Source: Chloropicon primus
Taxonomy: Eukaryota > Chlorophyta > Chloropicophyceae > Chloropicales > Chloropicaceae
Length of the DNA: 64,000 nt
Direction: 5' to 3'
Assembly (NCBI GenBank): GCA_023205875.1
Contig: CP060754.1
Span: 124,001-188,000, forward strand
Of this stretch, positions 1 to 64,000 are shown one piece after another. Positions within the stretch are counted from its first letter, which is position 1. The number at the start of each line of letters is the position of its first letter. A program made the translations under genes and the position numbers. Under the pieces are notes generated by a model that was not told the origin of the DNA, made no database searches, and saw nothing but the letters and a program-made list of their open reading frames with translations.

Positions 1-420
1 CTTCACCACGCGAGCGTAGTCCACCGGGTGCTGGACAAGCGTCTCGAGCTCCGGGAACCTCCTCTTGTACACCTCCTTCGAGTACAGGTGAAGCTCGTGG
101 ATCTCCGCGTCTATCTGGGAGACGAGCGAGTTCAGCTCCTGTACGAGCTCGTCCGCACCCCCGGCCCCCGCACTGGTGTACCCGCCCTCCTCCTCCGACC
201 CCCCCCGGTCGACCAGCTCCAGCAGCTCCTTGTACCTCTCGCTAGACGCGAGCTTGGACTCCGCCGTCCTGCCGTGGCTCCGCACTCCCATCGCTCCCGC
301 GACCTTGGCATGACTCTCCTGATGCGTCTCCTTTCTCTCCCCCTGCAGTCCTTGCCCCCCCCCCTCCTCCCCGTCCGAGGACAAGTCCTCCAGGTCCGCC
401 ATAAACGTTTCCAGCGCCAT
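1..420 (-). CDS. PRP31: Pre-mRNA processing factor PRP31, N-terminal part (runs off the window)
   Basis: U4/U6 snRNP protein that stabilises the U4/U6.U5 tri-snRNP for spliceosome activation in the nucleus. The reading frame from the ATG at 420 is open for 140 codons to the window edge. It starts with an acidic Met-Ala-Leu-Glu leader containing MADLEDLSSDGEE, then a helical region ending in KRRFPELETLVQHPVDYARV. That matches the KRFPELE...P.DY.R.V segment at the start of the PRP31 NOSIC/Nop region. The Nop domain and C-terminus lie outside the window. The gene is head-to-head with the HCF173-like gene; the gap carries a long CT tract, which reads as GA on this gene's strand. Identity rests on this N-terminal match and on length and spacing. 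Confidence 0.82.
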   Translation of the reverse strand, partial: MALETFMADLEDLSSDGEEGGGQGLQGERKETHQESHAKVAGAMGVRSHGRTAESKLASSERYKELLELVDRGGSEEEGGYTSAGAGGADELVQELNSLVSQIDAEIHELHLYSKEVYKRRFPELETLVQHPVDYARVVK

Positions 421-477
421 CTCTCCCTCCCTCCTCCCTCCAACTCCAACCCCAAGCCAACCCTCCCACTAAACAAA

Positions 478-548
478 CACCTCTCCCTCTCCCTCTCTCC
501 CTCTCTCCTCTCTCTCTCCCTCTCCCTCTCTCTCTCTCCCTCTCTCTC
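478..548 (-). repeat. CT/GA-rich microsatellite in divergent promoter
   Basis: Low-complexity (CCCTCT/CTCT)n tract between PRP31 and the HCF173-like gene. It reads as GA-rich on the PRP31 strand and ends 58 nt before its ATG, like the GA tracts before several other genes in the window. Confidence 0.8.
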
Positions 549-669
549 AAGCGTTTGCGTTTGTGGTTGAGAAAAGGAGAGCAGACTTGTGCTTGGCCAG
601 GAGAGGGAGAGGAGAGGAGAGGAGAGGAGGGGAGGAGGGGAAGGACGGGAGGAAGACAAGAGGTGCAGG

Positions 670-2493
670 ATGAAGGGAAAGTGCGTGGGGGTGGGGAGGG
701 GGGAGAGGGCAGCGGTGACGGTGACGGCGACCAGGAACAGGGGAGGGAGGACGAGAGGAAAGAGGGGGGCTCAGGGGGTGGTGAGAGCGAGAGGGGAGGA
801 GGACGAGAGGAACGAGGGGGGGGAGGGGACCTCGCCTGTGCCAGGGGCGGGGCTCGGGTCGAGGGGATCCAGGAGCAGAGGCAGCAGGATTCGGCGGGGG
901 GACATCCCGGACCCGGTCCTCCGGAGGCGGAAGGCGGAGCGCCAACAGGGGGAGGAGGCCAAGGCCGAGACGGATGGCTTGTTGGATTCCGTGGACCCCG
1001 TCTCTCTCGGAAGGCGGGCCCGCAAGGAGGTCGACCAGGCTTGGAGGAACTTCACGAGGTTGGGTCAGTTCGCCTCCACGTCCTTGCAAGAGTACGAGGC
1101 TTCCGTGGAGCGCCTTGAGACCGACATGGTCGGGCTGGAGGGCACGGGGTACGAGGTTCCCCAGGCGTTGGACACCCGCGTGCTCGTCGTGGGGGGCACG
1201 GGCCAGGTCGGGCGCGTCGTCCTGAACAAGCTCCTGCTTCGTGGGTACACGGTGAGGGCCCTGGTCACGAACCTGTCGGACGAGATATTGGAGAACTTCC
1301 CGCCCTCGGTGGAGCTCGTCAAGGGCGACGTTTCTGTCAAGACGGAGGCCCTGGACGCGACCAGGGACTGCGACAAGGTCATCTTCTGCGCGCGGGCGAG
1401 GACGAACCTCCTCGCGGACGTCACGAGGGTCGAGAACGAGGGGGTGAAGAACTTGGTGACGGCCATGCTCCACCACAAGAATGAGGAGAATACCGTCGCG
1501 GCAGCGGCTGGGGACCAGGCCCCGACGAGGAAGAACAAGATTGTTTTGTTCAAGTACCAGAATTACAAGAAAACTGGCAAGTTTGGTGAGTGGAGCGTCG
1601 AGAGTCAGGGCGACAACCTCGCCAAGGACTTTGGGTACATCGGCACGTCTGCGAAGCCCAAGATCACGGTGCAGATGCCCAACGAGGAGAACAAGAGCTT
1701 TCTGTTTGAGGGACTGAACACGGACTACGCGGAGACGACCTCGAAGATCAAGCTCCCAGAGGGCGTGTCGCTCAGAAGCTGCGAGGGCTTGGTTCTGAAC
1801 TGCCACGGGAACGGCAAAAAGTTCGCGGTGGTGCTGTACACCGAGGACAGCGAGGGGAGGCACGGGTACATCTCCGAGTTCAGCACACTGGGGACGGGGT
1901 TCTGCACCAGGAGGATTCCTTTCTCTGCCTTCACGAGGCTGAACGCGGACCAGCCGCCCTTGAACCTGAACGACGTCAAGGACTTTGGCCTGAGATATCG
2001 CTCGGCGTGGAACAAGACAGATAACGAGGGTCAGGAGACCTCGCGAAGCAGAAGCTTCAGAATGAAGGTGGACTGGGTGAAAGCCCTGCCGAGCGGACCC
2101 GAGTCTGACGTGATCCTCGTGTCTTGCTCTGGCTCCCAGTACGAGGAGGGTGACCGGGAGAGGCTTCTGAAGCCAAAGAGGGCTGGGGAGGCCCACCTGA
2201 GGAATTCTGGCTTGGGCTACACGGTGGTCCGCGCGAGCTCTCTCGTGGATGCCCCCGGAGGCCAAAAAGCCCTCCTCTTTGACCAGGGCAGCAGGCTCGG
2301 CGGCTCCATCTCCTCGGCCGATGTCGCAGACGTCTGCATCAGGTGCCTGCACAGCAGCGAGGCGAGGAACAAGACCTTTGAGGTCACGAATGAATCGGAC
2401 CAAAGCGTGTCAGAGTTTGAGCTGGTGGCCCACATCCCAGACAAGACGGACTACGTCACAACTGCTGTCCAGGGGCTTGAGAAGAACACTTGA
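670..2493 (+). CDS. HCF173-like atypical SDR protein with CIA30 domain
   Basis: Plastid protein of the HCF173 / SDR-CIA30 group; in plants HCF173 promotes psbA mRNA translation and stability for photosystem II. The 607-residue product from the ATG at 670 starts with a basic leader of about 50 residues that looks like a transit peptide. An NAD(P)-binding fold follows, with glycine motif VVGGTGQVGRVV near residue 178. The fold is split by a CIA30-type beta domain (about residues 300-470, with FGLRYRSAWN at its end) and then resumes (about 475-600, with GYTVVRASSLVD). An SDR fold interrupted by CIA30 is the defining arrangement of this group. An in-frame ATG-less extension upstream was not used. 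TGTAA lies at 2538-2542. HCF173 itself versus its SDR-CIA30 paralogue cannot be told apart here. Confidence 0.78.
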   Translation: MKGKCVGVGRGERAAVTVTATRNRGGRTRGKRGAQGVVRARGEEDERNEGGEGTSPVPGAGLGSRGSRSRGSRIRRGDIPDPVLRRRKAERQQGEEAKAETDGLLDSVDPVSLGRRARKEVDQAWRNFTRLGQFASTSLQEYEASVERLETDMVGLEGTGYEVPQALDTRVLVVGGTGQVGRVVLNKLLLRGYTVRALVTNLSDEILENFPPSVELVKGDVSVKTEALDATRDCDKVIFCARARTNLLADVTRVENEGVKNLVTAMLHHKNEENTVAAAAGDQAPTRKNKIVLFKYQNYKKTGKFGEWSVESQGDNLAKDFGYIGTSAKPKITVQMPNEENKSFLFEGLNTDYAETTSKIKLPEGVSLRSCEGLVLNCHGNGKKFAVVLYTEDSEGRHGYISEFSTLGTGFCTRRIPFSAFTRLNADQPPLNLNDVKDFGLRYRSAWNKTDNEGQETSRSRSFRMKVDWVKALPSGPESDVILVSCSGSQYEEGDRERLLKPKRAGEAHLRNSGLGYTVVRASSLVDAPGGQKALLFDQGSRLGGSISSADVADVCIRCLHSSEARNKTFEVTNESDQSVSEFELVAHIPDKTDYVTTAVQGLEKNT

Positions 2494-2829
2494 AGTGCAT
2501 CAGTCGGGGAACATTAGTACGTGCAAGAATCCCTTTTTGTAATCCACCACACTCTCCAACTCCGTCCGTTGTTGGCGCCATCGAAACCGTCCGCATAAGT
2601 TGACTGCAAATTCCAGATTTTCCTTTCGTCTACTGCATGTTCAAAAAGTTTTTCAATACGGATACGATCGTACAGACGAGTCTCGAGTCGAACGAAAGGA
2701 CGCTCGAGGGGCAAAGGAACGACTTCGGCAGCCCTTGAACCGTTGACCCAGTCCAGGAGATACATGCAATGACGCTCTGGCGCGCAGGAAGGTAGTCGCA
2801 AGTTTCACCCCCCGCCAAAGGAAGGTGTG
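2494..2829. other. Intergenic: 3' end of HCF173-like gene and promoter of next gene
   Basis: No open frame of note. It contains the TGTAA polyadenylation-like signal at 2538-2542. The rest is unremarkable sequence before the ATG at 2830. Confidence 0.6.
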
Positions 2830-3775
2830 ATGTTTCGCTCCCGAGGGTCCAAGAGGAGGGGAGGGAACAAGGTAAGTGGTAATAACCATCCCCGGTTTGG
2901 GTGGAACTGCCTGTTGTCCGTAGCGTTGGCGGAGGCACCATCACGTTCCTCAAGCTGACGACGAGGCTCTTGATGTGTCCAGGTGGTTCGCGCTGTGAGG
3001 ACTTCCATTGGTTGGATAATACCGCAGGCGAGGAAGAGGGACGAGCAAAGCGAGGAGAAACAGAAACAGCAAAGCAGGGAGGATTTCGCCAAGGAACTCA
3101 ATCAAAAGGTAGGGGCTTTAGTTTCGCATTCCTGTTAAGGTTGTGGGTGAATCCTGACGCCGAGTTTGATCTCCAACCCTGCAGATAAAGAGCGCCCGGG
3201 GCCTGGGGAGACGCATCTCCTCGGTCTTCAGGAGAAGGACGAGCACCATCGCACCAGCTGAAATCCTCAAGATCCAGAAGAGGAAGGAGAACGGTGCGAG
3301 GGGCCACGAGCAGTCCATCGAGGACGTGCTGAGGGCGAAGCAGCAGCAGCACCACCACCGGGTGCCTCCGCCGCCACCACTTGGGGACACGGGGTCGCCC
3401 GGGCGTCGAACCTCTGGGCTTCGACTCGCTGGTCTTGGGAAAGAGTTTGTGTACAGGGACTTTATGCCACACTACGTGGAGAGGCACGACAGGTATGAGA
3501 CTTTTGACTCTCTGCTGAAGCGAGCGAACAAGTGGATAAAAGACCAGCAGCTGCAGGTGCTCACACTTGAGACCCTCCTCGTCCCGGCAGGGAATCTGCC
3601 CGGGAGGGATTCGTCGTCCCTGGACAAGTTTCTATCGGTGGAAGTGCTGCGAATATGGTACGACAAGAACCAGACGTTGCAGCAGTTCCTGAGATCCAAC
3701 AAGAGAGAGCTGCCGAAGACCTTGTTCTCCTCGCACTATTTTGGAAAGAAGGTCAAATCGTACTTTTTGTGCTGA
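2830..3775 (+). CDS. Unrecognised basic protein, three exons
   Basis: Proposed exons are 2830-2871, 3028-3108 and 3185-3775, joined in phase 0 at GTAAGT...CCGCAG and GTAGGG...CTGCAG introns of 156 and 76 nt. They give 237 residues. The first 60 residues are strongly basic (RSRGSKRRGGNK, then KRDEQSEEKQKQQ). A Gln/His/Pro-rich linker follows, then a helical C-terminal half with FVYRDFMPHYVERHDRYETF and SVEVLRIWYDKNQTLQQFLR. I do not recognise the family. The basic start could be a nuclear or nucleolar signal, but that is a guess. The second and third exons are open and highly charged, which supports the splice model. The first exon is short and less certain. TGTAA lies at 3859-3863 after the stop. 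Confidence 0.6.
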
Positions 3776-3929
3776 TGAGATGGGTGCACGGCGGACAGCG
3801 GCTCGCTCCACTCAAAAACTGTTTTCATAACAAACTTCATATTATGGTACTTTTAAGTTGTAAAATACATCAGTCCAGTGCAATGGACATTAAAAAACTG
3901 CCTCCACTTGACGTCGAACGTCAAAAGCT

Positions 3930-5144
3930 CTAAGACAGGTTCTGCAAGTTGTTCTGAATGACCATCCAATATGATGTTGGCAGGCTTCTCAGCTTCTTCC
4001 ACTTGGGCACGTACGCCCTCTGGGTGAAATTGTCGTAATCATTGTTCTCCACGCTATCGAGGATCTGCTGGTAAAGGACGAGGGCGCTCAGGACGGGCCA
4101 GCGCGCGTTCTCCTCCAGCTTCATCACCCCATCCTCCGCCATCTTGAAGTACTGCCTCGCCCTCTCGATCTGGAACTTCATGAACTGCCTCCACCTCTCG
4201 TCCGTGACCCCGTCCTTGCTCACGAGGGAGCAGCTCATGACCTCCTCCTCCGATATCCCGAACCTCTCCAACTCGTCCAGGGGGATGTAGATGCGGTTCC
4301 TGTAAGTGTCCTCCCCCACGTCCCTCAAAATGTTTGTGAGCTGGTTCGCGATCCCGAGAGCCAGCGCCGCCGAGTACGTCTCCTCGATCTCGCCCGTGAA
4401 CTGGGGCGCGATCCCCATGACGGGGGTGGTCATCAGCCCCACCGTGCCCGCCACCCTGTAGCAGTACTCGTAGAGCTCCTCGAAGCTGTTGTACCTCGCC
4501 TTCACCAGGTCCATCCTCATGCCGTCGATCATGTCCCTGAAGGGCTGGATGTCGACGGGAAACTTGGCCACGGTGTCCGACAGAGCCGCGTCAAGCATGT
4601 CGTAAGGCTTCCCCGCGAATATGGCCTCGAGCCTCTCCTCCCACCTCTCCAGGGCCTTGGGGGTTATCCTGGAGGCGTGCGGGCCGTCCACCAGCTCGTC
4701 CGTGCGCCTGCACCAGACGTAAATGGCCCAGATCGCCCTCGCCTTCTCCTGCGTCATCAGCTGCGTCCCGAGGTAGAACGTCTTGGCGTAGTACTCGGTC
4801 ACCAGGCCGCACCGCTCGTAGGACTCCTCCAGGGCCTGAGGCGTCAGCTCGGCCAACGGAGCTGCGCGACCCTCCGCGAGGTCGCCCAGGGTGAACTTCT
4901 CGCTCCGCGCCACGGAGCGCTTCAGGCCGTTGTCCTCCGAGGGGCACTCTACCTCAAGCTCCGCCGGCTGCTGCGCCACGGCCCTCGCCGTTGTCGGACC
5001 CCCGACACCCCTCCCGACGCCCAGGGCTCCCTGCCCCTGGCACCTGCCTTGGAGACGGGGCAGCCCCCTCGTCGTGGTGGCCGTTCCCCTCGCGCTCCCC
5101 ATCCCCCTCGCACCTCCCACTGCCATCCCTCCAAGCTTGGACAT
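3930..5144 (-). CDS. PSY: Phytoene synthase, plastid
   Basis: Condenses two geranylgeranyl diphosphates to 15-cis-phytoene, the first committed step of carotenoid synthesis, in the plastid. The 404-residue product starts at the ATG at 5144. A Gly/Arg/Thr-rich leader of about 80 residues reads as a transit peptide. Both Mg-diphosphate-binding Asp motifs of the trans-isoprenyl synthase head-to-head family are intact: TDELVD at 148-153 and RDVGED at 274-279. Family segments [24 protein letters not shown] and [12 protein letters not shown] are also present. No intron breaks the mature domain. It converges on the unrecognised gene ending at 3775. Confidence 0.95.
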
Positions 5145-5706
5145 GGACTCGACACCGAACAGCACCCTGCAACGTGAACGTCTCGCCGGAAGCAACCCCG
5201 TGTCACACCCCCTTTCGGCTCTTCTCTTCCCAGGGGGTGGTCTTGTCTTATCTTATCTTATCGGAAAATCCACTTTATCTCCCCCGATAAGTCAAAATCC
5301 GGCCCAAGGCAAGCCTTCCAGCCTGCGCGTGTGTGTTGTTTTCGTGTTCCCCCCCGATACGTTCGTCTCTCTTTCCCTCCCTCACCCCACTTGGACTCGT
5401 TTGTTCCTCCTTCCCTCGTCTTCCAAGTCGTCTTCCAACTGCCCCGCTTCACCTCTTCGCCTCTTCGTCCTCGCCTCTGCCGTCCGTCCAATCCCAATCT
5501 CGTCCCCTCCTGGCCACCAATCCAAATCCAAAGCGGGAGGAGTATGGAAATTTCCATTATATCGTCTTATATCGAATATTCGGCGGCGGCGGCGAGGCAC
5601 GCCTTTTGCCTTGCCGAGAAAGAGGAACGCAGTTAGGGAACGAGAGTTCGCGAGCGAGAGAGAAGAAAAAAAAAACACGAACAGGTGTTGAGGAAGATAT
5701 TAGCAG
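5145..5706. promoter_or_regulatory. Divergent promoter between phytoene synthase and eS12, with eS12 5' leader
   Basis: Spacer of about 560 bp with no supported gene. It has a TCTTA repeat (about 5248-5264), C/T-rich stretches, an AT-rich stretch at about 5555-5580 followed by a GGC repeat, and a purine-rich leader just before the 5' UTR intron of eS12. Confidence 0.5.
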
Positions 5707-5833
5707 GTGAGTGAGGGACGGAGGACGATAAGAACTTCATTTCCTCGCGAGGGTGGGTGCGTCCAAGTGCTTGGACTCTCGCGCGACTCGTGTGCGCTGA
5801 CACTTTCGCTGCTCCTCTCTTCGATTGCTGCAG
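5707..5833 (+). other. Probable 5' UTR intron of eS12
   Basis: GTGAGTGAGG donor at 5707 and a pyrimidine-rich stretch ending in TTGCTGCAG at 5833. This gives a 127-nt intron that ends 33 nt before the eS12 ATG. First introns in 5' leaders are common in ribosomal-protein genes. Confidence 0.55.
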
Positions 5834-5866
5834 AAACTTCAGAGGAGGACTAGTGTGCATAACAAC

Positions 5867-6289
5867 ATGTCTGATGGAGAAGTAGAGACCCCAGTCGAGG
5901 CCCCAGCCCCAGCCGTTGGAGAGCCCCTTGACCTCATGTCTGCCTTGCAGATGGTCTTGAAGAAGGCCTTGGCTTGCCACTCCTTGATGCGCGGACTCCA
6001 CGAGGTCGCCAGGACCATCGAGAAGGGCGAGGCCCAGCTCGTCGTCCTCGCCCAGGACTGCGACAACGGAGACTACGTCAAGCTCGTCGAGGGCCTTTGC
6101 AAGGAGAAGAGCATCTCTCTCCTCAAGGTCCCAAAGAAGTCTCAGTTGGGAGAGTGGTGCGGACTCTGCAAGATCGATGCCGAGGGCAACCCAACCAAGG
6201 TTGTCAACTCCTCCTGTGCCGCCGTCACCGACTACGGTGAGGAGACCGAGGGCCTTGCCGTCCTCATGGAGCACCTCAAGAGCGCTTAA
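5867..6289 (+). CDS. RPS12: 40S ribosomal protein eS12
   Basis: Small-subunit ribosomal protein of the L7Ae/L30e/S12e superfamily, 140 residues, the usual length. The ATG at 5867 gives an acidic MSDGEVETPVEAPAPA leader. The L7Ae-like fold follows: ALKK-type helix (LMSALQMVLKKALACHSLMR), LVVLAQDCDNGDYVKLVEGL, and a C-terminal segment with WCGLCKIDAEG and CAAVTDYGEE. Codon use is strongly biased to a few C-ending codons, as expected for a highly expressed gene. The sequence upstream of the ATG looks like a spliced 5' leader. Confidence 0.95.
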   Translation: MSDGEVETPVEAPAPAVGEPLDLMSALQMVLKKALACHSLMRGLHEVARTIEKGEAQLVVLAQDCDNGDYVKLVEGLCKEKSISLLKVPKKSQLGEWCGLCKIDAEGNPTKVVNSSCAAVTDYGEETEGLAVLMEHLKSA

Positions 6290-6741
6290 GGAGGCAGGCT
6301 TGGCAGACGACGGGGGCTGCTTTTCGGAAGGTCTGCTTGACGTTCGGAAAACGCTACTTGTTCTGTTAAAAACCCAAACCTTTTTTTTTTCTTTTAATTT
6401 GTCAATCCATACTTTACGTTTTTTGGCACATCCTTGGAGTTCTCTTTCGCACAGCCTCCCCCCCTCCCCCCCCTCGACCTCTCCCCCCTCCTCGGCTCCT
6501 TGGCTCCTCCCCCACCAACGACTCGACCCTTGCCCAAAAGAACCAAGCCCATTCTCTCTCCCAAAAATAGCTAAAAGCGAAAAGGTAACCGCCTCGTCGT
6601 CGTCAGTGCCCTTGCTCGAAGGGGGGGGGAGAGCTCTCGGGGAGGGGTCCAGGGCGCGTGCCGAGACAGCCTGCGCCGCGGCTTTCGTCCCGGCGTCCCT
6701 CTTTCGCGTTGTGCCCGCTGCTGCTTTGTGTTTGGTGAGTT
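6290..6741. other. Intergenic: eS12 terminator region and CAX promoter
   Basis: Contains a T-rich stretch near 6380-6400, C-rich stretches near 6460-6490 and a GTGAGT-like site just before the CAX ATG that could be a 5' UTR splice donor. No gene seen. Confidence 0.5.
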
Positions 6742-8448
6742 ATGGGTCAGGAGGGGGAGGATCGAACGAAACGGACGACGAGGGGGGGTCTGGTTCTGTC
6801 CGCGGGCTCGGGAGGCGAGGAGGAGGGAAGCGGCGCGGGGGACGGAGCGGTCGGGAGCCTCTTTCCCGAAGACAACGTTCGCGGCGAGTGGCGGGTGAGG
6901 CGACAGCTGACGCTGACAGACGACGAGGACGACACCGCGGGGCTGCTGAAGGGGCAGCAGCCCTTCCATCACGAGAGGGGGAGGGAAGCGAATGGGGTTG
7001 GGGGCGCCACCATGGCGGAGACCTGGAAGAGCGTCGGCTCGGCAAGTGGAGGGGACTCGGACGTCTTCGGGCTTCCGTTCTCCCCGCAGCAGGGGGAGGC
7101 CGGGAAGGCGAGCGCGGGGGCGTCCTCGGGGTCGAGCTTGGCGGACGTGCTCTTGGAGGCAAAGAACAGCACGGGGCACATGATTCTGGGGACGAAGATG
7201 AACGTGCTGCTCGTGTGCGCGCCCTTGGCTTGGGCTTCGAATCACTGGTCCTGGGGCAGCGGCCTCACCGCGGTGCTGGCGCTCCTGGCCCTGTGCCCCC
7301 TCGCCGAAAGACTTGGGTTCACCACGGAGCAGCTCGCGCTGAGAACGAACGACACGCTGGGAGCCTTGCTCAACGTCACTTTTGGGAATGCCACCGAACT
7401 GATTCTCTCCATCGTGGCGCTTAAGCAGGCGGAGATCACCCTGATTCAGATGAGCCTCATCGGGTCCATCCTGTCCAACCAGTTCCTTGTCCTTGGCTCC
7501 GCCATGGTAGTCGGAGGACTGAAGCACGGGGTCCAGCTGTTCGAGAGGACGTCTGCCGTGCTGCACCTCAGTCTGCTGGTGGGAAGCAGCGTGGCGCTGC
7601 TGATACCCATGGCGATGTCCTACGCGGGAGGGGAGACAGGGGTGAGGTCGCCCGTCGCGTGGCTCTCGAGAATCATTTCCGTGGTGATGATCGCCGCGTA
7701 CGGCTTGTTCCTCTACTGCATTCTGAAGAGGGAGAAGAGCCAGATCAAGCCGTCCCCGCCGGAGAGCAGCCGGTTAGCGGCGTCGGCGTTCTCCATCCTG
7801 CACAAGTCAGTCACGCGGCTGCATCGGTCCAGCATGGAAAGGCCAGCGCCTTTCTTTAAGGCTGGGACCAGCCCGGACATCGAGCTGGGCAGTGCGATGG
7901 GGAGCGGGAGGTCGACACTGGAGAGCGCCAGGTCGCTGGGATCGCTGCAGGAGAGGCCAGAGGAGGAGGAGGAGGAGGAGGCCCCCGTGATCAGCACTCT
8001 CTCTGGCGTGCTCTGGCTGGGCCTCGTTGCGATTCTCATCTCCGTCATGTCAGACATCCTGGTCGACAACATCGAGGCTGGGGCGGCGCAGGAGCTCCAC
8101 GTCCCCTCGAGCTTCCTCTACACGATCATTGTCCCCATCGTTGGCAACGCGGCGGAGCACACCTCCGCCCTCATCTTCTCCTATAGGGACAAACCAGACA
8201 TCGCCTTTGGCATTGCAGTCGGAAGCAGCGTGCAGATCGCCCTCCTGGTCATTCCCGCCTGCGTGCTGATCGCCTGGCCCATGGGGCAGGACCTCACGCT
8301 GCGTTTCGGCAGCTTTGAGACGTGCGTTTACGCGGCCTCCGTTCTCCTCCTCTTCACCACGATCAGCGACGGTCTGAGCAACTGGACCAAAGGCGCCCTC
8401 CTCATCACCTCATACCTCGTCATTGCCATTGGGGTCTGGTTCCAGTGA
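6742..8448 (+). CDS. CAX: CAX-family Ca2+/H+ exchanger
   Basis: Vacuolar-type cation/proton antiporter of the CaCA superfamily; it moves Ca2+ (or Mn2+) into an acidic store against protons. The 568-residue product has a long hydrophilic N-terminus (about 145 residues, Ser/Gly/Glu-rich), a place where plant CAX proteins carry autoinhibitory sequence. About eleven membrane spans follow. Both cation-selectivity repeats are present: FGNATELILSIVALKQAE in the first half and GNAAEHTSALIFSYRDK in the second. They are separated by a large loop with an acidic EEEEEEE patch, the usual acidic motif between halves. The ATG at 6742 is the first in frame. TGTAA lies at 8461-8465. Confidence 0.92.
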   Translation: MGQEGEDRTKRTTRGGLVLSAGSGGEEEGSGAGDGAVGSLFPEDNVRGEWRVRRQLTLTDDEDDTAGLLKGQQPFHHERGREANGVGGATMAETWKSVGSASGGDSDVFGLPFSPQQGEAGKASAGASSGSSLADVLLEAKNSTGHMILGTKMNVLLVCAPLAWASNHWSWGSGLTAVLALLALCPLAERLGFTTEQLALRTNDTLGALLNVTFGNATELILSIVALKQAEITLIQMSLIGSILSNQFLVLGSAMVVGGLKHGVQLFERTSAVLHLSLLVGSSVALLIPMAMSYAGGETGVRSPVAWLSRIISVVMIAAYGLFLYCILKREKSQIKPSPPESSRLAASAFSILHKSVTRLHRSSMERPAPFFKAGTSPDIELGSAMGSGRSTLESARSLGSLQERPEEEEEEEAPVISTLSGVLWLGLVAILISVMSDILVDNIEAGAAQELHVPSSFLYTIIVPIVGNAAEHTSALIFSYRDKPDIAFGIAVGSSVQIALLVIPACVLIAWPMGQDLTLRFGSFETCVYAASVLLLFTTISDGLSNWTKGALLITSYLVIAIGVWFQ

Positions 8449-8695
8449 AGAGTGCAATCATGTAATCCCAAAATTTTCAAGTCAGAGAGTCAGTGTCCTT
8501 GCTTGCCGTTATCAAGGGAAACAAGGAAACCTGATGATCCACGATTTCAGAGGCAGCAAGTGTGTGATCCTCCACAACTTCGACTTCGTGTCGTGTCCCC
8601 TTTGGCCGTTTTGAAAAAACGAGAATTTCCAGGGAGGCCAGCCGCACCTGGAAAGAAAAATCAGAATCAGAGGGTTTCCATCGCGAGGGAGAGCG

Positions 8696-8742
<47 letters not shown>

Positions 8743-8751
8743 AGGGAAGAC
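8449..8751. other. Intergenic: CAX 3' end and SEC61G promoter
   Basis: Holds the CAX TGTAA signal (8461-8465), unremarkable sequence to about 8690, then a CA repeat followed by a GA repeat ending just before the SEC61G ATG. Confidence 0.5.
8699..8739 (+). repeat. (CA)n(GA)n microsatellite in SEC61G leader
   Basis: About six CA units and then about fourteen GA units on the coding strand. The tract ends about 13 nt before the SEC61G start codon. Confidence 0.9.
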
Positions 8752-9375
8752 ATGGACCTGTCAGAGACGTTCACGAAGCCGCTCCAGGACTTCGCTAAGA
8801 ATTCTGTCAGACTCATTAAGAGGTGCACGAAGCCTGACGCGAAAGGTAAGGACTCGAGAGAGAGAGGGGGGCTTGACTCACGCACTCACGCACGCGAGGA
8901 GGGAGAGGGGGAGGGAGGGGGGGAACCCGGCCGAGGGAGAGGGAAGTGGGCCTTCGGCGGCGACGGCGGCGGTGGTGCACATGCGTGTGTCGAGGTGCTG
9001 CTGCGAGCGCGGAGCAATTGTCGGCGGTCTTGTTCGAGGGTGCGAGAGCGCAGATCGGAGTGTCTCGGGCCCCTGATCTCCCTCTCGGCCACCAGACCGG
9101 ACGCTTCCCCGTCAGCAAGCGGCTCGCCGCTGGACCCCGGTAGCGTGGGTTGCTGTTGCGGCGAACTGACACCTCTCGTTCGCTCGTTTTATTTCTCCTT
9201 GCTGTTCCTCTGGCGATGACACACAGAGTACAAGAAGATCTGCTTTCAGACGATAGTTGGTTTTTCCATCATGGGGTTCATTGGTTTCTTCGTGAAGCTT
9301 ATCTTCATCCCCATCAACAACATCATCATGGGAAGTTCCGCGGCTGCCGAGGCTGCTGCCGAGGCTTCTGCTTAA
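8752..9375 (+). CDS. SEC61G: Protein transport protein Sec61 subunit gamma
   Basis: Small tail-anchored subunit of the ER Sec61 translocon. The gene has two exons, 8752-8845 and 9227-9375, with a 381-nt GTAAGG...CACAG intron joined within an AAA-G/AG codon pair. Product: 80 residues. It begins [19 protein letters not shown], has the invariant [16 protein letters not shown] segment, and one membrane span ([20 protein letters not shown]). An Ala/Glu-rich tail ([13 protein letters not shown]) extends past the usual GG end. The second exon is too short to stand out by itself; the conserved junction makes the model secure. Confidence 0.95.
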
Positions 9376-9469
9376 GAGCAGCAAAAGAAGTACAATAATA
9401 TCCTAGTTGAGAATATAAGAAATTGGTTCTGTTTTTACTCCCCTCCCTGGTGCTCCCCACCCAACGCCG

Positions 9470-10993
9470 TTACCTTTGCTTTATCCTGTGGATGTAGACT
9501 TTGGGAGAGAGCACGACGACGAGAGGAACGCCCCTCGAGAGCACAGCCTCCTTCAGGCTGGAAAAGTCCCTGGGGAGCTCGAAGCGGGCATACCCGTCTA
9601 TCTGCCTCACGAGCTCGTAGCTTGGCCGCTCGGCGTCCGCAGTGACTAAATAATCGAAGGTGTGCTCGCCCTGACACTCATCCCAAGGCGTCTTGTCATA
9701 CGTCCATGCTTCGTAGTCTTCTCCAAACCTGCTGACACCTGTCATCGCAGGAAACACGTCTATGTGCACGCTCACCTTGGCGTCCTTGGCCCCCAGCCCC
9801 ATCCTGTGAAGCTCCTCAAAAGCTTTGCCCCCTGGATAATTCATGCAGGACACCGTTGCAGCGACGTAGGTGTGGAGGAGGACCACAGCAATAATGCCGA
9901 CGGAGAGGAAGCCCAACCACAGTCTTTTCCTGCCCTTCATCTTGAACACCCTGCTCAGACCAGTAGCCGCGACCACGTTGAAGTACGGCAGAACGGGGAA
10001 TAAGAATCTGACTTCCTTGTGGGGCAGCATCGAGTAGAGCAGGACGTAGGCCAAGGCGATCAGACCAAAGGGCCTTATCCGCCTCTCGTACAGCGCTCCG
10101 ATCAGCACAAAAAACGCGCTCCCTGACAGTGCTCTGGGAAGAGCTGATGTGAAGTACCAATGAGGGGAAGAGACGCCCCACTCGGAGCTTCTGTTGTCCC
10201 CCGCTGGGTTGTTGAAAAGGAACACCTCCAGCTCTGGCCACAGCAACCTCCCCCAAAATACGGAGTCCACCGCCACCGTCAGAACAACAGAGGCGATGCT
10301 TGACACAACGCCAGTAGCCACGAGCCCCACCAGCGTCATCCTTCGCAGCAGCAGGAGAGCGACGGAGGCTGGGGCTAGCAAGAGAACCATGTCACAACGG
10401 AAGATCACGCCGGCGCAAGTCAGGTACTGAACCACCCTCCGAGCATCCCCCTTCTCGTCCCGGATGAGACTCGCCAAGGCCAGGTTCGAAGCGATGACAG
10501 CGAAAGTGTTCGGAAGGAACCGTGAGGCGTAGAACATGGTGTGGAATTGCGAAGCCTGCAGTACCCCATAGCACGCGCCGGTTCCCCTCCCGAATCTCTT
10601 TGCCACCGCCTGCTGCACTCTCACGAAGGTCCACGATGCGAACAATCCTAGAACTAAGCGGGCCGTCGCCCTTTGGAAAGAAAGTCAGCGAGTCGGAAAC
10701 GCAGATCGAGGACCATTCCCTCGTACTTACAGGTTCGCAAGCTTCGGCAGGGCGAGCGCCTCGGTGGCGTACTTGAATGGCGCCGCTGTAACCGCCGTGG
10801 CCAAAGCTCCGAGAAACGTTCTGGGCACCACTCCAGGAAACTCCTGGTGGTCATAACGTTCCAGGTCAAAGCCGTGGTAAAGCAGATCGTGGACTGCTTG
10901 CACGTTGAAGCTCTCCTCGACTTTGGTGTAGGGCGCTACCCACAGGTGGGTCAACACCGCGAGCGGGATCACCAAGGTGCAGAGGGCCTCCAT
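9470..10993 (-). CDS. ALG12: ALG12 dolichyl-P-Man:Man7GlcNAc2-PP-dolichol alpha-1,6-mannosyltransferase
   Basis: ER membrane GT22 enzyme that adds the eighth mannose of the N-glycan precursor. Two exons, 10993-10731 and 10670-9470, flank a 60-nt intron (GTAAGT...CAAAG); the join restores the frame and gives 487 residues. The start has the GT22 signature [20 protein letters not shown] with the catalytic-loop Glu pair, then [16 protein letters not shown]. Later come [20 protein letters not shown] and the lumenal [16 protein letters not shown] motif typical of ALG12. Many hydrophobic spans follow. These segments fit ALG12 better than ALG9 or PIG-B. A GA tract (11016-10995 on this strand) ends 2 nt before the ATG. 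Confidence 0.93.
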
Positions 10994-10994
10994 T

Positions 10995-11016
10995 CCTCTC
11001 TCTCTCTCTCTCTCTT
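10995..11016 (-). repeat. GA microsatellite directly before the ALG12 ATG
   Basis: CT repeat on the + strand, GA on the ALG12 coding strand, adjoining the start codon. Confidence 0.9.
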
Positions 11017-11108
11017 CTGGTTTATGGAATGGAATTTTTGCCTCGAGCTGTCAAGGAGGGCGAGCGCAGCGAGGATTGATGGATGGAAAACGAAGCAAGC
11101 AAGGTGGA

Positions 11109-12440
11109 TTAAAATGGCGAGACTTTAAGGGCAAGGCGGATCAGAACTTCCGGCACGAGCCTCCTGTTCTTCGAGCTTTTGAAGTCCGTCTCGGGCTTGA
11201 TCACGCTGAGGACGCCTTCCGAGAGCCTGTCCCCGGTCCCTCTCATGGGGTTCTCTATCAGGGGCGTCGTGTGAGTCTCCCCCTCGTAAAATATCCTGTC
11301 CACTTCCACCCCTGCCCTCTCCAGCACGTGGCCGAACTCCTCGGCATGCTCGTAAGGAATGGAGTCATCATCCTTGCCGTGAAGCAGGGTGACGGGCGGG
11401 AGGGAGTCGACCACGCTACTGTACTTGTCGGGCTCCTCCACGTAGTTGAAGATCCTGGTGGCCGGGGATATGTCCTCAAAGCAAGTCGCGCCATTCACAG
11501 ACATTATGGCGTTCAGGAGACTGAGGTGCAGGCCCCTGCTGTTGAGGTGGTCCGAGAGTCGGTCCATGTCGTACGCTCCCGAAACCCCAATGAAAGCTTT
11601 GATCTGCTGCGGGGTCCAAGACGAGGCTTTGCCTGAACCTTTGCCCCCAGCCAGGTGCAGCTTCTCGGCGCACTCTATCAGGGCAAGGGACGAGAGGTGC
11701 GCACCCGCGGACTGCCCGACAAGGCACACGTTTGTTGGGTCCCCGCCGTACTTGTGAATGTTATTGATCACCCACCCGATGCCCCGGTCCACGTCCTCCA
11801 GCATCTCTTTGATTCTGCCCTGCGGAAAGTTCCTGTAATCCAGGGAGACGACAAGAACGCCTTCCTTGGAGAGGACCTTGCCAAAGAGGGAGCCCCAAGC
11901 CTTGTAGCCGATGATCCAAGCCCCGCCAGTCACAAAAATGGTCACGGGGAGGTTGTAAGGCGCCTCGACTCCAGGAGGCAGGTACAAGTCGCACCTGTTC
12001 CTCGGGTTCGGCCCGTACACCACGCTCCTCTTGACCCGCGAGGAGAAGAAGTAGAAGAAGGCCACCTGGATGAAACCCGGCATAAGGAGCGCGGAATACA
12101 CCAAAAGCCGGAGCAACATCAGGACCCACTTTTTTCCCGGGACGAGGGCCATCTGCCGGCCGAGCTCGAGCGTGAGCTGCGCGACGATGAAAGCCTCGCT
12201 CATGAGCATGTGCAAGAAGCTTGCAGAGTACCTGGCCACCTTGGACGGGAAGAGCACGAAGTGTAGGAACTTCCGTATGTACTTGTCCTTCATGGTGAGC
12301 ATCAGGAACGCCCCGTCCCCCTCGCTCCTCGCTCTCCCCGAGCTGTTCGAGCTCGAGGTCTGCGCCGGTTCCCCCTCGGCTTCCCCGCCCCCCTCGCGCA
12401 GCACCTCGTACCCCCCCTTCTCCCTCGGTCTCCAAGTCAT
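11109..12440 (-). CDS. Isoprenylcysteine methylesterase-like alpha/beta hydrolase (ICME-like)
   Basis: Alpha/beta hydrolase of the plant ICME group, which demethylates carboxyl-methylated prenylcysteine at ER/Golgi membranes. The ATG at 12440 gives 443 residues; the frame is open further upstream but has no ATG there. Two hydrophobic segments (about residues 60-150, with LLRLLVYSALLMPGFIQVAF) precede the hydrolase domain. The oxyanion motif is FVTGGAWIIG (TGGAW in place of the usual HGGGW). The nucleophile elbow is VGQSAGAH, the acid is probably in GKDDDSIP, and the His is in GETHTTP. YGPNPRNRCDLYLP is typical of ICME proteins. It is head-to-head with the SANT gene over 330 bp. Confidence 0.82.
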   Translation of the reverse strand: MTWRPREKGGYEVLREGGGEAEGEPAQTSSSNSSGRARSEGDGAFLMLTMKDKYIRKFLHFVLFPSKVARYSASFLHMLMSEAFIVAQLTLELGRQMALVPGKKWVLMLLRLLVYSALLMPGFIQVAFFYFFSSRVKRSVVYGPNPRNRCDLYLPPGVEAPYNLPVTIFVTGGAWIIGYKAWGSLFGKVLSKEGVLVVSLDYRNFPQGRIKEMLEDVDRGIGWVINNIHKYGGDPTNVCLVGQSAGAHLSSLALIECAEKLHLAGGKGSGKASSWTPQQIKAFIGVSGAYDMDRLSDHLNSRGLHLSLLNAIMSVNGATCFEDISPATRIFNYVEEPDKYSSVVDSLPPVTLLHGKDDDSIPYEHAEEFGHVLERAGVEVDRIFYEGETHTTPLIENPMRGTGDRLSEGVLSVIKPETDFKSSKNRRLVPEVLIRLALKVSPF

Positions 12441-12772
12441 CCTCCCCCTTCTCCTCAAGTTGTACTGTGCCCCGAGGACGTTACCGTTTCCCTCCCCGTT
12501 CCCCGCCGCTCCCCTCCCCCTTCCCTCCGCCACCCCAATGAGTCTTCCTCCCTCCTTGTGCCCCTCCGTCGCTCCCTCTCGCCCCTCCCCTCGCCCCTCC
12601 CCTCCTCCCTCGTCTCTCCCTCCTTTCCCCCAGAGGGCAGCGACCAATGACTTGGTTTCAAACGCCCGTCTCGTCTTCTGTCTCGACCTCGTCGAAAACC
12701 AGAGTGGAGAGGGAGAGGGAGAGTGGCTTGGCTTTTGGGCTTGGGCTTGGTGTAGTGGTCTGCGGTGGGGGG
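12441..12772. promoter_or_regulatory. Divergent promoter, ICME-like / SANT gene
   Basis: C/T-rich spacer with no ATG-started coding frame of its own. It serves two divergent genes. On the + strand an in-frame ATG at 12647 could give a longer SANT protein. Confidence 0.5.
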
Positions 12773-13600
12773 ATGAGGGTGAAGAGGCCGAAGCCGAAGG
12801 ATGTGATGAAGTTGCCGGACGAGCTCTTCGTGCAGCCGCAACTCCTGGACCAGCTGGCGAACACGCAAGACCGAGGGGCGGTGTATTTCGGGGAGTGCGT
12901 GTACCCGCCGTGGAAGAGGCAAAGGAAGAGCGCAAAGGACGAGAAGAAGTTCAAGAGTCAGGCAGGGAAGCTCAGCGTGTCGGCCAAGCACGTGAAGGGG
13001 AGTGACGTGGTCAAGGCTCCCAAGAAGCCCTTCACGCTGGAGGAGGAGAAAATCATATTGGAAGAAAGGAGGAAAGGCAGGACCTGGGATCTGATCGCGA
13101 GAATGCTTTCGGGTCGAACCGCAGCCAAGGTCAAGAAGCACTACAATCTTCTCGTGAAGAACCGGGTGGAACCGCCCAAAGTGGTGCCGGTGGTGGCGAG
13201 GGCAAGCAAGCAGGTCACCCCGCAGGTGATCCCGCCTCCTGCGGCCTACGGCGCCGCGGCTGCCACGGTGGTACCCCTTACGAAGGAGGAGCAGGAGACG
13301 AAATTGTACAACAAGATAGTGGTCGTTCCGGACAAGTTCGACCAGAAGAAGAGGCCCCAGCTCTTCTTCGTGCTCAATTTCAACGAGGTTGTGCTCAAGT
13401 GCCACCTGATTCCTCTCCGCGAGGTCGGGGTCTTCAAGGGGGACGGAAAGACCAAGTGGATGCTGGTTCCGGAGGGGCAGGGGGAGGAGCTGGAGGATGT
13501 GCCTGCTGGCAAGTGCACGATTATCAGCTCAGAGGCCGTGAACAAGGTCCCGGATGCCGACAAGGAAGCCTGGCACATCTTGGACAGGAGGTACGAGTGA
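12773..13600 (+). CDS. SANT/Myb-like domain protein, function unknown
   Basis: 275-residue protein from the ATG at 12773; an upstream in-frame ATG at 12647 would add 42 low-complexity residues. The start is basic (MRVKRPKPKDVMKLP). A single SANT/Myb-like helix-turn-helix lies near residues 85-135 (FTLEEEKIILEERRKGRTWD then LIARMLSGRTAAKVKKHYNL), with the regular aromatic spacing of Myb repeats, so DNA or histone-tail binding is likely. A Pro/Ala-rich linker and a beta-rich C-terminal part follow (RPQLFFVLNFNEVVLKCHLI), which I do not recognise. SWC4/DMAP1 was considered, but the signature regions are not clear enough to claim it. TGTAA at 13677-13681. Confidence 0.65.
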   Translation: MRVKRPKPKDVMKLPDELFVQPQLLDQLANTQDRGAVYFGECVYPPWKRQRKSAKDEKKFKSQAGKLSVSAKHVKGSDVVKAPKKPFTLEEEKIILEERRKGRTWDLIARMLSGRTAAKVKKHYNLLVKNRVEPPKVVPVVARASKQVTPQVIPPPAAYGAAAATVVPLTKEEQETKLYNKIVVVPDKFDQKKRPQLFFVLNFNEVVLKCHLIPLREVGVFKGDGKTKWMLVPEGQGEELEDVPAGKCTIISSEAVNKVPDADKEAWHILDRRYE

Positions 13601-13737
13601 CCGCGCCCGGGGAGAAGCGCCTCGTCTTTCCCTTTCGTTTGGCTTGAGGGGAAGGTTTTCGCGCGACAATATTTGTTGTAAGTTTATTATATTTCTGTAC
13701 TGTTAACGGCGACACGGAAGCTTTCCGGTGCGAGACC

Positions 13738-15700
<1,963 letters not shown>

Positions 15701-17470
15701 ATGATGGCGTCGTGGGCTCGTCGTTTTTGCGCTCGTCGGGCTGGTGTCCTCGTCTCGAGAACTCTCGAGAAGAGCGTCGGGCTTGTGTCCTCGACGGGTC
15801 GGGGGCTGCACGGCCCTCGGGGGTCGGAGGCTCTCGCTCGGTGGGGGGTGTGCGCCGAGAAGCTCGGGGACCCCAGGGAGGGACCGCTCTTCGCGAGGGC
15901 GAGCGCGGCCGGAGCCTTGCTGCTTGGGGCGACGACCCTGGCCCTCGCGACGGAGGGGCACCCGAAGCCCCGCGTTGTGCACGCGGAAGCGGTCGCCCCC
16001 GCTCCCGGGAGGGACCTTCCCGTGTTCTCCAGGGGGGAGGTGGAGGGGCACGACACCCTCGAGAAGGGGATCTGGGTGATATGCGGGGACAAGGTTTACG
16101 ACATCACCGAGTTCGTTCAGAACCACCCCGGCGGGGCGTCGAAGATCATGCTCGCGGCTGGAAAGTCCGTGGAGCCGTTCTGGCAGATTTACCAGCAGCA
16201 CCTCGGGAACCCGGCGGTCCAGGAGATCCTCGGGGACCTGCAGATCGGGTGGCTGGACCCGAAGGACGTCGCCGGGATGGAGCTCGATCTCGATCGCAAC
16301 GACCCTTACGCCAGAGAGCCCAAGACCCACCCCGCCCTGAGCGTGCATTACGCCAAGCCAGTGAACGCTGAGATCCCTCCCTCTCTGCTGATGGACAGCT
16401 GGATCACGCCCAACGACCTGTGGTACGTGAGGCACCACCACCCCGTCCCCGTCGAGCATATCGAGGGCAGGGACAAGCTGTCCCTGGAGCTGGGAGTTTC
16501 CCTGGGGGGGTCGCACACGACCCAGGTATTGTCTCTGCAGGACTTGAAGGAAAAGTTCGAGAAGAAGAAGGTCGTGGCGACGATGCAGTGCGGCGGAAAC
16601 AGGCGAGGTGGCCTCAACGGAGTGGATGACACAAAAGGGACCTCCTGGGACGTCGGGGCCATCAGCAACGCAGAGTGGGCTGGGGTGTCGCTCCTCGAAC
16701 TCCTGAGGCACATGGGGGTGGAGGGCCCCGAGGACGCTGAGAAGAAGGGCATCAAGCACGTCCAGTTCGAGTCCCACGACGGGATGACGGCCTCCATACC
16801 CATCGAGAAGGCCCTGAATCCCTACGGGGACACCATAATCGCGTACGAAATGAACGGCGTGGACATTCCCAAGAAGAACGGGTACCCGCTGAGGGCCATC
16901 GTCCCAGGGGTCGTTGGGGTGCGGAACGTGAAGTGGCTCAAGTCGATCACCCTGAGCAGTGAAGAGGCGGAGGGCCCGTGGCAGCGGGGGATGAACTACA
17001 AGGTCTTCTCCCCCTCCGTCAAGGATCTGAATTCCGTGGACATCGCGAGCGTTCCGACCATCCAGGAGCAGCCCGTGCAGAGCGTGATCGTTTCGCCTCA
17101 AGACGGCGAGACCCTCGAGGTCGTCCCCGAGGAGGAGCTGGAGATAAAGGGCTACTCTTGGAGCGGTGGGGGGAGAGGCGTGATTAGGGTTGACGTCTCC
17201 ATTGACTCGGGAAAGAGTTGGCACACCGCGACCTTGAAAGAAGGGAGCGAGCAGAATCCGATGAGGGCCTGGGCGTGGACGTTCTGGGAGGTCAGCATCC
17301 CCGTCCCGGTGTCGCAGGGAAAGGTGGCAACAAAGGTTGACATTTGCTGCAAGGCTACAGATTACGCACACAACTGCCAGCCAGAAACGCCGGACTCCAT
17401 CTGGAACTTGCGTGGCCTCAACAACAACTCGTGGCACCACGTCAACGTCAATTTGGACGACGTCTCTTGA
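15701..17470 (+). CDS. SUOX: Sulfite oxidase with N-terminal cytochrome b5 domain, mitochondrial type
   Basis: Molybdenum enzyme that oxidises sulfite to sulfate. The ATG at 15701 gives 589 residues. It has a basic leader (MMASWARRFCARRAGVL), a hydrophobic stretch (AAGALLLGATTLALA) as in vertebrate mitochondrial SUOX, a cytochrome b5 domain with the heme-ligand motif EFVQNHPGGASKI, a hinge, and a Moco domain with the Cys ligand in MQCGGNRRGG. The dimerisation domain follows. This is the animal-type layout. Land-plant sulfite oxidase lacks the heme domain and is peroxisomal with a C-terminal SRL/SNL-type signal. Here the end is LDDVS, not a PTS1. Electron flow to cytochrome c is therefore likely. 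TGTAA at 17497-17501. Confidence 0.95.
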   Translation: MMASWARRFCARRAGVLVSRTLEKSVGLVSSTGRGLHGPRGSEALARWGVCAEKLGDPREGPLFARASAAGALLLGATTLALATEGHPKPRVVHAEAVAPAPGRDLPVFSRGEVEGHDTLEKGIWVICGDKVYDITEFVQNHPGGASKIMLAAGKSVEPFWQIYQQHLGNPAVQEILGDLQIGWLDPKDVAGMELDLDRNDPYAREPKTHPALSVHYAKPVNAEIPPSLLMDSWITPNDLWYVRHHHPVPVEHIEGRDKLSLELGVSLGGSHTTQVLSLQDLKEKFEKKKVVATMQCGGNRRGGLNGVDDTKGTSWDVGAISNAEWAGVSLLELLRHMGVEGPEDAEKKGIKHVQFESHDGMTASIPIEKALNPYGDTIIAYEMNGVDIPKKNGYPLRAIVPGVVGVRNVKWLKSITLSSEEAEGPWQRGMNYKVFSPSVKDLNSVDIASVPTIQEQPVQSVIVSPQDGETLEVVPEEELEIKGYSWSGGGRGVIRVDVSIDSGKSWHTATLKEGSEQNPMRAWAWTFWEVSIPVPVSQGKVATKVDICCKATDYAHNCQPETPDSIWNLRGLNNNSWHHVNVNLDDVS

Positions 17471-17515
17471 GATCGTCTAGCTGCTTGTTGTCTTTTTGTA
17501 AACACATTGTCAAAA

Positions 17516-18742
17516 TCACGCACTCCGCTCGTAAGGCCCCAGGCTCAGAACATTCTTGTCCAAATCGACCGAGAGATGCCCTCTCGACGTCAGGAAAGCT
17601 AGCCCAACGAATATGACGTCAAACTTGGGCGCCGCCCCGTCCCCGATCTCATCCTCGGGGGGCTGCCACAGAACGTCGATCGGCGTGCTAACTAGAAGGC
17701 AGTCCCCCCTGCAGGAGCGAGTGCTCGCCGCTACCACCAGATTCCCCCCGTCGATCGTTTGGAGCTCTATCGCGCACTGCGCCACTCCGAGTTGCAAGAG
17801 ACTCTTGTCCCACAACCGCTTCGACACCAGCATCCCTGTCGTGCCGGTGTCAATCACAGCGAACACGGGCCGGTCCAACGCCACCTCGTAACCATTGACC
17901 ACGAGGCTCTCCACTTTGCAAGCGTACTCGAAGGCCGGCGAGCCCATCGGGCGTAAGTCGACCAGCGGGATTCGGCTGCCCACATCTCCCCCCCCCTGCT
18001 CGTCCCAGGCCGCCCGCCCCAGCGTGAACTTTGAGCTCAAGAAATCCACGGTGAAGGACGTGAAGGGCGTCTGAGACAGGAGCGAGGGCCGAATGCCCTT
18101 GGAAACATCCCGAACCAGTCCGAACATCGGGGCGAAGTTCCCTGGAGCGCTGCCCACGCGCTCCCCGAACCCCTCGCTCGCGCCGAACGTCACGTCCTCC
18201 ATCCTCAGCTCCCCCTCCTCCCCCCTCAGCACCACGTCGCCCCTCAACCAGTCCGTCAGCCCGTCTTCCTGCAATCCGTAGACCTCGTACGTTGGACTGA
18301 ACATCCTCCGTTCCCGCCTCTCCAGGCTATCGAAGGTGGTGTCGAGGCATCCCCAAGTCTCGTCGATCTCACCGCAGGATCCGCTCACTGTCATGAAAGG
18401 CGAAGCGGTGTCCAAGACCCCACTGAATCTGATATCGTTTAGCTCCCAGTCCACGACGTACGAACCCCCTCGCCTGTCGAACCTCATGGGCATCGTCAAT
18501 ACTGCAACACTCGAGGAGGAGGTGGACTCGTCCGAGTCTGAGTCCACCTCCTCCTCGAGCATCGACGGAGCCATGCTTGTTGTGGCCACCCCTTGGATGA
18601 ACCCTCTCCTCCCCAGGAGTTCAGACATCTCATCCGGCGAGGCTCTCCCCCTTGCGTCCCTCTTCGCCCTGCACGACCCTGCGTATCCTCCCCCCCATCG
18701 CACTCGTCCAACACGACAACAACCCGCCACCACCATCACCAT
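17516..18742 (-). CDS. Pepsin-type (A1) aspartic protease-like protein
   Basis: From the ATG at 18742 the product is 408 residues. A basic, hydrophobic leader (MVMVVAGCCRVGRVRW) may be a signal or transit peptide. The two lobes are recognisable: the first active-site loop reads GVLDTASPFMTV near residue 100 and the second AVIDTGTTGMLVS with Asp near 298. The first loop has Asp-Thr-Ala where the family normally has Asp-Thr/Ser-Gly; the Asp itself is kept, so activity is possible but uncertain. The Ser/Glu-rich stretch near residues 58-75 is encoded by a perfect 20-bp DNA inverted repeat (18510-18559). It converges on sulfite oxidase with 45 bp between stops. Confidence 0.8.
   Translation of the reverse strand: MVMVVAGCCRVGRVRWGGGYAGSCRAKRDARGRASPDEMSELLGRRGFIQGVATTSMAPSMLEEEVDSDSDESTSSSSVAVLTMPMRFDRRGGSYVVDWELNDIRFSGVLDTASPFMTVSGSCGEIDETWGCLDTTFDSLERRERRMFSPTYEVYGLQEDGLTDWLRGDVVLRGEEGELRMEDVTFGASEGFGERVGSAPGNFAPMFGLVRDVSKGIRPSLLSQTPFTSFTVDFLSSKFTLGRAAWDEQGGGDVGSRIPLVDLRPMGSPAFEYACKVESLVVNGYEVALDRPVFAVIDTGTTGMLVSKRLWDKSLLQLGVAQCAIELQTIDGGNLVVAASTRSCRGDCLLVSTPIDVLWQPPEDEIGDGAAPKFDVIFVGLAFLTSRGHLSVDLDKNVLSLGPYERSA
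18510..18559. repeat. Perfect 20-bp inverted repeat inside the aspartic protease CDS
   Basis: Arms 18510-18529 (CTCGAGGAGGAGGTGGACTC) and 18540-18559 are exact reverse complements around a 10-nt loop. It encodes an acidic/serine stretch (LEEEVDSDSDESTSSSS) and would fold as a strong hairpin in the mRNA. Confidence 0.95.
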
Positions 18743-19006
18743 CGTCGTCCTCGTCCTCGCCTCCTCCGAGTGCTTGTGCAGTGCTTGTCCCCCTTGAGGA
18801 GGAAGAACTCGAGGATGATGAGGGCCTTGTGGCACTTCCTCCACTTGGTCTCCCTCTCGTCCAAGCCTCCTGTGCAGCACGTTGAAGATCTCGTTCAAGA
18901 CTTCCCTGCAGCAGCTTTGGGCCTTTTGAACGGAGAGAGAGAGCCGAGAGAGAGAGGAAGGGAGGTGGGGGTTAGGCGTGTATAGTTGGGGCTTGTTTGG
19001 GAGAGA

Positions 19007-19525
19007 ATGAGCCTTCTGAGGAGGCTGAGCGAGGTGTGGAGGGGGAACCTCTTTCACTACCGGCTGCTGAGGGCGGAGAGGCTGCGGAGTTTGGCGCTGG
19101 GTGCGACGAAGGGGGACACGGACGTGGTGGCCAGCCTCGCCCTGCGGAAGTTTTCGGGGGAGGCCGAGGCCGAGGAGGACACGGACGCCATTCACATCAC
19201 GGACGCCTGCGTCGCGCGCATCAGGGAGCTCAGGAAGGACGGAGCCGAGGGGGAGAGCAAGGACAACTTGCTGAGGGTGCGCGTGGACAGCGGAGGTTGC
19301 TCCGGCTTCCAGTACACCTTTGACATGGACACGTCGACGAAAGAGGGGGACAGGGTCTTCTCCAAGGAGGACGTGAAGATCGTCGTGGACGAGGTCTCCA
19401 TGCAGTTTCTCAAGGGGGCCACGGTGGACTACGTCGAGGAGCTGATAAAGGAGTCGTTCGAGATAACGAGCAACCCAAACGCCGAGTCGTCTTGCGGGTG
19501 CGGTAGCTCCTTCGTGCCGACCTAG
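19007..19525 (+). CDS. ISCA2: A-type iron-sulfur carrier, ISCA2-like, mitochondrial
   Basis: HesB/IscA-family protein that delivers [4Fe-4S] clusters to mitochondrial targets. The ATG at 19007 gives 172 residues: an Arg/Leu-rich presequence (MSLLRRLSEVWRGNLFHYRL) and the A-type domain starting at ITDACVARIRELRK. All three cluster-binding Cys are present, in DSGGCSGFQY and in the C-terminal SSCGCGSSF. A-type carriers of the ISCA2 type have the spacing seen here; ISCA1 is the alternative. A GA-rich leader (about 18930-18960) precedes the ATG. Confidence 0.9.
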   Translation: MSLLRRLSEVWRGNLFHYRLLRAERLRSLALGATKGDTDVVASLALRKFSGEAEAEEDTDAIHITDACVARIRELRKDGAEGESKDNLLRVRVDSGGCSGFQYTFDMDTSTKEGDRVFSKEDVKIVVDEVSMQFLKGATVDYVEELIKESFEITSNPNAESSCGCGSSFVPT

Positions 19526-19621
19526 AGGAGGAGTCAGGGCCCTTGCCCCTTATTATAAAACATTTCTTTGGTCTGTTGAACATTCTGTATTATGGCATAT
19601 TTTGTGTACATACAACTCCCC

Positions 19622-20664
19622 TCACATCCTGAGCCTCAACCTCTCCTCGTTCGTGCAAGCCTGGTCCCTCTGCACGGGCACGAACCACAGCAGCTTCGAG
19701 GTTCCGAAGACCTCCTCGAAGTTCTTCTTGACCCCTTTGTCGTAGGGCCACGGCTTGATCCTTTCCTTTTCGAACATCTCGATCGTGGTGCAGTTCGCGG
19801 CGATGAGCTTCAAGTGCATCACGATAAACCCGAACAAGCTCAGGCAGAAGGCGAGGTCCACCACGAAAGCCATGAAGGACACCGCGAGCTGAGCGGGGTT
19901 GCTCCCCTTGTCCGCGTTCCTCTCCCCCTTGAAGAACTCGGAAAAGTACGGAAGGAGCGCAAGGACGCTGAGGAGGCTCAGCAAAAACGTGTGCCAGAGG
20001 AACAAGAAAAAGAACTTGTAGTTCCTCTCCCCCACGCAGTTCATCACCCAAACGCAGTGATGGTCCATCTTCAGCACGCACCTGCCACAAATGGAGCAAT
20101 GGTGGGTCCTCTCGGGCTTCCACTTCTGGCACTTTCTGCAGAACCGCGGCCTCCTCGGGTCGGACTTGTCGCTCATAGCTTCGGGGTTCTCCTCCGGGTC
20201 AACGTCTGGCCTGAAGTCGTCCGGAACGTGGCCGGGGCAAGTCAGAATCGCCGCGAAGTAGCTCCAAAGCATCAGAGCAGCCTGTTTCGGAGGAAAGAAA
20301 GAGAACGAGGAACGCACCGTCAGCGCTTTTGCACCTTCGCGTGAAGCAGTATTCGAAGAAGCAACTCACCAGGACGTGGAAGCTCGCCACAACGAAGATT
20401 GCGGCCACTTCCTTGACGGGGGAAATGTTCTGGTCGAACATCGCCGGCCCGTAGATCGTCACGACTATGGGATAGTACGACAGTGCGACCAGACCGAGGA
20501 CGACCAGAATCATGACATTCCCCAAGAGCCTCAGGCACTTGCAAAATTGAAACACCTGTGTGTGAGATCAACGAAGAAAGGATCGCACCGTCAGAGTTGG
20601 TTCGCGCGTCACGGCAGCCCCGAGGGCAGCCTCTTCGACTTACGTTGCAGTCGCTCCCCGCCAT
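19622..20664 (-). CDS. DHHC-type protein S-palmitoyltransferase
   Basis: Integral membrane zDHHC acyltransferase. Three exons: 20664-20644, 20555-20370 and 20281-19622. Both introns (88 nt each) have GT-AG ends (GTAAGT...CACAG and GTGAGT...AACAG), and all joins are phase 0. Product: 288 residues. Two spans precede the cysteine-rich domain ([20 protein letters not shown], then [17 protein letters not shown]) with an intact DHHC and its zinc ligands; two spans follow. The first exon is only seven codons but begins at a good ATG with a strong donor. Substrates cannot be read from sequence. It converges on ISCA2. Confidence 0.92.
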
Positions 20665-21073
20665 CCTTCTCTCTGTCTGTCTGTCTGTCCGTCTCTTTCT
20701 CTGTCCTCCTGTCTCCTTCGTTCAGGTGGGTTCGCTGCTGGATGTCAGCCCCGTGCGTTTTCTTTCCTTTCCTTTCCTTTCCTTTCCTTTCCTGCCGTGC
20801 GTCTCCCTCGGTGGTGCCCGGTGGTGTCCGGTGGGTCCTTCAGCCCCCCTCTCCGTCAGTCCGCCCCTCCCCCTCCCCTTACCTCTTCATCCTCCCCCTC
20901 AAACTCGAGTTCCTGTTCCTCCCTCCGTCTGGGCTGTCTCCGGTGGGTCCTTCAGCCCCCCTCTCCAGAAGACAAAACGACAGAGCGGGGGCGGGAGAAA
21001 CGAGGTGCGGCTTGTGTTGCTGCTTGTGTTGGTTGGAGAGAGAGAGAGAGAGAGAGGGGAAGTTTGGGGAGGG
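20665..21073. other. Divergent promoter, DHHC gene / Gag1-like gene, with short tandem repeats
   Basis: Contains a CTGT repeat (about 20670-20695), five or more TTTCC units (about 20762-20795), C-rich stretches and a short duplicated phrase (GGTGGGTCCTTCAGCCCCCC at about 20838 and 20943). It ends in a GA microsatellite (21037-21056) before the next ATG. No supported gene. Confidence 0.6.
21037..21056 (+). repeat. GA microsatellite before Gag1-like gene
   Basis: GA repeat on the coding strand, ending 17 nt before the ATG at 21074. Confidence 0.9.
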
Positions 21074-21388
21074 ATGAATAATACGAACGGGAAGGTGACG
21101 ACGAGGCTGAGGACGCACCAATCGCAGGTGGGGTCCGCGCCGGCGTACGAGTACGACACGCCGCCTCCGTTTGATAACGTGGCGCTGGATCAGTGGGAAA
21201 TGGCACGAAAACTGTGGACCCAAACGCCACCGGGGTACAAGAAGCAGCACAAGAGGCCCGTGCTCAGTGTGGACATCACGTACGAGGAGCTTCTCATGAC
21301 GAACAAGCCCTTCGCGCAGACCGTGTCCTTGCAGGAGATGGTGGACTTCTTGGTGGACTGCTGGGAGCAGGAGGGACTCTACGATTAG
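21074..21388 (+). CDS. Gag1-like clamp (DUF4050) domain protein
   Basis: 104-residue soluble protein. The C-terminal half matches the plant and fungal Gag1-like clamp / DUF4050 family: ALDQWEMARKLWTQTP, a VLSVDITYEELLMTNKPF core and the near-invariant end EMVDFLVDCWEQEGLYD. The name is of a cellular family and has nothing to do with retroviral gag. Molecular function is not established for the algal and plant members. The ATG at 21074 gives an Asn/Thr-rich start. TGTAA at 21489-21493. Confidence 0.82.
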   Translation: MNNTNGKVTTRLRTHQSQVGSAPAYEYDTPPPFDNVALDQWEMARKLWTQTPPGYKKQHKRPVLSVDITYEELLMTNKPFAQTVSLQEMVDFLVDCWEQEGLYD

Positions 21389-21524
21389 GCGGCGCGGGTT
21401 CGGGGCAGTTGCCGCGACCGAGTCGCGCGCTCGAGGCTCGGGCGTTCGGTCGATCGCCGCTCCCGCGGCAATCTTTCCCCAGTAATTTTGTAAGCATACT
21501 TCTGTGTAAAAAAGTACTTTTAAA

Positions 21525-23141
21525 TTACACATCGACGACATCCTTCTGCTGTTGTTGCAGGGACTCGAGTTTCCTCTTCCAGTCCAAGTCGAGCACATAG
21601 CCCGGGTACTTGGAATCGAAAAGAAGCATGGGTCTCGTCTGCCAGCCCGCAGATCGGACGTCCCTCTCGAACTGGTTCATGTTCTGCTCCGCGAGGCGCT
21701 TGCTCCTGCGGATGACCTCCGACTCCGAGTGGGACTTCCCCTGAAGAGTTCTGAAGTAAGAGGCTTGCAAAACGCCTTTCAGGAGGTCCCTCTCCGTGGC
21801 CGAGGCGCTGAAGACCAAGCGCAGGGTCTTGCGCGCCAAAGGACCCCTCTTGCCCGGAATCAGCATGTACTCCTCCTTCTCGTAGTGCTTCAAGTACACG
21901 CAAAGGGACCCGACGTCAGTCAAGCTTTGACTGACGGAGTCCACTTGCAGAGGCCAGGTCCCCTCGGGACTGAATGGAAAGAAGGTGATGTTCTCGATTT
22001 TGCTCATGGTCCCCGACGGCACGACCTGCCTGCCGCTTCCGACCCAGTGGGAGGCAAGGACCTGCAACCTGTCCCTGTTGAGCGTCTTCAGTTCGATGGC
22101 CCTCAACTCCTTCTTCACGAGGACGATGTCCGCCGCCGCCAGAAAGGGGAAGGACAGGAAGGGCAGGGCCAGCCTCATCTGCGGCGATACGCTCTGCATC
22201 AAGTGAGACAAGCCCAAGGCGCACCCCAGACCCAGAGTGTCCGCCACGACGTGCTGAGCTTGACTCTTTGCCGTTATGTCGGCCATATTATCAGCCATGG
22301 CGAACTTCTTGTGGAAGGCAGGCTGCGTGGCGAGCGCGATGGAAAGGCCCACGCTCTTGCCCACATTACCAATCGATGCGAGGAGCAAGAAATTCTGGGG
22401 CGACAGCGGCGTGAGCATCTCCAGACCGCACGCTATGTCGCAAACCACCGTGGAAAGGAACCTAAACTTTTTCAGCTCCAGGTCGTACTGACTTCCCAGC
22501 TTGGTGACTATCCCCAGCTTCCCCAGCTTTCCGATCCCGTCCTTGAGAAGCCAATTGAAGGCCGCTGCTGTGGGCAGGCTCCTCTTTGCCCCGACGCCAA
22601 CAGCTCTCAGCATGGACTCCGTGGTGTACACGCTGAGGATGGAGCTCGTAATGCGCTGCAGGAACCTCCACCGGACGTAGTTCCAGTAGTCTGGCGAGAC
22701 GTTCTCCGGGATGAACGCCTCCCTGGAGAGGCGCCCCAGTGTCTCCCTCAGGCTCGACCCGCCCTTGCCCTCCTTCCTCGACCGCACTCTGTCCCGAAAC
22801 ACTTCCAGCTGAACTTTCTTTCCCCCAATCATTTCAGCTATCGGTGCTAGGAGTCGCGAACCGCGCTCACCCCTCGCCCTCCTAGACCCATTGCCGCCCC
22901 CGCCCCCCACCTCCCCCTTCTGTTTCCCTTTGTTCCCCTTGGCTTCCAGCCGAGCCACCACCTTCCCTCGCAAGGCCTGGCTTATGGACCCCAATCTCTT
23001 CCTCGACTCCCTCTCCAAGTTCCCCAGCCACCTCCCCCGTCTCCTCCTGTTGGTGTTTTCCCTCCTCCTCCCCCCCCCTCCCCCCTTCCTCTCCCCCCCT
23101 TCCCCCACCCCTCTCCTCCTCTCCTTCTCCTGCAGCGCCAT
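21525..23141 (-). CDS. RUS-family (DUF647) protein
   Basis: Root-UVB-sensitive / DUF647 family protein; plant members act in UV-B sensing and vitamin B6-linked seedling growth, some in plastids. The ATG at 23141 gives 538 residues. The first 140 are Arg/Gly/Lys-rich low complexity and may hold a transit peptide. The DUF647 core begins at FIPENVSPDYWNYVRWRFLQ. It includes FNWLLKDGIGKLGKLGIV, KKFRFLSTVVCDIACGLEML and STSP-like small-residue helices. A C-terminal RUS extension follows to the QQQQ end. It is divergent from COG1 over 66 bp. Confidence 0.88.
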   Translation of the reverse strand: MALQEKERRRGVGEGGERKGGGGGRRRENTNRRRRGRWLGNLERESRKRLGSISQALRGKVVARLEAKGNKGKQKGEVGGGGGNGSRRARGERGSRLLAPIAEMIGGKKVQLEVFRDRVRSRKEGKGGSSLRETLGRLSREAFIPENVSPDYWNYVRWRFLQRITSSILSVYTTESMLRAVGVGAKRSLPTAAAFNWLLKDGIGKLGKLGIVTKLGSQYDLELKKFRFLSTVVCDIACGLEMLTPLSPQNFLLLASIGNVGKSVGLSIALATQPAFHKKFAMADNMADITAKSQAQHVVADTLGLGCALGLSHLMQSVSPQMRLALPFLSFPFLAAADIVLVKKELRAIELKTLNRDRLQVLASHWVGSGRQVVPSGTMSKIENITFFPFSPEGTWPLQVDSVSQSLTDVGSLCVYLKHYEKEEYMLIPGKRGPLARKTLRLVFSASATERDLLKGVLQASYFRTLQGKSHSESEVIRRSKRLAEQNMNQFERDVRSAGWQTRPMLLFDSKYPGYVLDLDWKRKLESLQQQQKDVVDV

Positions 23142-23207
23142 TGCCAGAGGACCAAAGCAAAGGCGGGGTCGGTCGCGACGAGGGTAAGAGGAAGGGGGAA
23201 GGGGACC

Positions 23208-26144
23208 ATGGAGACGACGGGGAAGGGGGGAGGGGGGGTGGAAATGGGGGGGGACGGGGTGAAGAGCGCGGAACACTTGTTCGAGCAACGACCCGTGGAG
23301 GAGATTAGGGGGGTGGAAAAGAGGGCGAGGGAGCAGGTGGACTTAAAGAGGGAGGAGTTGAGGCAGGTGGTGGGAGCGAGTTACAGAGAGTTCATAGACT
23401 CGGCGGACGGAATCAAGGCGTGCTCGACCGCGGCGACGACCGCGGCGAGGGACGTGGAGGAGATCAGGAACAAGATCTTCGAGCTTGGCGACAGGCTCGA
23501 GGCGAAGCTGAGCCGTGCAGAGGGAAAGGACGACTCGAGGGAGAAGGGGGGGGAGAGCGAAGGCGCGCTGCCCCTGGGAACGCGCCTGTTTGCTCTGGGC
23601 TCGCGTGCGAAGGTTCTGCTGGACACCTCCGAGTCCATCTGGGCGGTCCTGGAGGCCGAGAAAAACAGCCAGCAGCAGCAGCAGCAGACCGAGACTTCGA
23701 GACACGGAAGCGACACCGAGCAGTCGCGCGTTCTGTCTCACGGGGCACGCCTGGCAGCCCGCGCCTTCGTACTGTGGCAGACCCAGGGCAAGGAAGTCTC
23801 GAGGAAGTTTCCCCTACTGGCCAAACAAAAAGTTCAGCTCGTGGACCTGTGCAAAAAGCTTCGGAAGGCGTGCCTGAGCCGCCTGGAGAGCGCCCGCACC
23901 GACAGGGCCCTCGCCGTGGATGCACTCGCCGCGCTTGTGTTGCTCGATGTGGTCCAAGCTGCCCAGAAGACCGCTTCCAGCGCGGGTTCGGGCTTGCAAG
24001 ACATGGCCAGCATAAAGAGCGGGCTGTCTTTATGCTCCCTGTGGCTCAAGCAGAGACTCTCTGCGATTCCAAAGGCAACAAAGTCGTGGGAGAGCCTTTC
24101 CAGCGTCGGGGAAATCGTCAAGGACGTTCTGTGCGAAGTCGAATCCTTGTTCGTTGCGTCGAAACAGTACTCGAAAGCGAACCTTGCTTCGATGTGCCTT
24201 CCAGACGTGGAGGGGGACATATGGTACGAAGCTCTACCAAGGCACGAGGAGGAACTCAAGTTGTGGAGGCAGTACTTGGACGGATTTGTCCACACCACCT
24301 CGCCCATATCTCTGAAGATGGTCTCGGAGCTGTGCTCCAAGTGGGTCAAGTCAGCTCAGAAGGAGAGCGAGGCTATCACGAAGGACCACATTGGTTCTCT
24401 GTCCGAGCTTCCTGTCCTCATGGAGGCGGAGAAGAGAATCCACGGAGTTTTGGACGCCACCCAAAAAAACGACCTGTCTCTTGACGCGTCAAAGGACTTC
24501 GAGGCCCACTGCCTGGCGATTCTGCGGCGGAAGGTGCACCTGTGGAATGAATTTTACGAAGCCTCTTTCGCCGAAAGAGCAAAGAGCATCATCAAAGAAA
24601 GCTTCTCGGAGATATTGCCGATGGTGAAGAACGAGGTGAAGAAGGTGGATCCCTCCATGGACTTGGAGTTAGAATATAGAAACAAGCTGTGCCGCATCCT
24701 CCACTCGATAAGGGTCATGGTGAGCAAGATATTTATTGAGATGATGCAATTCTTCCTCCTGCCAAGGGACACCTCCGTTCTGGAGAGCAGGGCGAGCTCC
24801 CTGCAGGGCTTTATGCAGGAGTGCTGCTTTGACCTCCTCAAGGACATTGGCGCCTATCTAGAGGAGGTCATGGACAAAATGTCCTCAGAAAGTGAAAACC
24901 TTTGCGAGTATGGAGTCTTCCTCAGCAACCTCTGCGACTGCTTGCAGACAGAGAATTCTCAGCTTTTCCGCTTCCTCTTTGGCAAGTCAAAAGAGTGGAT
25001 CAACGCTGGAACCTCGAACAAGAAGGACATATCTGCCATTGAGATGTACTCCCTTGACATTGAGGACATTCACAAGTCAAAGAGCGAGCTCTTGGAGCAC
25101 CTGAAGGAGAACTCCCTGTCCTCTGCTCAGTCGGCCTTGTCCTCCCTGGATTACCCCCTCAAGCTTGAGATGGACCAGAAGCTGCAATCCATTTCGAGGA
25201 ACGCGTTTGGTGCCTTCGTGGACCACGTCTGCAGCAGCGTGCAGAAGTCGGTGGAATCCCACCTTGAGAACGACGAGAATTTGCTGAGCTCAAAGAGGGA
25301 CGCAAACTGGGAGGAGATCGTGGTGCAGCACCAGGATGAAGACGGGAACAACGTGGACATGAAGTTCTGCTTGCCTCACATGCCCTCGCCCTTCATCGTG
25401 GACCACCTCTTCTCTGCCCTGGGCGAGCTGCACAAGGCAAGATACGTCAAGTCAAACCTTCCTAACTTCAAGGTCTTTGAGGAAGAACTCTCGCGGACGT
25501 TCATGAAAGCGTTCAGTGGTTTCCTGGACAAGAGGAGCAAATCGCTGGGTGAGCGGGGCGTGCTCCAGCTCCTTTTCGATGTCAGGTTCATCTTTGACGT
25601 GCTCGCCGGGGGGAACACCGGGCTATCAGGCTCCTTGGGGTCCCTTGGTTCTTTGGGCTTGACCTCGGCAAAACACTCGGCGCTGGAGCGAAGATTGAGT
25701 GGGCTGCTGGATCCAATAGATTGGGCCACCTACGAGCCTTACCTGTGGAAGAATGAAGTTCAATTTTACCACCGGTGCAGCCTGCTGTTCCAGGACTTCA
25801 TGTCAATTCACAAGGTGCACGGGGACAAGGAAGTGAAGACAAAGTCCTCGTCCAAGAGCAATATCATGGAGATGTCCTCCAACGTCCCGAGATTCAACTA
25901 CCTGCCCATTTCCACGCCCAGCGTGTTCAAGGCGGAGACGGCTGACGATCTTCTCGAAGCCGGCTTTGCTGATTCGAGCTCGAAACAGTCGAGCCAGGGG
26001 AAGATGGCGAACGGCGGTAGTGCATCCGACAAGGAGAAGTCCAACATGTTCGGAAGCATTCTTGGCGAGAAGGCCGCGGAGGCCACTGCCATGGCGCAGG
26101 ATCTGTTCTCGGGAGCTGGATTCTTCACTTCCCTCACGAAGTAA
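23208..26144 (+). CDS. COG1: Conserved oligomeric Golgi complex subunit 1
   Basis: Lobe-linking subunit of the COG tether for intra-Golgi retrograde vesicles. Intronless, 978 residues. The N-terminal Vps51-like coiled coil (AEHLFEQRPVEEIRGVEKRA and LKREELRQVVGASYREFIDS) matches COG1 closely. The long alpha-helical body and a helical C-terminus (about residues 840-870) follow. A CAG repeat at 23670-23687 encodes six Gln in a loop. The start at 23208 leaves 66 bp to the divergent RUS gene. Confidence 0.9.
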   Translation: METTGKGGGGVEMGGDGVKSAEHLFEQRPVEEIRGVEKRAREQVDLKREELRQVVGASYREFIDSADGIKACSTAATTAARDVEEIRNKIFELGDRLEAKLSRAEGKDDSREKGGESEGALPLGTRLFALGSRAKVLLDTSESIWAVLEAEKNSQQQQQQTETSRHGSDTEQSRVLSHGARLAARAFVLWQTQGKEVSRKFPLLAKQKVQLVDLCKKLRKACLSRLESARTDRALAVDALAALVLLDVVQAAQKTASSAGSGLQDMASIKSGLSLCSLWLKQRLSAIPKATKSWESLSSVGEIVKDVLCEVESLFVASKQYSKANLASMCLPDVEGDIWYEALPRHEEELKLWRQYLDGFVHTTSPISLKMVSELCSKWVKSAQKESEAITKDHIGSLSELPVLMEAEKRIHGVLDATQKNDLSLDASKDFEAHCLAILRRKVHLWNEFYEASFAERAKSIIKESFSEILPMVKNEVKKVDPSMDLELEYRNKLCRILHSIRVMVSKIFIEMMQFFLLPRDTSVLESRASSLQGFMQECCFDLLKDIGAYLEEVMDKMSSESENLCEYGVFLSNLCDCLQTENSQLFRFLFGKSKEWINAGTSNKKDISAIEMYSLDIEDIHKSKSELLEHLKENSLSSAQSALSSLDYPLKLEMDQKLQSISRNAFGAFVDHVCSSVQKSVESHLENDENLLSSKRDANWEEIVVQHQDEDGNNVDMKFCLPHMPSPFIVDHLFSALGELHKARYVKSNLPNFKVFEEELSRTFMKAFSGFLDKRSKSLGERGVLQLLFDVRFIFDVLAGGNTGLSGSLGSLGSLGLTSAKHSALERRLSGLLDPIDWATYEPYLWKNEVQFYHRCSLLFQDFMSIHKVHGDKEVKTKSSSKSNIMEMSSNVPRFNYLPISTPSVFKAETADDLLEAGFADSSSKQSSQGKMANGGSASDKEKSNMFGSILGEKAAEATAMAQDLFSGAGFFTSLTK
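23670..23687 (+). repeat. CAG trinucleotide repeat in COG1
   Basis: Six CAG units coding polyglutamine near residue 157 of COG1. Confidence 0.9.
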
Positions 26145-26218
26145 TAAAGTTAATTTACGAAAAAATTTTCTGAACTGTCCACTATTACTGTTATACAACA
26201 TACAACAACTGACCACAC

Positions 26219-26250
26219 ATACACGCACGCGCGCGCACACACACACACAC
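26219..26250. repeat. (CA)n / (CG)n mixed dinucleotide repeat
   Basis: ACACGCACGCGCGCGC followed by an AC repeat between the COG1 stop and the stop of the small membrane protein. CG/CA alternation of this kind can adopt Z-DNA. Confidence 0.8.
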
Positions 26251-26264
26251 CAACGCCCATTCCT

Positions 26265-26639
26265 TCATTCCCCCTGAGTTGTGGCAGTGCTCGTGGTGGC
26301 CGTTTCCTTCACTGACGACTTGTCCTTCTGAAGCGTGTGTCCTGCCTGAGCCGCCATGGCGGAGGCCATCTGAAACGCGCCCACCGCACCCACTGCGGCC
26401 AGGGCGACGGCCCCAAAGGCAGCCACACCCATACCACCTACGGCATTGAACGTCGAGAACTCCTCCATCTCCTCCAGGTTTTCTGGTTTCGCTCTGTGGT
26501 TCTCCTGGGTGTGTCTCGATCCCGTCTTCTCCGCGCCACTGCTGAGTAGACGCATCCCCCCTCTCCCCCACGACCCCTCCCCCACGACCCCTCCCCTCCC
26601 CACCCCCTTCACCACGCGTAGCACCACCCCCGACCTCAT
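26265..26639 (-). CDS. Small single-span membrane protein, unrecognised
   Basis: 124-residue frame from the ATG at 26639. The N-terminus is Arg/Gly-rich and resembles an organelle presequence (about 55 residues). An acidic stretch (ENLEEMEEFSTFNAVGG) and one Ala/Gly/Val-rich span (MGVAAFGAVALAAVGAVG) follow, then a Lys/Thr-rich tail. No family recognised. A real gene is supported by the clean span flanked by charged segments, by its position tail-to-tail with COG1 and by the space for a promoter against the sialidase-like gene. Confidence 0.55.
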   Translation of the reverse strand: MRSGVVLRVVKGVGRGGVVGEGSWGRGGMRLLSSGAEKTGSRHTQENHRAKPENLEEMEEFSTFNAVGGMGVAAFGAVALAAVGAVGAFQMASAMAAQAGHTLQKDKSSVKETATTSTATTQGE

Positions 26640-26833
26640 TCCCTTCGCTCTGGCTTCTCCTTTTGCGGGGAGCAAGATCTTGCCGGTTCAGGCCGGTCTG
26701 TTCATTCCATCGTAAGACGCGGGGGTTGGGGGACGGAGGGCCAGAGGGAGAGGGAGGCAAGGCCAAGGGGGGACGAGAGGGAGACCGGTCCCGCAGAGGA
26801 GGAGGCACAAGTTAGAAAAGGACCGAGAACAAG

Positions 26834-28474
26834 ATGCCGCCGAGGACTGCGACGGCGAATATCGCCATATTGATATGCTGCTGCCTGGGGAGCTTCATAC
26901 TGGTTTACATGTCCAAGTCTTTGTACTGGAAGCTGGATTCGTACTCGGATGTGCAGGACGTGCGGACCTTTCAGAAGGCGGACCTCTTGAAAGGAGCTTC
27001 GAGGCAAAAGTTGGGGAAGTTGCCCAAGCCGAGGCTCAAGGAAAATCGGGAGAAGATGAAGAAGAAGAAGACGAAGAAGAAGACGGCGAACCAAAAGGTT
27101 GAGGCCGCCAACATACAGGAGGAGGAGGTCTCCATCAATTGCTCGGAGTACGAGTGGAACCAGACGAATTTGCACAAGGGCATCCAGATCTTCACGGAGA
27201 AGCAGTGCGATTCTTACGAGCTCCTCACCAAGGGAAGGTCCCTCAAGCAGCAGAGAGGGATCGTTCGGGTCGATCGAAGGGTGGAGCTGACGGGCTGCCC
27301 AAGCGGGCAAAGTCTCGATTACGATCCCAGCCTGGACCACGTGACCGCCTATTGCGCCAACCAGACGGACGGTGTTCTGTATAACTTGGGCAGGAGCGGC
27401 CCTTACGCAGCCAGTATCTTGGGCACACACGCCAGCAACATCCTCGAGATGATGGACGGGACGCTGGTCCTGACTTCCTTCTACGGCGAGGAGGGGGGAC
27501 GCAACGTCAGCATAGTGTTCTCCAAGTTTGACCAGGAGGCGGGGAGGTGGAGTCCACCAAATGTCGTCAGCGGCGTCAAGGCCAGGTCGGCACAGAATCC
27601 TGTCCTCATTGCCGATCGAAGCGGCAAGCTTGTCCTCCTTCACACCTCTCAGCAAGCCGACAAGGGCCAGGGCACCTCCATGATCATCAAACTGGCTGCC
27701 AGGGCCCCCTTCGAGCGTTGGACCAAGCCCAAGCAGGTCAAGTTCCCTGGAAAAGAGGGGCCTTTCGTTAGGCACAAGATGGTCCTGAGCGAGAAAAAGA
27801 CGTGGCTGCTCCCCGTGTATTACACGCCGAAGGGTTACAGGGACATCGGGGAGCACTACACGGAGATGCTCGAGTCCAAAGACGCTGGGGAAACATGGAC
27901 AAGAAAGGGGGTGATGTCCGAAAAGGGGGAAAACTTAGCACAAGCCAGCGTCATCAGACTCAATGGGGGACAGCTTCTTGCATTCTTTAGATCAAGAAAA
28001 GAGAATTGGCTCTTCTCCAGCTTCTCTTACGACGATGGGGCGACTTGGACGAAAGCCATCCAGACTCAGCTTCCGAATAACAACTGCGGAGTCGCGGCAA
28101 CGCTGCTGGAATCCGGAGCGATCGCCCTCGTTTTCAACAACCAGAGAGATGACAGGTTTAGGTGGCCTCTGACCATCGCCCTTTCTTACGACGACGGCTT
28201 CACCTGGCCTTACCTGAGGGACATTGAGGACGATGACGAGACTCAGAAGCTGACGACCTGCCCGAGGTGCGTCTTTGGCAAGAAAGCGGAGTACAGCTAT
28301 CCTTCCATACTCCAGTCAAAGGATGGATACATTCACATCACTTACACGTATAAACGGTCCTTCATCAAGCACGTCAAGATCGGGGAGGAGTGGTGCAGGG
28401 AGGGCTCGACTTCGGGGGCTTTCCAAGGACACGAGCTCGGCCAGATGCCGAGTCTTCTGTTCCTTCTCCCTTAG
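26834..28474 (+). CDS. Sialidase-like (BNR/Asp-box) type II membrane protein
   Basis: 546-residue protein with a signal anchor near residues 9-25 (IAILICCCLGSFILVYMSK), a Lys-rich stem (KKKKTKKKTANQK) and a lumenal beta-propeller-like domain. Three Asp boxes (S-x-D-x-G-x-T-W) are visible: SKDAGETW, SYDDGATW and SYDDGFTW. Motifs such as LVLLHTSQQAD and ENLAQASVIRLNGGQLLAFF resemble the exo-alpha-sialidase family (BNR-like). Several N-x-S/T sites and paired Cys fit the secretory route. Substrate is unknown; green algae are not known for sialic acid, so it may act on another acidic sugar such as Kdn or Kdo, or be non-catalytic. TGTAA at 28489-28493. Confidence 0.82.
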   Translation: MPPRTATANIAILICCCLGSFILVYMSKSLYWKLDSYSDVQDVRTFQKADLLKGASRQKLGKLPKPRLKENREKMKKKKTKKKTANQKVEAANIQEEEVSINCSEYEWNQTNLHKGIQIFTEKQCDSYELLTKGRSLKQQRGIVRVDRRVELTGCPSGQSLDYDPSLDHVTAYCANQTDGVLYNLGRSGPYAASILGTHASNILEMMDGTLVLTSFYGEEGGRNVSIVFSKFDQEAGRWSPPNVVSGVKARSAQNPVLIADRSGKLVLLHTSQQADKGQGTSMIIKLAARAPFERWTKPKQVKFPGKEGPFVRHKMVLSEKKTWLLPVYYTPKGYRDIGEHYTEMLESKDAGETWTRKGVMSEKGENLAQASVIRLNGGQLLAFFRSRKENWLFSSFSYDDGATWTKAIQTQLPNNNCGVAATLLESGAIALVFNNQRDDRFRWPLTIALSYDDGFTWPYLRDIEDDDETQKLTTCPRCVFGKKAEYSYPSILQSKDGYIHITYTYKRSFIKHVKIGEEWCREGSTSGAFQGHELGQMPSLLFLLP

Positions 28475-28521
28475 GATATCGGGCACGATGTAAACAGTTT
28501 TTTATACAGCAAGATTCGCTT

Positions 28522-29883
28522 TTAGGGAAGGAGACAATCTCTTTCTTCTTCCTCCTCGAACAGCGTTTTGCCGGGCCTGTGAATAAGCGCCGACCCCAAG
28601 CAGACGTCCCCGTCGTACAAAACCAGAGCCTGTTCAGGCGTCACGGCTGCGTGTGGTTCGTCGAACTTCACATAGTGCAGAGGCCCTATCACGTCCGTCT
28701 CCTGGGAGCCAGAATGGTAGAACTTGGTGGGCTCGTCTTCCACCGGAGTTTTGGGGGAATAGAGGGTGCACTTTCCATCTTGCTCCAGGTATCTTGCTTT
28801 GAACTCGCACCTCAGCCTGCCCGTTCTGGCGTAGGCACCAGGTGGACTGAAACCAATCCAGTGGAGCTCCTTCAGAAATGCGCCGCGAGAAAACTGAGAG
28901 GGATGGTCCCTGTTCTCGGCGACATAAACGACTCCCTTGTCCACGTCTTTCCCCACGACATAGAAGGCCCCCCTGCCCCCAGACTCGATTCTCGAGCGCT
29001 GCCCGCGCGTGTACAGCTCCAAGCCCTCGTGCGTTCCCATACTCGAACCATCCACCGCCACAAACTCCCCCGGAGTAGGATAAATATATTGCTTAAGAAA
29101 GTTGGAGAACCTCCTTTTGCCAATGAAGCAGATCCCTGTGCTGCTCTTCTTGCCTGCGTTGGGCAGTCCGATCGAATCCGCGAGACCTCGGACTTGGTCT
29201 TTCGTCAAGGCCCCCACAGGAAACACCGTGCTCCCCAGCTGATCCTGGTTCAGTCTTGAAAGGAAGTACGTCTGGTCTTTTCTCTTGTCCAAGCCACGGA
29301 CTAGCCGCACTTGTTTCCGGCTCTCGCAGTAGCCCAGCCGCGCAAAGTGGCCTGTGGCAAGACCGGTGGCCCCCAACTCCTTTGCGCGTTTCATCAGAGC
29401 TCCGAACTTCATGAACTCGTTGCAGTACAGGTCTGGATTCGGCGTCTGCCCCGCGCCGAACCTTTCGATGTAGGGTTGGAACACGCTCTGCCAATACTCC
29501 GCCACGAGGTCTACCTCCACGAAAGGGATCGAGAGGTGAGCGCAAGCTTTCCTCGCAAAGGTTCTGTCCTCGGCCACAGTGCACCCGGACTCCCCTTCCT
29601 CGAGCTCATCCCAAGTCTTCATGTAGATCCCGAACACGTCGCAGCCCTGCTCCTTGAGGATGTACGCGGCAACGCTCGAGTCCACGCCCCCCGACATGGC
29701 CACCGCAATCCTCGGCTTCTCCGGGCCGTCGGCAGGTGCTGGAAGGTGGGACCAGGACGGCCGGACCAACGCTTCCCTCACCTTCTCGTCGCTGCTTGGC
29801 GAAAGCGTCGAGGCCCCCCTCCAGCAGGCTAGCAGCTTGCCGACCGGCGAGGTCGAGGCCCGGTGCCGGAAGCGCGGGATCAT
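28522..29883 (-). CDS. TRMU: tRNA-specific 2-thiouridylase MnmA/TRMU, organellar
   Basis: Adds sulfur to C2 of the wobble uridine (U34) in tRNA for Lys, Glu and Gln. The start at 29883 gives 453 residues. The leader MIPRFRHRASTSPVGKLL looks like a mitochondrial (or dual) presequence. The PP-loop ATP site is AMSGGVDSSVAAYIL. Both catalytic Cys are present, in LYCNEFMKFG and in STGICFIGKR. The central domain and the C-terminal beta-barrel (RCEFKARY...) complete the protein. Intronless. It converges on the sialidase-like gene with 47 bp between stops and overlaps nothing. Confidence 0.93.
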   Translation of the reverse strand: MIPRFRHRASTSPVGKLLACWRGASTLSPSSDEKVREALVRPSWSHLPAPADGPEKPRIAVAMSGGVDSSVAAYILKEQGCDVFGIYMKTWDELEEGESGCTVAEDRTFARKACAHLSIPFVEVDLVAEYWQSVFQPYIERFGAGQTPNPDLYCNEFMKFGALMKRAKELGATGLATGHFARLGYCESRKQVRLVRGLDKRKDQTYFLSRLNQDQLGSTVFPVGALTKDQVRGLADSIGLPNAGKKSSTGICFIGKRRFSNFLKQYIYPTPGEFVAVDGSSMGTHEGLELYTRGQRSRIESGGRGAFYVVGKDVDKGVVYVAENRDHPSQFSRGAFLKELHWIGFSPPGAYARTGRLRCEFKARYLEQDGKCTLYSPKTPVEDEPTKFYHSGSQETDVIGPLHYVKFDEPHAAVTPEQALVLYDGDVCLGSALIHRPGKTLFEEEEERDCLLP

Positions 29884-29927
29884 CCTCTCGACCCGTCCTG
29901 GACCGCGTGTATTTAAGCGCAAACCAA

Positions 29928-30233
29928 TCACTTGTCCTTCTCCTTCTCCTCCTTGAGGACCTTGGCCTCCCTGATGACGTAGTTGAGGCTGGCACCCAAG
30001 AGAACGGCGAGGGCGGCCATCACAGAGAAGTGGAACCTCAAGTCAATCTCCCCCGTGCCGTTGTCCTTGCCCTCGTCGTCGTCGTCGCCCCCCCCGCCTG
30101 CCGACAGGAAGGCCACCACCAGGCAAAGCGTCACGAGAAGCACCAGGCACCCGTTCAGAAACCAATACGTCGGCAAGTTCACCCCACTCGTGAACGCTCC
30201 TTTCACGATATCCTCCAACCACTTGACGAACAT
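29928..30233 (-). CDS. Small two-span membrane protein, Pkr1-like
   Basis: 101 residues from the ATG at 30233. An amphipathic start (MFVKWLEDIVKGAFTSGV) is followed by two spans (about 25-48 and 68-88), with an acidic Gly/Asp loop between them and a Lys/Glu-rich cytosolic tail. This layout, and the FVK-L-(x)n-F-T-G start, resembles the ER V-ATPase assembly factor Pkr1. The match is weak, so the name is only a suggestion. It lies 44 bp upstream of TRMU on the same strand and shares a short divergent promoter with PYROXD1. Confidence 0.6.
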   Translation of the reverse strand: MFVKWLEDIVKGAFTSGVNLPTYWFLNGCLVLLVTLCLVVAFLSAGGGGDDDDEGKDNGTGEIDLRFHFSVMAALAVLLGASLNYVIREAKVLKEEKEKDK

Positions 30234-30457
30234 AAAGCCCCAACCACGTACGTCCGCAACAACCAACCACCACCAAGTTCTTCCCTCTCTCTCTCTACGC
30301 GACCGCGACGCGACGCTGACTGCCGCCCAGGACAAGAGGATGGATCTGGCCCCGGGCCAGCTCGTCCAGCTGGATCGATCGATCGACGAGGAGGGGGAGG
30401 AGTGTCGAGTGGTGTCAACAGATCGAGGCGAGGCGAGGCGCGCGAGAGGCGAGGAGG

Positions 30458-31924
30458 ATGGGGAGGGAGAGTGCAAGGTATGACTACGTGGTGGTGGGAG
30501 GTGGGGTGGCGGGGACGTGCTGCGCGAGGTTGTTGTGCTGCAAGGCGCCCAAGGCGTCGGTGTGCCTCGTGTCTCCCACGGAGAGCTTGAAGACCGTCAA
30601 AGTGGTGAAGCGCGTTACGGACAATCTCGACGAGCTCACTGTGATCGAGCAGCCCGTGGGGTCGTTCAACGACGCGAACCTGGAGTTCGCCAAGGACTAC
30701 GTCGAGAGCATCGACCCGGAGGAGAAGACCTTGGTGCTGGGCGGGGGCCGGAGGATCTCGTACGGGAAGCTCGCCGTGTGCACCGGTGCGAGCCCGAGGG
30801 TCCACCTGTCGGAGAGCCCCCGGCTGATCACGGTGAGGGACACGGACAGCGCCGAGTCCCTGAGGGAGGTGATATCCAGGTCGAACACGAGGCGGGTGGT
30901 GGTCGCGGGAAACGGCGCCATCGCCCTGGAGGTGATAAACAAGCTCAGCGGGGTCGAAGTGGTCTGGATCGTGAAGCATGACCACGTTGGAGACTCCCTT
31001 CTGGACGTGGACGTGGCCCTGCACTTGCTGGAGTCCTTCCAGAAGAGGAACAAGGGCACCTTGCGCGTGGACCAGAGCAGGGGGGGGGCGGAAGACCAGG
31101 GAGGGGGCGGGGGCGCGGCAGGAAAGATCAGGGAGGAGAGGTTCAGGACCCCGCCGGTGAAGCCCGACTTTGGCCACGCCCTCGGCCCCAAGTGGCACGA
31201 GGCCTTCCCCAAGTCCAAAGACGGCCGGGAGACGAGCTTGAGGGTGGTGTACAATAGGAAGCTCGTGGGTGTGGACGAGGGGACCGAGGGCGATTCCGAG
31301 GGGTGGCCAATCTCCGCCGTGCTTTCGGATGGGGAGAGAATTGGGGGCGACGTCATCATATCTTGCATCGGGGTCGTGCCAAACACGACGTGGCTTCCCA
31401 GAGATCGGTTTCAGATGGCGCCGGACGGCGGGCTCAGCGTGAGCGCCAGGCTGGAAACCAGCGTGAAGGACGTCTACGCCGCCGGGGACGTCTGCACCCT
31501 CGACGAGGAGAACCTCGGCCCCCAGTTCTTTCAGATCAGGCTGTGGTCCCAGGCCAGGATGATGGCCGAGTTCGCGGCTCACTGCATGACTGACTCGAAG
31601 GAAGCGGAGTTCTTGGACCTCGGCTTCGACCTCTTCACCCACGTGACCCACTTCTTCGGCTCCAAGGTGATTTTGCTCGGCCTGTACGACGGGCAGCGCC
31701 TGGCGGGGGAGCCGGAGAAGGACAAGGTCCTCTACACCCGAGAGACCGAGGACACCTTCGTCAGGGTGCTGCTCCTGAGGGGAAGGATGCAGGGCGCCGT
31801 GCTCGTGGGGGAGACCGACCTCGAAGAGGTCTTCGAGAATCTCATCCTCGGTGGAATAGACTTGTCCAGGTTCGGTCCCGAAATGCTCGACCCCGAGAAC
31901 GACATCGAGGACTTCTTTGATTAA
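30458..31924 (+). CDS. PYROXD1: PYROXD1-type FAD/NAD(P) oxidoreductase
   Basis: Class I pyridine nucleotide-disulfide oxidoreductase-like protein. In animals PYROXD1 protects the RTCB tRNA-ligase complex from oxidation. 488 residues. The FAD motif YDYVVVGGGVAGTCCARLL is at the start and the NAD(P) motif RRVVVAGNGAIALEVINKL near residue 150. VWIVKHDHVGDSLLDVDVA is a PYROXD1-like segment. The second FAD motif is VKDVYAAGDVC. There is no CxxxxC redox pair, as expected for PYROXD1. A Gly-rich insert near residue 210 (GGGAEDQGGGGGAAG) is not typical. Start chosen at the first ATG in frame. Confidence 0.88.
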   Translation: MGRESARYDYVVVGGGVAGTCCARLLCCKAPKASVCLVSPTESLKTVKVVKRVTDNLDELTVIEQPVGSFNDANLEFAKDYVESIDPEEKTLVLGGGRRISYGKLAVCTGASPRVHLSESPRLITVRDTDSAESLREVISRSNTRRVVVAGNGAIALEVINKLSGVEVVWIVKHDHVGDSLLDVDVALHLLESFQKRNKGTLRVDQSRGGAEDQGGGGGAAGKIREERFRTPPVKPDFGHALGPKWHEAFPKSKDGRETSLRVVYNRKLVGVDEGTEGDSEGWPISAVLSDGERIGGDVIISCIGVVPNTTWLPRDRFQMAPDGGLSVSARLETSVKDVYAAGDVCTLDEENLGPQFFQIRLWSQARMMAEFAAHCMTDSKEAEFLDLGFDLFTHVTHFFGSKVILLGLYDGQRLAGEPEKDKVLYTRETEDTFVRVLLLRGRMQGAVLVGETDLEEVFENLILGGIDLSRFGPEMLDPENDIEDFFD

Positions 31925-32175
31925 GTTAAAGTAATAATAAACTAAGGGCCCCACGACCACCATCCATTCGTTCGTTGCGTGTTTGTCCAAAACCCAGCCC
32001 CTTATGGTGTTCAGACATCAGATCAAAAACAGCACACAGAAAAGTCACGAAAGGACGGTAGGGAAATCACAGTCAATACTGGAAGCACAGAGGCAAGTTC
32101 TCCTTTCCACTGAAAGAGAGAAACACGGAGAGAAACGAAGACCGGCCACAACTTACCTGTTAGTTTTCTGCAAAG
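31925..32175. other. Intergenic between PYROXD1 and the Fanzor element
   Basis: No coding frame supported. On the minus strand GTAAGT (32156-32151) and TTTCAG (to 32110) could form a 47-nt intron in a Fanzor-side transcript, but there is nothing else to support it. The left boundary of the mobile element must lie in or near this stretch. Confidence 0.4.
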
Positions 32176-32179
32176 GTCG

Positions 32180-32309
32180 TTTCACCGAGTTTGTAAGTTT
32201 CTCGGCAGGGTAATTCAGCCCTACCACGACCATTCCACCGTACATGAACGAACACTTCCGCCCACGCACGGCAGCCCGTACTAACAAACGTATGTGCAAC
32301 CCTGAGGAG
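32180..32309 (-). ncRNA. Candidate Fanzor guide RNA (omega/fRNA) region
   Basis: Directly after the Fanzor stop codon on the same strand. Two adjoining hairpins can be drawn. One pairs 32219-32223 with 32206-32210 around an 8-nt loop. The next pairs 32205-32201 with 32189-32185 (CCGAG/CTCGG) around an 11-nt loop. TnpB and Fanzor guide RNAs are known to start in the 3' part of the nuclease gene and run to the element end, and to have this kind of stacked hairpin. Extent and activity are inference. Confidence 0.45.
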
Positions 32310-34481
32310 TTACACACTTTTTGGTTGACGCAAGTGCTTCAGGAGGACGTTGCGTGCCCCGTTCACATCCCGACCGCACTTGAAGCCACACTTCTGGCAC
32401 TTGTACACCTCTGCTCCACCCAGGTTGTCCTTGATGTGTCCGCACTTGCCACAGGTCTTGGAGGTGTACTCCTCCGTCACGATCGCCAGCTCACTGCCGT
32501 GCAAGAGCACCTTGGAAGCCAAGAACGTTCTGAACGCATAGTGCCTCAACGTCAAGAGCGTGCGAGCCGTCTTCTTCCTGATCACTCGGCGTCTCCCGTT
32601 GTTGTTCTTCTTCACCATGTCTTGGGACTTGAACTCCGGGAGGAGGATTGTGTCGAACCTCCTGCATAGATCGTTGGCTACCTTTTTGTGAAGCTCGTTC
32701 GTCAGACCTCGAAGTTTCTCCATGCAGGCGTATTGCTGTCTCTTCAAGTCGCGGCGGTCGAGGTAAGGGAGCTTCACCTTTGGGTCTTTGCGCTCGGAAA
32801 TGATCTCATCAATCCTCCAGCAGAGGTTGAACAGCCTCGCGAAGCCTCGCTCGCCCTTGGCATACTCCCCGACGCCTTCTTGCGGCGAGTACGACGTCTG
32901 AAAGGTCCTGACTCCCGGATCCAGGGCGACAACCTTCCGCTTGTTCTCAGGCTTCAGGGGTGGCAGGCGATCCCATGGCGTCGCGATGGGAATGTGCATG
33001 TGGAACTGCCCAAGGCGATTTCTTGTGATCTTCACGGCACCCTCGATCTTGCCCCCGGGGATCTCCTCCGTCAAGTACAGGGGCCCGCCGGCCATCTTCT
33101 TCTTGAACACCTCCAGCTTGGTCCACTTGCGTCGTTTGTTGTGCTTGGTGTCATCCTTGTGCCTCGTGTTTGGCCTTTCGATCGTCTCCACGTTCTTTAA
33201 CTCTCTTGCATCAATTTCAATGGTCCAAGAGCTCGGTTGCTGACGTTGACGATACTTGAGAACGAAGCGGTGCCCCTTCTCCTCGCCGCGCTCCTTCATC
33301 GCTTCCTGCTTCGCGATGTTCGAATCCCATGCCTTGATGAGACTTCGCACGGCAGCTTGTCTGATGGCACAGGGGGTATCCTTCAGCCAAGGATGCTTCT
33401 GATTTACAAAGGCCCCGCTAACGTAGTCCCGGTCCTTGCCCACTTGGATGCGAAAAGCTCTGCCTCCAATTTGGCTCTCGAGTCTCTTCTCTCTGGCCGC
33501 GAAAAGCTCTGCCTCCTGTTTTGTCCATGGCCGTGGAGAGCATTGGATTTCTTTCAGCTCTTTCTCCAGGCCCTCAAAGACCTCAGGGCCTCGAGGTTTG
33601 GCCGTCACAAATCTGTCCAGCAGGACGGTCCAAACCAGCGGAAAACGCTCCTTCTTGACCGCCTCCAAACACTTGTTGTATGTGAAACGCGCAGCTCCCA
33701 TCCAGTTGCAAAGGCACTTCGCCTGCTCAGGGTTCAAGCGCATCCTCAGCTTCCTCGTCCGTATCACCGTTCGCTCCGACAATAGCTTGGAGGTCTTCAG
33801 TTTCTGCCCCCTCTTCCTTTTGGCGGGCGACTGCAATGCCTCGACGGATACCACAGAATCTTCTGGAAGGTTCAAGCACGACCTCCATCCCGTCTTCGGA
33901 CACTTTACCTCTTCAAGTTCTCTCTTGATCGATGAGAACCAGGTCTTCTTCACGCTGTCGTCCGCCAAGCCACCCGGCTGCTTCCCTGCTTTCTTCCCCC
34001 TCTTGTTCTTCTTCTTCTTACCCTTCTTCTTGTTCTTCTTCTTGCCCTTCTTGCGAGGCTTCTTGCGAGGCTTGCCTGACGAGCTCGAACTCTCACCCGC
34101 AGAGGAAGCCGCCTCCGGCGGCTTCCCCTTCCGCTTCCCCCCCCGCTTCTTGCGAGGCGTGCTCGAACCCTCCTCGAAAGCAGAGGCGGGGTCGTCCAGC
34201 GGCTTCTCCTTCCGCTTCCGCCCCCGCTTCTTGCGAGGCGTGCTCGAACCCTCACCCGCAGAGGCGGGGTCGTCCGCGATAGGAAGCAGGCACAACGAGT
34301 AGAGCAACTGCAAGCCCTGATTCCAGAACCGACGTAACGGCCGCTCCGTCGTCGGAGACTCCTGCCCCGACTTCGAAGCGCCCTGAGCATGACTCTCGCC
34401 AGAGTGCGACCTCCTTGTGGAACTCGTCGAGCCACTCCCCTGCTTCTCCTTTTTCTTACGGCGCTTCCCTGATCGCGCCAT
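32310..34481 (-). CDS. Fanzor (eukaryotic TnpB-like) RNA-guided nuclease, apparently intact
   Basis: OrfB/TnpB-family RuvC nuclease with an OrfB zinc ribbon. Fanzor proteins cut DNA guided by an RNA made from the element itself. The ATG at 34481 gives 723 residues without interruption. The N-terminal 230 residues are Lys/Arg/Ser-rich with two to three copies of a repeat containing GSSTPRKKRG, good nuclear-localisation candidates absent from bacterial TnpB. A TnpB helix-turn-helix part follows (RLNPEQAKCLCNWMGAARFT). The RuvC triad is complete: Asp521 in VVALDPGVRTF, Glu616 in ILLPEFKSQDM and Asp705 in CGRDVNGARN. Four zinc Cys (677, 680, 695, 698) lie in the ribbon. YTSKTCGKCG and the short tail resemble the Fanzor2/IS607-type branch. 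Confidence 0.93.
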   Translation of the reverse strand: MARSGKRRKKKEKQGSGSTSSTRRSHSGESHAQGASKSGQESPTTERPLRRFWNQGLQLLYSLCLLPIADDPASAGEGSSTPRKKRGRKRKEKPLDDPASAFEEGSSTPRKKRGGKRKGKPPEAASSAGESSSSSGKPRKKPRKKGKKKNKKKGKKKKNKRGKKAGKQPGGLADDSVKKTWFSSIKRELEEVKCPKTGWRSCLNLPEDSVVSVEALQSPAKRKRGQKLKTSKLLSERTVIRTRKLRMRLNPEQAKCLCNWMGAARFTYNKCLEAVKKERFPLVWTVLLDRFVTAKPRGPEVFEGLEKELKEIQCSPRPWTKQEAELFAAREKRLESQIGGRAFRIQVGKDRDYVSGAFVNQKHPWLKDTPCAIRQAAVRSLIKAWDSNIAKQEAMKERGEEKGHRFVLKYRQRQQPSSWTIEIDARELKNVETIERPNTRHKDDTKHNKRRKWTKLEVFKKKMAGGPLYLTEEIPGGKIEGAVKITRNRLGQFHMHIPIATPWDRLPPLKPENKRKVVALDPGVRTFQTSYSPQEGVGEYAKGERGFARLFNLCWRIDEIISERKDPKVKLPYLDRRDLKRQQYACMEKLRGLTNELHKKVANDLCRRFDTILLPEFKSQDMVKKNNNGRRRVIRKKTARTLLTLRHYAFRTFLASKVLLHGSELAIVTEEYTSKTCGKCGHIKDNLGGAEVYKCQKCGFKCGRDVNGARNVLLKHLRQPKSV
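34185..34260. repeat. Tandem repeat in the Fanzor N-terminal coding region
   Basis: A unit of about 75-80 bp with CTTGCGAGGCGTGCTCGAACC recurring in shorter form occurs twice (about 34120-34200 and 34200-34265), with a degenerate third copy toward 34060. It encodes the basic segments with DDPASA...GSSTPRKKRG. Confidence 0.7.
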
Positions 34482-34698
34482 GACTGCTAGGGTTTCACTC
34501 GGCGTCCTCCTCCCTTCCTCTCGCGAGGTAAGATTTTTTACCAGTGCCTTGCCCAGCAAGTGAGAACACGAGCAAACATTTTGTGGGTTGTCCTTTGGGT
34601 GTGACCAAACTGGTATACACTGGAATCCCACCAACAGGGGAAAACCTCCAACACCGAAACGAAAAATGGGGGGAGGAAAAGATTAGACGAAGGAGGGA

Positions 34699-35277
34699 AT
34701 GATGATTGCTGCTGCTCGTTTGGGTGTCAGGTCTGTGGGGGGAAGAGGAAGAGGGCTCTTACTCACGACGAGGTCAAGGTCGGTTGGTAGAAGTGCGGCA
34801 ATGGCGGGGGGAGACTCGTTGTACAAGTACTCCGCCTTGGACATCGACGGCAAGGAGACAAAGTTGTCGAAGTTCGAGGGGAAGGTGAGCCTTGTTGTTA
34901 ACGTGGCGTCCTTCTGAGGCTCGACGAAGCAGTACGCAGGTCTCCAGAAGCTTTATGAAAAGTATGAGGACGACTTCGTAGTGCTCGCCTTCCCTTGCAA
35001 TCAATTTGGCAAGCAGGAGCCTGGAAGCGAAGCGGAGATAAAGGCTTTCGTGGCGGACAAGTACGGGGTGACGTTTCCTATGTTCTCGAAGATCGACGTC
35101 AAGGGCCCTGAGGCCCACCCGATCTACAAGTTCTTGCAGGCGAACGAGTCTGACGACGTGGGCTGGAACTTCTTCAAGTTTCTCGTCAACAAGGAGGGCG
35201 AGGTCGTCGGGAAGAGACACTCCAACAGAGTTACTCCCGAGGACCTGGACGACGATATTGCTGCCCTCGTGGGCTAA
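34699..35277 (+). CDS. GPX: Selenocysteine glutathione peroxidase, left copy (TGA at 34915-34917 = Sec)
   Basis: Thiol peroxidase that reduces H2O2 and lipid peroxides. 192 residues with the TGA read as selenocysteine 73: the context VNVASF-U-GSTKQYAGL is the GPX active-site NVASxUG motif. Coding continues in the same frame for 119 codons. FPCNQFGKQEPG carries the catalytic Gln and WNFFKFL the catalytic Trp, so the tetrad is complete. The Arg-rich leader (about 40 residues, RSVGGRGRGLLLTTRSRSV) suggests plastid or mitochondrial targeting, and a second ATG at codon 36 could give a cytosolic form. A SECIS fold lies 75 nt after the stop. This is not a pseudogene. Its promoter is shared with the divergent Fanzor gene. 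Confidence 0.93.
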
Positions 35278-35344
35278 GCGCTTCCCGTCTTCCGAGCGAG
35301 CCTCCCTTGCGAGAGCAACCCGGTGCGGGGGCGGGACAGGGACA

Positions 35345-35396
35345 GAAGATCATGACCGGGGCACCTCAAATACGCATGGTGCTTTGTGATTACGAC
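35345..35396 (+). promoter_or_regulatory. SECIS element, left GPX copy
   Basis: Core from ATGA (35352-35355) to TGAT (35387-35390). GGGGCACC pairs with GGTGCTTT (including G-U pairs) below an apical loop containing AAA. The quartet ATGA/TGAT and the unpaired As are the diagnostic eukaryotic SECIS features. The open apical loop is form 1. Confidence 0.85.
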
Positions 35397-35507
35397 ACGC
35401 ATGAAAAATGCTAGCTTTTAACCTTTCCGCCCTTGTAAACGGAGTTTTTTTTGTTTTGTTGTTGTTTTACACGAAAACACGAGAACCAAAAAAATCGCTC
35501 AAGCAAT

Positions 35508-35586
35508 CACGTTCCCCCTCCCCCTCCGCCCATGGGAGTACTTGGAAGACACCATGGTCCGGTCCGGTCGCACTCTCGTTCCCCCC
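35508..35586 (-). repeat. Reverse-oriented fragment of the GPX3 5' coding region
   Basis: About 75 bp nearly identical to the reverse complement of 39548-39623, with a 4-nt length difference near 35561. In GPX3 this sequence covers the start codon and first 16 codons; here it is noncoding and adjoins the inner edge of the left arm. Confidence 0.88.
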
Positions 35587-35685
35587 TCTTGTTCCTCGGG
35601 GGTAAAATTGAATGGAGTCGAATCACGATAACGGACAAACGAGAGAGAGACGCAGACGCCAAGGAGACAAGGAGACAAGAGCACC

Positions 35686-36261
35686 ATGACTGAAGAGGAA
35701 GAGCAGGTTTCCCCTGTTTCGCCCGCGGAGTCGCCCGTCGTGGTGGAGTCCGAGGAGGTGCAGGAGGTGGTGGCACCACCAGAGCCGCTTCAGGAAGTCG
35801 AGCCCGAGCCGTTACCAGAGCCCGAGGTTTCGGAGGTTTTATCGAGCTCGAGGGCCGAGATGGAGAGAGCTTCCGCTGAAAAGAAGAGGCTGTCCATCCA
35901 AGGTGAGTCCCGGGCCTCACTCGAACGTTAAGGAGAGCCTCCCAAGCTGAGCCTCGTTCTTTTTCTTTCTCTCGCACACGCACGCACGACGACGACGACG
36001 ACGACAACACACAAAGCGGGACAGAGGGAGCTCGAGAAGATAAGAAAGGAGCTCGACGAGAAGGCTGCCGCGAAGAGGGATGCAGTGCGCGAGGCGAGCC
36101 AGAGAAGCGAGCAGAACAACATCGCCGACATGGCTCCCACGGCCACGAGGACCAAAGAGGAGTCGTGGGGTTTGGTCTGCGACTTGGTGGATTTCAAGAG
36201 GGACACGAAGGCGGACATGTCGGTGATGAGGGCCGTGCTCCTTCAGCTCAAGCACGGCTGA
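35686..36261 (+). CDS. Clathrin light chain-like protein
   Basis: Two exons, 35686-35902 and 36017-36261, around a 114-nt GTGAGT...AAAG intron that holds an ACG repeat. 153 residues. An acidic, Pro/Val/Glu-rich N-terminal half (PVVVESEEVQEVVAPPEPLQ) leads into a coiled coil (ERASAEKKRLSIQAGQRELE) and the C-terminal segment WGLVCDLVDFKRDTKADMSV followed by MRAVLLQLKHG. This acidic head, heavy-chain-binding coiled coil and end with a M-R-x-(V/I)-L-x-x-L-K motif fit clathrin light chains. It is shorter than most. Identification is moderate. Confidence 0.65.
35985..36006 (+). repeat. ACG trinucleotide repeat in intron
   Basis: Seven or so ACG units inside the intron of the clathrin-light-chain-like gene, close to its 3' splice site. 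Confidence 0.85.
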
Positions 36262-36328
36262 GACTTCTCGCCGAAGAAGTCGGCTGGGTTTTTCAACTCT
36301 TAACTCTTTCGTAAAGGTTTCGTTTCAG

Positions 36329-37397
36329 TTACATCGTGCCCGCTCCCCGCCACGCCGAGTTCTTCTTGAAGTCCGCCATGGTCTCTTCCACCATTTTGCT
36401 CACGCCGCTGGTCTCTCCGATGATCCCGTCGATCAAACCGAGCTCCAGGGCCTGCTCGGGTCCCAGAAACTTCTCCCTGTCGGTCTCCATCTCGATCTCC
36501 TCCACCGTCTTGCCGGTGTACTTGGAGAAAAGCTCGTTGGAGAACTTCATTTGCCTGTTCAGCTCCGCCGCGGTGATGTTGACCTCAACGAAGGAGCCCA
36601 TGGCGCCGCCCATCGGCTGCACCATCATGATGCGGGCATTCGGCATGGAATACCTCTTGCCCTTGTCGCCCGCCGCAAGGACGAGCGTGGAGTTGTGGGC
36701 CACGGAACCAAACGCTATCGTGGATATCGGCGACTTCATGGTGTTCATAACGTCAATGATCCCGGCGACATTATAGATGCTCCCTCCCGGGCTGTTCATG
36801 TAGAGTTTGATCTCCTGGGTGCTGTCCGTCTGCTCCAAAGCCATCAAGGAGCCCACAATCTGAGTAGTCGCCTGCGGGGTGGCGAAAGGGAAGACCCGGG
36901 GGGAGAAGAGAAGAGGTTTTAGGAAGGTTAGACGGGTGTTCAGGTTCGCTGGTCTCTTGCCGCCTGCGGGAGGCTTCTGCGGGGACTCGATCCGCCCTGC
37001 CGCACTTACGTCGTCGTTGAGGTAACCCGAAACAAACAAGATGCGGTTTTGGAGAAGGTACGTCATCATGTCCGTTGCCTGCGTTTCGCCGACCCGACCC
37101 GCCAAAAGCACACACGAAAAGAAAAATAGAGCCGCAGGTCAGAGTCTCCAGAGTCCCCTCTTCGCTCCCCGGGAGAGCGATCCTCACCTCATGCTCCCCG
37201 ATTTGGATAACCGGCTGTATCACGGGCCCCGCTGCAGCTACGACGGTTGTTTCAGCTTGAGCCTCCTTTCTTTGGTCCCTCGTCCTCCCCGCCTTGGGCC
37301 GCGAAGGTCCCTTCCTCTTGGAGGCATTCCCCACCGCCGCATCCCCTGCAGGCGCGAACCTCCCCCTCCTCACGTTCCTCGCTGCTACCCCCTTCAT
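36329..37397 (-). CDS. ClpP-like protein lacking the catalytic Ser and His (ClpR-type), plastid
   Basis: Three exons: 37397-37188, 37078-37010 and 36871-36329. Introns of 109 and 138 nt (GTGAGG...GCAG, GTAAGT...GCAG) are both phase 0; product 273 residues. A basic leader of about 45 residues fits a transit peptide. The ClpP fold is clear: LQNRILFVSGYLNDD, LYMNSPGGSIYNVAGIIDVM. Where active ClpP has GQAASMG, this has GSVAHNS, so the catalytic Ser is replaced by His152. In the MIHQPLGG segment the His is replaced by Val (MMVQPMGG, Val177). Loss of both is the hallmark of ClpR, the non-catalytic subunits of the plastid Clp core. A GA tract precedes the ATG. Confidence 0.88.
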
Positions 37398-37408
37398 CAC
37401 AGCAGTCC

Positions 37409-37410
37409 TC

Positions 37411-37436
<26 letters not shown>
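37409..37436 (-). repeat. GA microsatellite before ClpR-like gene
   Basis: CT repeat on the + strand, GA on the ClpR coding strand, 12 nt before its ATG. Confidence 0.9.
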
Positions 37437-37442
<6 letters not shown>

Positions 37443-37508
37443 CCGCAACCGAAGGGGAAGGAGATCGAAAAAGGATAAGAGACGTCCTCGCGCGCCCAGG
37501 GGTGGTGG

Positions 37509-37541
37509 GAGGAGTGGAGTGGAGTGGAGTGGAGTGGAGTA
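37509..37541 (+). repeat. GGAGT pentanucleotide repeat in cap methyltransferase promoter
   Basis: Five to six GGAGT units about 45 nt before the ATG at 37586. Confidence 0.9.
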
Positions 37542-37585
37542 GGTGTGTGGGTGTGGGTTGTGAATTGGTTGGAGGGAGGGGAGCG

Positions 37586-38623
37586 ATGGACGAGAGGACG
37601 GTGGAGGCGAACATCAGGCTGTACGATGGTCACGCCCAGCGGACGGCGCAGACGTACGAGCAGCAGAGACAGGCGAGGGAGTCGGGGGGGGCGTACCCCT
37701 TGAAGAAGTACCATAACCTGATAAAGGCGAAGCTGCTCAAGGAGTTCGCGCAGGACGCGGATTCGCTTCTGGACTTGTGCTGCGGGAGGGGGGGGGACAT
37801 CCACAAGTGGATCAATTGCAACGTCGGCAAGGTTTTGGGCGTTGACATCTCGACGATGGAGATCGTGGAGGCGAAGAGGCGGTACCTCGAGGCGAAGAAG
37901 AAGAGGCCCGGGGCGAGGCTGGAGGCCAAGTTCAACCACGTCGCTTGTTTGGGGACCAAGGAGTTGGATTGGGGGGCAAAGTACGACGTGGTCACCTGCA
38001 TGTTCGCGATTCACTACTTCTTCGTGAGCGAGGAAGCCATCAAGACGCTTTTCAGGAACGTCAAGGCCACCCTCAAGCCTGGTGGCTACTTCATCGCCAC
38101 CTTTCCCAGCGGGAAGAAGGTTCTGCAGACCCTGAATCAGAGGGAGGAGTACCGGACGCCGATGCTGTACCTCCGGAAACGCTGGGAGGGTCGGGACCCC
38201 AAGAGCCCTTTCGGTCAGGCTTTTGAGTGCGCGATCAGCGACACGGTGACAAGGGCCGAGAACGCGTCTCAGGAGGAGGTCGTGGGATCCAGGGAGTACC
38301 TCGTTTTCTTCAACGTCATCCAGGCCTTGGCCAAGGAGGTGAACATGTCGCTGGTGAAGACGTACCGGGGCGACGACGTGAACTGCCTGTTTCAGGACGA
38401 GGACGCCGCCTCGGGTTTCAAGCACTTCAAACCTCCTTTTGGGGACGGCGGCGACGACAGCCACCCGAGCTTGAAGAAAGCCAGCGAGCTGTACGTGGCG
38501 ACGGTTTTCCGGATGGGAGAGGAGGAGGAGGCGCAGCCGGCGAAGGCGGGAGCTGAAGGCGTCAAGAGGGGGAGGGAAAGCGGGGGGGAGGGGGAAGGCA
38601 GCGAGAAGAAGAAGAGGGCATGA
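37586..38623 (+). CDS. RNMT: mRNA cap guanine-N7 methyltransferase
   Basis: Transfers methyl from SAM to N7 of the cap guanosine in the nucleus. Intronless, 345 residues from the ATG at 37586. A short N-terminal part leads to FKPLKKYHN-type KKYHNLIKAKLLKEF, then SAM motif I LLDLCCGRGGDIHKW, VLGVDISTMEIVEA, and FNHVACLG...KYDVVTCMFAIHYFF as in Abd1/RNMT. GGYFIATFPSGKKVL and the C-terminal SREYLVFFNVIQ follow. The tail is acidic then basic (KRGRESGGEGEGSEKKKRA), a possible NLS. The stop is 51 bp from the right inverted-repeat arm. Confidence 0.93.
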   Translation: MDERTVEANIRLYDGHAQRTAQTYEQQRQARESGGAYPLKKYHNLIKAKLLKEFAQDADSLLDLCCGRGGDIHKWINCNVGKVLGVDISTMEIVEAKRRYLEAKKKRPGARLEAKFNHVACLGTKELDWGAKYDVVTCMFAIHYFFVSEEAIKTLFRNVKATLKPGGYFIATFPSGKKVLQTLNQREEYRTPMLYLRKRWEGRDPKSPFGQAFECAISDTVTRAENASQEEVVGSREYLVFFNVIQALAKEVNMSLVKTYRGDDVNCLFQDEDAASGFKHFKPPFGDGGDDSHPSLKKASELYVATVFRMGEEEEAQPAKAGAEGVKRGRESGGEGEGSEKKKRA

Positions 38624-38788
38624 TTCGTGCGCTGGTTCGTGTGCGCGTGCGCGCGCGGAGGGCTGAGCGGATTGGTGATTGCTTGAGCGATTTTTTTGGT
38701 TCTCGTGTTTTCGTGTAAAACAACAACAAAACAAAAAAAACTCCGTTTACAAGGGCGGAAAGGTTAAAAGCTAGCATTTTTCATGCGT

Positions 38789-38840
38789 GTCGTAATCACA
38801 AAGCACCATGCGTATTTGAGGTGCCCCGGTCATGATCTTC
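38789..38840 (-). promoter_or_regulatory. SECIS element, right GPX copy
   Basis: Mirror of the left SECIS: ATGA at 38833-38830 and TGAT at 38798-38795 on the minus strand, form 1. Confidence 0.85.
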
Positions 38841-38907
38841 TGTCCCTGTCCCGCCCCCGCACCGGGTTGCTCTCGCAAGGGAGGCTCGCTCGGAAGACGG
38901 GAAGCGC

Positions 38908-39486
38908 TTAGCCCACGAGGGCAGCAATATCGTCGTCCAGGTCCTCGGGAGTAACTCTGTTGGAGTGTCTCTTCCCGACGACCTCGCCCTCCTTGTTGAC
39001 GAGAAACTTGAAGAAGTTCCAGCCCACGTCGTCAGACTCGTTCGCCTGCAAGAACTTGTAGATCGGGTGGGCCTCAGGGCCCTTGACGTCGATCTTCGAG
39101 AACATAGGAAACGTCACCCCGTACTTGTCCGCCACGAAAGCCTTTATCTCCGCTTCGCTTCCAGGCTCCTGCTTGCCAAATTGATTGCAAGGGAAGGCGA
39201 GCACTACGAAGTCGTCCTCATACTTTTCATAAAGCTTCTGGAGACCTGCGTACTGCTTCGTCGAGCCTCAGAAGGACGCCACGTTAACAACAAGGCTCAC
39301 CTTCCCCTCGAACTTCGACAACTTTGTCTCCTTGCCGTCGATGTCCAAGGCGGAGTACTTGTACAACGAGTCTCCCCCCGCCATTGCCGCACTTCTACCA
39401 ACCGACCTTGACCTCGTCGTGAGTAAGAGCCCTCTTCCTCTTCCCCCCACAGACCTGACACCCAAACGAGCAGCAGCAATCATCAT
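38908..39486 (-). CDS. GPX: Selenocysteine glutathione peroxidase, right copy (TGA at 39270-39268 = Sec)
   Basis: Exact inverted copy of the left GPX gene: 192 residues, Sec73, complete Sec/Gln/Trp tetrad motifs and the same Arg-rich leader. Only the first 45 bp upstream of the ATG are shared with the left copy. Beyond that its promoter is the short divergent spacer shared with GPX3 (89 bp between ATGs), so the two identical genes probably differ in expression. The identical sequence, including the 3' UTR, means the duplication is recent or kept uniform by gene conversion. Confidence 0.93.
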
Positions 39487-39575
39487 TCCCTCCTTCGTCT
39501 AATCTTTTCCTCCCCCCATTTTTCGTTTCGGACGGAAAACCAAACAGAGGGGGAACGAGAGTGCGACCCCGGACC

Positions 39576-40247
39576 ATGGTGTCTTCCAAGTACTCCCATG
39601 GGCGGAGGGGGAGGGGGAACGTGGGTTCGTTGCCGAAAGCGGTAGTAGGCTTGACCTTGCTTGCTGCGGGGTTTTACGTGGTCACGAGACTGGGGTTGGG
39701 AGGAAGACAGGCGCAGAGACCACACGCTGTGAGCTTGAGCGCTCCGGGAGGGGAAGCAGCGAAGCAGCCCGTGTACGACTCGTTGTACAAGTACACCGCC
39801 TTGGACATCGATGGGGTAGAGACTAAATTGTCGAAATTCGAGGGGAAGGTGTCGCTTATTGTGAACACGGCCACGTACTGAGGCTCGACGTACCAGTACG
39901 GCGACCTCCAAAAGCTGTACGAGAAGCACAAGAAGAGGGGGCTCGTCGTGATGGGCTTTCCTTGCAATCAATTTGGGAGGCAGGAGCCTCACGACGAGGC
40001 TACGATCAAGCAGTTTGTGGCGGACAAGTACGGGGTGACGTTTCCTATGTTTTCCAAAGTTGAGGTCAAAGGGCCTCATGCTCATCCCATATTTCGTTTC
40101 CTGACCTCCAGCGAGAAGGCCGGAACGGAGGAGATTGGGTGGAACTTCTTCAAGTTCTTGGTCGATCGGAACGGCCACGTCGTCAAGAGGTACAAAGGCG
40201 CTGACAAGCCCTTCGCAATCGAGAAGGACATTCTCGAACTCTTGTGA
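39576..40247 (+). CDS. GPX: Selenocysteine glutathione peroxidase 3, membrane-anchored (TGA at 39879-39881 = Sec)
   Basis: Diverged paralogue of the duplicated GPX. 223 residues with Sec102 in VNTATY-U-GSTYQYGDL. FPCNQFGRQEPH holds the Gln and WNFFKFL the Trp, so the tetrad is present. A basic start (MVSSKYSHGRRGRGN) and a hydrophobic span (AVVGLTLLAAGFYVV, about residues 24-40) precede the domain. It is thus likely anchored in a membrane with the peroxidase domain outside, unlike GPX1/2. Around the Sec, LSKFEGKVSL and ADKYGVTFPMFSK are shared with GPX1/2 nearly unchanged. Its own SECIS lies 42 nt after the stop. Confidence 0.92.
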
Positions 40248-40284
40248 AGTGACCGAGTCAACGCCGGGTCCGGAGTGAAGCGAA

Positions 40285-40346
40285 CACCATGATTGAGACA
40301 GCACCCCAAAAAAGACTTACTGGAGTCAGGGTGCCTCATGAACACT
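40285..40346 (+). promoter_or_regulatory. SECIS element of GPX3, form 2
   Basis: Core ATGA (40289-40292) to TGAA (40339-40342). GCACCC pairs with GGGTGC and GAG with CTC below it; the apical part has AAAAAA followed by a mini-stem GACT/AGTC. The extra mini-stem makes it form 2, unlike the form 1 SECIS of GPX1/2. Confidence 0.82.
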
Positions 40347-40454
40347 AGAATAGAATAAGTTTGCTCCCGCCCCGGGCCTTGCGATGGCTTTACTTTTATT
40401 AGTTTGTATGTATTGTTATTGCACACAAACAAACAAACAAACAAAAAACAAAGC

Positions 40455-41261
40455 TCAGGATTTTTTTCGGAGTTTTTCCTTGAACATCTTCTCCGCCTCG
40501 TTCCAGACTTCCGCAAAGGATTGCCCCCCCCCTTGGACCCTGTCCTCGATGGAGTTGATGTCCACCTCCGGCTCGTCCTCGCCCTTGAAGAGCCTCTTCC
40601 ACCACACCACCACGTTGTCGGCCACGGAGACCTTCCTCAACTCGACCAGAACGACCCTCTCCTTCTCCGTCGAGCCCGCCAAGTCCTTGAGCTGAAAGAC
40701 AGAACACGAGTCAGGCGCCGGATCGCGGGGAGCTTTGAGACCCCGATCGTCACTTACCTCCCAGTTGGCGAGCAGGTCGTCGTCCTCGGCGCGGCACGGG
40801 CACTGCAAGTCTCCGCCCACGCGGGTCCCTGAGGGTCTGTGCACGACCGAGAGGCACGTCGCGCGCTTGGTGCCGCCCAGGTAATCGAAGCCCGACAGCT
40901 CAACGCCCACTTCTGACGCCCTGCTGCCCCTCGGAACGATCACGCCCAAGGTGCACGTGGTTCGGTCCTGGGACCACAAGTAGCTTCCGCACCTGGCACC
41001 GTTCCTACTGAGCGCCCTGAGTTGGTCCTCGCCCTTCGCGCTGGCTGAGATCTCGCAGGCACTCTCAGATGGTTCGGAGGTCGACGGCTTCTCCTCCCCC
41101 TGGCCCGCGCGCTTCGACCTCACGGTGAGGTTCCCCACTCGGAGCTCCTCGTTCGCAGCCGGGTCCAGCCTGTGCACCACGGGACGTGCCCCTCTCCCTT
41201 CCTCCTCCTCCTCACCCGAGGAGGACACCTCCAACTTATCCCACTTGGAGTAGTCCACCAT
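40455..41261 (-). CDS. CS (p23/NudC-like) domain protein
   Basis: Two exons, 41261-40758 and 40691-40455, give 246 residues. The 66-nt intron (GTAAGT...TTTCAG) has no stop and a length divisible by three, so retention would simply add 22 residues. The start MVDYSKWDKLEVSSSGEEEE is typical of NudC-domain proteins. A Cys-rich central part contains YLWSQDRTTCTLGVIVP, the start of a CS fold, and DLAGSTEKERVVLVELRKVS, VVVWWKRLFKGE near its end. The acidic/helical tail is FAEVWNEAEKMFKEKL. CS proteins act as Hsp90 co-chaperones or with dynein regulators; which of these applies is unknown. Confidence 0.78.
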   Translation of the reverse strand: MVDYSKWDKLEVSSSGEEEEEGRGARPVVHRLDPAANEELRVGNLTVRSKRAGQGEEKPSTSEPSESACEISASAKGEDQLRALSRNGARCGSYLWSQDRTTCTLGVIVPRGSRASEVGVELSGFDYLGGTKRATCLSVVHRPSGTRVGGDLQCPCRAEDDDLLANWEVSDDRGLKAPRDPAPDSCSVFQLKDLAGSTEKERVVLVELRKVSVADNVVVWWKRLFKGEDEPEVDINSIEDRVQGGGQSFAEVWNEAEKMFKEKLRKKS

Positions 41262-41717
41262 CTCCCCTCCCCTGTGGTACCAGGCTCTGTCTGTCTCAGG
41301 CCGTCGCGTCTCTCCCCATCCACTTCACCCCCCCCTCTCCCCGTGCCCAACCTGCAACCCACGCAGCTCAGTCGCAATCCCAAAGCCTCGGAGCGAGGTT
41401 GAGGTTGAGGTTGAGGTTCAGGAAGAGTCCTCCCTCAATCCACCCCAATCCCCGCCGTGCAATGACCTCCCCCCTGGTCCACGCACACCGCCTTGCCTTG
41501 GCTTCCTCCTCCCCGCCCCGGTCCGGCTGGGGGTGAATTTTGCGCCGTCTGCTTGGCTCGGTTTTGAAACAAACCAAACGAGCGAGGGAGGGGCGACGTG
41601 TTCGGAAGAAGGGAGAGAGAGAGAGAGAGGCGGGGGGCTCCTCGAGCGGGTTTGAAGACGACGCGTAGGAAGTGACGGTTCTCGTTTCGCACGCGACGGG
41701 TTCTTCGGCGGAGGGGG

Positions 41718-41760
<43 letters not shown>

Positions 41761-41772
41761 AGAACAAAAAAT
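41262..41772. other. Divergent promoter, CS-domain gene / PP6, GA-rich
   Basis: Holds a GAGGTT hexanucleotide repeat (about 41394-41420), C-rich stretches and two GA tracts (41606-41627 and 41717-41762) on the PP6 coding strand. No other gene seen. Confidence 0.6.
41717..41762 (+). repeat. GA microsatellite in PP6 leader
   Basis: GA repeat on the coding strand ending about 10 nt before the ATG at 41773. Confidence 0.9.
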
Positions 41773-42693
41773 ATGGGGCTGGACTTGGACAAGTGTATAG
41801 CAAAGGTCCGGGACGGTTGCCAGTACCTGACGGAAGATGAGCTCAGAGACTTGTGCGAGATCGTCAAGGAGATCCTTCTCGAGGAGAGCAACGTGCAGGT
41901 GGTTTACAGCCCGGTAACGGTGTGCGGCGACATCCACGGGCAGTTCCACGACTTGTTGAAGCTCTTTGATACTGGCGGGAAGGTTCCCGAGACGAGCTAC
42001 ATATTTATGGGGGACTTCGTGGACAGAGGGTACAATAGTCTTGAGACATTTACGTTTCTCTTGCTTCTCAAGGCGCGCTGGCCCACGAAGATGACGCTGC
42101 TGCGCGGGAACCACGAGAGCAGGCAAATCACCCAGGTTTACGGCTTTTACGACGAGTGCCAGCGGAAGTACGGAAACGCGAACGCTTGGAGGTTCTGCAC
42201 GGAGGTCTTCGACTTCCTCACCCTTGCCGCGATCATCGACAACCAGGCTTTGTGCGTCCACGGGGGGTTGTCGCCGGACTTGCGCACGATAGACAGGATT
42301 AGAACCCTAGACCGTTGCTGTGAGATTCCTCACGAGGGCCCCTTCTGCGATCTGATGTGGAGCGACCCCGAGGACATCGAGGCTTGGTCCATATCGCCGA
42401 GGGGAGCAGGCTGGCTCTTCGGGAGCAAGGTGACGAGCGAGTTCAACAGAATCAACGGCCTTGACCTCATCTGCCGTGCTCACCAGCTTGTCCAAGAGGG
42501 CCTCAAGTATATGTTCGAGGAGGAGAACCTGGTTACCGTGTGGAGTGCCCCAAACTATTGCTACAGGTGCGGAAACATTGCGGCCATACTCACGTTCGAC
42601 GAGAACATGGACGCCAAGCCCAAGTTCTTCACCGAAACGGAGCAGAACAGCACCATGGTAGCCCCGAGGGCGACCGTGCCGTACTTCCTGTAA
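41773..42693 (+). CDS. PPP6C: Serine/threonine protein phosphatase 6 catalytic subunit
   Basis: PPP-family metallophosphatase. 306 residues, intronless. All metal-binding motifs are intact: GDIHGQF, GDFVDRG, GNHES. The substrate loop [10 protein letters not shown] and CVHGGLSPD are also present. The end PYFL is the methylated C-terminus of the PP2A/PP4/PP6 group. [20 protein letters not shown] and [20 protein letters not shown] favour PP6 (plant FyPP) over PP2A and PP4. In plants PP6 acts on PIN proteins and in light and ABA signalling; here only the catalytic role can be stated. Confidence 0.93.
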
Positions 42694-42909
42694 GAGGACT
42701 TCTATTCCAATTCCGATGCATTGACTTGTGTAATATAAAATTTAAGGTTTCTCGCCCTCCGTTGTCGCCTTTCGCCACCTTCACTTCTTGCTCTCCTTCT
42801 CCTCCACACAACTCAACCATCTGGCCACTCGCTCACTCGAGAGAGAGGAGGGGCGCCACAGCTGCTCGAGGTGTGTGGGAGAACAGAAGGAGGCGAGGAG
42901 TGAAAGACC

Positions 42910-43602
42910 ATGTCAGGTGCGGCCCAGGACGACTTGGACGACCTCCTGGACGACGCTTTGGAGGACTTCCAGACGCTCAAGGTGGAGTCGAAGGCGAAAG
43001 AGGCCCCGAGCACGGCAACGGGGAAACCCAAGTTCGACCCGCTCGGGAAAGCGAGGAGGAAGCCTGGAGGCAAGAAGAAGGCGAAGAAGGGCGCCCAGGC
43101 GGCCCCTCAGCTCCCGCCCCGGGCGGAAGGCGATGGGACGGACAGCCTCATGGACAAGCTCGCGGAGCAGTTCGCGGGGGGTATCGAGGACGACGGCGAG
43201 CTGCAGAGCATGGTCGACAGTGTGATGCGGCAGCTACTGTCGAAGGAGGTCCTGTACGAGCCTCTGCAGGAGATTTCCGGCAAGTACCCCCAGTGGCTGG
43301 AGGAAAACGAGTCGAAAGTGAGCGAGGAGGACTTCGAGCGCTACTCCAGGCAGCTCGAGTCCATCAAAAAGCTGTGCTCAGTCTACGAGAGTACGGACGA
43401 CGAGGGCTTCGATGACGTCCTTCACCTCATGCAAGAAATCCAGTCCTGCGGCCAGCCCCCAGAGGAGATCATCAAGGAGCTCGCCCCTGATCTCCAGGTC
43501 GGCGAGGACGGCCTTCCGGTCCCCGCAACGGGTGTGCAGGACGCTCTGCACATGTTTGGGGAGCTGGGAAAAGACAAGACTGGGGGCTGCCCGATCCAGT
43601 GA
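42910..43602 (+). CDS. PEX19: Peroxin-19, farnesylated
   Basis: Cytosolic chaperone and import receptor for peroxisomal membrane proteins. 230 residues. The acidic N-terminal Pex3-binding helix (DDLDDLLDDALEDFQTLK), a basic linker, the helical mPTS-binding domain (LQSMVDSVMRQLLSKEVLYE and LKEISxKYPxWLE-type QEISGKYPQWLEEN) and the C-terminal CaaX box CPIQ are all present. CPIQ predicts farnesylation of the last Cys. Intronless. Confidence 0.95.
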   Translation: MSGAAQDDLDDLLDDALEDFQTLKVESKAKEAPSTATGKPKFDPLGKARRKPGGKKKAKKGAQAAPQLPPRAEGDGTDSLMDKLAEQFAGGIEDDGELQSMVDSVMRQLLSKEVLYEPLQEISGKYPQWLEENESKVSEEDFERYSRQLESIKKLCSVYESTDDEGFDDVLHLMQEIQSCGQPPEEIIKELAPDLQVGEDGLPVPATGVQDALHMFGELGKDKTGGCPIQ

Positions 43603-43756
43603 GGGAGTTGACTTTCTTTCGCTGTGCCTCCTCAAGCGTTGTATTACTATCGATTCAAAAACCCTGTTATTTTATTACATATGAATGCTTTTGCTCTTAG
43701 TTTGTGGTACAAGTGCCTCCCAGCGCCGCGTAGTCGTCCTCACAAGCGTCGTCGCA

Positions 43757-44947
43757 TCATTTCTCGCCCTCCAACTTGGCAGAAACGAGCTGAAACATGC
43801 CTTTTCCCTTCTTGTCGTCGTACAGTATCTTGCAGACGCTCCTAGAGAAGCTCCGGTCTATCGCGGTCTGCCCGAGGCTGGAATCGGATTCCGGGTTACT
43901 CGCCGGATGCAGAACGACCTCGCTCTCCAACCGCCTCAATTTTTTCAGGTAGGCCTTGCTCTCGAAGGTGTAGATCGATTGCAGCGCCTCCATTTGCGCC
44001 TCCAGGGCCCCAAGCTCCTCGTTCATGCCTTTCAGCTTGTTGATTCGATCTGTCGTCCCGGCCAGCTCGCCCGACAACAGGGTGGAGTGCTCGCACACGC
44101 TGCCGAGGATGTCCCACAGGTTTGCGGTGTATTCGAGGAGGTGCTTCCTCCTTTTGCTTGCCTCGCTCGGGTTCTTCTGCGCGGACCTGTCGAGGGCCTT
44201 CACGTTCGGACTCATGGACAGGCTCTTCGGGGACACGAACTGCTCGTTGTTCCTCGCCGGGGGGGTCTTGGGCTCGCCGTCCTCGCCCCCCCCTTCCAAG
44301 TTGTTCACCTCGAGCATCTTCAGCTGGAAGGGCTTGCCCTCTGGGTCTATGGGGTCCCCGGGACTCAAAGCCGAGCCGTTGAGGGCCGACCGGTAGGACG
44401 TGTGCCTCCTTTCCAGCAGGCTGTTCGCGATGTCGGATTCATCTTCCACGGCCTCCGCGTAACTCGAGGACCTGCAAGAAGACAGCAGCGGAGCGCAAGG
44501 CGTGAGCGGAAGCCTTGAGCCTTGACTCGAGATCGATCGATTCTATTTCCAAAGATCGCGGCACTTACCTCGACGGACCGCCTTTGTACCCCAAGTGGAT
44601 GTCCGAGTAAGACTTGTTCGTGGTTGGACTCCCGTGGGGCGTCAAGTACACACCGTCCGAAGTGGAGCTTGCAGCGAGCGTAAACAAGCAAAGCAAACCT
44701 TGGTCGTCAGCACAGGGTCCAAGATCTCTCGTGTGTCCAAGGCCTGGTCCTACCTTTCGTCCTCCTGTTCCGATGCGTACCGGTCTGCCACCCCCGGACT
44801 CGCCTGTTCCCGCCCCGTCATCTCCTCTCTGCCGTCGTGGGGTGAAGGTGAAGGTGAAGGTGAAGGTGAACCAAGGTTGTCCTTCTCGCGTTGTCCCTCC
44901 ATCCCCTTTTGAAACCGAGCAAACTTTGACAGGAAATTCCCAATCAT
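43757..44947 (-). CDS. Unrecognised coiled-coil protein, three exons
   Basis: Exons 44947-44754, 44667-44569 and 44471-43757 join through introns of 86 and 97 nt (GTAGGA...GCAAG, GTAAGT...TTGCAG) to give 335 residues. The start MIGNFLSKFARFQKGMEG is an amphipathic helix. Then come a PSPSPSPS repeat (from GGTGAA hexamers), Ser/Thr-rich disordered stretches with SP sites (GVYLTPHGSPTTNKSYSD), and a helical C-terminal third (LLEYTANLWDILGSVCEHST, ALEAQMEALQSIYTFESKAY). The many SP/TP sites suggest regulation by proline-directed kinases. No family recognised. The 3' splice site of intron 1 lacks a strong pyrimidine tract, so that junction is less sure. Confidence 0.65.
44844..44870. repeat. GGTGAA hexanucleotide repeat in coding exon
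   Basis: Four GGTGAA units (TTCACC on the coding strand), encoding (Ser-Pro)n in the unknown coiled-coil protein. Confidence 0.9.
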
Positions 44948-45082
44948 AACGTGCGCGATGGGTAGGGGCGGATCATAAGCTGAACCTTTTCGGCGCAGCG
45001 TGGCCCGCGGGTCGCCTTGGGCTTTGGTTTCGTTGTTGGCGGAGGGAGGAGAGGGAGAAGGAGGTCGTGGGGTTGGAGGAGG

Positions 45083-46189
45083 ATGGTCGAGAATTGTGGG
45101 GACATCGTAAAGTGGGAGGGCCCGGTCAAGATCGTGGGGGAGACCGACGAGAACCTTCGTGCGAGGAGGGAGGCTCAGGCGGTGAGGATATGCAAGGCTC
45201 TGTTGGTGGGGTGGCCGGAGGACTCCAAAGCGGCGGTCGAGGTCATCACCGGGGGGGTCACGAACAGCCTGTACAAGGTGACGAACGCGGACTCGAGTGA
45301 CGTGGACTCGAGGACCGTCGCGCTCAGGGTGTTCGGGGACAACACGGATCTGCTCATCGACAGGGACAAGGAGCTGAATGTCATGACTCAGCTCAACGCG
45401 CGCGGGTTCGGGGCCAAGGTTTTCGCGACTTTCGCGAACGGAAGGATCGAGGAGTACCTCCTCTCCAAGCCCATGGACTACAACATGTGTGTCGAGAGGA
45501 AGTACATTTCGAAAATTGCCAGACTCACTGCCAAGTTTCACGCCGTGGAAATGGACTTGCCCCAGGGGAGGGAGCCGGACATGTGGCAGACCCTGTCCGA
45601 GTGGTACGACAAGGCCGTCGGCCTCGAGTTCGACGACGCGAGGAAGAGGGAAGTCTACGCCGACATCGACTTTGAGTTCCTGAAGGAAGAGATCGCGAGC
45701 GTACGGGAAGCTTGTCGCAAGCTGAGGCCTCAGGTCGTGTGGTCGCACGGAGACCTGCTGCCGGGGAACATCATGCTCGACAAAGAAACGGACGAGATGA
45801 CTTTCATTGACTTTGAGTACAGCACTTATGGCTACCAGGGGTTCGACATTGGCAACCACTGGAACGAGTGCATGGGCCTGGAGTGCAACATCGAGCTCTA
45901 CCCTGCGCTCGAGAAGAGAAAGTACTTCGTGGAGGAGTACCTCAAAGCCTGGGACGAGGGGGCGGGAGGAAGGGAATGCGTGAATGCGGAGAGGGTCGGG
46001 AGACTCCTGCTCGAGTCGGAGTTCTTCGTTGTCGTGTCCCACATTTTCTGGAGCGTTTGGTCCATCATCCAAGCCAAGTACTCGAAGATTGATTTCGACT
46101 ACATAGAGTACTACGAGAAGCGGTGGAAGTATTACCTGGACACCAAGCCCGCGATTTTTGCCAAGCTCGAGAAAGTCGCCGCGTTGTGA
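45083..46189 (+). CDS. Ethanolamine (choline) kinase
   Basis: Phosphorylates ethanolamine (and possibly choline) at the start of the Kennedy pathway, cytosolic. 368 residues from the ATG at 45083. Protein-kinase-like fold: ITGGVTNSLYKVTN (nucleotide loop), the Brenner motif VVWSHGDLLPGNIML with catalytic Asp, and TFIDFEYSTYGYQGFDIGNH with the metal Asp and choline-kinase motif. SHIFWSVWSIIQAKYSKIDF near the end favours the ethanolamine-kinase branch. Intronless. TGTAA at 46265-46269. Confidence 0.9.
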   Translation: MVENCGDIVKWEGPVKIVGETDENLRARREAQAVRICKALLVGWPEDSKAAVEVITGGVTNSLYKVTNADSSDVDSRTVALRVFGDNTDLLIDRDKELNVMTQLNARGFGAKVFATFANGRIEEYLLSKPMDYNMCVERKYISKIARLTAKFHAVEMDLPQGREPDMWQTLSEWYDKAVGLEFDDARKREVYADIDFEFLKEEIASVREACRKLRPQVVWSHGDLLPGNIMLDKETDEMTFIDFEYSTYGYQGFDIGNHWNECMGLECNIELYPALEKRKYFVEEYLKAWDEGAGGRECVNAERVGRLLLESEFFVVVSHIFWSVWSIIQAKYSKIDFDYIEYYEKRWKYYLDTKPAIFAKLEKVAAL

Positions 46190-46327
46190 GCAAGACGAAT
46201 GCCGCTTGGCGGGGTGTGGAAGCCAGGCGGCGAAGCAGGTTTATGCAAGAGTTGTTTGTAGTTGTGTAATTAGTTTTTGTTTATAACAGTGATTAGAGAA
46301 TAGTTTTGCAGAGTCTTGAGCCCGCCG

Positions 46328-47320
46328 TCAATGCAGAGCAACACCCCCAGAGACGATTTTCGAGAAGGTTTCGGTCCTCTTCGAGGATATCTCCAAGCAC
46401 AGCTTGTCGTCCTGAACTTCGCCAGCTGCTTCGGCCGTGGTGCCTGCTTCAGATGAAGCGATGGACAGGATTTTCCTCGCGTCCTCGAGAGGGTACGTGG
46501 CGACCTTTGGACCAAAGACCTTGCTGCCCATCAGCTCCAGAGCATGACGACGCATCAAGGCGTGCAACCCTGCCAAGTGCACCAAGCAGGCTTGAAGATA
46601 AGTCGCTCTCCTCCACAGCTGGAAAAACTTGGAGTAGTTCCCGCTTTCCACCGCGCGAAGGACGCAAAGGGCGAACTGGACCTCCTCCGTGTCCAGCAAG
46701 TCTCGCCTCACTTGCATGAGCTTGAAGGCATCCAGCCCAAGGAGGATGGAGTAACCCCAAAACTCGGCCTCCTCGTGCCTCCGCGAGCCCTCCAGCTTGT
46801 GGTCATAGATCGTCAAAAGGGTCTGCAGAGTCTTCCCTAGCTGCTCGGTGTTGAGCTTCTGATCGAACCCGTGCGGGTTTTTCACGGACGCTTTCCTTTC
46901 ACACAGCTCGTAGCTGCACACGATGTGGTAACGAACCATCTTCTCATACATCACTGTGGCCTCCCTCCGGTTCAGGAGCCTTTGTATCATGAGGTCGCTT
47001 CTCACGCTCCGCATTCTGTCCCACAGGAGCTTGTAGGCATCCTCGAAGTCCACGCCCTCGACGTCGAGGATCCCCAGCATGTGATCCACTGTCCCCGTCA
47101 GGGCTCCGATGGTTCTAAGTCTCGTGGGGTGCCTGTCACAGCTGTCGATATTCCTTTTGTGCTTTTTTATGGCGAGCCTTTCCCGCGTCCAGCCTGCGTA
47201 CGACGTCGAAGGTATTCTCAGCTCGAGCGCGTGGAAATCGTTCCACTTGGCTCTCTCACACACCTCCTCCTCGGGGCACATTCCCTGGCACGTCCCCCTC
47301 GGCGGAACCCCCTCCTCCAT
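46328..47320 (-). CDS. SAC3/GANP-family protein
   Basis: SAC3-domain protein related to the TREX-2 mRNA-export scaffold Sac3/GANP and to SAC3D1-type small members. From the ATG at 47320 the product is 330 residues. The family start GTCQGMCPEEEVCERAKWND is intact, and the helical SAC3 domain continues with DLMIQRLLNRREATVMYEKM and MVRYHIVCSYELCER and HALMRRHALELM. The frame is open up to an ATG at 47473, but that would overlap the divergent MFS gene start, so the inner ATG is preferred. With no FG repeats or MCM3AP-like extension, it is the short type. Confidence 0.85.
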   Translation of the reverse strand: MEEGVPPRGTCQGMCPEEEVCERAKWNDFHALELRIPSTSYAGWTRERLAIKKHKRNIDSCDRHPTRLRTIGALTGTVDHMLGILDVEGVDFEDAYKLLWDRMRSVRSDLMIQRLLNRREATVMYEKMVRYHIVCSYELCERKASVKNPHGFDQKLNTEQLGKTLQTLLTIYDHKLEGSRRHEEAEFWGYSILLGLDAFKLMQVRRDLLDTEEVQFALCVLRAVESGNYSKFFQLWRRATYLQACLVHLAGLHALMRRHALELMGSKVFGPKVATYPLEDARKILSIASSEAGTTAEAAGEVQDDKLCLEISSKRTETFSKIVSGGVALH

Positions 47321-47471
47321 CTCGCACCGACCGTCAAGCGACGCGACAGGACAAGTCAGACCGCCGGGCCTCGAGAGGGAGTAACAGTAACGCACGCCTG
47401 TCGAACGGGAGAGAGAGGGGGGGGACGGGACACGAGAGGTGTGGCGGCGGGCGGCGGGGAGCCGGGGCGCC

Positions 47472-49028
47472 ATGCTGAACTTTTTCGGGAGCGGAAGTGC
47501 GGCCTCGGGAGGAGAGGACTATGAGAACGAAACGACGATGCTGATCACACCGAACTTGAGCGAATACAAGGAAGAGGAGGGGGAGAGACTCTTCACGAGG
47601 AGGAACACGCCGAGTCTGGTCGCGTTCTTCGTGTTCGTGTTCTCCTCGGGAGCTTTTATGTCCATTATCACGCCCTTTCTTCCTCTGGAGCTTGAGAAGT
47701 GCGGCGCAGAGAACTGGCTGGTCGGGCTGGTCTTCTCTGCTTACCCGTGCGCGAACCTGGTGGCGGTGCCCATTTCGACCAGGCTGAGCGGGAGGAGGGG
47801 CCTGGGCAGGTCGAAGGCATTCGCGCTCGGGGCCTCCCTGGAAGCCCTGTTTGGAATTGCTTTTGGTTATGCCCACGTCTTCGCTCCGGTGAAGTGGCTA
47901 AAATGGCTGTACCTTTGCATCAGGTACGGAGGATCCCTTCCTGCTTCGCTCACCGTGGGGATGGCCCTTGCTGCTGTGAACTGACAATCAACTTCTTTCA
48001 CCCCTTTTGCGACCAGATTTGCGCAGGGCCTTGGATCAAGCATAGCCTACACCGCGCTGATGGGCTGGGTTTCGGACAAGTTTTTGACCAGGCTCGCCGT
48101 GGTGCTGGGTTTCCAGGAGGCTGTGGGAGGAGTGGGCCTGATGCTCGGCCCCGCCTTGGGTGGCCTTCTTTACGGACTTGGGGGGGTGGCACTTCCTCTT
48201 TTAGCTTTCTCTTGCCTTGTTCTGGCCTCTCTGCCGCCTTTGGTTTGGTCCATGGCCACGGAAAAGCTGGAAGCCGCTCCATCGGCTGACGACGACAACG
48301 ACGGCGCGAGCACGCTTTCAGAGATTCTGACCGTGTCGGAGCTCATAAACGCTTCGACCGTAAATAGCACCGCAGTCACCCTCATAGCTGCCATTGGTTT
48401 TGGCTTCATTGCACCCATTGCTGCCCCGCACTTTGAGGACGTCCTGAGCGCGCAAATTCGACCCGGAGAAGTCGGTCTGCTCCTTGCCATCCCTGCACTG
48501 CTCTACGCCGTCCTTTCTCCCGTCAGCGGGGTCTTGGCTGAAAGCAAGTATGGTTACAAGGCAACCATGTTCACCGGTATTCTGCTTCTTCTGGTTGGGT
48601 TTCTGCTTCTGGGTCCGCTGAAGATCTTCGGCTTGGAGAACTACAGCAAAGGGATGTGGATCGATCAGATACTCGCCTTGATTCTGTTCGGAATCGGTGC
48701 CGCTTTCGCGTTCGTGCCGGCCTTGCCCGACATGCAAAGATCTGTGCTGCACCTTGGACCCGAAGCCACCAACGCCATGGCAGGATTCTTCAACGGAATG
48801 TACTGTTTAGGTGAGGCGACTGGGCCCTTGCTCGCAGGGTTGAGGGACGTTTTGTCACTCCCTTTCGTGTGCTTCATCATCTCTTTGGTGCATCTGGTTT
48901 ACATATTGGTCGCGCTGTACTGGTACATGTCAGTAAAACTTTGTCAGAGTGCCCTGAGGAAGGCGAGGTCTCACTCCTCCTTGGTCGATGCAGACGACCC
49001 GCACACTGCCCCTCTGCTGTACCGGTGA
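47472..49028 (+). CDS. MFS transporter, SLC18B1-like
   Basis: Two exons, 47472-47923 and 48017-49028, around a 93-nt GTACGG...GACCAG intron; 487 residues. The acidic N-terminus is cytosolic and about 12 spans follow. The MFS loop motif A region reads STRLSGRRGLGRSKAFALG. FAQGLGSSIAYTALMGWVSD and GFQEAVGGVGLMLGPALGGL match the vesicular amine transporter / SLC18B1 (DHA1) branch. The substrate might be a polyamine or other amine. The 5' end lies 152 bp from the divergent SAC3 start. Confidence 0.82.
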
Positions 49029-49058
49029 GAGATCGGATCAAACATAATTATATCATAA

Positions 49059-50060
49059 TCAAAACTTGGTGTCTTTACAGATAATGAGGGAGCTCCTCGA
49101 TTTTGCAGCCACGTGGTCCGAAATGGATCCCAAGAGGCTGTCCGTTCTCGTTCGCTTCTTCCCCATGACGATGAATTCACACTCGAGTTCGGATGAGCGG
49201 CGCACGATTTCCGCGGCCACGTTCTCTCTCTTGTCCGCGCTGTAGATGCTCTCGTAAGCCAGTTCCATTCCCTCGAGGAGCGCGATGTAGTGATCGAAGA
49301 AACCCTTGACCTCCTCCCGGGTGTTCTTGTAGAACAAGTGGATCTTGTCCTTCTTCCTGACGAGGTACTTGATCACGAAGAGCAAGGCTTTCGAGGAGGC
49401 AGCCAATCCATCGACCGCGACGAAATACCCCCGAGGGGCTGCTGAAGCGCTGCTGTCGAGGAAGGTAGGCTTGACTATGAAAACAGGTATCTGCGGGGGG
49501 AAAGGAGAGGCGAAAGAAGAAGCAGAGGAATCGCCATGTCAGCTTGGAAAAACGTTCTCACCTTCTCTCGGTCTTCTGCCACTCACCTGAGAGTTCGCCA
49601 TGGAAAAGGAGGACATCCTTCCGATACGGTCCTTCTTCTCCCCGTTCAGACCGAAGGTACCGACGACAAGAAGCTCGACTTTGTGATCGCGAGCCATGCC
49701 CTCGAGCAGGGAAAAGATGCCGGCGTGCTGCGCGCACCTGTCTACGTGAGACTGGTGCCACTTCATGTCTATCATAGATTCCTTGTCAATCCTCAGCGAG
49801 GCGGAGTGCTTGAAGTGAGACGACTGAAGCGAGAGGGCCTCCTGCTTCGAAGGGTTTTCCACGTGAAAGCAGTGCAACTTTTCCACCTTGGGAGGCTTCC
49901 CCAAAGCTCTTTCGTTCATGAGCTTGCACACGAGGTCAAGTGCCTTGAGGGACATCAAAGACCCGTCAATCGCTACACCAAAGTTGAACGTTTTGTTCAT
50001 CGCCTCCAAAGTCTCCTTCAAGGCCTCGTGCGAGCCGCTTTCCAAGGTTTTGCTACTCAT
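49059..50060 (-). CDS. Tandem universal stress protein (USP) domain protein
   Basis: Two exons, 50060-49587 and 49490-49059, with a 96-nt GTGAGT...CCGCAG intron in phase 0; 301 residues. The first USP domain has FGVAIDGSLMSLKALDLVCK and VELLVVGTFGLNGEKK. The second begins GYFVAVDGLAASSKALLFVI and ends ECEFIVMGKKRTRTDSLLGS and SISDHVAAKSRSSLIICK, a G-x-x-(S/T) nucleotide-loop style segment. Two fused USP folds are common in plants and bacteria. Partner and ligand are unknown. It converges on the MFS gene with 30 bp between stops. Confidence 0.85.
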
Positions 50061-50378
50061 CTTGCCCTCTCCACCGCCTCGTTTCACGGTCGCGCTGCTC
50101 CCAACAACCAACTTTGGACAAAAGTTTGGTCCTTTCTTTTCTTTTCAGTTTTCTCAAGAAGAAAGGAAAGGCCCGCGGAAAAAAGTTCGGCCCTGCGAAA
50201 GAGTTTTCAGAGTACTATTCTCGTATTCAGGCATATCTCCTCTCCTCTCCTTCTCCGAGGGAATGGAGGCATCTTCCTCGTGGCCTTTTGGTGTGCCTGC
50301 GGCTGCTTGTTCTTCTCGTGGTAGGAGCGTCGTAGTACTCCGTTCGTTCGTGGTAATCCCCTCCTCCTCCTCCTCCTC

Positions 50379-50413
<35 letters not shown>

Positions 50414-50846
50414 GTAGTTTGGTTTTGTGACATGCGTGCTTGGGTTGCTTGGGTTGATGTTGATGATTGGGGAACCTCCTCATCTTCTCCTGTTCTCCTC
50501 GTATCGTATGGTATGGATTCGTTATTCTTTTCCTTGAGGGAAGGGAAGGGAAGGGAAGTTTTTCTTTCTCAGAGCGGTACGACCGGAGAGAGAGGTTTTA
50601 GGAAAGAGGAGGAAAGGCCAAAGGAGTCGTATAGCGGCTGGGCGTGGAACGACTTGGCTTGCTTGTGAGAAAGAGAACGAGCGCTTGTGGGAGACCACTC
50701 GTGAGAAAAGGAGGGAGCGAGCGAGCGAGAGAGAGGCTTGCTGACTCGGAACCTCGCTGTCTTGACGGAGTCTCGACGCGAGCTCGTGGACGAAGGAGCG
50801 AAACTCACAGCCACAGGGACGCAAGGAACTTGGAAAGAAAGAGAAC
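50061..50846. promoter_or_regulatory. Long divergent promoter with trinucleotide repeat
   Basis: 785 bp between the USP gene and the 177-residue protein gene. It has a TCC repeat followed by a TCG repeat (about 50362-50412), GGGAA repeats (about 50536-50560) and GAGC/GA-rich leader sequence. No coding frame with support; a small TATA-like region is not evident. Confidence 0.55.
50362..50412. repeat. (TCC)n(TCG)n microsatellite
   Basis: Six or so TCC units followed by about ten TCG units in the divergent promoter. Confidence 0.9.
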
Positions 50847-51380
50847 ATGGGGGAGTCGCTGGAGGTAGAAAAAAAGGAGGCTGTGGAGGTGGAGTCCAGC
50901 GGGGAAATGATGATAAGCGGAATCTCGCTGACGAACTGGGGGTTGGTCATTGGCAAGTTGATTGTCCTTTATATTTTCCTCACCGGGTGGTTTACCGCGC
51001 TGTTCTACTGCGGAATGGAAGTGAGAGGAACAGACTACCTTAGACTCCCAAGCAAGTACTTTGGAGACTTCGACAGGAACAAGGGTTTCGAGTCCATCTA
51101 CACCATTTCTCAGCACCGGGATCCTATCCTTGTCGAGAACAACCGCCCAACCGGCTGCGTGACCTCCGTAGGCTTCGGAGGAGACAATATTCAGTGCGAC
51201 AGCGATGACAACGGTCTCTGGAACGTCTTCCCATGGGTGTCCTCCAACAAGATTGCTTTGGGCATGAACGCCCAGTGCTTCACTTCGCGCGCTGTGGACT
51301 TCGTGGCCAACGAGGATATGACTACCCTTGTCTGCTCGAACTACGTTGCCGACGGCACCTGGACCGGGTTCCCAGGCTAA
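50847..51380 (+). CDS. Single-pass membrane protein, unrecognised
   Basis: 177 residues. An acidic N-terminal segment (MGESLEVEKKEAVEVESSGE) precedes one span (about 33-57, LVIGKLIVLYIFLTGWFTAL) and a Cys-containing C-terminal domain of about 115 residues (four or more Cys, e.g. GCVTSVGFGGDNIQCDSDD). The orientation, with a short acidic cytosolic end, one span near residue 40 and a Cys-bearing outer domain, recalls Na,K-ATPase beta subunits. The family motifs are not convincing, so no name is given. Codon bias toward C-ending codons like that of eS12 suggests strong expression. Confidence 0.75.
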   Translation: MGESLEVEKKEAVEVESSGEMMISGISLTNWGLVIGKLIVLYIFLTGWFTALFYCGMEVRGTDYLRLPSKYFGDFDRNKGFESIYTISQHRDPILVENNRPTGCVTSVGFGGDNIQCDSDDNGLWNVFPWVSSNKIALGMNAQCFTSRAVDFVANEDMTTLVCSNYVADGTWTGFPG

Positions 51381-51494
51381 CTCTTAGTTTTTGAGGAGCA
51401 GCTTGCCAATCACAAAGCTGAAGTGGAGACAACGAAAGCGAGAGCTTGTAGCTAAACAATGTCTTGGCAAATTCTTAAAAAAGTTTCTGATTTT

Positions 51495-54400
51495 TTAGTC
51501 AGCCGCAGCGTTGAAGAGAGAGCTCAGCCGCCTCACTTCATTGTTGCTCTTGCCCTCCTCTTGCCCCCCCTTTGCCGAATTCTCTCTCGGCAGGTTCTCC
51601 CCGTTCTCCATAGACGTTTTCGTCGACCCGAGATACTTCTTTTCCGAGTTGATCTGGACACTCCTTGCTGTGACCATGCCCTCCTCCTGCAGCACCTCTG
51701 CAGCGAGTGGGGTCTTGGAGCTCGTTCCAACAGGCAAAGGACTCCTGGAAGCGGTTGCAGGTGCAACAGGGGTGGAGAAAGTGTTGCCCTTCAGGATTGG
51801 AGACTCGAGGCCAGGCGTCTCTGGAGGACGAATCAGCGGCTGCCGAGACTTGTTCTCCTGCTGCATCTCGTACAAGACCTCCTTGGCGAAGGTGTTGTCA
51901 GCGACGAGGATCTCCTCCACCTCCTCCTTGTGCTCCTTGAGAACCGCGCACGCAAAATTCAAGAGGATTCCCAAAAGCGGCGATTTCCGGGCCTCAAGGA
52001 TTCCTTTCAACTCAATGATAAGGGGGACAATGGCACCAATAAGATGCTTCTTCATCATCGCCGAAATTAGTTTGCCTTTGACAGCCGCAAATGCTAACTT
52101 CCGATCCTCCTCCGCCTCGAAACTCTGAACCGCAATGTCAGCTTTGATCTCCTTTGACGAAAGAACGACAAGCGTGTCCCTGAGAACTTCGCTGTGGGTG
52201 TCAAAGTCCAGGGTGTTTTCAACGAAGTGCCCGATGCAATCTTCGCACAGTTTTGCTGCGATCTGAAATTTGTGCTCAGGGGCCATCCTCTTCAACAGGT
52301 GGTGGTAGATGACACACCTCTTCTGCCTGCTGGCCTCGTCAGACCCAGCCAGGTCCCTGATGTTTGTGGTGACGAGGGTCTGAGACTCCACTCCCATAGC
52401 CAAATTCGTGTGGCTGCTGTGTCCATTCAGGGCAAAGAGAGTCTGGACGAAGAAATTGTATGCCAGCAGAGACGCCTTGTGAGACAACGAGGTAGACAGC
52501 AAGAAGTTGCCAAGGGACTGGACAGCTTTGCTGTCATCTACCAACGAGAGCAAGAAACAGTGAAAGATCGGCCCGCGCCACTTGAGAAAGTCCTGCTGCA
52601 AGAGCGAGGCAAGCGCTATCAATGTTTGCCGTCGGACCATCTCCGAAGGATCATGGAAGCACTGCGCTATTTCCCCGATGTGGACATCCACCAAAGACGT
52701 GTACTTGGTGCAAAGGTCCGCCAAGATAAGCATGATGTTGTTCCTCACTGCTGAGATGTTCGTGTTCTTTATCTCATGGAAGAAGAGTGGAATGAATCTC
52801 TTCGCCAGCTCTTCGTCCCCATGGCAAAATTTGCCCAAACATGCCCAGGAGTGCGCCAAGATGGCGTGTGGAATGCAGACGCCTGAACCGAGAAGACGAT
52901 CTGATGTCATGCCCTGCACAAGCGTCACCACCCCAGCAGAAACATGAAAGGACTTGAGAAGTGAGAGCTCCCCCATGGTGTATATCGCACTGGCGAGCTC
53001 CTTCTGCAGTGCCACCAGGTTCTTCTCTTCCATGCTCTCCTTGAAAAATTGCTCCGCGCCTTGCGCAACACTGGAGACGAAGTTCGCGCACGTTCCATCC
53101 CCGCTAGAACTGAGAGTCTGCGACAGTTGGTGAAGAGTTGCAAGGCAGTAGGAGATAGCATCGATGGGCACGGAGAATGTTCTCAACCTCTGGGTGACCA
53201 CCTTGCACATTTCAAGGGAAAAGTCTCGATCCAAACTCTTGGCACAGTTCGCAGTTGTCTGCATCACTCTTGCCAGAGTTTTGGGTTCCCCGATGTAAGC
53301 GTCCAATTTCTTCAACGTGCCCTGAATAAAGTCACCCTTCAGCAAGGAAGGGTACTTTGCCACGACTTCTGACAGAACTATCCAGTGGCCTGCCTCGGTG
53401 CTGGCGTCGTCCATCTTCTGTATGCTCTCCTGCAGAACCCTGGCAACTTTGGAGAGCTGAGAGTGGGTAAACTTGGTTTCGTTCATCACCTTTCTGAACA
53501 AAAGCGCAAAGTTGTTCTCCAATTCGAGCAATCTGAGGAAGATGCCCCCGCTTCCACACGAAATGCTGTTCAAGAACTCCTTCTGGAAGCTCTCCTTGCA
53601 CTTATTTTGAATTGTAGGCTCTGCGTCAAGCGACAAGGGAAGAACGACCTGAAGCCACATTCTACAGGAGAACTCTTTGTCGCGGAACGAATTGTACAAG
53701 GAGCTCGCAGCGACGGCTGCCTGCTTGCGCACGCTCACATAAGCGTCATGGGAAGCGCTCGTGATTGCCTGAACAGATTTGGAGTCGATACCCTCGCACA
53801 GTGGAAGGACATTCTCCAACAGGCTCAGTGCAGCCTTCCTAACAGCAGGCTTGCTGTCTTTGGAGCGACCGATGGCAAGAGCTATCACCTTTCTCTTCAT
53901 GGATTCGCCCACAATTGCGTCAAGGTCCTTCACCTTGGTTGCGAGATTCGCCTGGTCCTCGTTGTATCGTTTGCATACCCCGCAAACAATGGAAGAGACA
54001 CAAGTGATTGCTTTGACGCGAATGAAGCCCGCCTTGTCAAGAGCTCTGTCCAGTATGCCCTGGACAAGGGTGGTCAAATCCAGATGAAACCCTTGGGGAA
54101 CGCTGTCGCCGGGCTGGAAACAAATTTCAGCCAAACGCTGAGCGACCTCGAGAGCGAACACGCGCTGGTTCGTCTGAGGGTGTCTGAACATTTTGGTGAG
54201 GAACAGGACGAACTCCGCTGCCTGTTCTGAGGGGAGGAAGGACGCAAGACTCGCCACAGAGGAAGAGCCGTGCTCCCTTGCTTCGGCATTTTCGGGGGCT
54301 TTGATGCAGCAGTGGCGAGCCAAGGCCCCGACGGCCTTGCTGGCCGTGCTTCTGCCGTCCCCCTGGAACTCTCCCGAGAACCCCCTAAGGAACCCGAGAG

Positions 54401-55160
54401 TCCCTTGCCTCAGCCACTGCTTCACCTTGGTCGGGGCTTTCCTGTTACTCACCTCGAGGGCGAGGACCGGCTGCAGCGAGCGCATCAGGACCACGGCGCT
54501 GGAGCTCCTGATCCCCTCGCCGGATTTTACCACCGCGACCAGGAAGCGGAACAGAGCCAGCAGGGACTTCTCCCAGAGGCCCGTGATCTCCACCTCGATG
54601 CTGCCGTCCTCCGACACGCTCTTCGCGTGCACTTCCCTCGAGAGCGGAGCGAGGGCCTCTATCGTCGTCGTGATGGTGCTCTCGAACGCGTTCAGGTTCA
54701 AGCGCTCGGAAATGGCTTTGGTGAGATTCTCCAGGACCTCGACGCTGCCGCCCTCCGCGGCGAAGTGCGTCCTCACGCTCGCGATAGCGCAGGACCAAGC
54801 GATTTCCTCGAAGAGCCCCTGGGCCGGGGAGCCGTCCAGTGCCAGGAGAGCGGCGTAGAACCTCGAGAGCTCTAGCCTCGCCCTCCCTCCCGGGCCGCTC
54901 GACAGGGCGCTCGAAAACCCCCGCGCGATACTCGCGGGTTTGACCCCCTCCGCGGCGAGCACGCCCCACAGGCCCACCTCCCCTCCCGCCCTGGCGACGA
55001 GCCTGCCCGCGGACTCCGCCCCCTCGAAGGCTTCCCTCTCCGTGAACCACCCGCTCTTCTCCGCGGCGTTGGTTGGGCCCTCCCCACCCCCCGCGACCTT
55101 CCGGATCAATTCCATCACCCTCCCCTCCTCCTCCCTCGTCCTTCCGCTCTCTGCAACCAT
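51495..55160 (-). CDS. NCAPD3: Condensin-2 complex subunit D3
   Basis: HEAT-repeat subunit CAP-D3 of condensin II, which compacts chromosomes from prophase. Intronless, 1221 residues from the ATG at 55160. HEAT helices run throughout. The diagnostic Cnd1-type segment near residues 840-900 reads NNIMLILADLCTKYTSLVDV, then IAQCFHDPSEMVRRQTLIAL and LLQQDFLKWRGPIFHCFLLS, very like CAP-D3 proteins. The C-terminal 120 residues are disordered, with TP/SP sites (RPPETPGLESP) that may be Cdk targets. Confidence 0.9.
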   Translation of the reverse strand: MVAESGRTREEEGRVMELIRKVAGGGEGPTNAAEKSGWFTEREAFEGAESAGRLVARAGGEVGLWGVLAAEGVKPASIARGFSSALSSGPGGRARLELSRFYAALLALDGSPAQGLFEEIAWSCAIASVRTHFAAEGGSVEVLENLTKAISERLNLNAFESTITTTIEALAPLSREVHAKSVSEDGSIEVEITGLWEKSLLALFRFLVAVVKSGEGIRSSSAVVLMRSLQPVLALEVSNRKAPTKVKQWLRQGTLGFLRGFSGEFQGDGRSTASKAVGALARHCCIKAPENAEAREHGSSSVASLASFLPSEQAAEFVLFLTKMFRHPQTNQRVFALEVAQRLAEICFQPGDSVPQGFHLDLTTLVQGILDRALDKAGFIRVKAITCVSSIVCGVCKRYNEDQANLATKVKDLDAIVGESMKRKVIALAIGRSKDSKPAVRKAALSLLENVLPLCEGIDSKSVQAITSASHDAYVSVRKQAAVAASSLYNSFRDKEFSCRMWLQVVLPLSLDAEPTIQNKCKESFQKEFLNSISCGSGGIFLRLLELENNFALLFRKVMNETKFTHSQLSKVARVLQESIQKMDDASTEAGHWIVLSEVVAKYPSLLKGDFIQGTLKKLDAYIGEPKTLARVMQTTANCAKSLDRDFSLEMCKVVTQRLRTFSVPIDAISYCLATLHQLSQTLSSSGDGTCANFVSSVAQGAEQFFKESMEEKNLVALQKELASAIYTMGELSLLKSFHVSAGVVTLVQGMTSDRLLGSGVCIPHAILAHSWACLGKFCHGDEELAKRFIPLFFHEIKNTNISAVRNNIMLILADLCTKYTSLVDVHIGEIAQCFHDPSEMVRRQTLIALASLLQQDFLKWRGPIFHCFLLSLVDDSKAVQSLGNFLLSTSLSHKASLLAYNFFVQTLFALNGHSSHTNLAMGVESQTLVTTNIRDLAGSDEASRQKRCVIYHHLLKRMAPEHKFQIAAKLCEDCIGHFVENTLDFDTHSEVLRDTLVVLSSKEIKADIAVQSFEAEEDRKLAFAAVKGKLISAMMKKHLIGAIVPLIIELKGILEARKSPLLGILLNFACAVLKEHKEEVEEILVADNTFAKEVLYEMQQENKSRQPLIRPPETPGLESPILKGNTFSTPVAPATASRSPLPVGTSSKTPLAAEVLQEEGMVTARSVQINSEKKYLGSTKTSMENGENLPRENSAKGGQEEGKSNNEVRRLSSLFNAAAD

Positions 55161-55620
55161 CTTACCCCTCCACGCCTCAATGCCTTGTCCCCGGGGTCAA
55201 TCGTAGTATCCCTCGAGATCCCAAGCAAACTTTTCGATCGGTCAATCCCACGAGGTCTCCCAACCCCAAGTAGAGCCTCTCCTCTCCCCCCGTCTCTCTC
55301 CCCGTCGTCCCTCTCTCCCTCTCTCTCCGTCCCCTCTCTCGTCCTCGTCCTCGTCCTCGTCTGTCTTCGAGTTTGAATTTCCCTCCTTGAAAGGAAGTTT
55401 CCATATGGAAATAGGGGTCGCGAAACGGGTGTATGATTGGCACCTGTTTCAGGCGGCGGCGGCTGGGGGGGTTGCGGGGGAGGGCTTCTCTTTCTCTTCT
55501 TAGAGGGGGTGTGGTGAGCGAGCGAGCGGGGAAGGACGCCGTAGGCTTTTTGGTGTGTCGTGTCGTGTGAGCGCAGAGGGTAAAGGACAAGCGAGGCGAG
55601 GAGAGAAGAAAGGCGACAGG
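55161..55620. promoter_or_regulatory. Divergent promoter, NCAPD3 / eIF3c
   Basis: CT-rich tract (about 55280-55370; GA on the NCAPD3 strand) with CGTCCT repeats, then a G-rich stretch and the eIF3c leader. No other gene seen. Confidence 0.5.
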
Positions 55621-58368
55621 ATGAGCTCGAGGTTCTTCGCGCGCGGTAGCAGTAGCGAGGAGGATGAGACCGAGACGGAGTCGGAGGAGTACTCCACCAC
55701 GGAGGAGACCGAGTCCGAGTCCGAGACGGAGTCGTCGTCCGAGGAGGAGGAGGAGAAGTCCGGAGTCAACAGGTTCTTGGTGAGCGACTCCGATTCGGAC
55801 TCTGACTTGGAGGACGCCCGGCGCGTTGTGCGCAGCGCCAAGGACAAGAGGGTTGAGGAGCTGACCCACATCGTGGAGGAGATCAGGAACAAGATGAAGA
55901 TAAACGACTGGGTGGGCATCAGCAGCAACTTTGACAAGCTCAACAAGCAGCTCGACAAGATCAAGCGCTCGGGGGCCCTGACGAAGACGCCGAAGATCTA
56001 CGTCAAGGCTCTGATCGAGATGGAGGACTTCCTGACGGCCGCTTTGGGGAACAAGGAGGCGAGGAAGACTATGAGCAAGTCCAACGCGAAGGCTCTCAAC
56101 TCCATGAGGCAGAACTTGAAGAAGAACAACAAGGAGTACGAGGCCGAGATCAAGTCCAGGAGGGAGGCTCCGGAGGAGTCGGACTCTTACTCGGACGACT
56201 CGGAGTCGGACTCCGACTCTTACGAGTCGGGCTCCGAGGGAGAGGGAGAGGAAGAAGGTTTCGAGAAGGTGAAGACCAAGGGAGAGAAGAAGAAGGTTCC
56301 TTTCATCGAGATGGATCCAAAGGACATCTCCTACGGGATGATCATGAAGAAGTGCCAGGAGCTTATCATGGCGAGAGGAAGGAAGGGAACCGACAAGCAC
56401 GAGCAGGCGAAGACCATGGAGTTCATGGTGAGGGTGTCCAAGACGGAGTCCCAGAGGGCTCAGATGATGATGAACCTCGTCTCGGCCTACTTTGACATGA
56501 CGACTGGCCTTCACACCCACTTGCCGATCCCTATCTGGAACCGCTGCTGCATGATCATCCTGGACCTCCTGAACCAGTTGGAGAAGTACCCGTACATCAG
56601 CGTCGATGATGCGTACGAGCAGGACTACTCGGAGGAGCAGGAAGGACCAACGGAGGGAGACGCCGTCACCATCGCCGGCAACTTGCTCGGGTGCCTCGAG
56701 CGTCTTGATGACGAGTGGTTCAAGTCACTCCAGGTCATTGACCCTCACACCGAGGACTACATGAACAGGTTGAAGGACGAGCCAGTCATTCTCGCGGTGG
56801 CCCAGAAGGTTTCAAAGTATTTCGCGAAGGCAGGAGCTGAGCCTGTTGTGGCGAGAATCTCTCTCAGGCAGGTTGAGCACTTCTACTACAAGACCGAGGC
56901 GGTGTACAACGCCATGAAGGCTCTGGTGGAGATCAAGAAGAAGGAAGCTTCCGAGTCTGCCCCAGCGGAGGAGGAGGAGACCAACCCGGCTGCAGCGGCA
57001 GCGAAGGCAACCCCAGTTGGCGACGAGGAGGACGTTCCTCCAGTGGAGCTCCCATCGGACTTCACCATGGAGGAGGACGTCTTCAAGCTCATGAAGGATC
57101 TCGTCCACTACATTTACAAGAACGCCGACGAGAGGACAAAGGCCAGGGCGATGTTGTGCGATATTTACCACAAGTCGATCCACAACGACTTTTACACGGC
57201 CAGGGATTTGCTCTTGATGTCCCACCTGCAGGAGGCCGTCCACAACATGGATATTGCCACCCAGCTGCTGTTCAACAGGACCATGGCCCAGATCGGACTG
57301 TGCGCCTTCAGAAAGGGTTTGATCCAAGACGCGCACTACTGCCTGTCCGAGCTGTATGGCAGCGGCAGAATCAGAGAAATCCTGGCCCAGGGCGTGGCGT
57401 TGAGGTACCACGACCGTACTCCAGAGCAGGAGAAGCTCGAGAAGAGGAGGCAGATGCCTTTCCACATGCACATCAACTTGGAGCTCTTGGAGGCTGTGAA
57501 CTTGATCTGCGCGATGCTTTTGGAGACTATTTACTTGGTGAACATCAACCAGATGGAGACGAAGAGGCGGGTGTCCAAGTCTTTCTGGAGACTTGTGGAT
57601 CACTACGACAAGCTGACCTTCATGGGCCCTCCAGAGAACGTCAGGGACCACGTCATGACCGGAACCTACGCGCTCTCCCAGGGAGACTGGGCAAAGTGCT
57701 CGGAAGTGATCTCGGCCCTCACCGTGTGGAACTTGCTTCCCCAGAAGGTCGAGGTTCTCGAGATGCTCACAACGAAGGTCAAGGAACAGGCCTTGAAGAT
57801 CTACCTCACCATCTACGGCCCTCACTACTCTTCCATAGCGGTTGAGCAGCTGTGCAAGATGTTCGAAGTCGGGGAGAACACTGTCCAGTCTATTGTGTCC
57901 AGGCTGATCATATCCGAGGACATCCATGGCTCGTGGCACCAGCCGACCCAGACCATCGTGATGCGCAGCAGCAACAACAACACCACGAAGCTTCAGAAGC
58001 TTGCTCTGCGGTGTGTGTCCAGCGCACAGGTCTTGGTCGAGTCGAACGAAAAGGCCTTGGCGCTCAGGACAGGCTCCTTGAGGGAGAGAGAGGACGGCGG
58101 TGGCAAGGGCAAGAACAGAGGGGACTGGGAAGGAAAGGACGGAAGACAGGGTAGGGGAAGGAAATGGGCTCCACAAGGCGGTAAAGTTCTCGGCTACAGG
58201 GATAGGAAGGGAGGCAGAGGGGATAGGCAGGGAAAAGGAGGCAAGGGACACCACCAACACCACCACCGCAGTCACGGTCACCAAGACGTCGCCTACTCTA
58301 GCTTCCAGAGGAGAAAGGAAGCGCCACGAGAGATGGCAACGCTCTCGAAAAGGGGAGGAAGGAACTAA
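55621..58368 (+). CDS. EIF3C: Eukaryotic translation initiation factor 3 subunit C
   Basis: Core PCI subunit of eIF3 (Nip1), which binds eIF1 and eIF5 on the 40S. Intronless, 915 residues. The N-terminus has an acidic Ser/Glu low-complexity head (SSSEEDETETESEEYSTTEE), then KDKRVEELTHIVEEIRNKMK and INDWVGISSNFDKLNKQLDK, typical eIF3c. A second acidic linker (SDSYSDDSESDSDSYESGSE) precedes the eIF-3c_N domain. The C-terminal PCI domain ends ENTVQSIVSRLIISEDIHGS. The tail is Gly/Arg/Lys/His-rich (GGRGDRQGKGGKGHHQHHH), RNA-binding in character. Codon bias is strong. Confidence 0.95.
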   Translation: MSSRFFARGSSSEEDETETESEEYSTTEETESESETESSSEEEEEKSGVNRFLVSDSDSDSDLEDARRVVRSAKDKRVEELTHIVEEIRNKMKINDWVGISSNFDKLNKQLDKIKRSGALTKTPKIYVKALIEMEDFLTAALGNKEARKTMSKSNAKALNSMRQNLKKNNKEYEAEIKSRREAPEESDSYSDDSESDSDSYESGSEGEGEEEGFEKVKTKGEKKKVPFIEMDPKDISYGMIMKKCQELIMARGRKGTDKHEQAKTMEFMVRVSKTESQRAQMMMNLVSAYFDMTTGLHTHLPIPIWNRCCMIILDLLNQLEKYPYISVDDAYEQDYSEEQEGPTEGDAVTIAGNLLGCLERLDDEWFKSLQVIDPHTEDYMNRLKDEPVILAVAQKVSKYFAKAGAEPVVARISLRQVEHFYYKTEAVYNAMKALVEIKKKEASESAPAEEEETNPAAAAAKATPVGDEEDVPPVELPSDFTMEEDVFKLMKDLVHYIYKNADERTKARAMLCDIYHKSIHNDFYTARDLLLMSHLQEAVHNMDIATQLLFNRTMAQIGLCAFRKGLIQDAHYCLSELYGSGRIREILAQGVALRYHDRTPEQEKLEKRRQMPFHMHINLELLEAVNLICAMLLETIYLVNINQMETKRRVSKSFWRLVDHYDKLTFMGPPENVRDHVMTGTYALSQGDWAKCSEVISALTVWNLLPQKVEVLEMLTTKVKEQALKIYLTIYGPHYSSIAVEQLCKMFEVGENTVQSIVSRLIISEDIHGSWHQPTQTIVMRSSNNNTTKLQKLALRCVSSAQVLVESNEKALALRTGSLREREDGGGKGKNRGDWEGKDGRQGRGRKWAPQGGKVLGYRDRKGGRGDRQGKGGKGHHQHHHRSHGHQDVAYSSFQRRKEAPREMATLSKRGGRN

Positions 58369-58603
58369 TCGAATTGTATTCATATTATTCTCTAGAAATA
58401 GACATCGTTTGAGTAGCCAGCACCTCGGCTACTGACTCTTCTTCCTCCCCCCATAGGCATAGGTTTTCTCCCCGAGTCCAACCAGGGTTTAATCCTTTCA
58501 TTCCACTCCTTAAACAATTGAACAAAGCAGAGGATGTGATTTCCATAGGAAGACTTGGAGGGAACACCGAAGAGCGAGAGAGGAGGGGGGACCCACACCC
58601 AAG

Positions 58604-59332
58604 ATGGCGTTCTTGCCGGACGAGCGGAGCGTGACGGGGCGGATTGAAATCACAAGGCACCTTAAGAACATGAGGGAAAAGATCATGAGCGCGAAGCCGA
58701 CGCTTCGAACGCTGCCGGAGAAGCCAAAGAGCTCCAGGCGTCCTAGGAGTGCGGGAGGGAACACGACGCGGACCCCCACAAGGTCCAGGCCCCAGAGCGC
58801 CAAGTCTAGTTCCCCTCGAACGACGTTCAGCTCGCCCCCACACACTTTTGAGCTGGCGGAGCGCTTGAGCGCTAATCGGAAGAAGGCCCGCGCCGTGGAC
58901 TACGCCCAGATAACGCACCACAAGACTTTGCGAAAGATGTACACAAAAATACAAAACATGAGAAGCGACCTTAGCGATCTGGATTCTGGAAGCAGTACCC
59001 CTCGCAAGAAGAAGACGAAGACCAATAGGATTTCCATAGACTGGGAGAGCGGCCACGTGTATTCCGCCCCAGCGAGCCCTTTCAGCACGAAGAAGAAGCC
59101 AAAGAGACCCCAGTCGGCACCTCCGAGGCAGAGGATCAAAGCAACAACATCAAAACCCGAGTGCAGGGCCTACAAGGAAGCCATCAAGGATTACATCTGT
59201 GAGAACTCGATCTACGAGGAGGAAAGGCTGCACGAGCTCTTTGAGAGCTACAAAAGGGAGAAGCAGAAGGAGAACGAGGACGTCGTGATCAGAGCTATCG
59301 AGGAGCTCAAGATAGAGCTGAACGTCGTTTGA
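58604..59332 (+). CDS. Basic, partly disordered protein, unrecognised
   Basis: 242 residues, intronless. The first 75 residues and a middle stretch are Arg/Ser/Pro-rich with repeated R-P-Q-S-A motifs (SRPQSAKSSS, KRPQSAPPR), a pattern seen in several ciliary and microtubule-associated proteins. The C-terminal 55 residues form helices: KPECRAYKEAIKDYICENSI and YEEERLHELFESYKREKQKE, then VVIRAIEELKIELNVV. No family can be named with confidence. TGTAA at 59406-59410. Confidence 0.7.
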   Translation: MAFLPDERSVTGRIEITRHLKNMREKIMSAKPTLRTLPEKPKSSRRPRSAGGNTTRTPTRSRPQSAKSSSPRTTFSSPPHTFELAERLSANRKKARAVDYAQITHHKTLRKMYTKIQNMRSDLSDLDSGSSTPRKKKTKTNRISIDWESGHVYSAPASPFSTKKKPKRPQSAPPRQRIKATTSKPECRAYKEAIKDYICENSIYEEERLHELFESYKREKQKENEDVVIRAIEELKIELNVV

Positions 59333-59427
59333 GACCCTCCGGGAGGGGACAAATCGCCGTTAGTGGGCTTTCTGGCAGGTTGGTCAAAAGTGGAGCAATC
59401 CCTTCTGTAAAAAAAATAACAATTTCG

Positions 59428-59448
59428 ATATATATATATATACATAAG
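59428..59448. repeat. TA dinucleotide repeat
   Basis: About nine TA units in the shared 3' region between the basic protein gene and PSMG3. Confidence 0.9.
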
Positions 59449-59563
59449 TACAAACTCAGACGTGGACTTGTTCGCTTTTGCTTGGTTTTTGTCTGGCTCC
59501 CCGAACACAAAAAGATTACGCGGGACGTCACGCTTGTCGTATCGAAAGACGACAAGTCTCTCG

Positions 59564-59923
59564 TCACTTCCAAGGTCTCTTGTCTGAAACAGCCGCGATG
59601 ATTCCTTTTATGGCATCCGGGTTGCTGGGGTCTTTCAGTCCCAACCAAATAGTGAGGTTCTTGGGACACCGTGCCATGGCCAACTTTTCTATGAGCTGCC
59701 TGGCCAAGACTTCCAGGAGAGGATCGTTCCGTCTCCCTAGCAATACCTCGACGGAATAAGTCTGCGTGAGGCTGTCTTGCCTTGCCTGAAGCAGCGTGCC
59801 TAGCTTTCCCATTTGGGTGGCAACTACCATGATCTGATCAAACTCCATGATCGCAAAGTCAGTGGGCACTCCCAGTATGTCTGCCGAGAAGCACTGCTTG
59901 GGAACAATGCTTCCGGCTTCCAT
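59564..59923 (-). CDS. PSMG3: Proteasome assembly chaperone 3
   Basis: 119 residues from the ATG at 59923. It matches PSMG3/PAC3: ILGVPTDFAIMEFDQIMVVA, TQMGKLGTLLQARQDSL, YSVEVLLGRRNDPLLEVLAR and a C-terminal beta-helix part (NLTIWLGLKDPSNPDAIKGI). PAC3 with PAC4 guides early alpha-ring assembly of the 20S proteasome. Length is the same as in animals (about 120). Upstream open frame without ATG was not used. It is 75 bp downstream of the tail-anchored microprotein on the same strand. Confidence 0.85.
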   Translation of the reverse strand: MEAGSIVPKQCFSADILGVPTDFAIMEFDQIMVVATQMGKLGTLLQARQDSLTQTYSVEVLLGRRNDPLLEVLARQLIEKLAMARCPKNLTIWLGLKDPSNPDAIKGIIAAVSDKRPWK

Positions 59924-59998
59924 GGTTTCAAGACTCAGCGCGACGGCAGGGTGCGAAAGGCAGACGAGAGCGCTCGGACGCAACAGCAGCAGCGAGTG

Positions 59999-60345
59999 TT
60001 ATGCCGCCGCCCTCAAATACCGAAACAGGGTCGCAACCACCAGAAACAACAGCAGCACCAAAGCCACCTTTTGTCGCAACTGCAGGGCGTTGTGGCGATA
60101 GAGAAACCGTCAGCGCTCCGTGAAGGAATGGAAGCTTCGCTCGTGAGACCGCGACGAGCGGAAGAGAAGACCGCGCGGAAGCGTACCTTTTGCGAGTACT
60201 TGTTCTTGAGCTGCTTCACTGCAGACTGGAAGACAGAAGCCCTGTTCGTTCGGTAGAGGGGCAAGCCGCCACCACTGGGCGTGAAGGGAAAAGTTTTTTG
60301 TCCTAGGTTCAAGTAGTTCGTGGGCGTCGTCCCGCGACTATGCAT
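59999..60345 (-). CDS. Tail-anchored microprotein, two exons, unrecognised
   Basis: Exons 60345-60187 and 60079-59999 with a 107-nt GTACGC...CTGCAG intron, phase 0, 79 residues. A polar head (MHSRGTTPTNYLNLGQKTFP, then GLPLYRTNRASVFQSAVKQL) ends in a single C-terminal span KVALVLLLFLVVATLFRYLR and three Ala. That is a tail-anchored layout with a basic flank, as in ER or organelle outer-membrane proteins. The second exon is open only in the spliced frame; reading through the intron gives a Cys/Trp-rich nonsense end, which supports splicing. Family not recognised. Confidence 0.62.
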
Positions 60346-60461
60346 CACTCTCGCTCGCTCCTCTCTCTCCGCGACTTCTCCTTGCCTTCATCTGCCGCCC
60401 TTCCCTTCTCTCTCCTCTCCTCTCCGTGATTGATTTGATGGCGACGGAAGCGTTTCATAGA

Positions 60462-61919
60462 TTAGATTTTAGTGTTGATGTGCGGTGTGAAGGGACTTGG
60501 AGGTGGCCTAACGATTCCACCGAGCTTGAAAACTGTCTTCTTCTGGCTTGGCGTGGATGGAGCAACCCTCTTGAGAAGCGTTGTGCCTGGCCACCAAGGC
60601 ATTTGGGGCTCTGTCTTGAGCAGCATGCCAGGAGCCGGGTTTCCTGCCTTCTCCTTGGCTGCAACCTTGGTGACCTTCGTTTCCTTGGCCTTGGCCTTTC
60701 CCGATCCGCCCCCGCTGCCACCGTTGGTGCCCTTGTTGTGGCACTCCTCGCACCTGCACAGCTCGCTGCACTTGATTCCCGCCTGGAAGCACTCGCAGTA
60801 CTTTTTCAGGCAGTGACTCCTCTTGCAGTGGCAGCCCTTCTTGTGCCTCTGACCGCTCAAGATGGTTGGCTGGAAGGCCAGCGGATCCCTGCTCTGTATG
60901 CTCCTCCTGGTCTCGTCGACCACCTTCTTGTTGCTCGGGGTGTTGCCGCAGTCTTTGCACAGGCATTCTCCGCTGCAGAAGCGTCCACCCGCGAAGCACT
61001 CGCAGTAGAGCTTGAGGCACTTGCTCTTCTTGCAGTTGCATCGCTCGCCGGCGCAGGAGCTCCTCCTGCGCTTGCTGTTGGAGGACTTGCTGGCGGCTCC
61101 CTGAGTTCCACTGGCAGTGGTTCCCGGCGTCACCGGCGACACCACCTTGGTTGGTGGCGACTCTCCTTCCAGGAGGGCCTCGCCTCCAAAGTCCAGCATT
61201 CTCGAGGGGTTCTTCTGTTTTGGTGTAGTCGTGGAGGGTGATAACTTAGTGATTGTGGTGGTCGAGGTCTGGCTGCCCAAAGCATTCCTTCCGGCTGCGG
61301 AAGCCTTTGAATCCTTCGCGCCCTTGGCGGACCTCTTCTTCTTCTTCGCCGCGGCGCCCTTCTTCTCCCCGGTCTCCACCAGGTTGTCGTGGCCGCCCGC
61401 GTTGTTGTTCATCTCCGCGGGAACGGGGGGCACTGGCGGCATAATCACGGCGCAGTTGGGGTCTTGCAGGAAAGCCCCGTCCAAACCCAAGAAGTCACCT
61501 CCCGCCCCTCCTTTCCCGTTGTTAAACAGAGCCATCAGGTCCGGCGTCCAGTTCCCCGGCATCCCCGGGGAGCGAGCGCCCACCATCCCGCTCAAATTGC
61601 CGAAGGCTTTGCCCTTGGCGGAGGACGGCGTTATCGGAGAGAGCATCCCGTTGCAAAAATCAACGAAGGGCGAGTCCATGAACCGGACTCCGCCCAGGGC
61701 GGGATCAAAGGTCTCGTCCAACTTCACCTGCTCCTCCACTCGCTTCGGGGTGGCGAGGATGGCCCCGGCGTTTCCACCGGCACCGGGAGTCTCCGGATTA
61801 CCGGCAGCCGCGGCCTTGGCCTTCCTCTCCGCCGCGGCCGTCTTCGGCTTCCCCTTCTTCTTCTGCGACGACGACGAGGCCGCCGTCGCGCCCTTCTTCT
61901 TTCTGGTGTCCCTCGCCAT
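60462..61919 (-). CDS. CXC-domain (TSO1/LIN54-type, CPP family) DNA-binding protein
   Basis: 485 residues, intronless. Two tesmin/TSO1-like CXC zinc repeats: [20 protein letters not shown] (then [12 protein letters not shown]) and [20 protein letters not shown] (then [12 protein letters not shown]), joined by the conserved RNPLAFxPK-like spacer [11 protein letters not shown]. Each repeat carries the Tyr that contacts DNA. In animals LIN54 is the CHR-binding subunit of DREAM/MuvB; plant CPP proteins control cell division and reproductive development. A basic, Ala-rich N-terminus and SP/TP sites ([26 protein letters not shown]) suggest Cdk control. E2F-like sites lie about 360-390 bp upstream. 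Confidence 0.93.
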
Positions 61920-62280
61920 GGCACACCTCAATGGTCCCTACCGGTTCAACAGTGGCGCGTGTCAGCCCCTCGGTTCTCCCGCCCGCTGGCTCGGGGCCTG
62001 GCCTGGCGGTCGCGCCCCGAAAACGCCCCTTGGCTCTGCCGGTGCCGAACCGCGAAGGCCTCCCGACCTCACGACTTTGCGTGTTTTCTTTCCTTCGCGG
62101 GAAACCGATGCGGACCACCACTTCCCTGTCTCGGGCCGCGATCCCTGGTCCCTGCCGATCCACCCGCGGCGTGAACAAACCTCCGCCGTGCCCAAGACGA
62201 CGACGATCGAACGCGCTCGCCCTTTTCTCTCTCCCTTCGACTGCAGTCGTTTTGCGGTGAGGTCACGAGCTGTCTCCCCC

Positions 62281-62307
62281 GGCGCGGGAACTGAGGTTTG
62301 GCGCCAA
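62281..62307. promoter_or_regulatory. Pair of E2F/DP-like sites upstream of the CXC gene
   Basis: GGCGCGGGAA (62281-62290) and TTTGGCGCCAA (62297-62307) both fit the TTTSSCGC / GCGSSAAA E2F consensus, the second as a palindrome. They lie 360-390 bp upstream of the CXC ATG on its 5' side. Confidence 0.6.
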
Positions 62308-62854
62308 CAACCTTTTTACGGGGGAAATGCGATTTCTACAGCCGGGGGTTGTTTTGGGGGCCGTTTTTGAAAAAAAAATTTGGAGGCCGGAAAAGAGGAG
62401 AGGTTGGAAAAGTTGTTGAAAATGGAAAACGAGCTTCAGGAAACCCAAGGGAAGGAGAGGGGAGGGGGATCCTCCTCATTCCTTTGGTCCGGCCAGGAGA
62501 GGCAAGATCGCTCTTGCCAATCCAAGGGGCAAGTGGACAGAGCGTGGACCCGACCCGACCTTGGCTTGGCTTGATGGTGATGATGATGATGGGTTGTTGT
62601 TTGTTACTGTATATATTTTCTGTATTCCTTTTATCAATATACAACAATAGGATCGACTCCCTCGTCGTCACGAAACGCATTGTAAGCCTGATGATGGTGT
62701 TGCAAATGATCTGGGAGAGCAAGAATCCCCTGATGTATGGCTGCCACGACCGGTCGATCATGCTGCAGTATTTCTCCCCTCGACCTCCCCACTCCCTCCC
62801 CACTCCGTTCTCTTCGGGCAATGGTCCTCTGAATCCTATGGAATCTTATGATAT

Positions 62855-62879
62855 GTGTGTGTGTGTGTGTGTGTGTGTT
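62855..62879. repeat. GT dinucleotide repeat
   Basis: About eleven GT units just downstream of the right-edge gene. Confidence 0.9.
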
Positions 62880-62958
62880 GTGGTGAATCCTTCCCATGAA
62901 CAATAACCTTTCTCGTGTGCTCCGGGCGGCTTGGCTGGGACTTGTTTGCCCCCTTGTG

Positions 62959-64000
62959 CTACACCGCGGAGTTTTCGTCCTCGGTAAAGTCAAACCACTT
63001 CCAAGGAATTTTGTTGGCGTCCTTGCCCTGGGTCTTGTGGAAGATCCACAGGCAGAGGATCACCACGCCGATGTCGTGCAGAATGAAAAGGAATAACCGA
63101 AGTGCGATGCCCCCTGGCGACGTCGTCCCGCCTTTCCGTTTGCTACTGCTGCTGCCGGCCCGCTTGGGGGACAGGCTCCCCGCCTTTGCCGCCTCGTGAT
63201 GCATTGCCGTGACCGGAGTGCCAGCAATCTGCAGGGGGGCAGGGAGCGAAAAGCACCCGTTAGCTGATCTTGGAGGAGGCGCAGACTACAGCCTGTCGGG
63301 AGAGAAGGGGGTTCCGCTGGCTCTGGCCTCTCTTACCTGGTTGTTGTGCACGGTGTCGGCCCACGCATTCGATTCGGACGCTGTGGAAGGGTCCTCCTCG
63401 TCCTCCTCCTCCTCCTCCTCCCCTTTCCTCTTCCTCAGCATCGACTGGCCCGTGGGGAGGCTGCCAAAGGCGAGGTGAGGAGGCAGGTAGTCGTCTCGGA
63501 TATCCTGCGTGTACGCGAGAAAGAGTTGTGGGTGTGGGTGGGTGGTCAGCACTTGACGACGTCCCTGGCAAAGGTGGAAAGAGAAGCCTGTCTCACCAGC
63601 TTCCTAAAGTGCTCCTGCTGCTCCTTCCGCTGCTCCTGCAGCCGCTCCCGCAGCTTGAGCTCGTTCTCTTCTTCCACTTGTCGGAGCCAGGCCCGGGTCT
63701 CCATGAGCTGTGCGTCCACCAGGGCTGCCTCCGCCTCCTGCTCCTCCCGCTCGAGCTCCATGTTTCGCTCAAGGGGAGTCTTGCCAACGAAGTCTTTCGT
63801 CGAGACGGGCCTCAACGTCCCGTCCAGCTCGCGCTTGTAAAACTGTCCATCAACTGTCGTGTAATCTTTTTCAACAACCAAAGGGGAGCACACGCAGGTC
63901 GCACACACACCAAAGGGGAGCGTCCGTCAGCACCGAGGCAAAGTGGCTGCGCAGAGGGAGTGAACCTACCTGGCCCGGTGAGGGGTGGGCTATCCGGCCT
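62959..64000 (-). CDS. Multi-exon membrane protein with coiled coil, unrecognised (5' end outside window)
   Basis: Four exons are proposed on the minus strand: up to 63970 (ends at GTAGGT), 63842 (or a few codons earlier) to 63597, 63504-63337 and 63228-62959. The last two junctions (GTGAGA...CGCAG, GTAAGA...CTGCAG) are phase 0 and restore one frame. The product has QFYKRELDGTLRP, a long Glu/Gln-rich coiled coil (LERNMELEREEQEAEA, RLQEQRKEQQEHFRKL), an acidic stretch (KGEEEEEEDEEDPS), a Ser/Lys-rich linker and one span near the C-terminus (LFLFILHDIGVVILCLWIF), then KIPWKWFDFTEDENSAV. No family recognised. The first junction is uncertain. Confidence 0.6.

Follow-up and report, generated by a model that had tools for sequence, protein, structure and literature searches.

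A Fanzor2-carrying DNA transposon of Chloropicon primus with an internal border, relic loci and a hypervariable junction, possibly left by self-cutting

The locus and its neighbours

The window, a stretch of 64,000 nucleotides of Chloropicon primus contig CP060754.1 (positions 124,001 to 188,000, forward strand), contains a Fanzor gene, published as a Fanzor2, of 723 codons plus stop on the minus strand at 32310..34481, as defined by its open frame, its domain matches and its aligned relatives. An earlier note on this DNA, made from the sequence alone, had described an uninterrupted frame of 723 residues here, and this was borne out on the minus strand; the plus strand of the same interval carries stops. 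The note was silent on the transposon to which the gene belongs, which is present in about 30 copies; here the gene lies within a whole transposon copy of 2652 bases (32002..34653, minus strand), the ends of which were placed where 30 related copies lose similarity. The locus is almost certainly one copy of a young, non-autonomous C. primus DNA transposon that carries a Fanzor2 RNA-guided nuclease, a statement that concerns its identity, the nuclease activity being predicted. In 32000-35700 no Rfam family was matched above its gathering score.

The neighbouring genes encode a pyridine nucleotide-disulphide oxidoreductase and a glutathione peroxidase (GPX). The latter (34801-35277, plus strand) has one in-frame TGA, read as selenocysteine (ASFUGST), followed by a GSHPx match (1.2e-42); no Rfam match to a SECIS element was found in 35250-35750. 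The ‘shared divergent promoter’ that had been described for the Fanzor and GPX genes is the outcome of a transposon insertion.

Domains and catalytic residues of the Fanzor protein

The protein matches two Pfam families, the Cas12f1-like TNB domain (residues 647-712, E 9e-18) and HTH_OrfB (residues 240-277, E 1.9e-6), and the NCBIfam model guided_TnpB, where an E value of 2.3e-26 goes with 93 bits against a curated cut-off of 100. Its nearest solved chain is that of the TnpB-like protein L79 (PDB 9b0l, E 1.5e-19), which heads a set of solved relatives that also includes TnpB and Cas12f chains; no solved chain named Fanzor matched this protein at E 1e-3 or better. Residues 1-230 are of low complexity, basic and Lys-rich, in agreement with the basic N-terminus of about 230 residues already noted. 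The N-terminal coding part also contains an internal repeat of about 85 bp (window 34114-34278).

The catalytic residues were examined in an alignment of 17 proteins, which comprised the protein studied, P0002 of C. primus and 15 others, and in the 20 element copies that have an open frame. The RuvC-I aspartate, Asp521 in a DPG motif (codon at 32919..32921, minus strand), is invariant in 17/17 aligned proteins, and the same two comparisons support the RuvC-III aspartate, Asp705 (32367..32369, minus strand), and the zinc ribbon from Cys677 to Cys698 (32388..32453, minus strand). The four zinc-ribbon cysteines of the earlier note were found at residues 677, 680, 695 and 698. Its RuvC triad of Asp521, Glu616 and Asp705 held for the two aspartates and failed for the glutamate: Pro615 and Glu670 are invariant amongst the 17 proteins and Glu616 varies (V, A, I and V in P0007-P0010), so that the catalytic role does not fall to Glu616. 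In RuvC-II this role probably belongs to Glu670 instead (32472..32474, minus strand), which lies six residues ahead of the first zinc cysteine, Cys677, the place of the published Fanzor ‘Ealt’. All of these residues (D521, E670, D705 and the four cysteines) are kept in 20/20 open copies. We read the invariant Pro615, in a ..LLPEF.. strand, as occupying the place of the canonical TnpB glutamate. The text of Yoon et al. (PMC10711439) defines Fanzors by two features, DPG at RuvC-I and a glutamate placed six residues ahead of the zinc finger; the fingerprint given there fits residues 521-705, with Glu670 before Cys677. Judged by its sequence the protein is a Fanzor, with the DPG motif and the alternative rather than the canonical glutamate, and it is predicted to perform RNA-guided DNA cleavage. 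Applied strictly, the fingerprint was found in 26/30 protein rows, 7/8 viral rows and 19/19 prokaryotic rows of the tree described below, frequencies that are partly a matter of construction since one of the patterns used to find loci contains DPG.

Relatives and placement in an algal genome

The tree was built on the region from RuvC to the zinc finger and holds 58 rows: 30 proteins, eight viral sequences (those with a usable frame out of 28 loci), 19 prokaryotic sequences (those with frames, from 30 tried of the 80 loci kept) and L056 of C. primus. The viral loci were found by a search with alignment A1 (28 loci, 25-47% identity); a viral search with the single Fanzor protein gave no match. 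The protein falls together with P0002 (100/100), with P0006 (94/93) and with additional uncultured proteins, in a group of 17 rows with support 98/92. Eighteen of the 19 prokaryotic rows are cyanobacterial and are placed apart from this group; the remaining one, L120, labelled Desulfatirhabdium, pairs with a viral row that adjoins the 17-row group. L056 sits on a very long branch, and is the sole labelled Fanzor reference included.

The earlier claim that this is a Fanzor in an algal nuclear genome is upheld. A contaminating bacterial sequence, or a TnpB of bacterial origin within the assembly, might be suspected from the domain matches, which are to TnpB-type models, and has next to no probability given the spread of the 30 copies over 14 of the 20 contigs (of the one C. 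primus assembly used, 17.58 Mb in total), the host-type neighbour genes, the tree placement and a public C. primus protein record that is 97% identical and annotated as ‘putative IS605 transposase’.

A second family, Fanzor1-like, is represented in the genome by four places with a TNB domain: L056 (C5:819400-822300), C5:154870, C2:358209 and C13:73514. L056, the one of the four that was read, resembles a Fanzor1 in our view, as it has DPG, the alternative glutamate and a longer spacing; a database search with this second C. primus Fanzor gave as its only match a C. primus ‘hypothetical protein’.

The transposon family

A search of the genome with the protein gave at least 62 matching pieces, from which 40 loci were taken: 30 with most of the gene (L009-L038, on 14 contigs) and 10 with fragments. 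The element copies are alike from TGTTGGAGG to ..CATAACA, over about 2.64-2.65 kb, and both ends of the window copy are reached within 3 nt by 21/30 copies. By this comparison the left end of the window copy, TGTTGGAGG.., lies at 34653 and its right end, ..CACCATAA, at 32002 (minus strand); relative to the family consensus it is without the last two bases, the terminal CA. In six copies (L010, L017, L018, L019, L027 and L037) similarity is lost between element positions 2597 and 2623, just short of the right end. The frame is open in 20/30 copies, over 695-746 codons. Amongst 22 copies with both ends scored (the left end scored for L026 being that of a short element upstream), 16 have an exact 5-bp duplication, L026 and L033 have one that matches in 4/5 positions, L034 has 11 bp inside a repeat, and the window copy, L025 and L029 have none. 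Since its last two bases are missing and it lacks a matching duplication, the window copy is probably stuck as a transposon.

No long terminal inverted repeat was seen, the ends sharing only TGTT..AACA, and no transposase was found within the element. Short elements in which these ends enclose a different middle were found at L049, L050 and L051 and upstream in L026; what they have in common with the window copy is a left-end stretch (34545..34653) and a right-end stretch (32002..32129), both on the minus strand. An autonomous partner with the same ends was looked for by pattern, and all matches lay at Fanzor copies, at short elements or at the orphan right part L052 (26/26 for the right end, with up to three mismatches; 33/33 for the left region). 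An LTR or Ginger origin, which TG..CA ends and 5-bp duplications might suggest, was rejected as no rve domain match was obtained at E 1e-3. An IS607 element with a serine-recombinase TnpA was likewise rejected: resolvase domains occur at four places in the genome, none of them at a Fanzor copy, and the two that were read, L054 and L055, belong to another repeat.

That repeat carries a resolvase-domain gene (L054:94-3054, and L055; places C2:316320, C3:1404945, C9:638220 and C16:68745) of about 986 residues in L054 that is split into two frames in L055. It has one significant resolvase domain (470-573, 4.2e-10), preceded by a second stretch similar to it by eye, and is possibly an unusual eukaryotic serine-recombinase element.

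A fixed TAM at the insertion sites was not borne out by 28 left flanks (24 of Fanzor copies and four of short elements). Noticed after the fact, CAG occurs within nine bases before the left end in 18/28 insertions, at a background of 11.8%, and CTG in 3/28; the flanking CAG stands at a varying distance, always on the strand of the gene.

The text of Yoon et al. (2023, PMC10711439) describes a Fanzor2* of C. primus whose transposon moves by cut and paste, makes target-site duplications and has degenerate terminal repeats. The element is very likely of the same family, so the finding of the Fanzor gene as first noted was already known; what is new here is the internal border, its relics and the hypervariable junction at a fixed distance from the border. 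None of these three was found in the text of that article.

An internal border shared by relic loci

Nine relic rows (L040-L047, with L042 present twice) retain the last 55-105 codons of the gene and the start of its 3′ UTR, and L053 retains the UTR/scaffold part only, without codons. As L042 is counted twice through a tandem duplication, the independent rows number eight. The left ends of the relics differ and their right ends coincide: leaving aside the duplicated pair, the rows cease to resemble one another right after ACTA(A/G)C(G/A)G, although L053 has three more bases in common with the element. This border is at 32157 in the window copy, 155 bases inside the present right end, and all 30 element copies have ACTAACAG there and not the GG form.

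The part of the 3′ UTR that ends at the border in ..AAAACTAACAG (32157..32309, minus strand) is proposed to be the scaffold of the guide RNA, both because the relic rows stop here and because of its fold. A scaffold pairing may be formed by TTGTTAGT (32280-32287) with ACTAACAG (32157-32164), both on the minus strand. Compared with its shuffles, the window copy's 153-nt stretch has the better fold (z -3.7); for four relics z is -0.4, -0.75, -1.9 and -2.2. GTTAGT is kept in 10/11 rows, being missing in L040, and L045 and L046 keep it despite a quite different middle. L044 and L046 have about 80 nt of non-Fanzor sequence in common on their left, as if both were copies of a single small composite element.

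Having kept the scaffold and lost the nuclease gene, the nine relic rows and L053 are candidate ‘ghost’ loci. Our reading is that scaffold and guide met at this border in an older Fanzor2, IS607-like, of which the short loci would be relics, and the border may be a working scaffold end. One-sided homing as the source of the relics was considered and dropped, no sequence of guide length being common to their right flanks.

A guide-like 15-mer and a hypervariable junction

Directly after the border, 28/30 copies have 15 near-fixed bases (GTAAGT..GGCCGG, in three variants), and two, L016 and L035, have 16, with a left edge at +16. In the window copy these first 15 bases of the proposed internal guide (GTAAGTTGTGGCCGG) lie at 32142..32156 on the minus strand. 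Written as a degenerate 15-mer, they match the genome exactly at 28 places, all of them element copies; there are three one-mismatch matches elsewhere versus two for a reversed control pattern.

From +16 onwards the copies differ from one another in a hypervariable junction followed by a pyrimidine-rich array that ends in TTTCAG (32110..32141, minus strand), which is proposed to be a scar of self-cutting. Amongst 27 copies, the 20-nt window that begins at +16 shows 25 haplotypes and 17 different lengths, and the overlapping window just before it has 23 haplotypes in 24 copies; over 261 such windows the median is 2 and the 95th percentile 6, and the next separate variable spot (63-82, near the left end) has 13 haplotypes in 27 copies. 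Amongst 29 parsed copies, 27 distinct junctions were counted. The sequence ..CAGTGGAAAGGAG resumes after the junction in 29 copies, and further to the right in L030. The filler is 5-6 nt long in 21/29 parsed copies (5 in L030, by eye), and since the fixed bases end at +15 the two left edges fall at +15 and about +20/21. To the right of the junction between 3 and 42 nt are kept, and the right edges occur in 11 of the 12 phases of the 12-nt repeat rather than in steps of repeat units. Array-like fillers out of register were found in 10/29 copies; fillers absent from the array include ACGG, GTTCCA and one of 17 nt. The last 22 nt of the array are identical in three short elements that keep the array and are without the guide, although three controls are all that there are, and the orphan right part L052 begins within the array. 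Measured from GTAAGT to CAG, the stretch is 24-72 nt long, with one to three 12-nt repeat units.

Diversity and selection along the element

Nucleotide diversity is 0.011-0.037 in the ten windows of element positions 601-1600, below 0.01 in 8/9 windows of 1601-2500, 0.058 at 2501-2600 and 0.008 in the last window; further left it ranges from 0.0013 (201-300) to 0.091 (101-200). In the 20 open copies, codons 231-505 have a mean pairwise dS of 0.042 and codons 506-723 one of 0.004. Over these copies dN/dS comes to 0.66 as a whole, to 0.87 for the N-terminus and to 1.9 for the last part, in which dS is tiny. Repair from sister copies would fit such a synonymous valley next to the junction, but the history of recombination, or an overlap with the guide RNA, could produce it too. 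For the earlier suggestion that the gene could still be active, the dN/dS of 0.66 is weak evidence.

A proposed self-cutting mechanism and its rivals

What calls for explanation is the observed family with its ends, the border that its relics share and the hypervariable spot at a fixed distance from that border. In the mechanism that we propose, an older Fanzor2 element with an RNA scaffold ending in ..ACTAACGG was captured by a transposon that generates duplications of 5 bp, and it would be because of this capture that the scaffold border now lies so far inside the element. The guide would be the sequence after the border (GTAAGT..GGCCGG..), exact only in the element's own copies, ACAG would act as the TAM, and the nuclease would attack the copies of its own element, breaking one strand at about +15 and the other at +20/21, with end joining leaving a new scar at each cut. 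Left of the cut, diversity may be lowered by repair that draws on sister copies, and the out-of-register, array-like fillers would be compatible with cutting in two or more rounds. That the first 15 bases are kept may be due to an enzyme that stays on the TAM side, or to a role as splice donor. Cas12 enzymes stay on the TAM side after cutting.

An internal, self-matching guide with repeated self-cutting of the element's own copies is in our judgement the best explanation of the sequences, with a probability somewhat short of even. Counted in its favour were the common border of the relics, the haplotype number at +16, the edges, the repeat phases, the exact 15-mer, the unchanged array of the short elements and the low diversity of 1601-2500. 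Counted against it were the variants of the 15-mer (five overall, two with an extra base), the low diversity of window 201-300, far from the junction, the intron-like look of GTAAGT..TTTCAG, the cut positions of the two Fanzor2s whose cuts have been published, the prediction of Yoon et al. on the scaffold of Fanzor2*s (given below), the number of short control elements, which is three, and the use of a single assembly. As given in the texts of the two articles concerned, the cut positions of ISDra2 TnpB, counted from the TAM, are 15 and 20-21 (Karvelis et al. 2021, PMC8612924), whilst SpuFz1 cuts at 16/17 and 20/21, GtFz1 at 14-17 and 14-16, NlovFz2 at 19 on both strands, and MmeFz2, with TAG as its TAM, at 17/18 and 9-14 (Saito et al. 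2023, PMC10432273). By these published positions the junction edges fit TnpB, nearly fit SpuFz1 and do not fit the two tested Fanzor2s.

The guide might instead come from the flank beyond the right end, with that end and its duplication within the scaffold, and the junction would then be an unrelated fragile stretch. This is what is predicted for the Fanzor2*s in the text of Yoon et al. (PMC10711439), and by our reading a pairing is conceivable between TAACA, at the right end of the family, and TGTTA in the upstream strand; we nevertheless find it unlikely, as the relics end at the internal border, the variable spot at +15 to +21 is left unaccounted for, and no fixed TAM-like motif emerges from the left flanks, the highest information there being 0.37 bits, at -16. 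Next in probability, also unlikely and yet the main rival to self-cutting, is that an intron runs from GTAAGT to CAG and contains a pyrimidine-rich repeat that is unstable, the alleles being made by slippage or DNA structure without the element's own nuclease. The donor and acceptor look perfect, the fillers are pyrimidine-rich and the number of repeat units does vary; set against this are the many phases of the right edges, the fillers that do not come from the array, the two copies in which the stretch is 24 nt long, the clustering of filler length at 5-6 and the sameness of the array in the three short elements. Finally, the Fanzor could be an inert passenger of a recently multiplied transposon, its gene open only because the burst is young. 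The dN/dS values of the 20 open copies and the 10/30 copies that are not open by the criterion used speak for such a passenger, which we regard as improbable: the open copies all keep their catalytic and zinc residues, though youth alone could explain this, and the junction pattern fits an active nuclease.

Carrying the preferred self-cutting further, and with a little less confidence still, the locus may be a natural self-targeting one, in which a captured Fanzor2 has its own family as its only exact target, each copy would gain new end-joining scars through repeated cuts, and the neighbouring DNA would be homogenised as copies repair one another.

Comparison with known systems and implications

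For the Fanzor2* of C. primus, the text of Yoon et al. predicts the transposon end and duplication to be inside the scaffold, whereas here the relics and the junction point to an internal border. SpuFz1 of Spizellomyces punctatus, as described in the text of PMC10432273, is similar in its many copies, its guide-RNA loci without the gene and its staggered cuts, which are proposed for the present element; however, its ‘ghost’ loci keep both transposon ends, whereas the relics found here keep neither end of the present element and stop at the internal border. SpuFz1 is moreover a Fanzor1, and the C. primus protein a Fanzor2 by publication. ISDra2 TnpB resembles the present system, according to the text of PMC8612924, in being a RuvC nuclease whose guide RNA is supplied by the element that encodes it and in its cut positions (both predicted here), and differs in belonging to a bacterial IS200/IS605 element, in taking its guide from flanking DNA and in having the canonical glutamate position. 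L79, the best solved relative by sequence, has its glutamate at the same alternative place in the alignment of the two, but is of 520 residues and is without the long N-terminus; we take it to be a mimivirus protein of IS607 type. Self-targeting or homing guide RNA recorders offer a further likeness, in that the guide gene is its own target and gathers scars, as is proposed here. Such recorders are engineered Cas9 tools, and C. primus would present a natural Fanzor case. Amongst the listed titles and abstracts on Fanzor in Chloropicon, on Fanzor or TnpB self-targeting and on Fanzor gene conversion, largely of openly accessible papers, no natural self-targeting Fanzor was found.

If the scars are self-cuts, the C. 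primus genome would hold a record of Fanzor activity in vivo, in which the cut position is visible without an assay, and the element would be a natural counterpart of engineered self-editing recorders. The predicted guide boundary of the element would then need to be re-examined, because one would not expect an RNP to work if its boundary were wrong.
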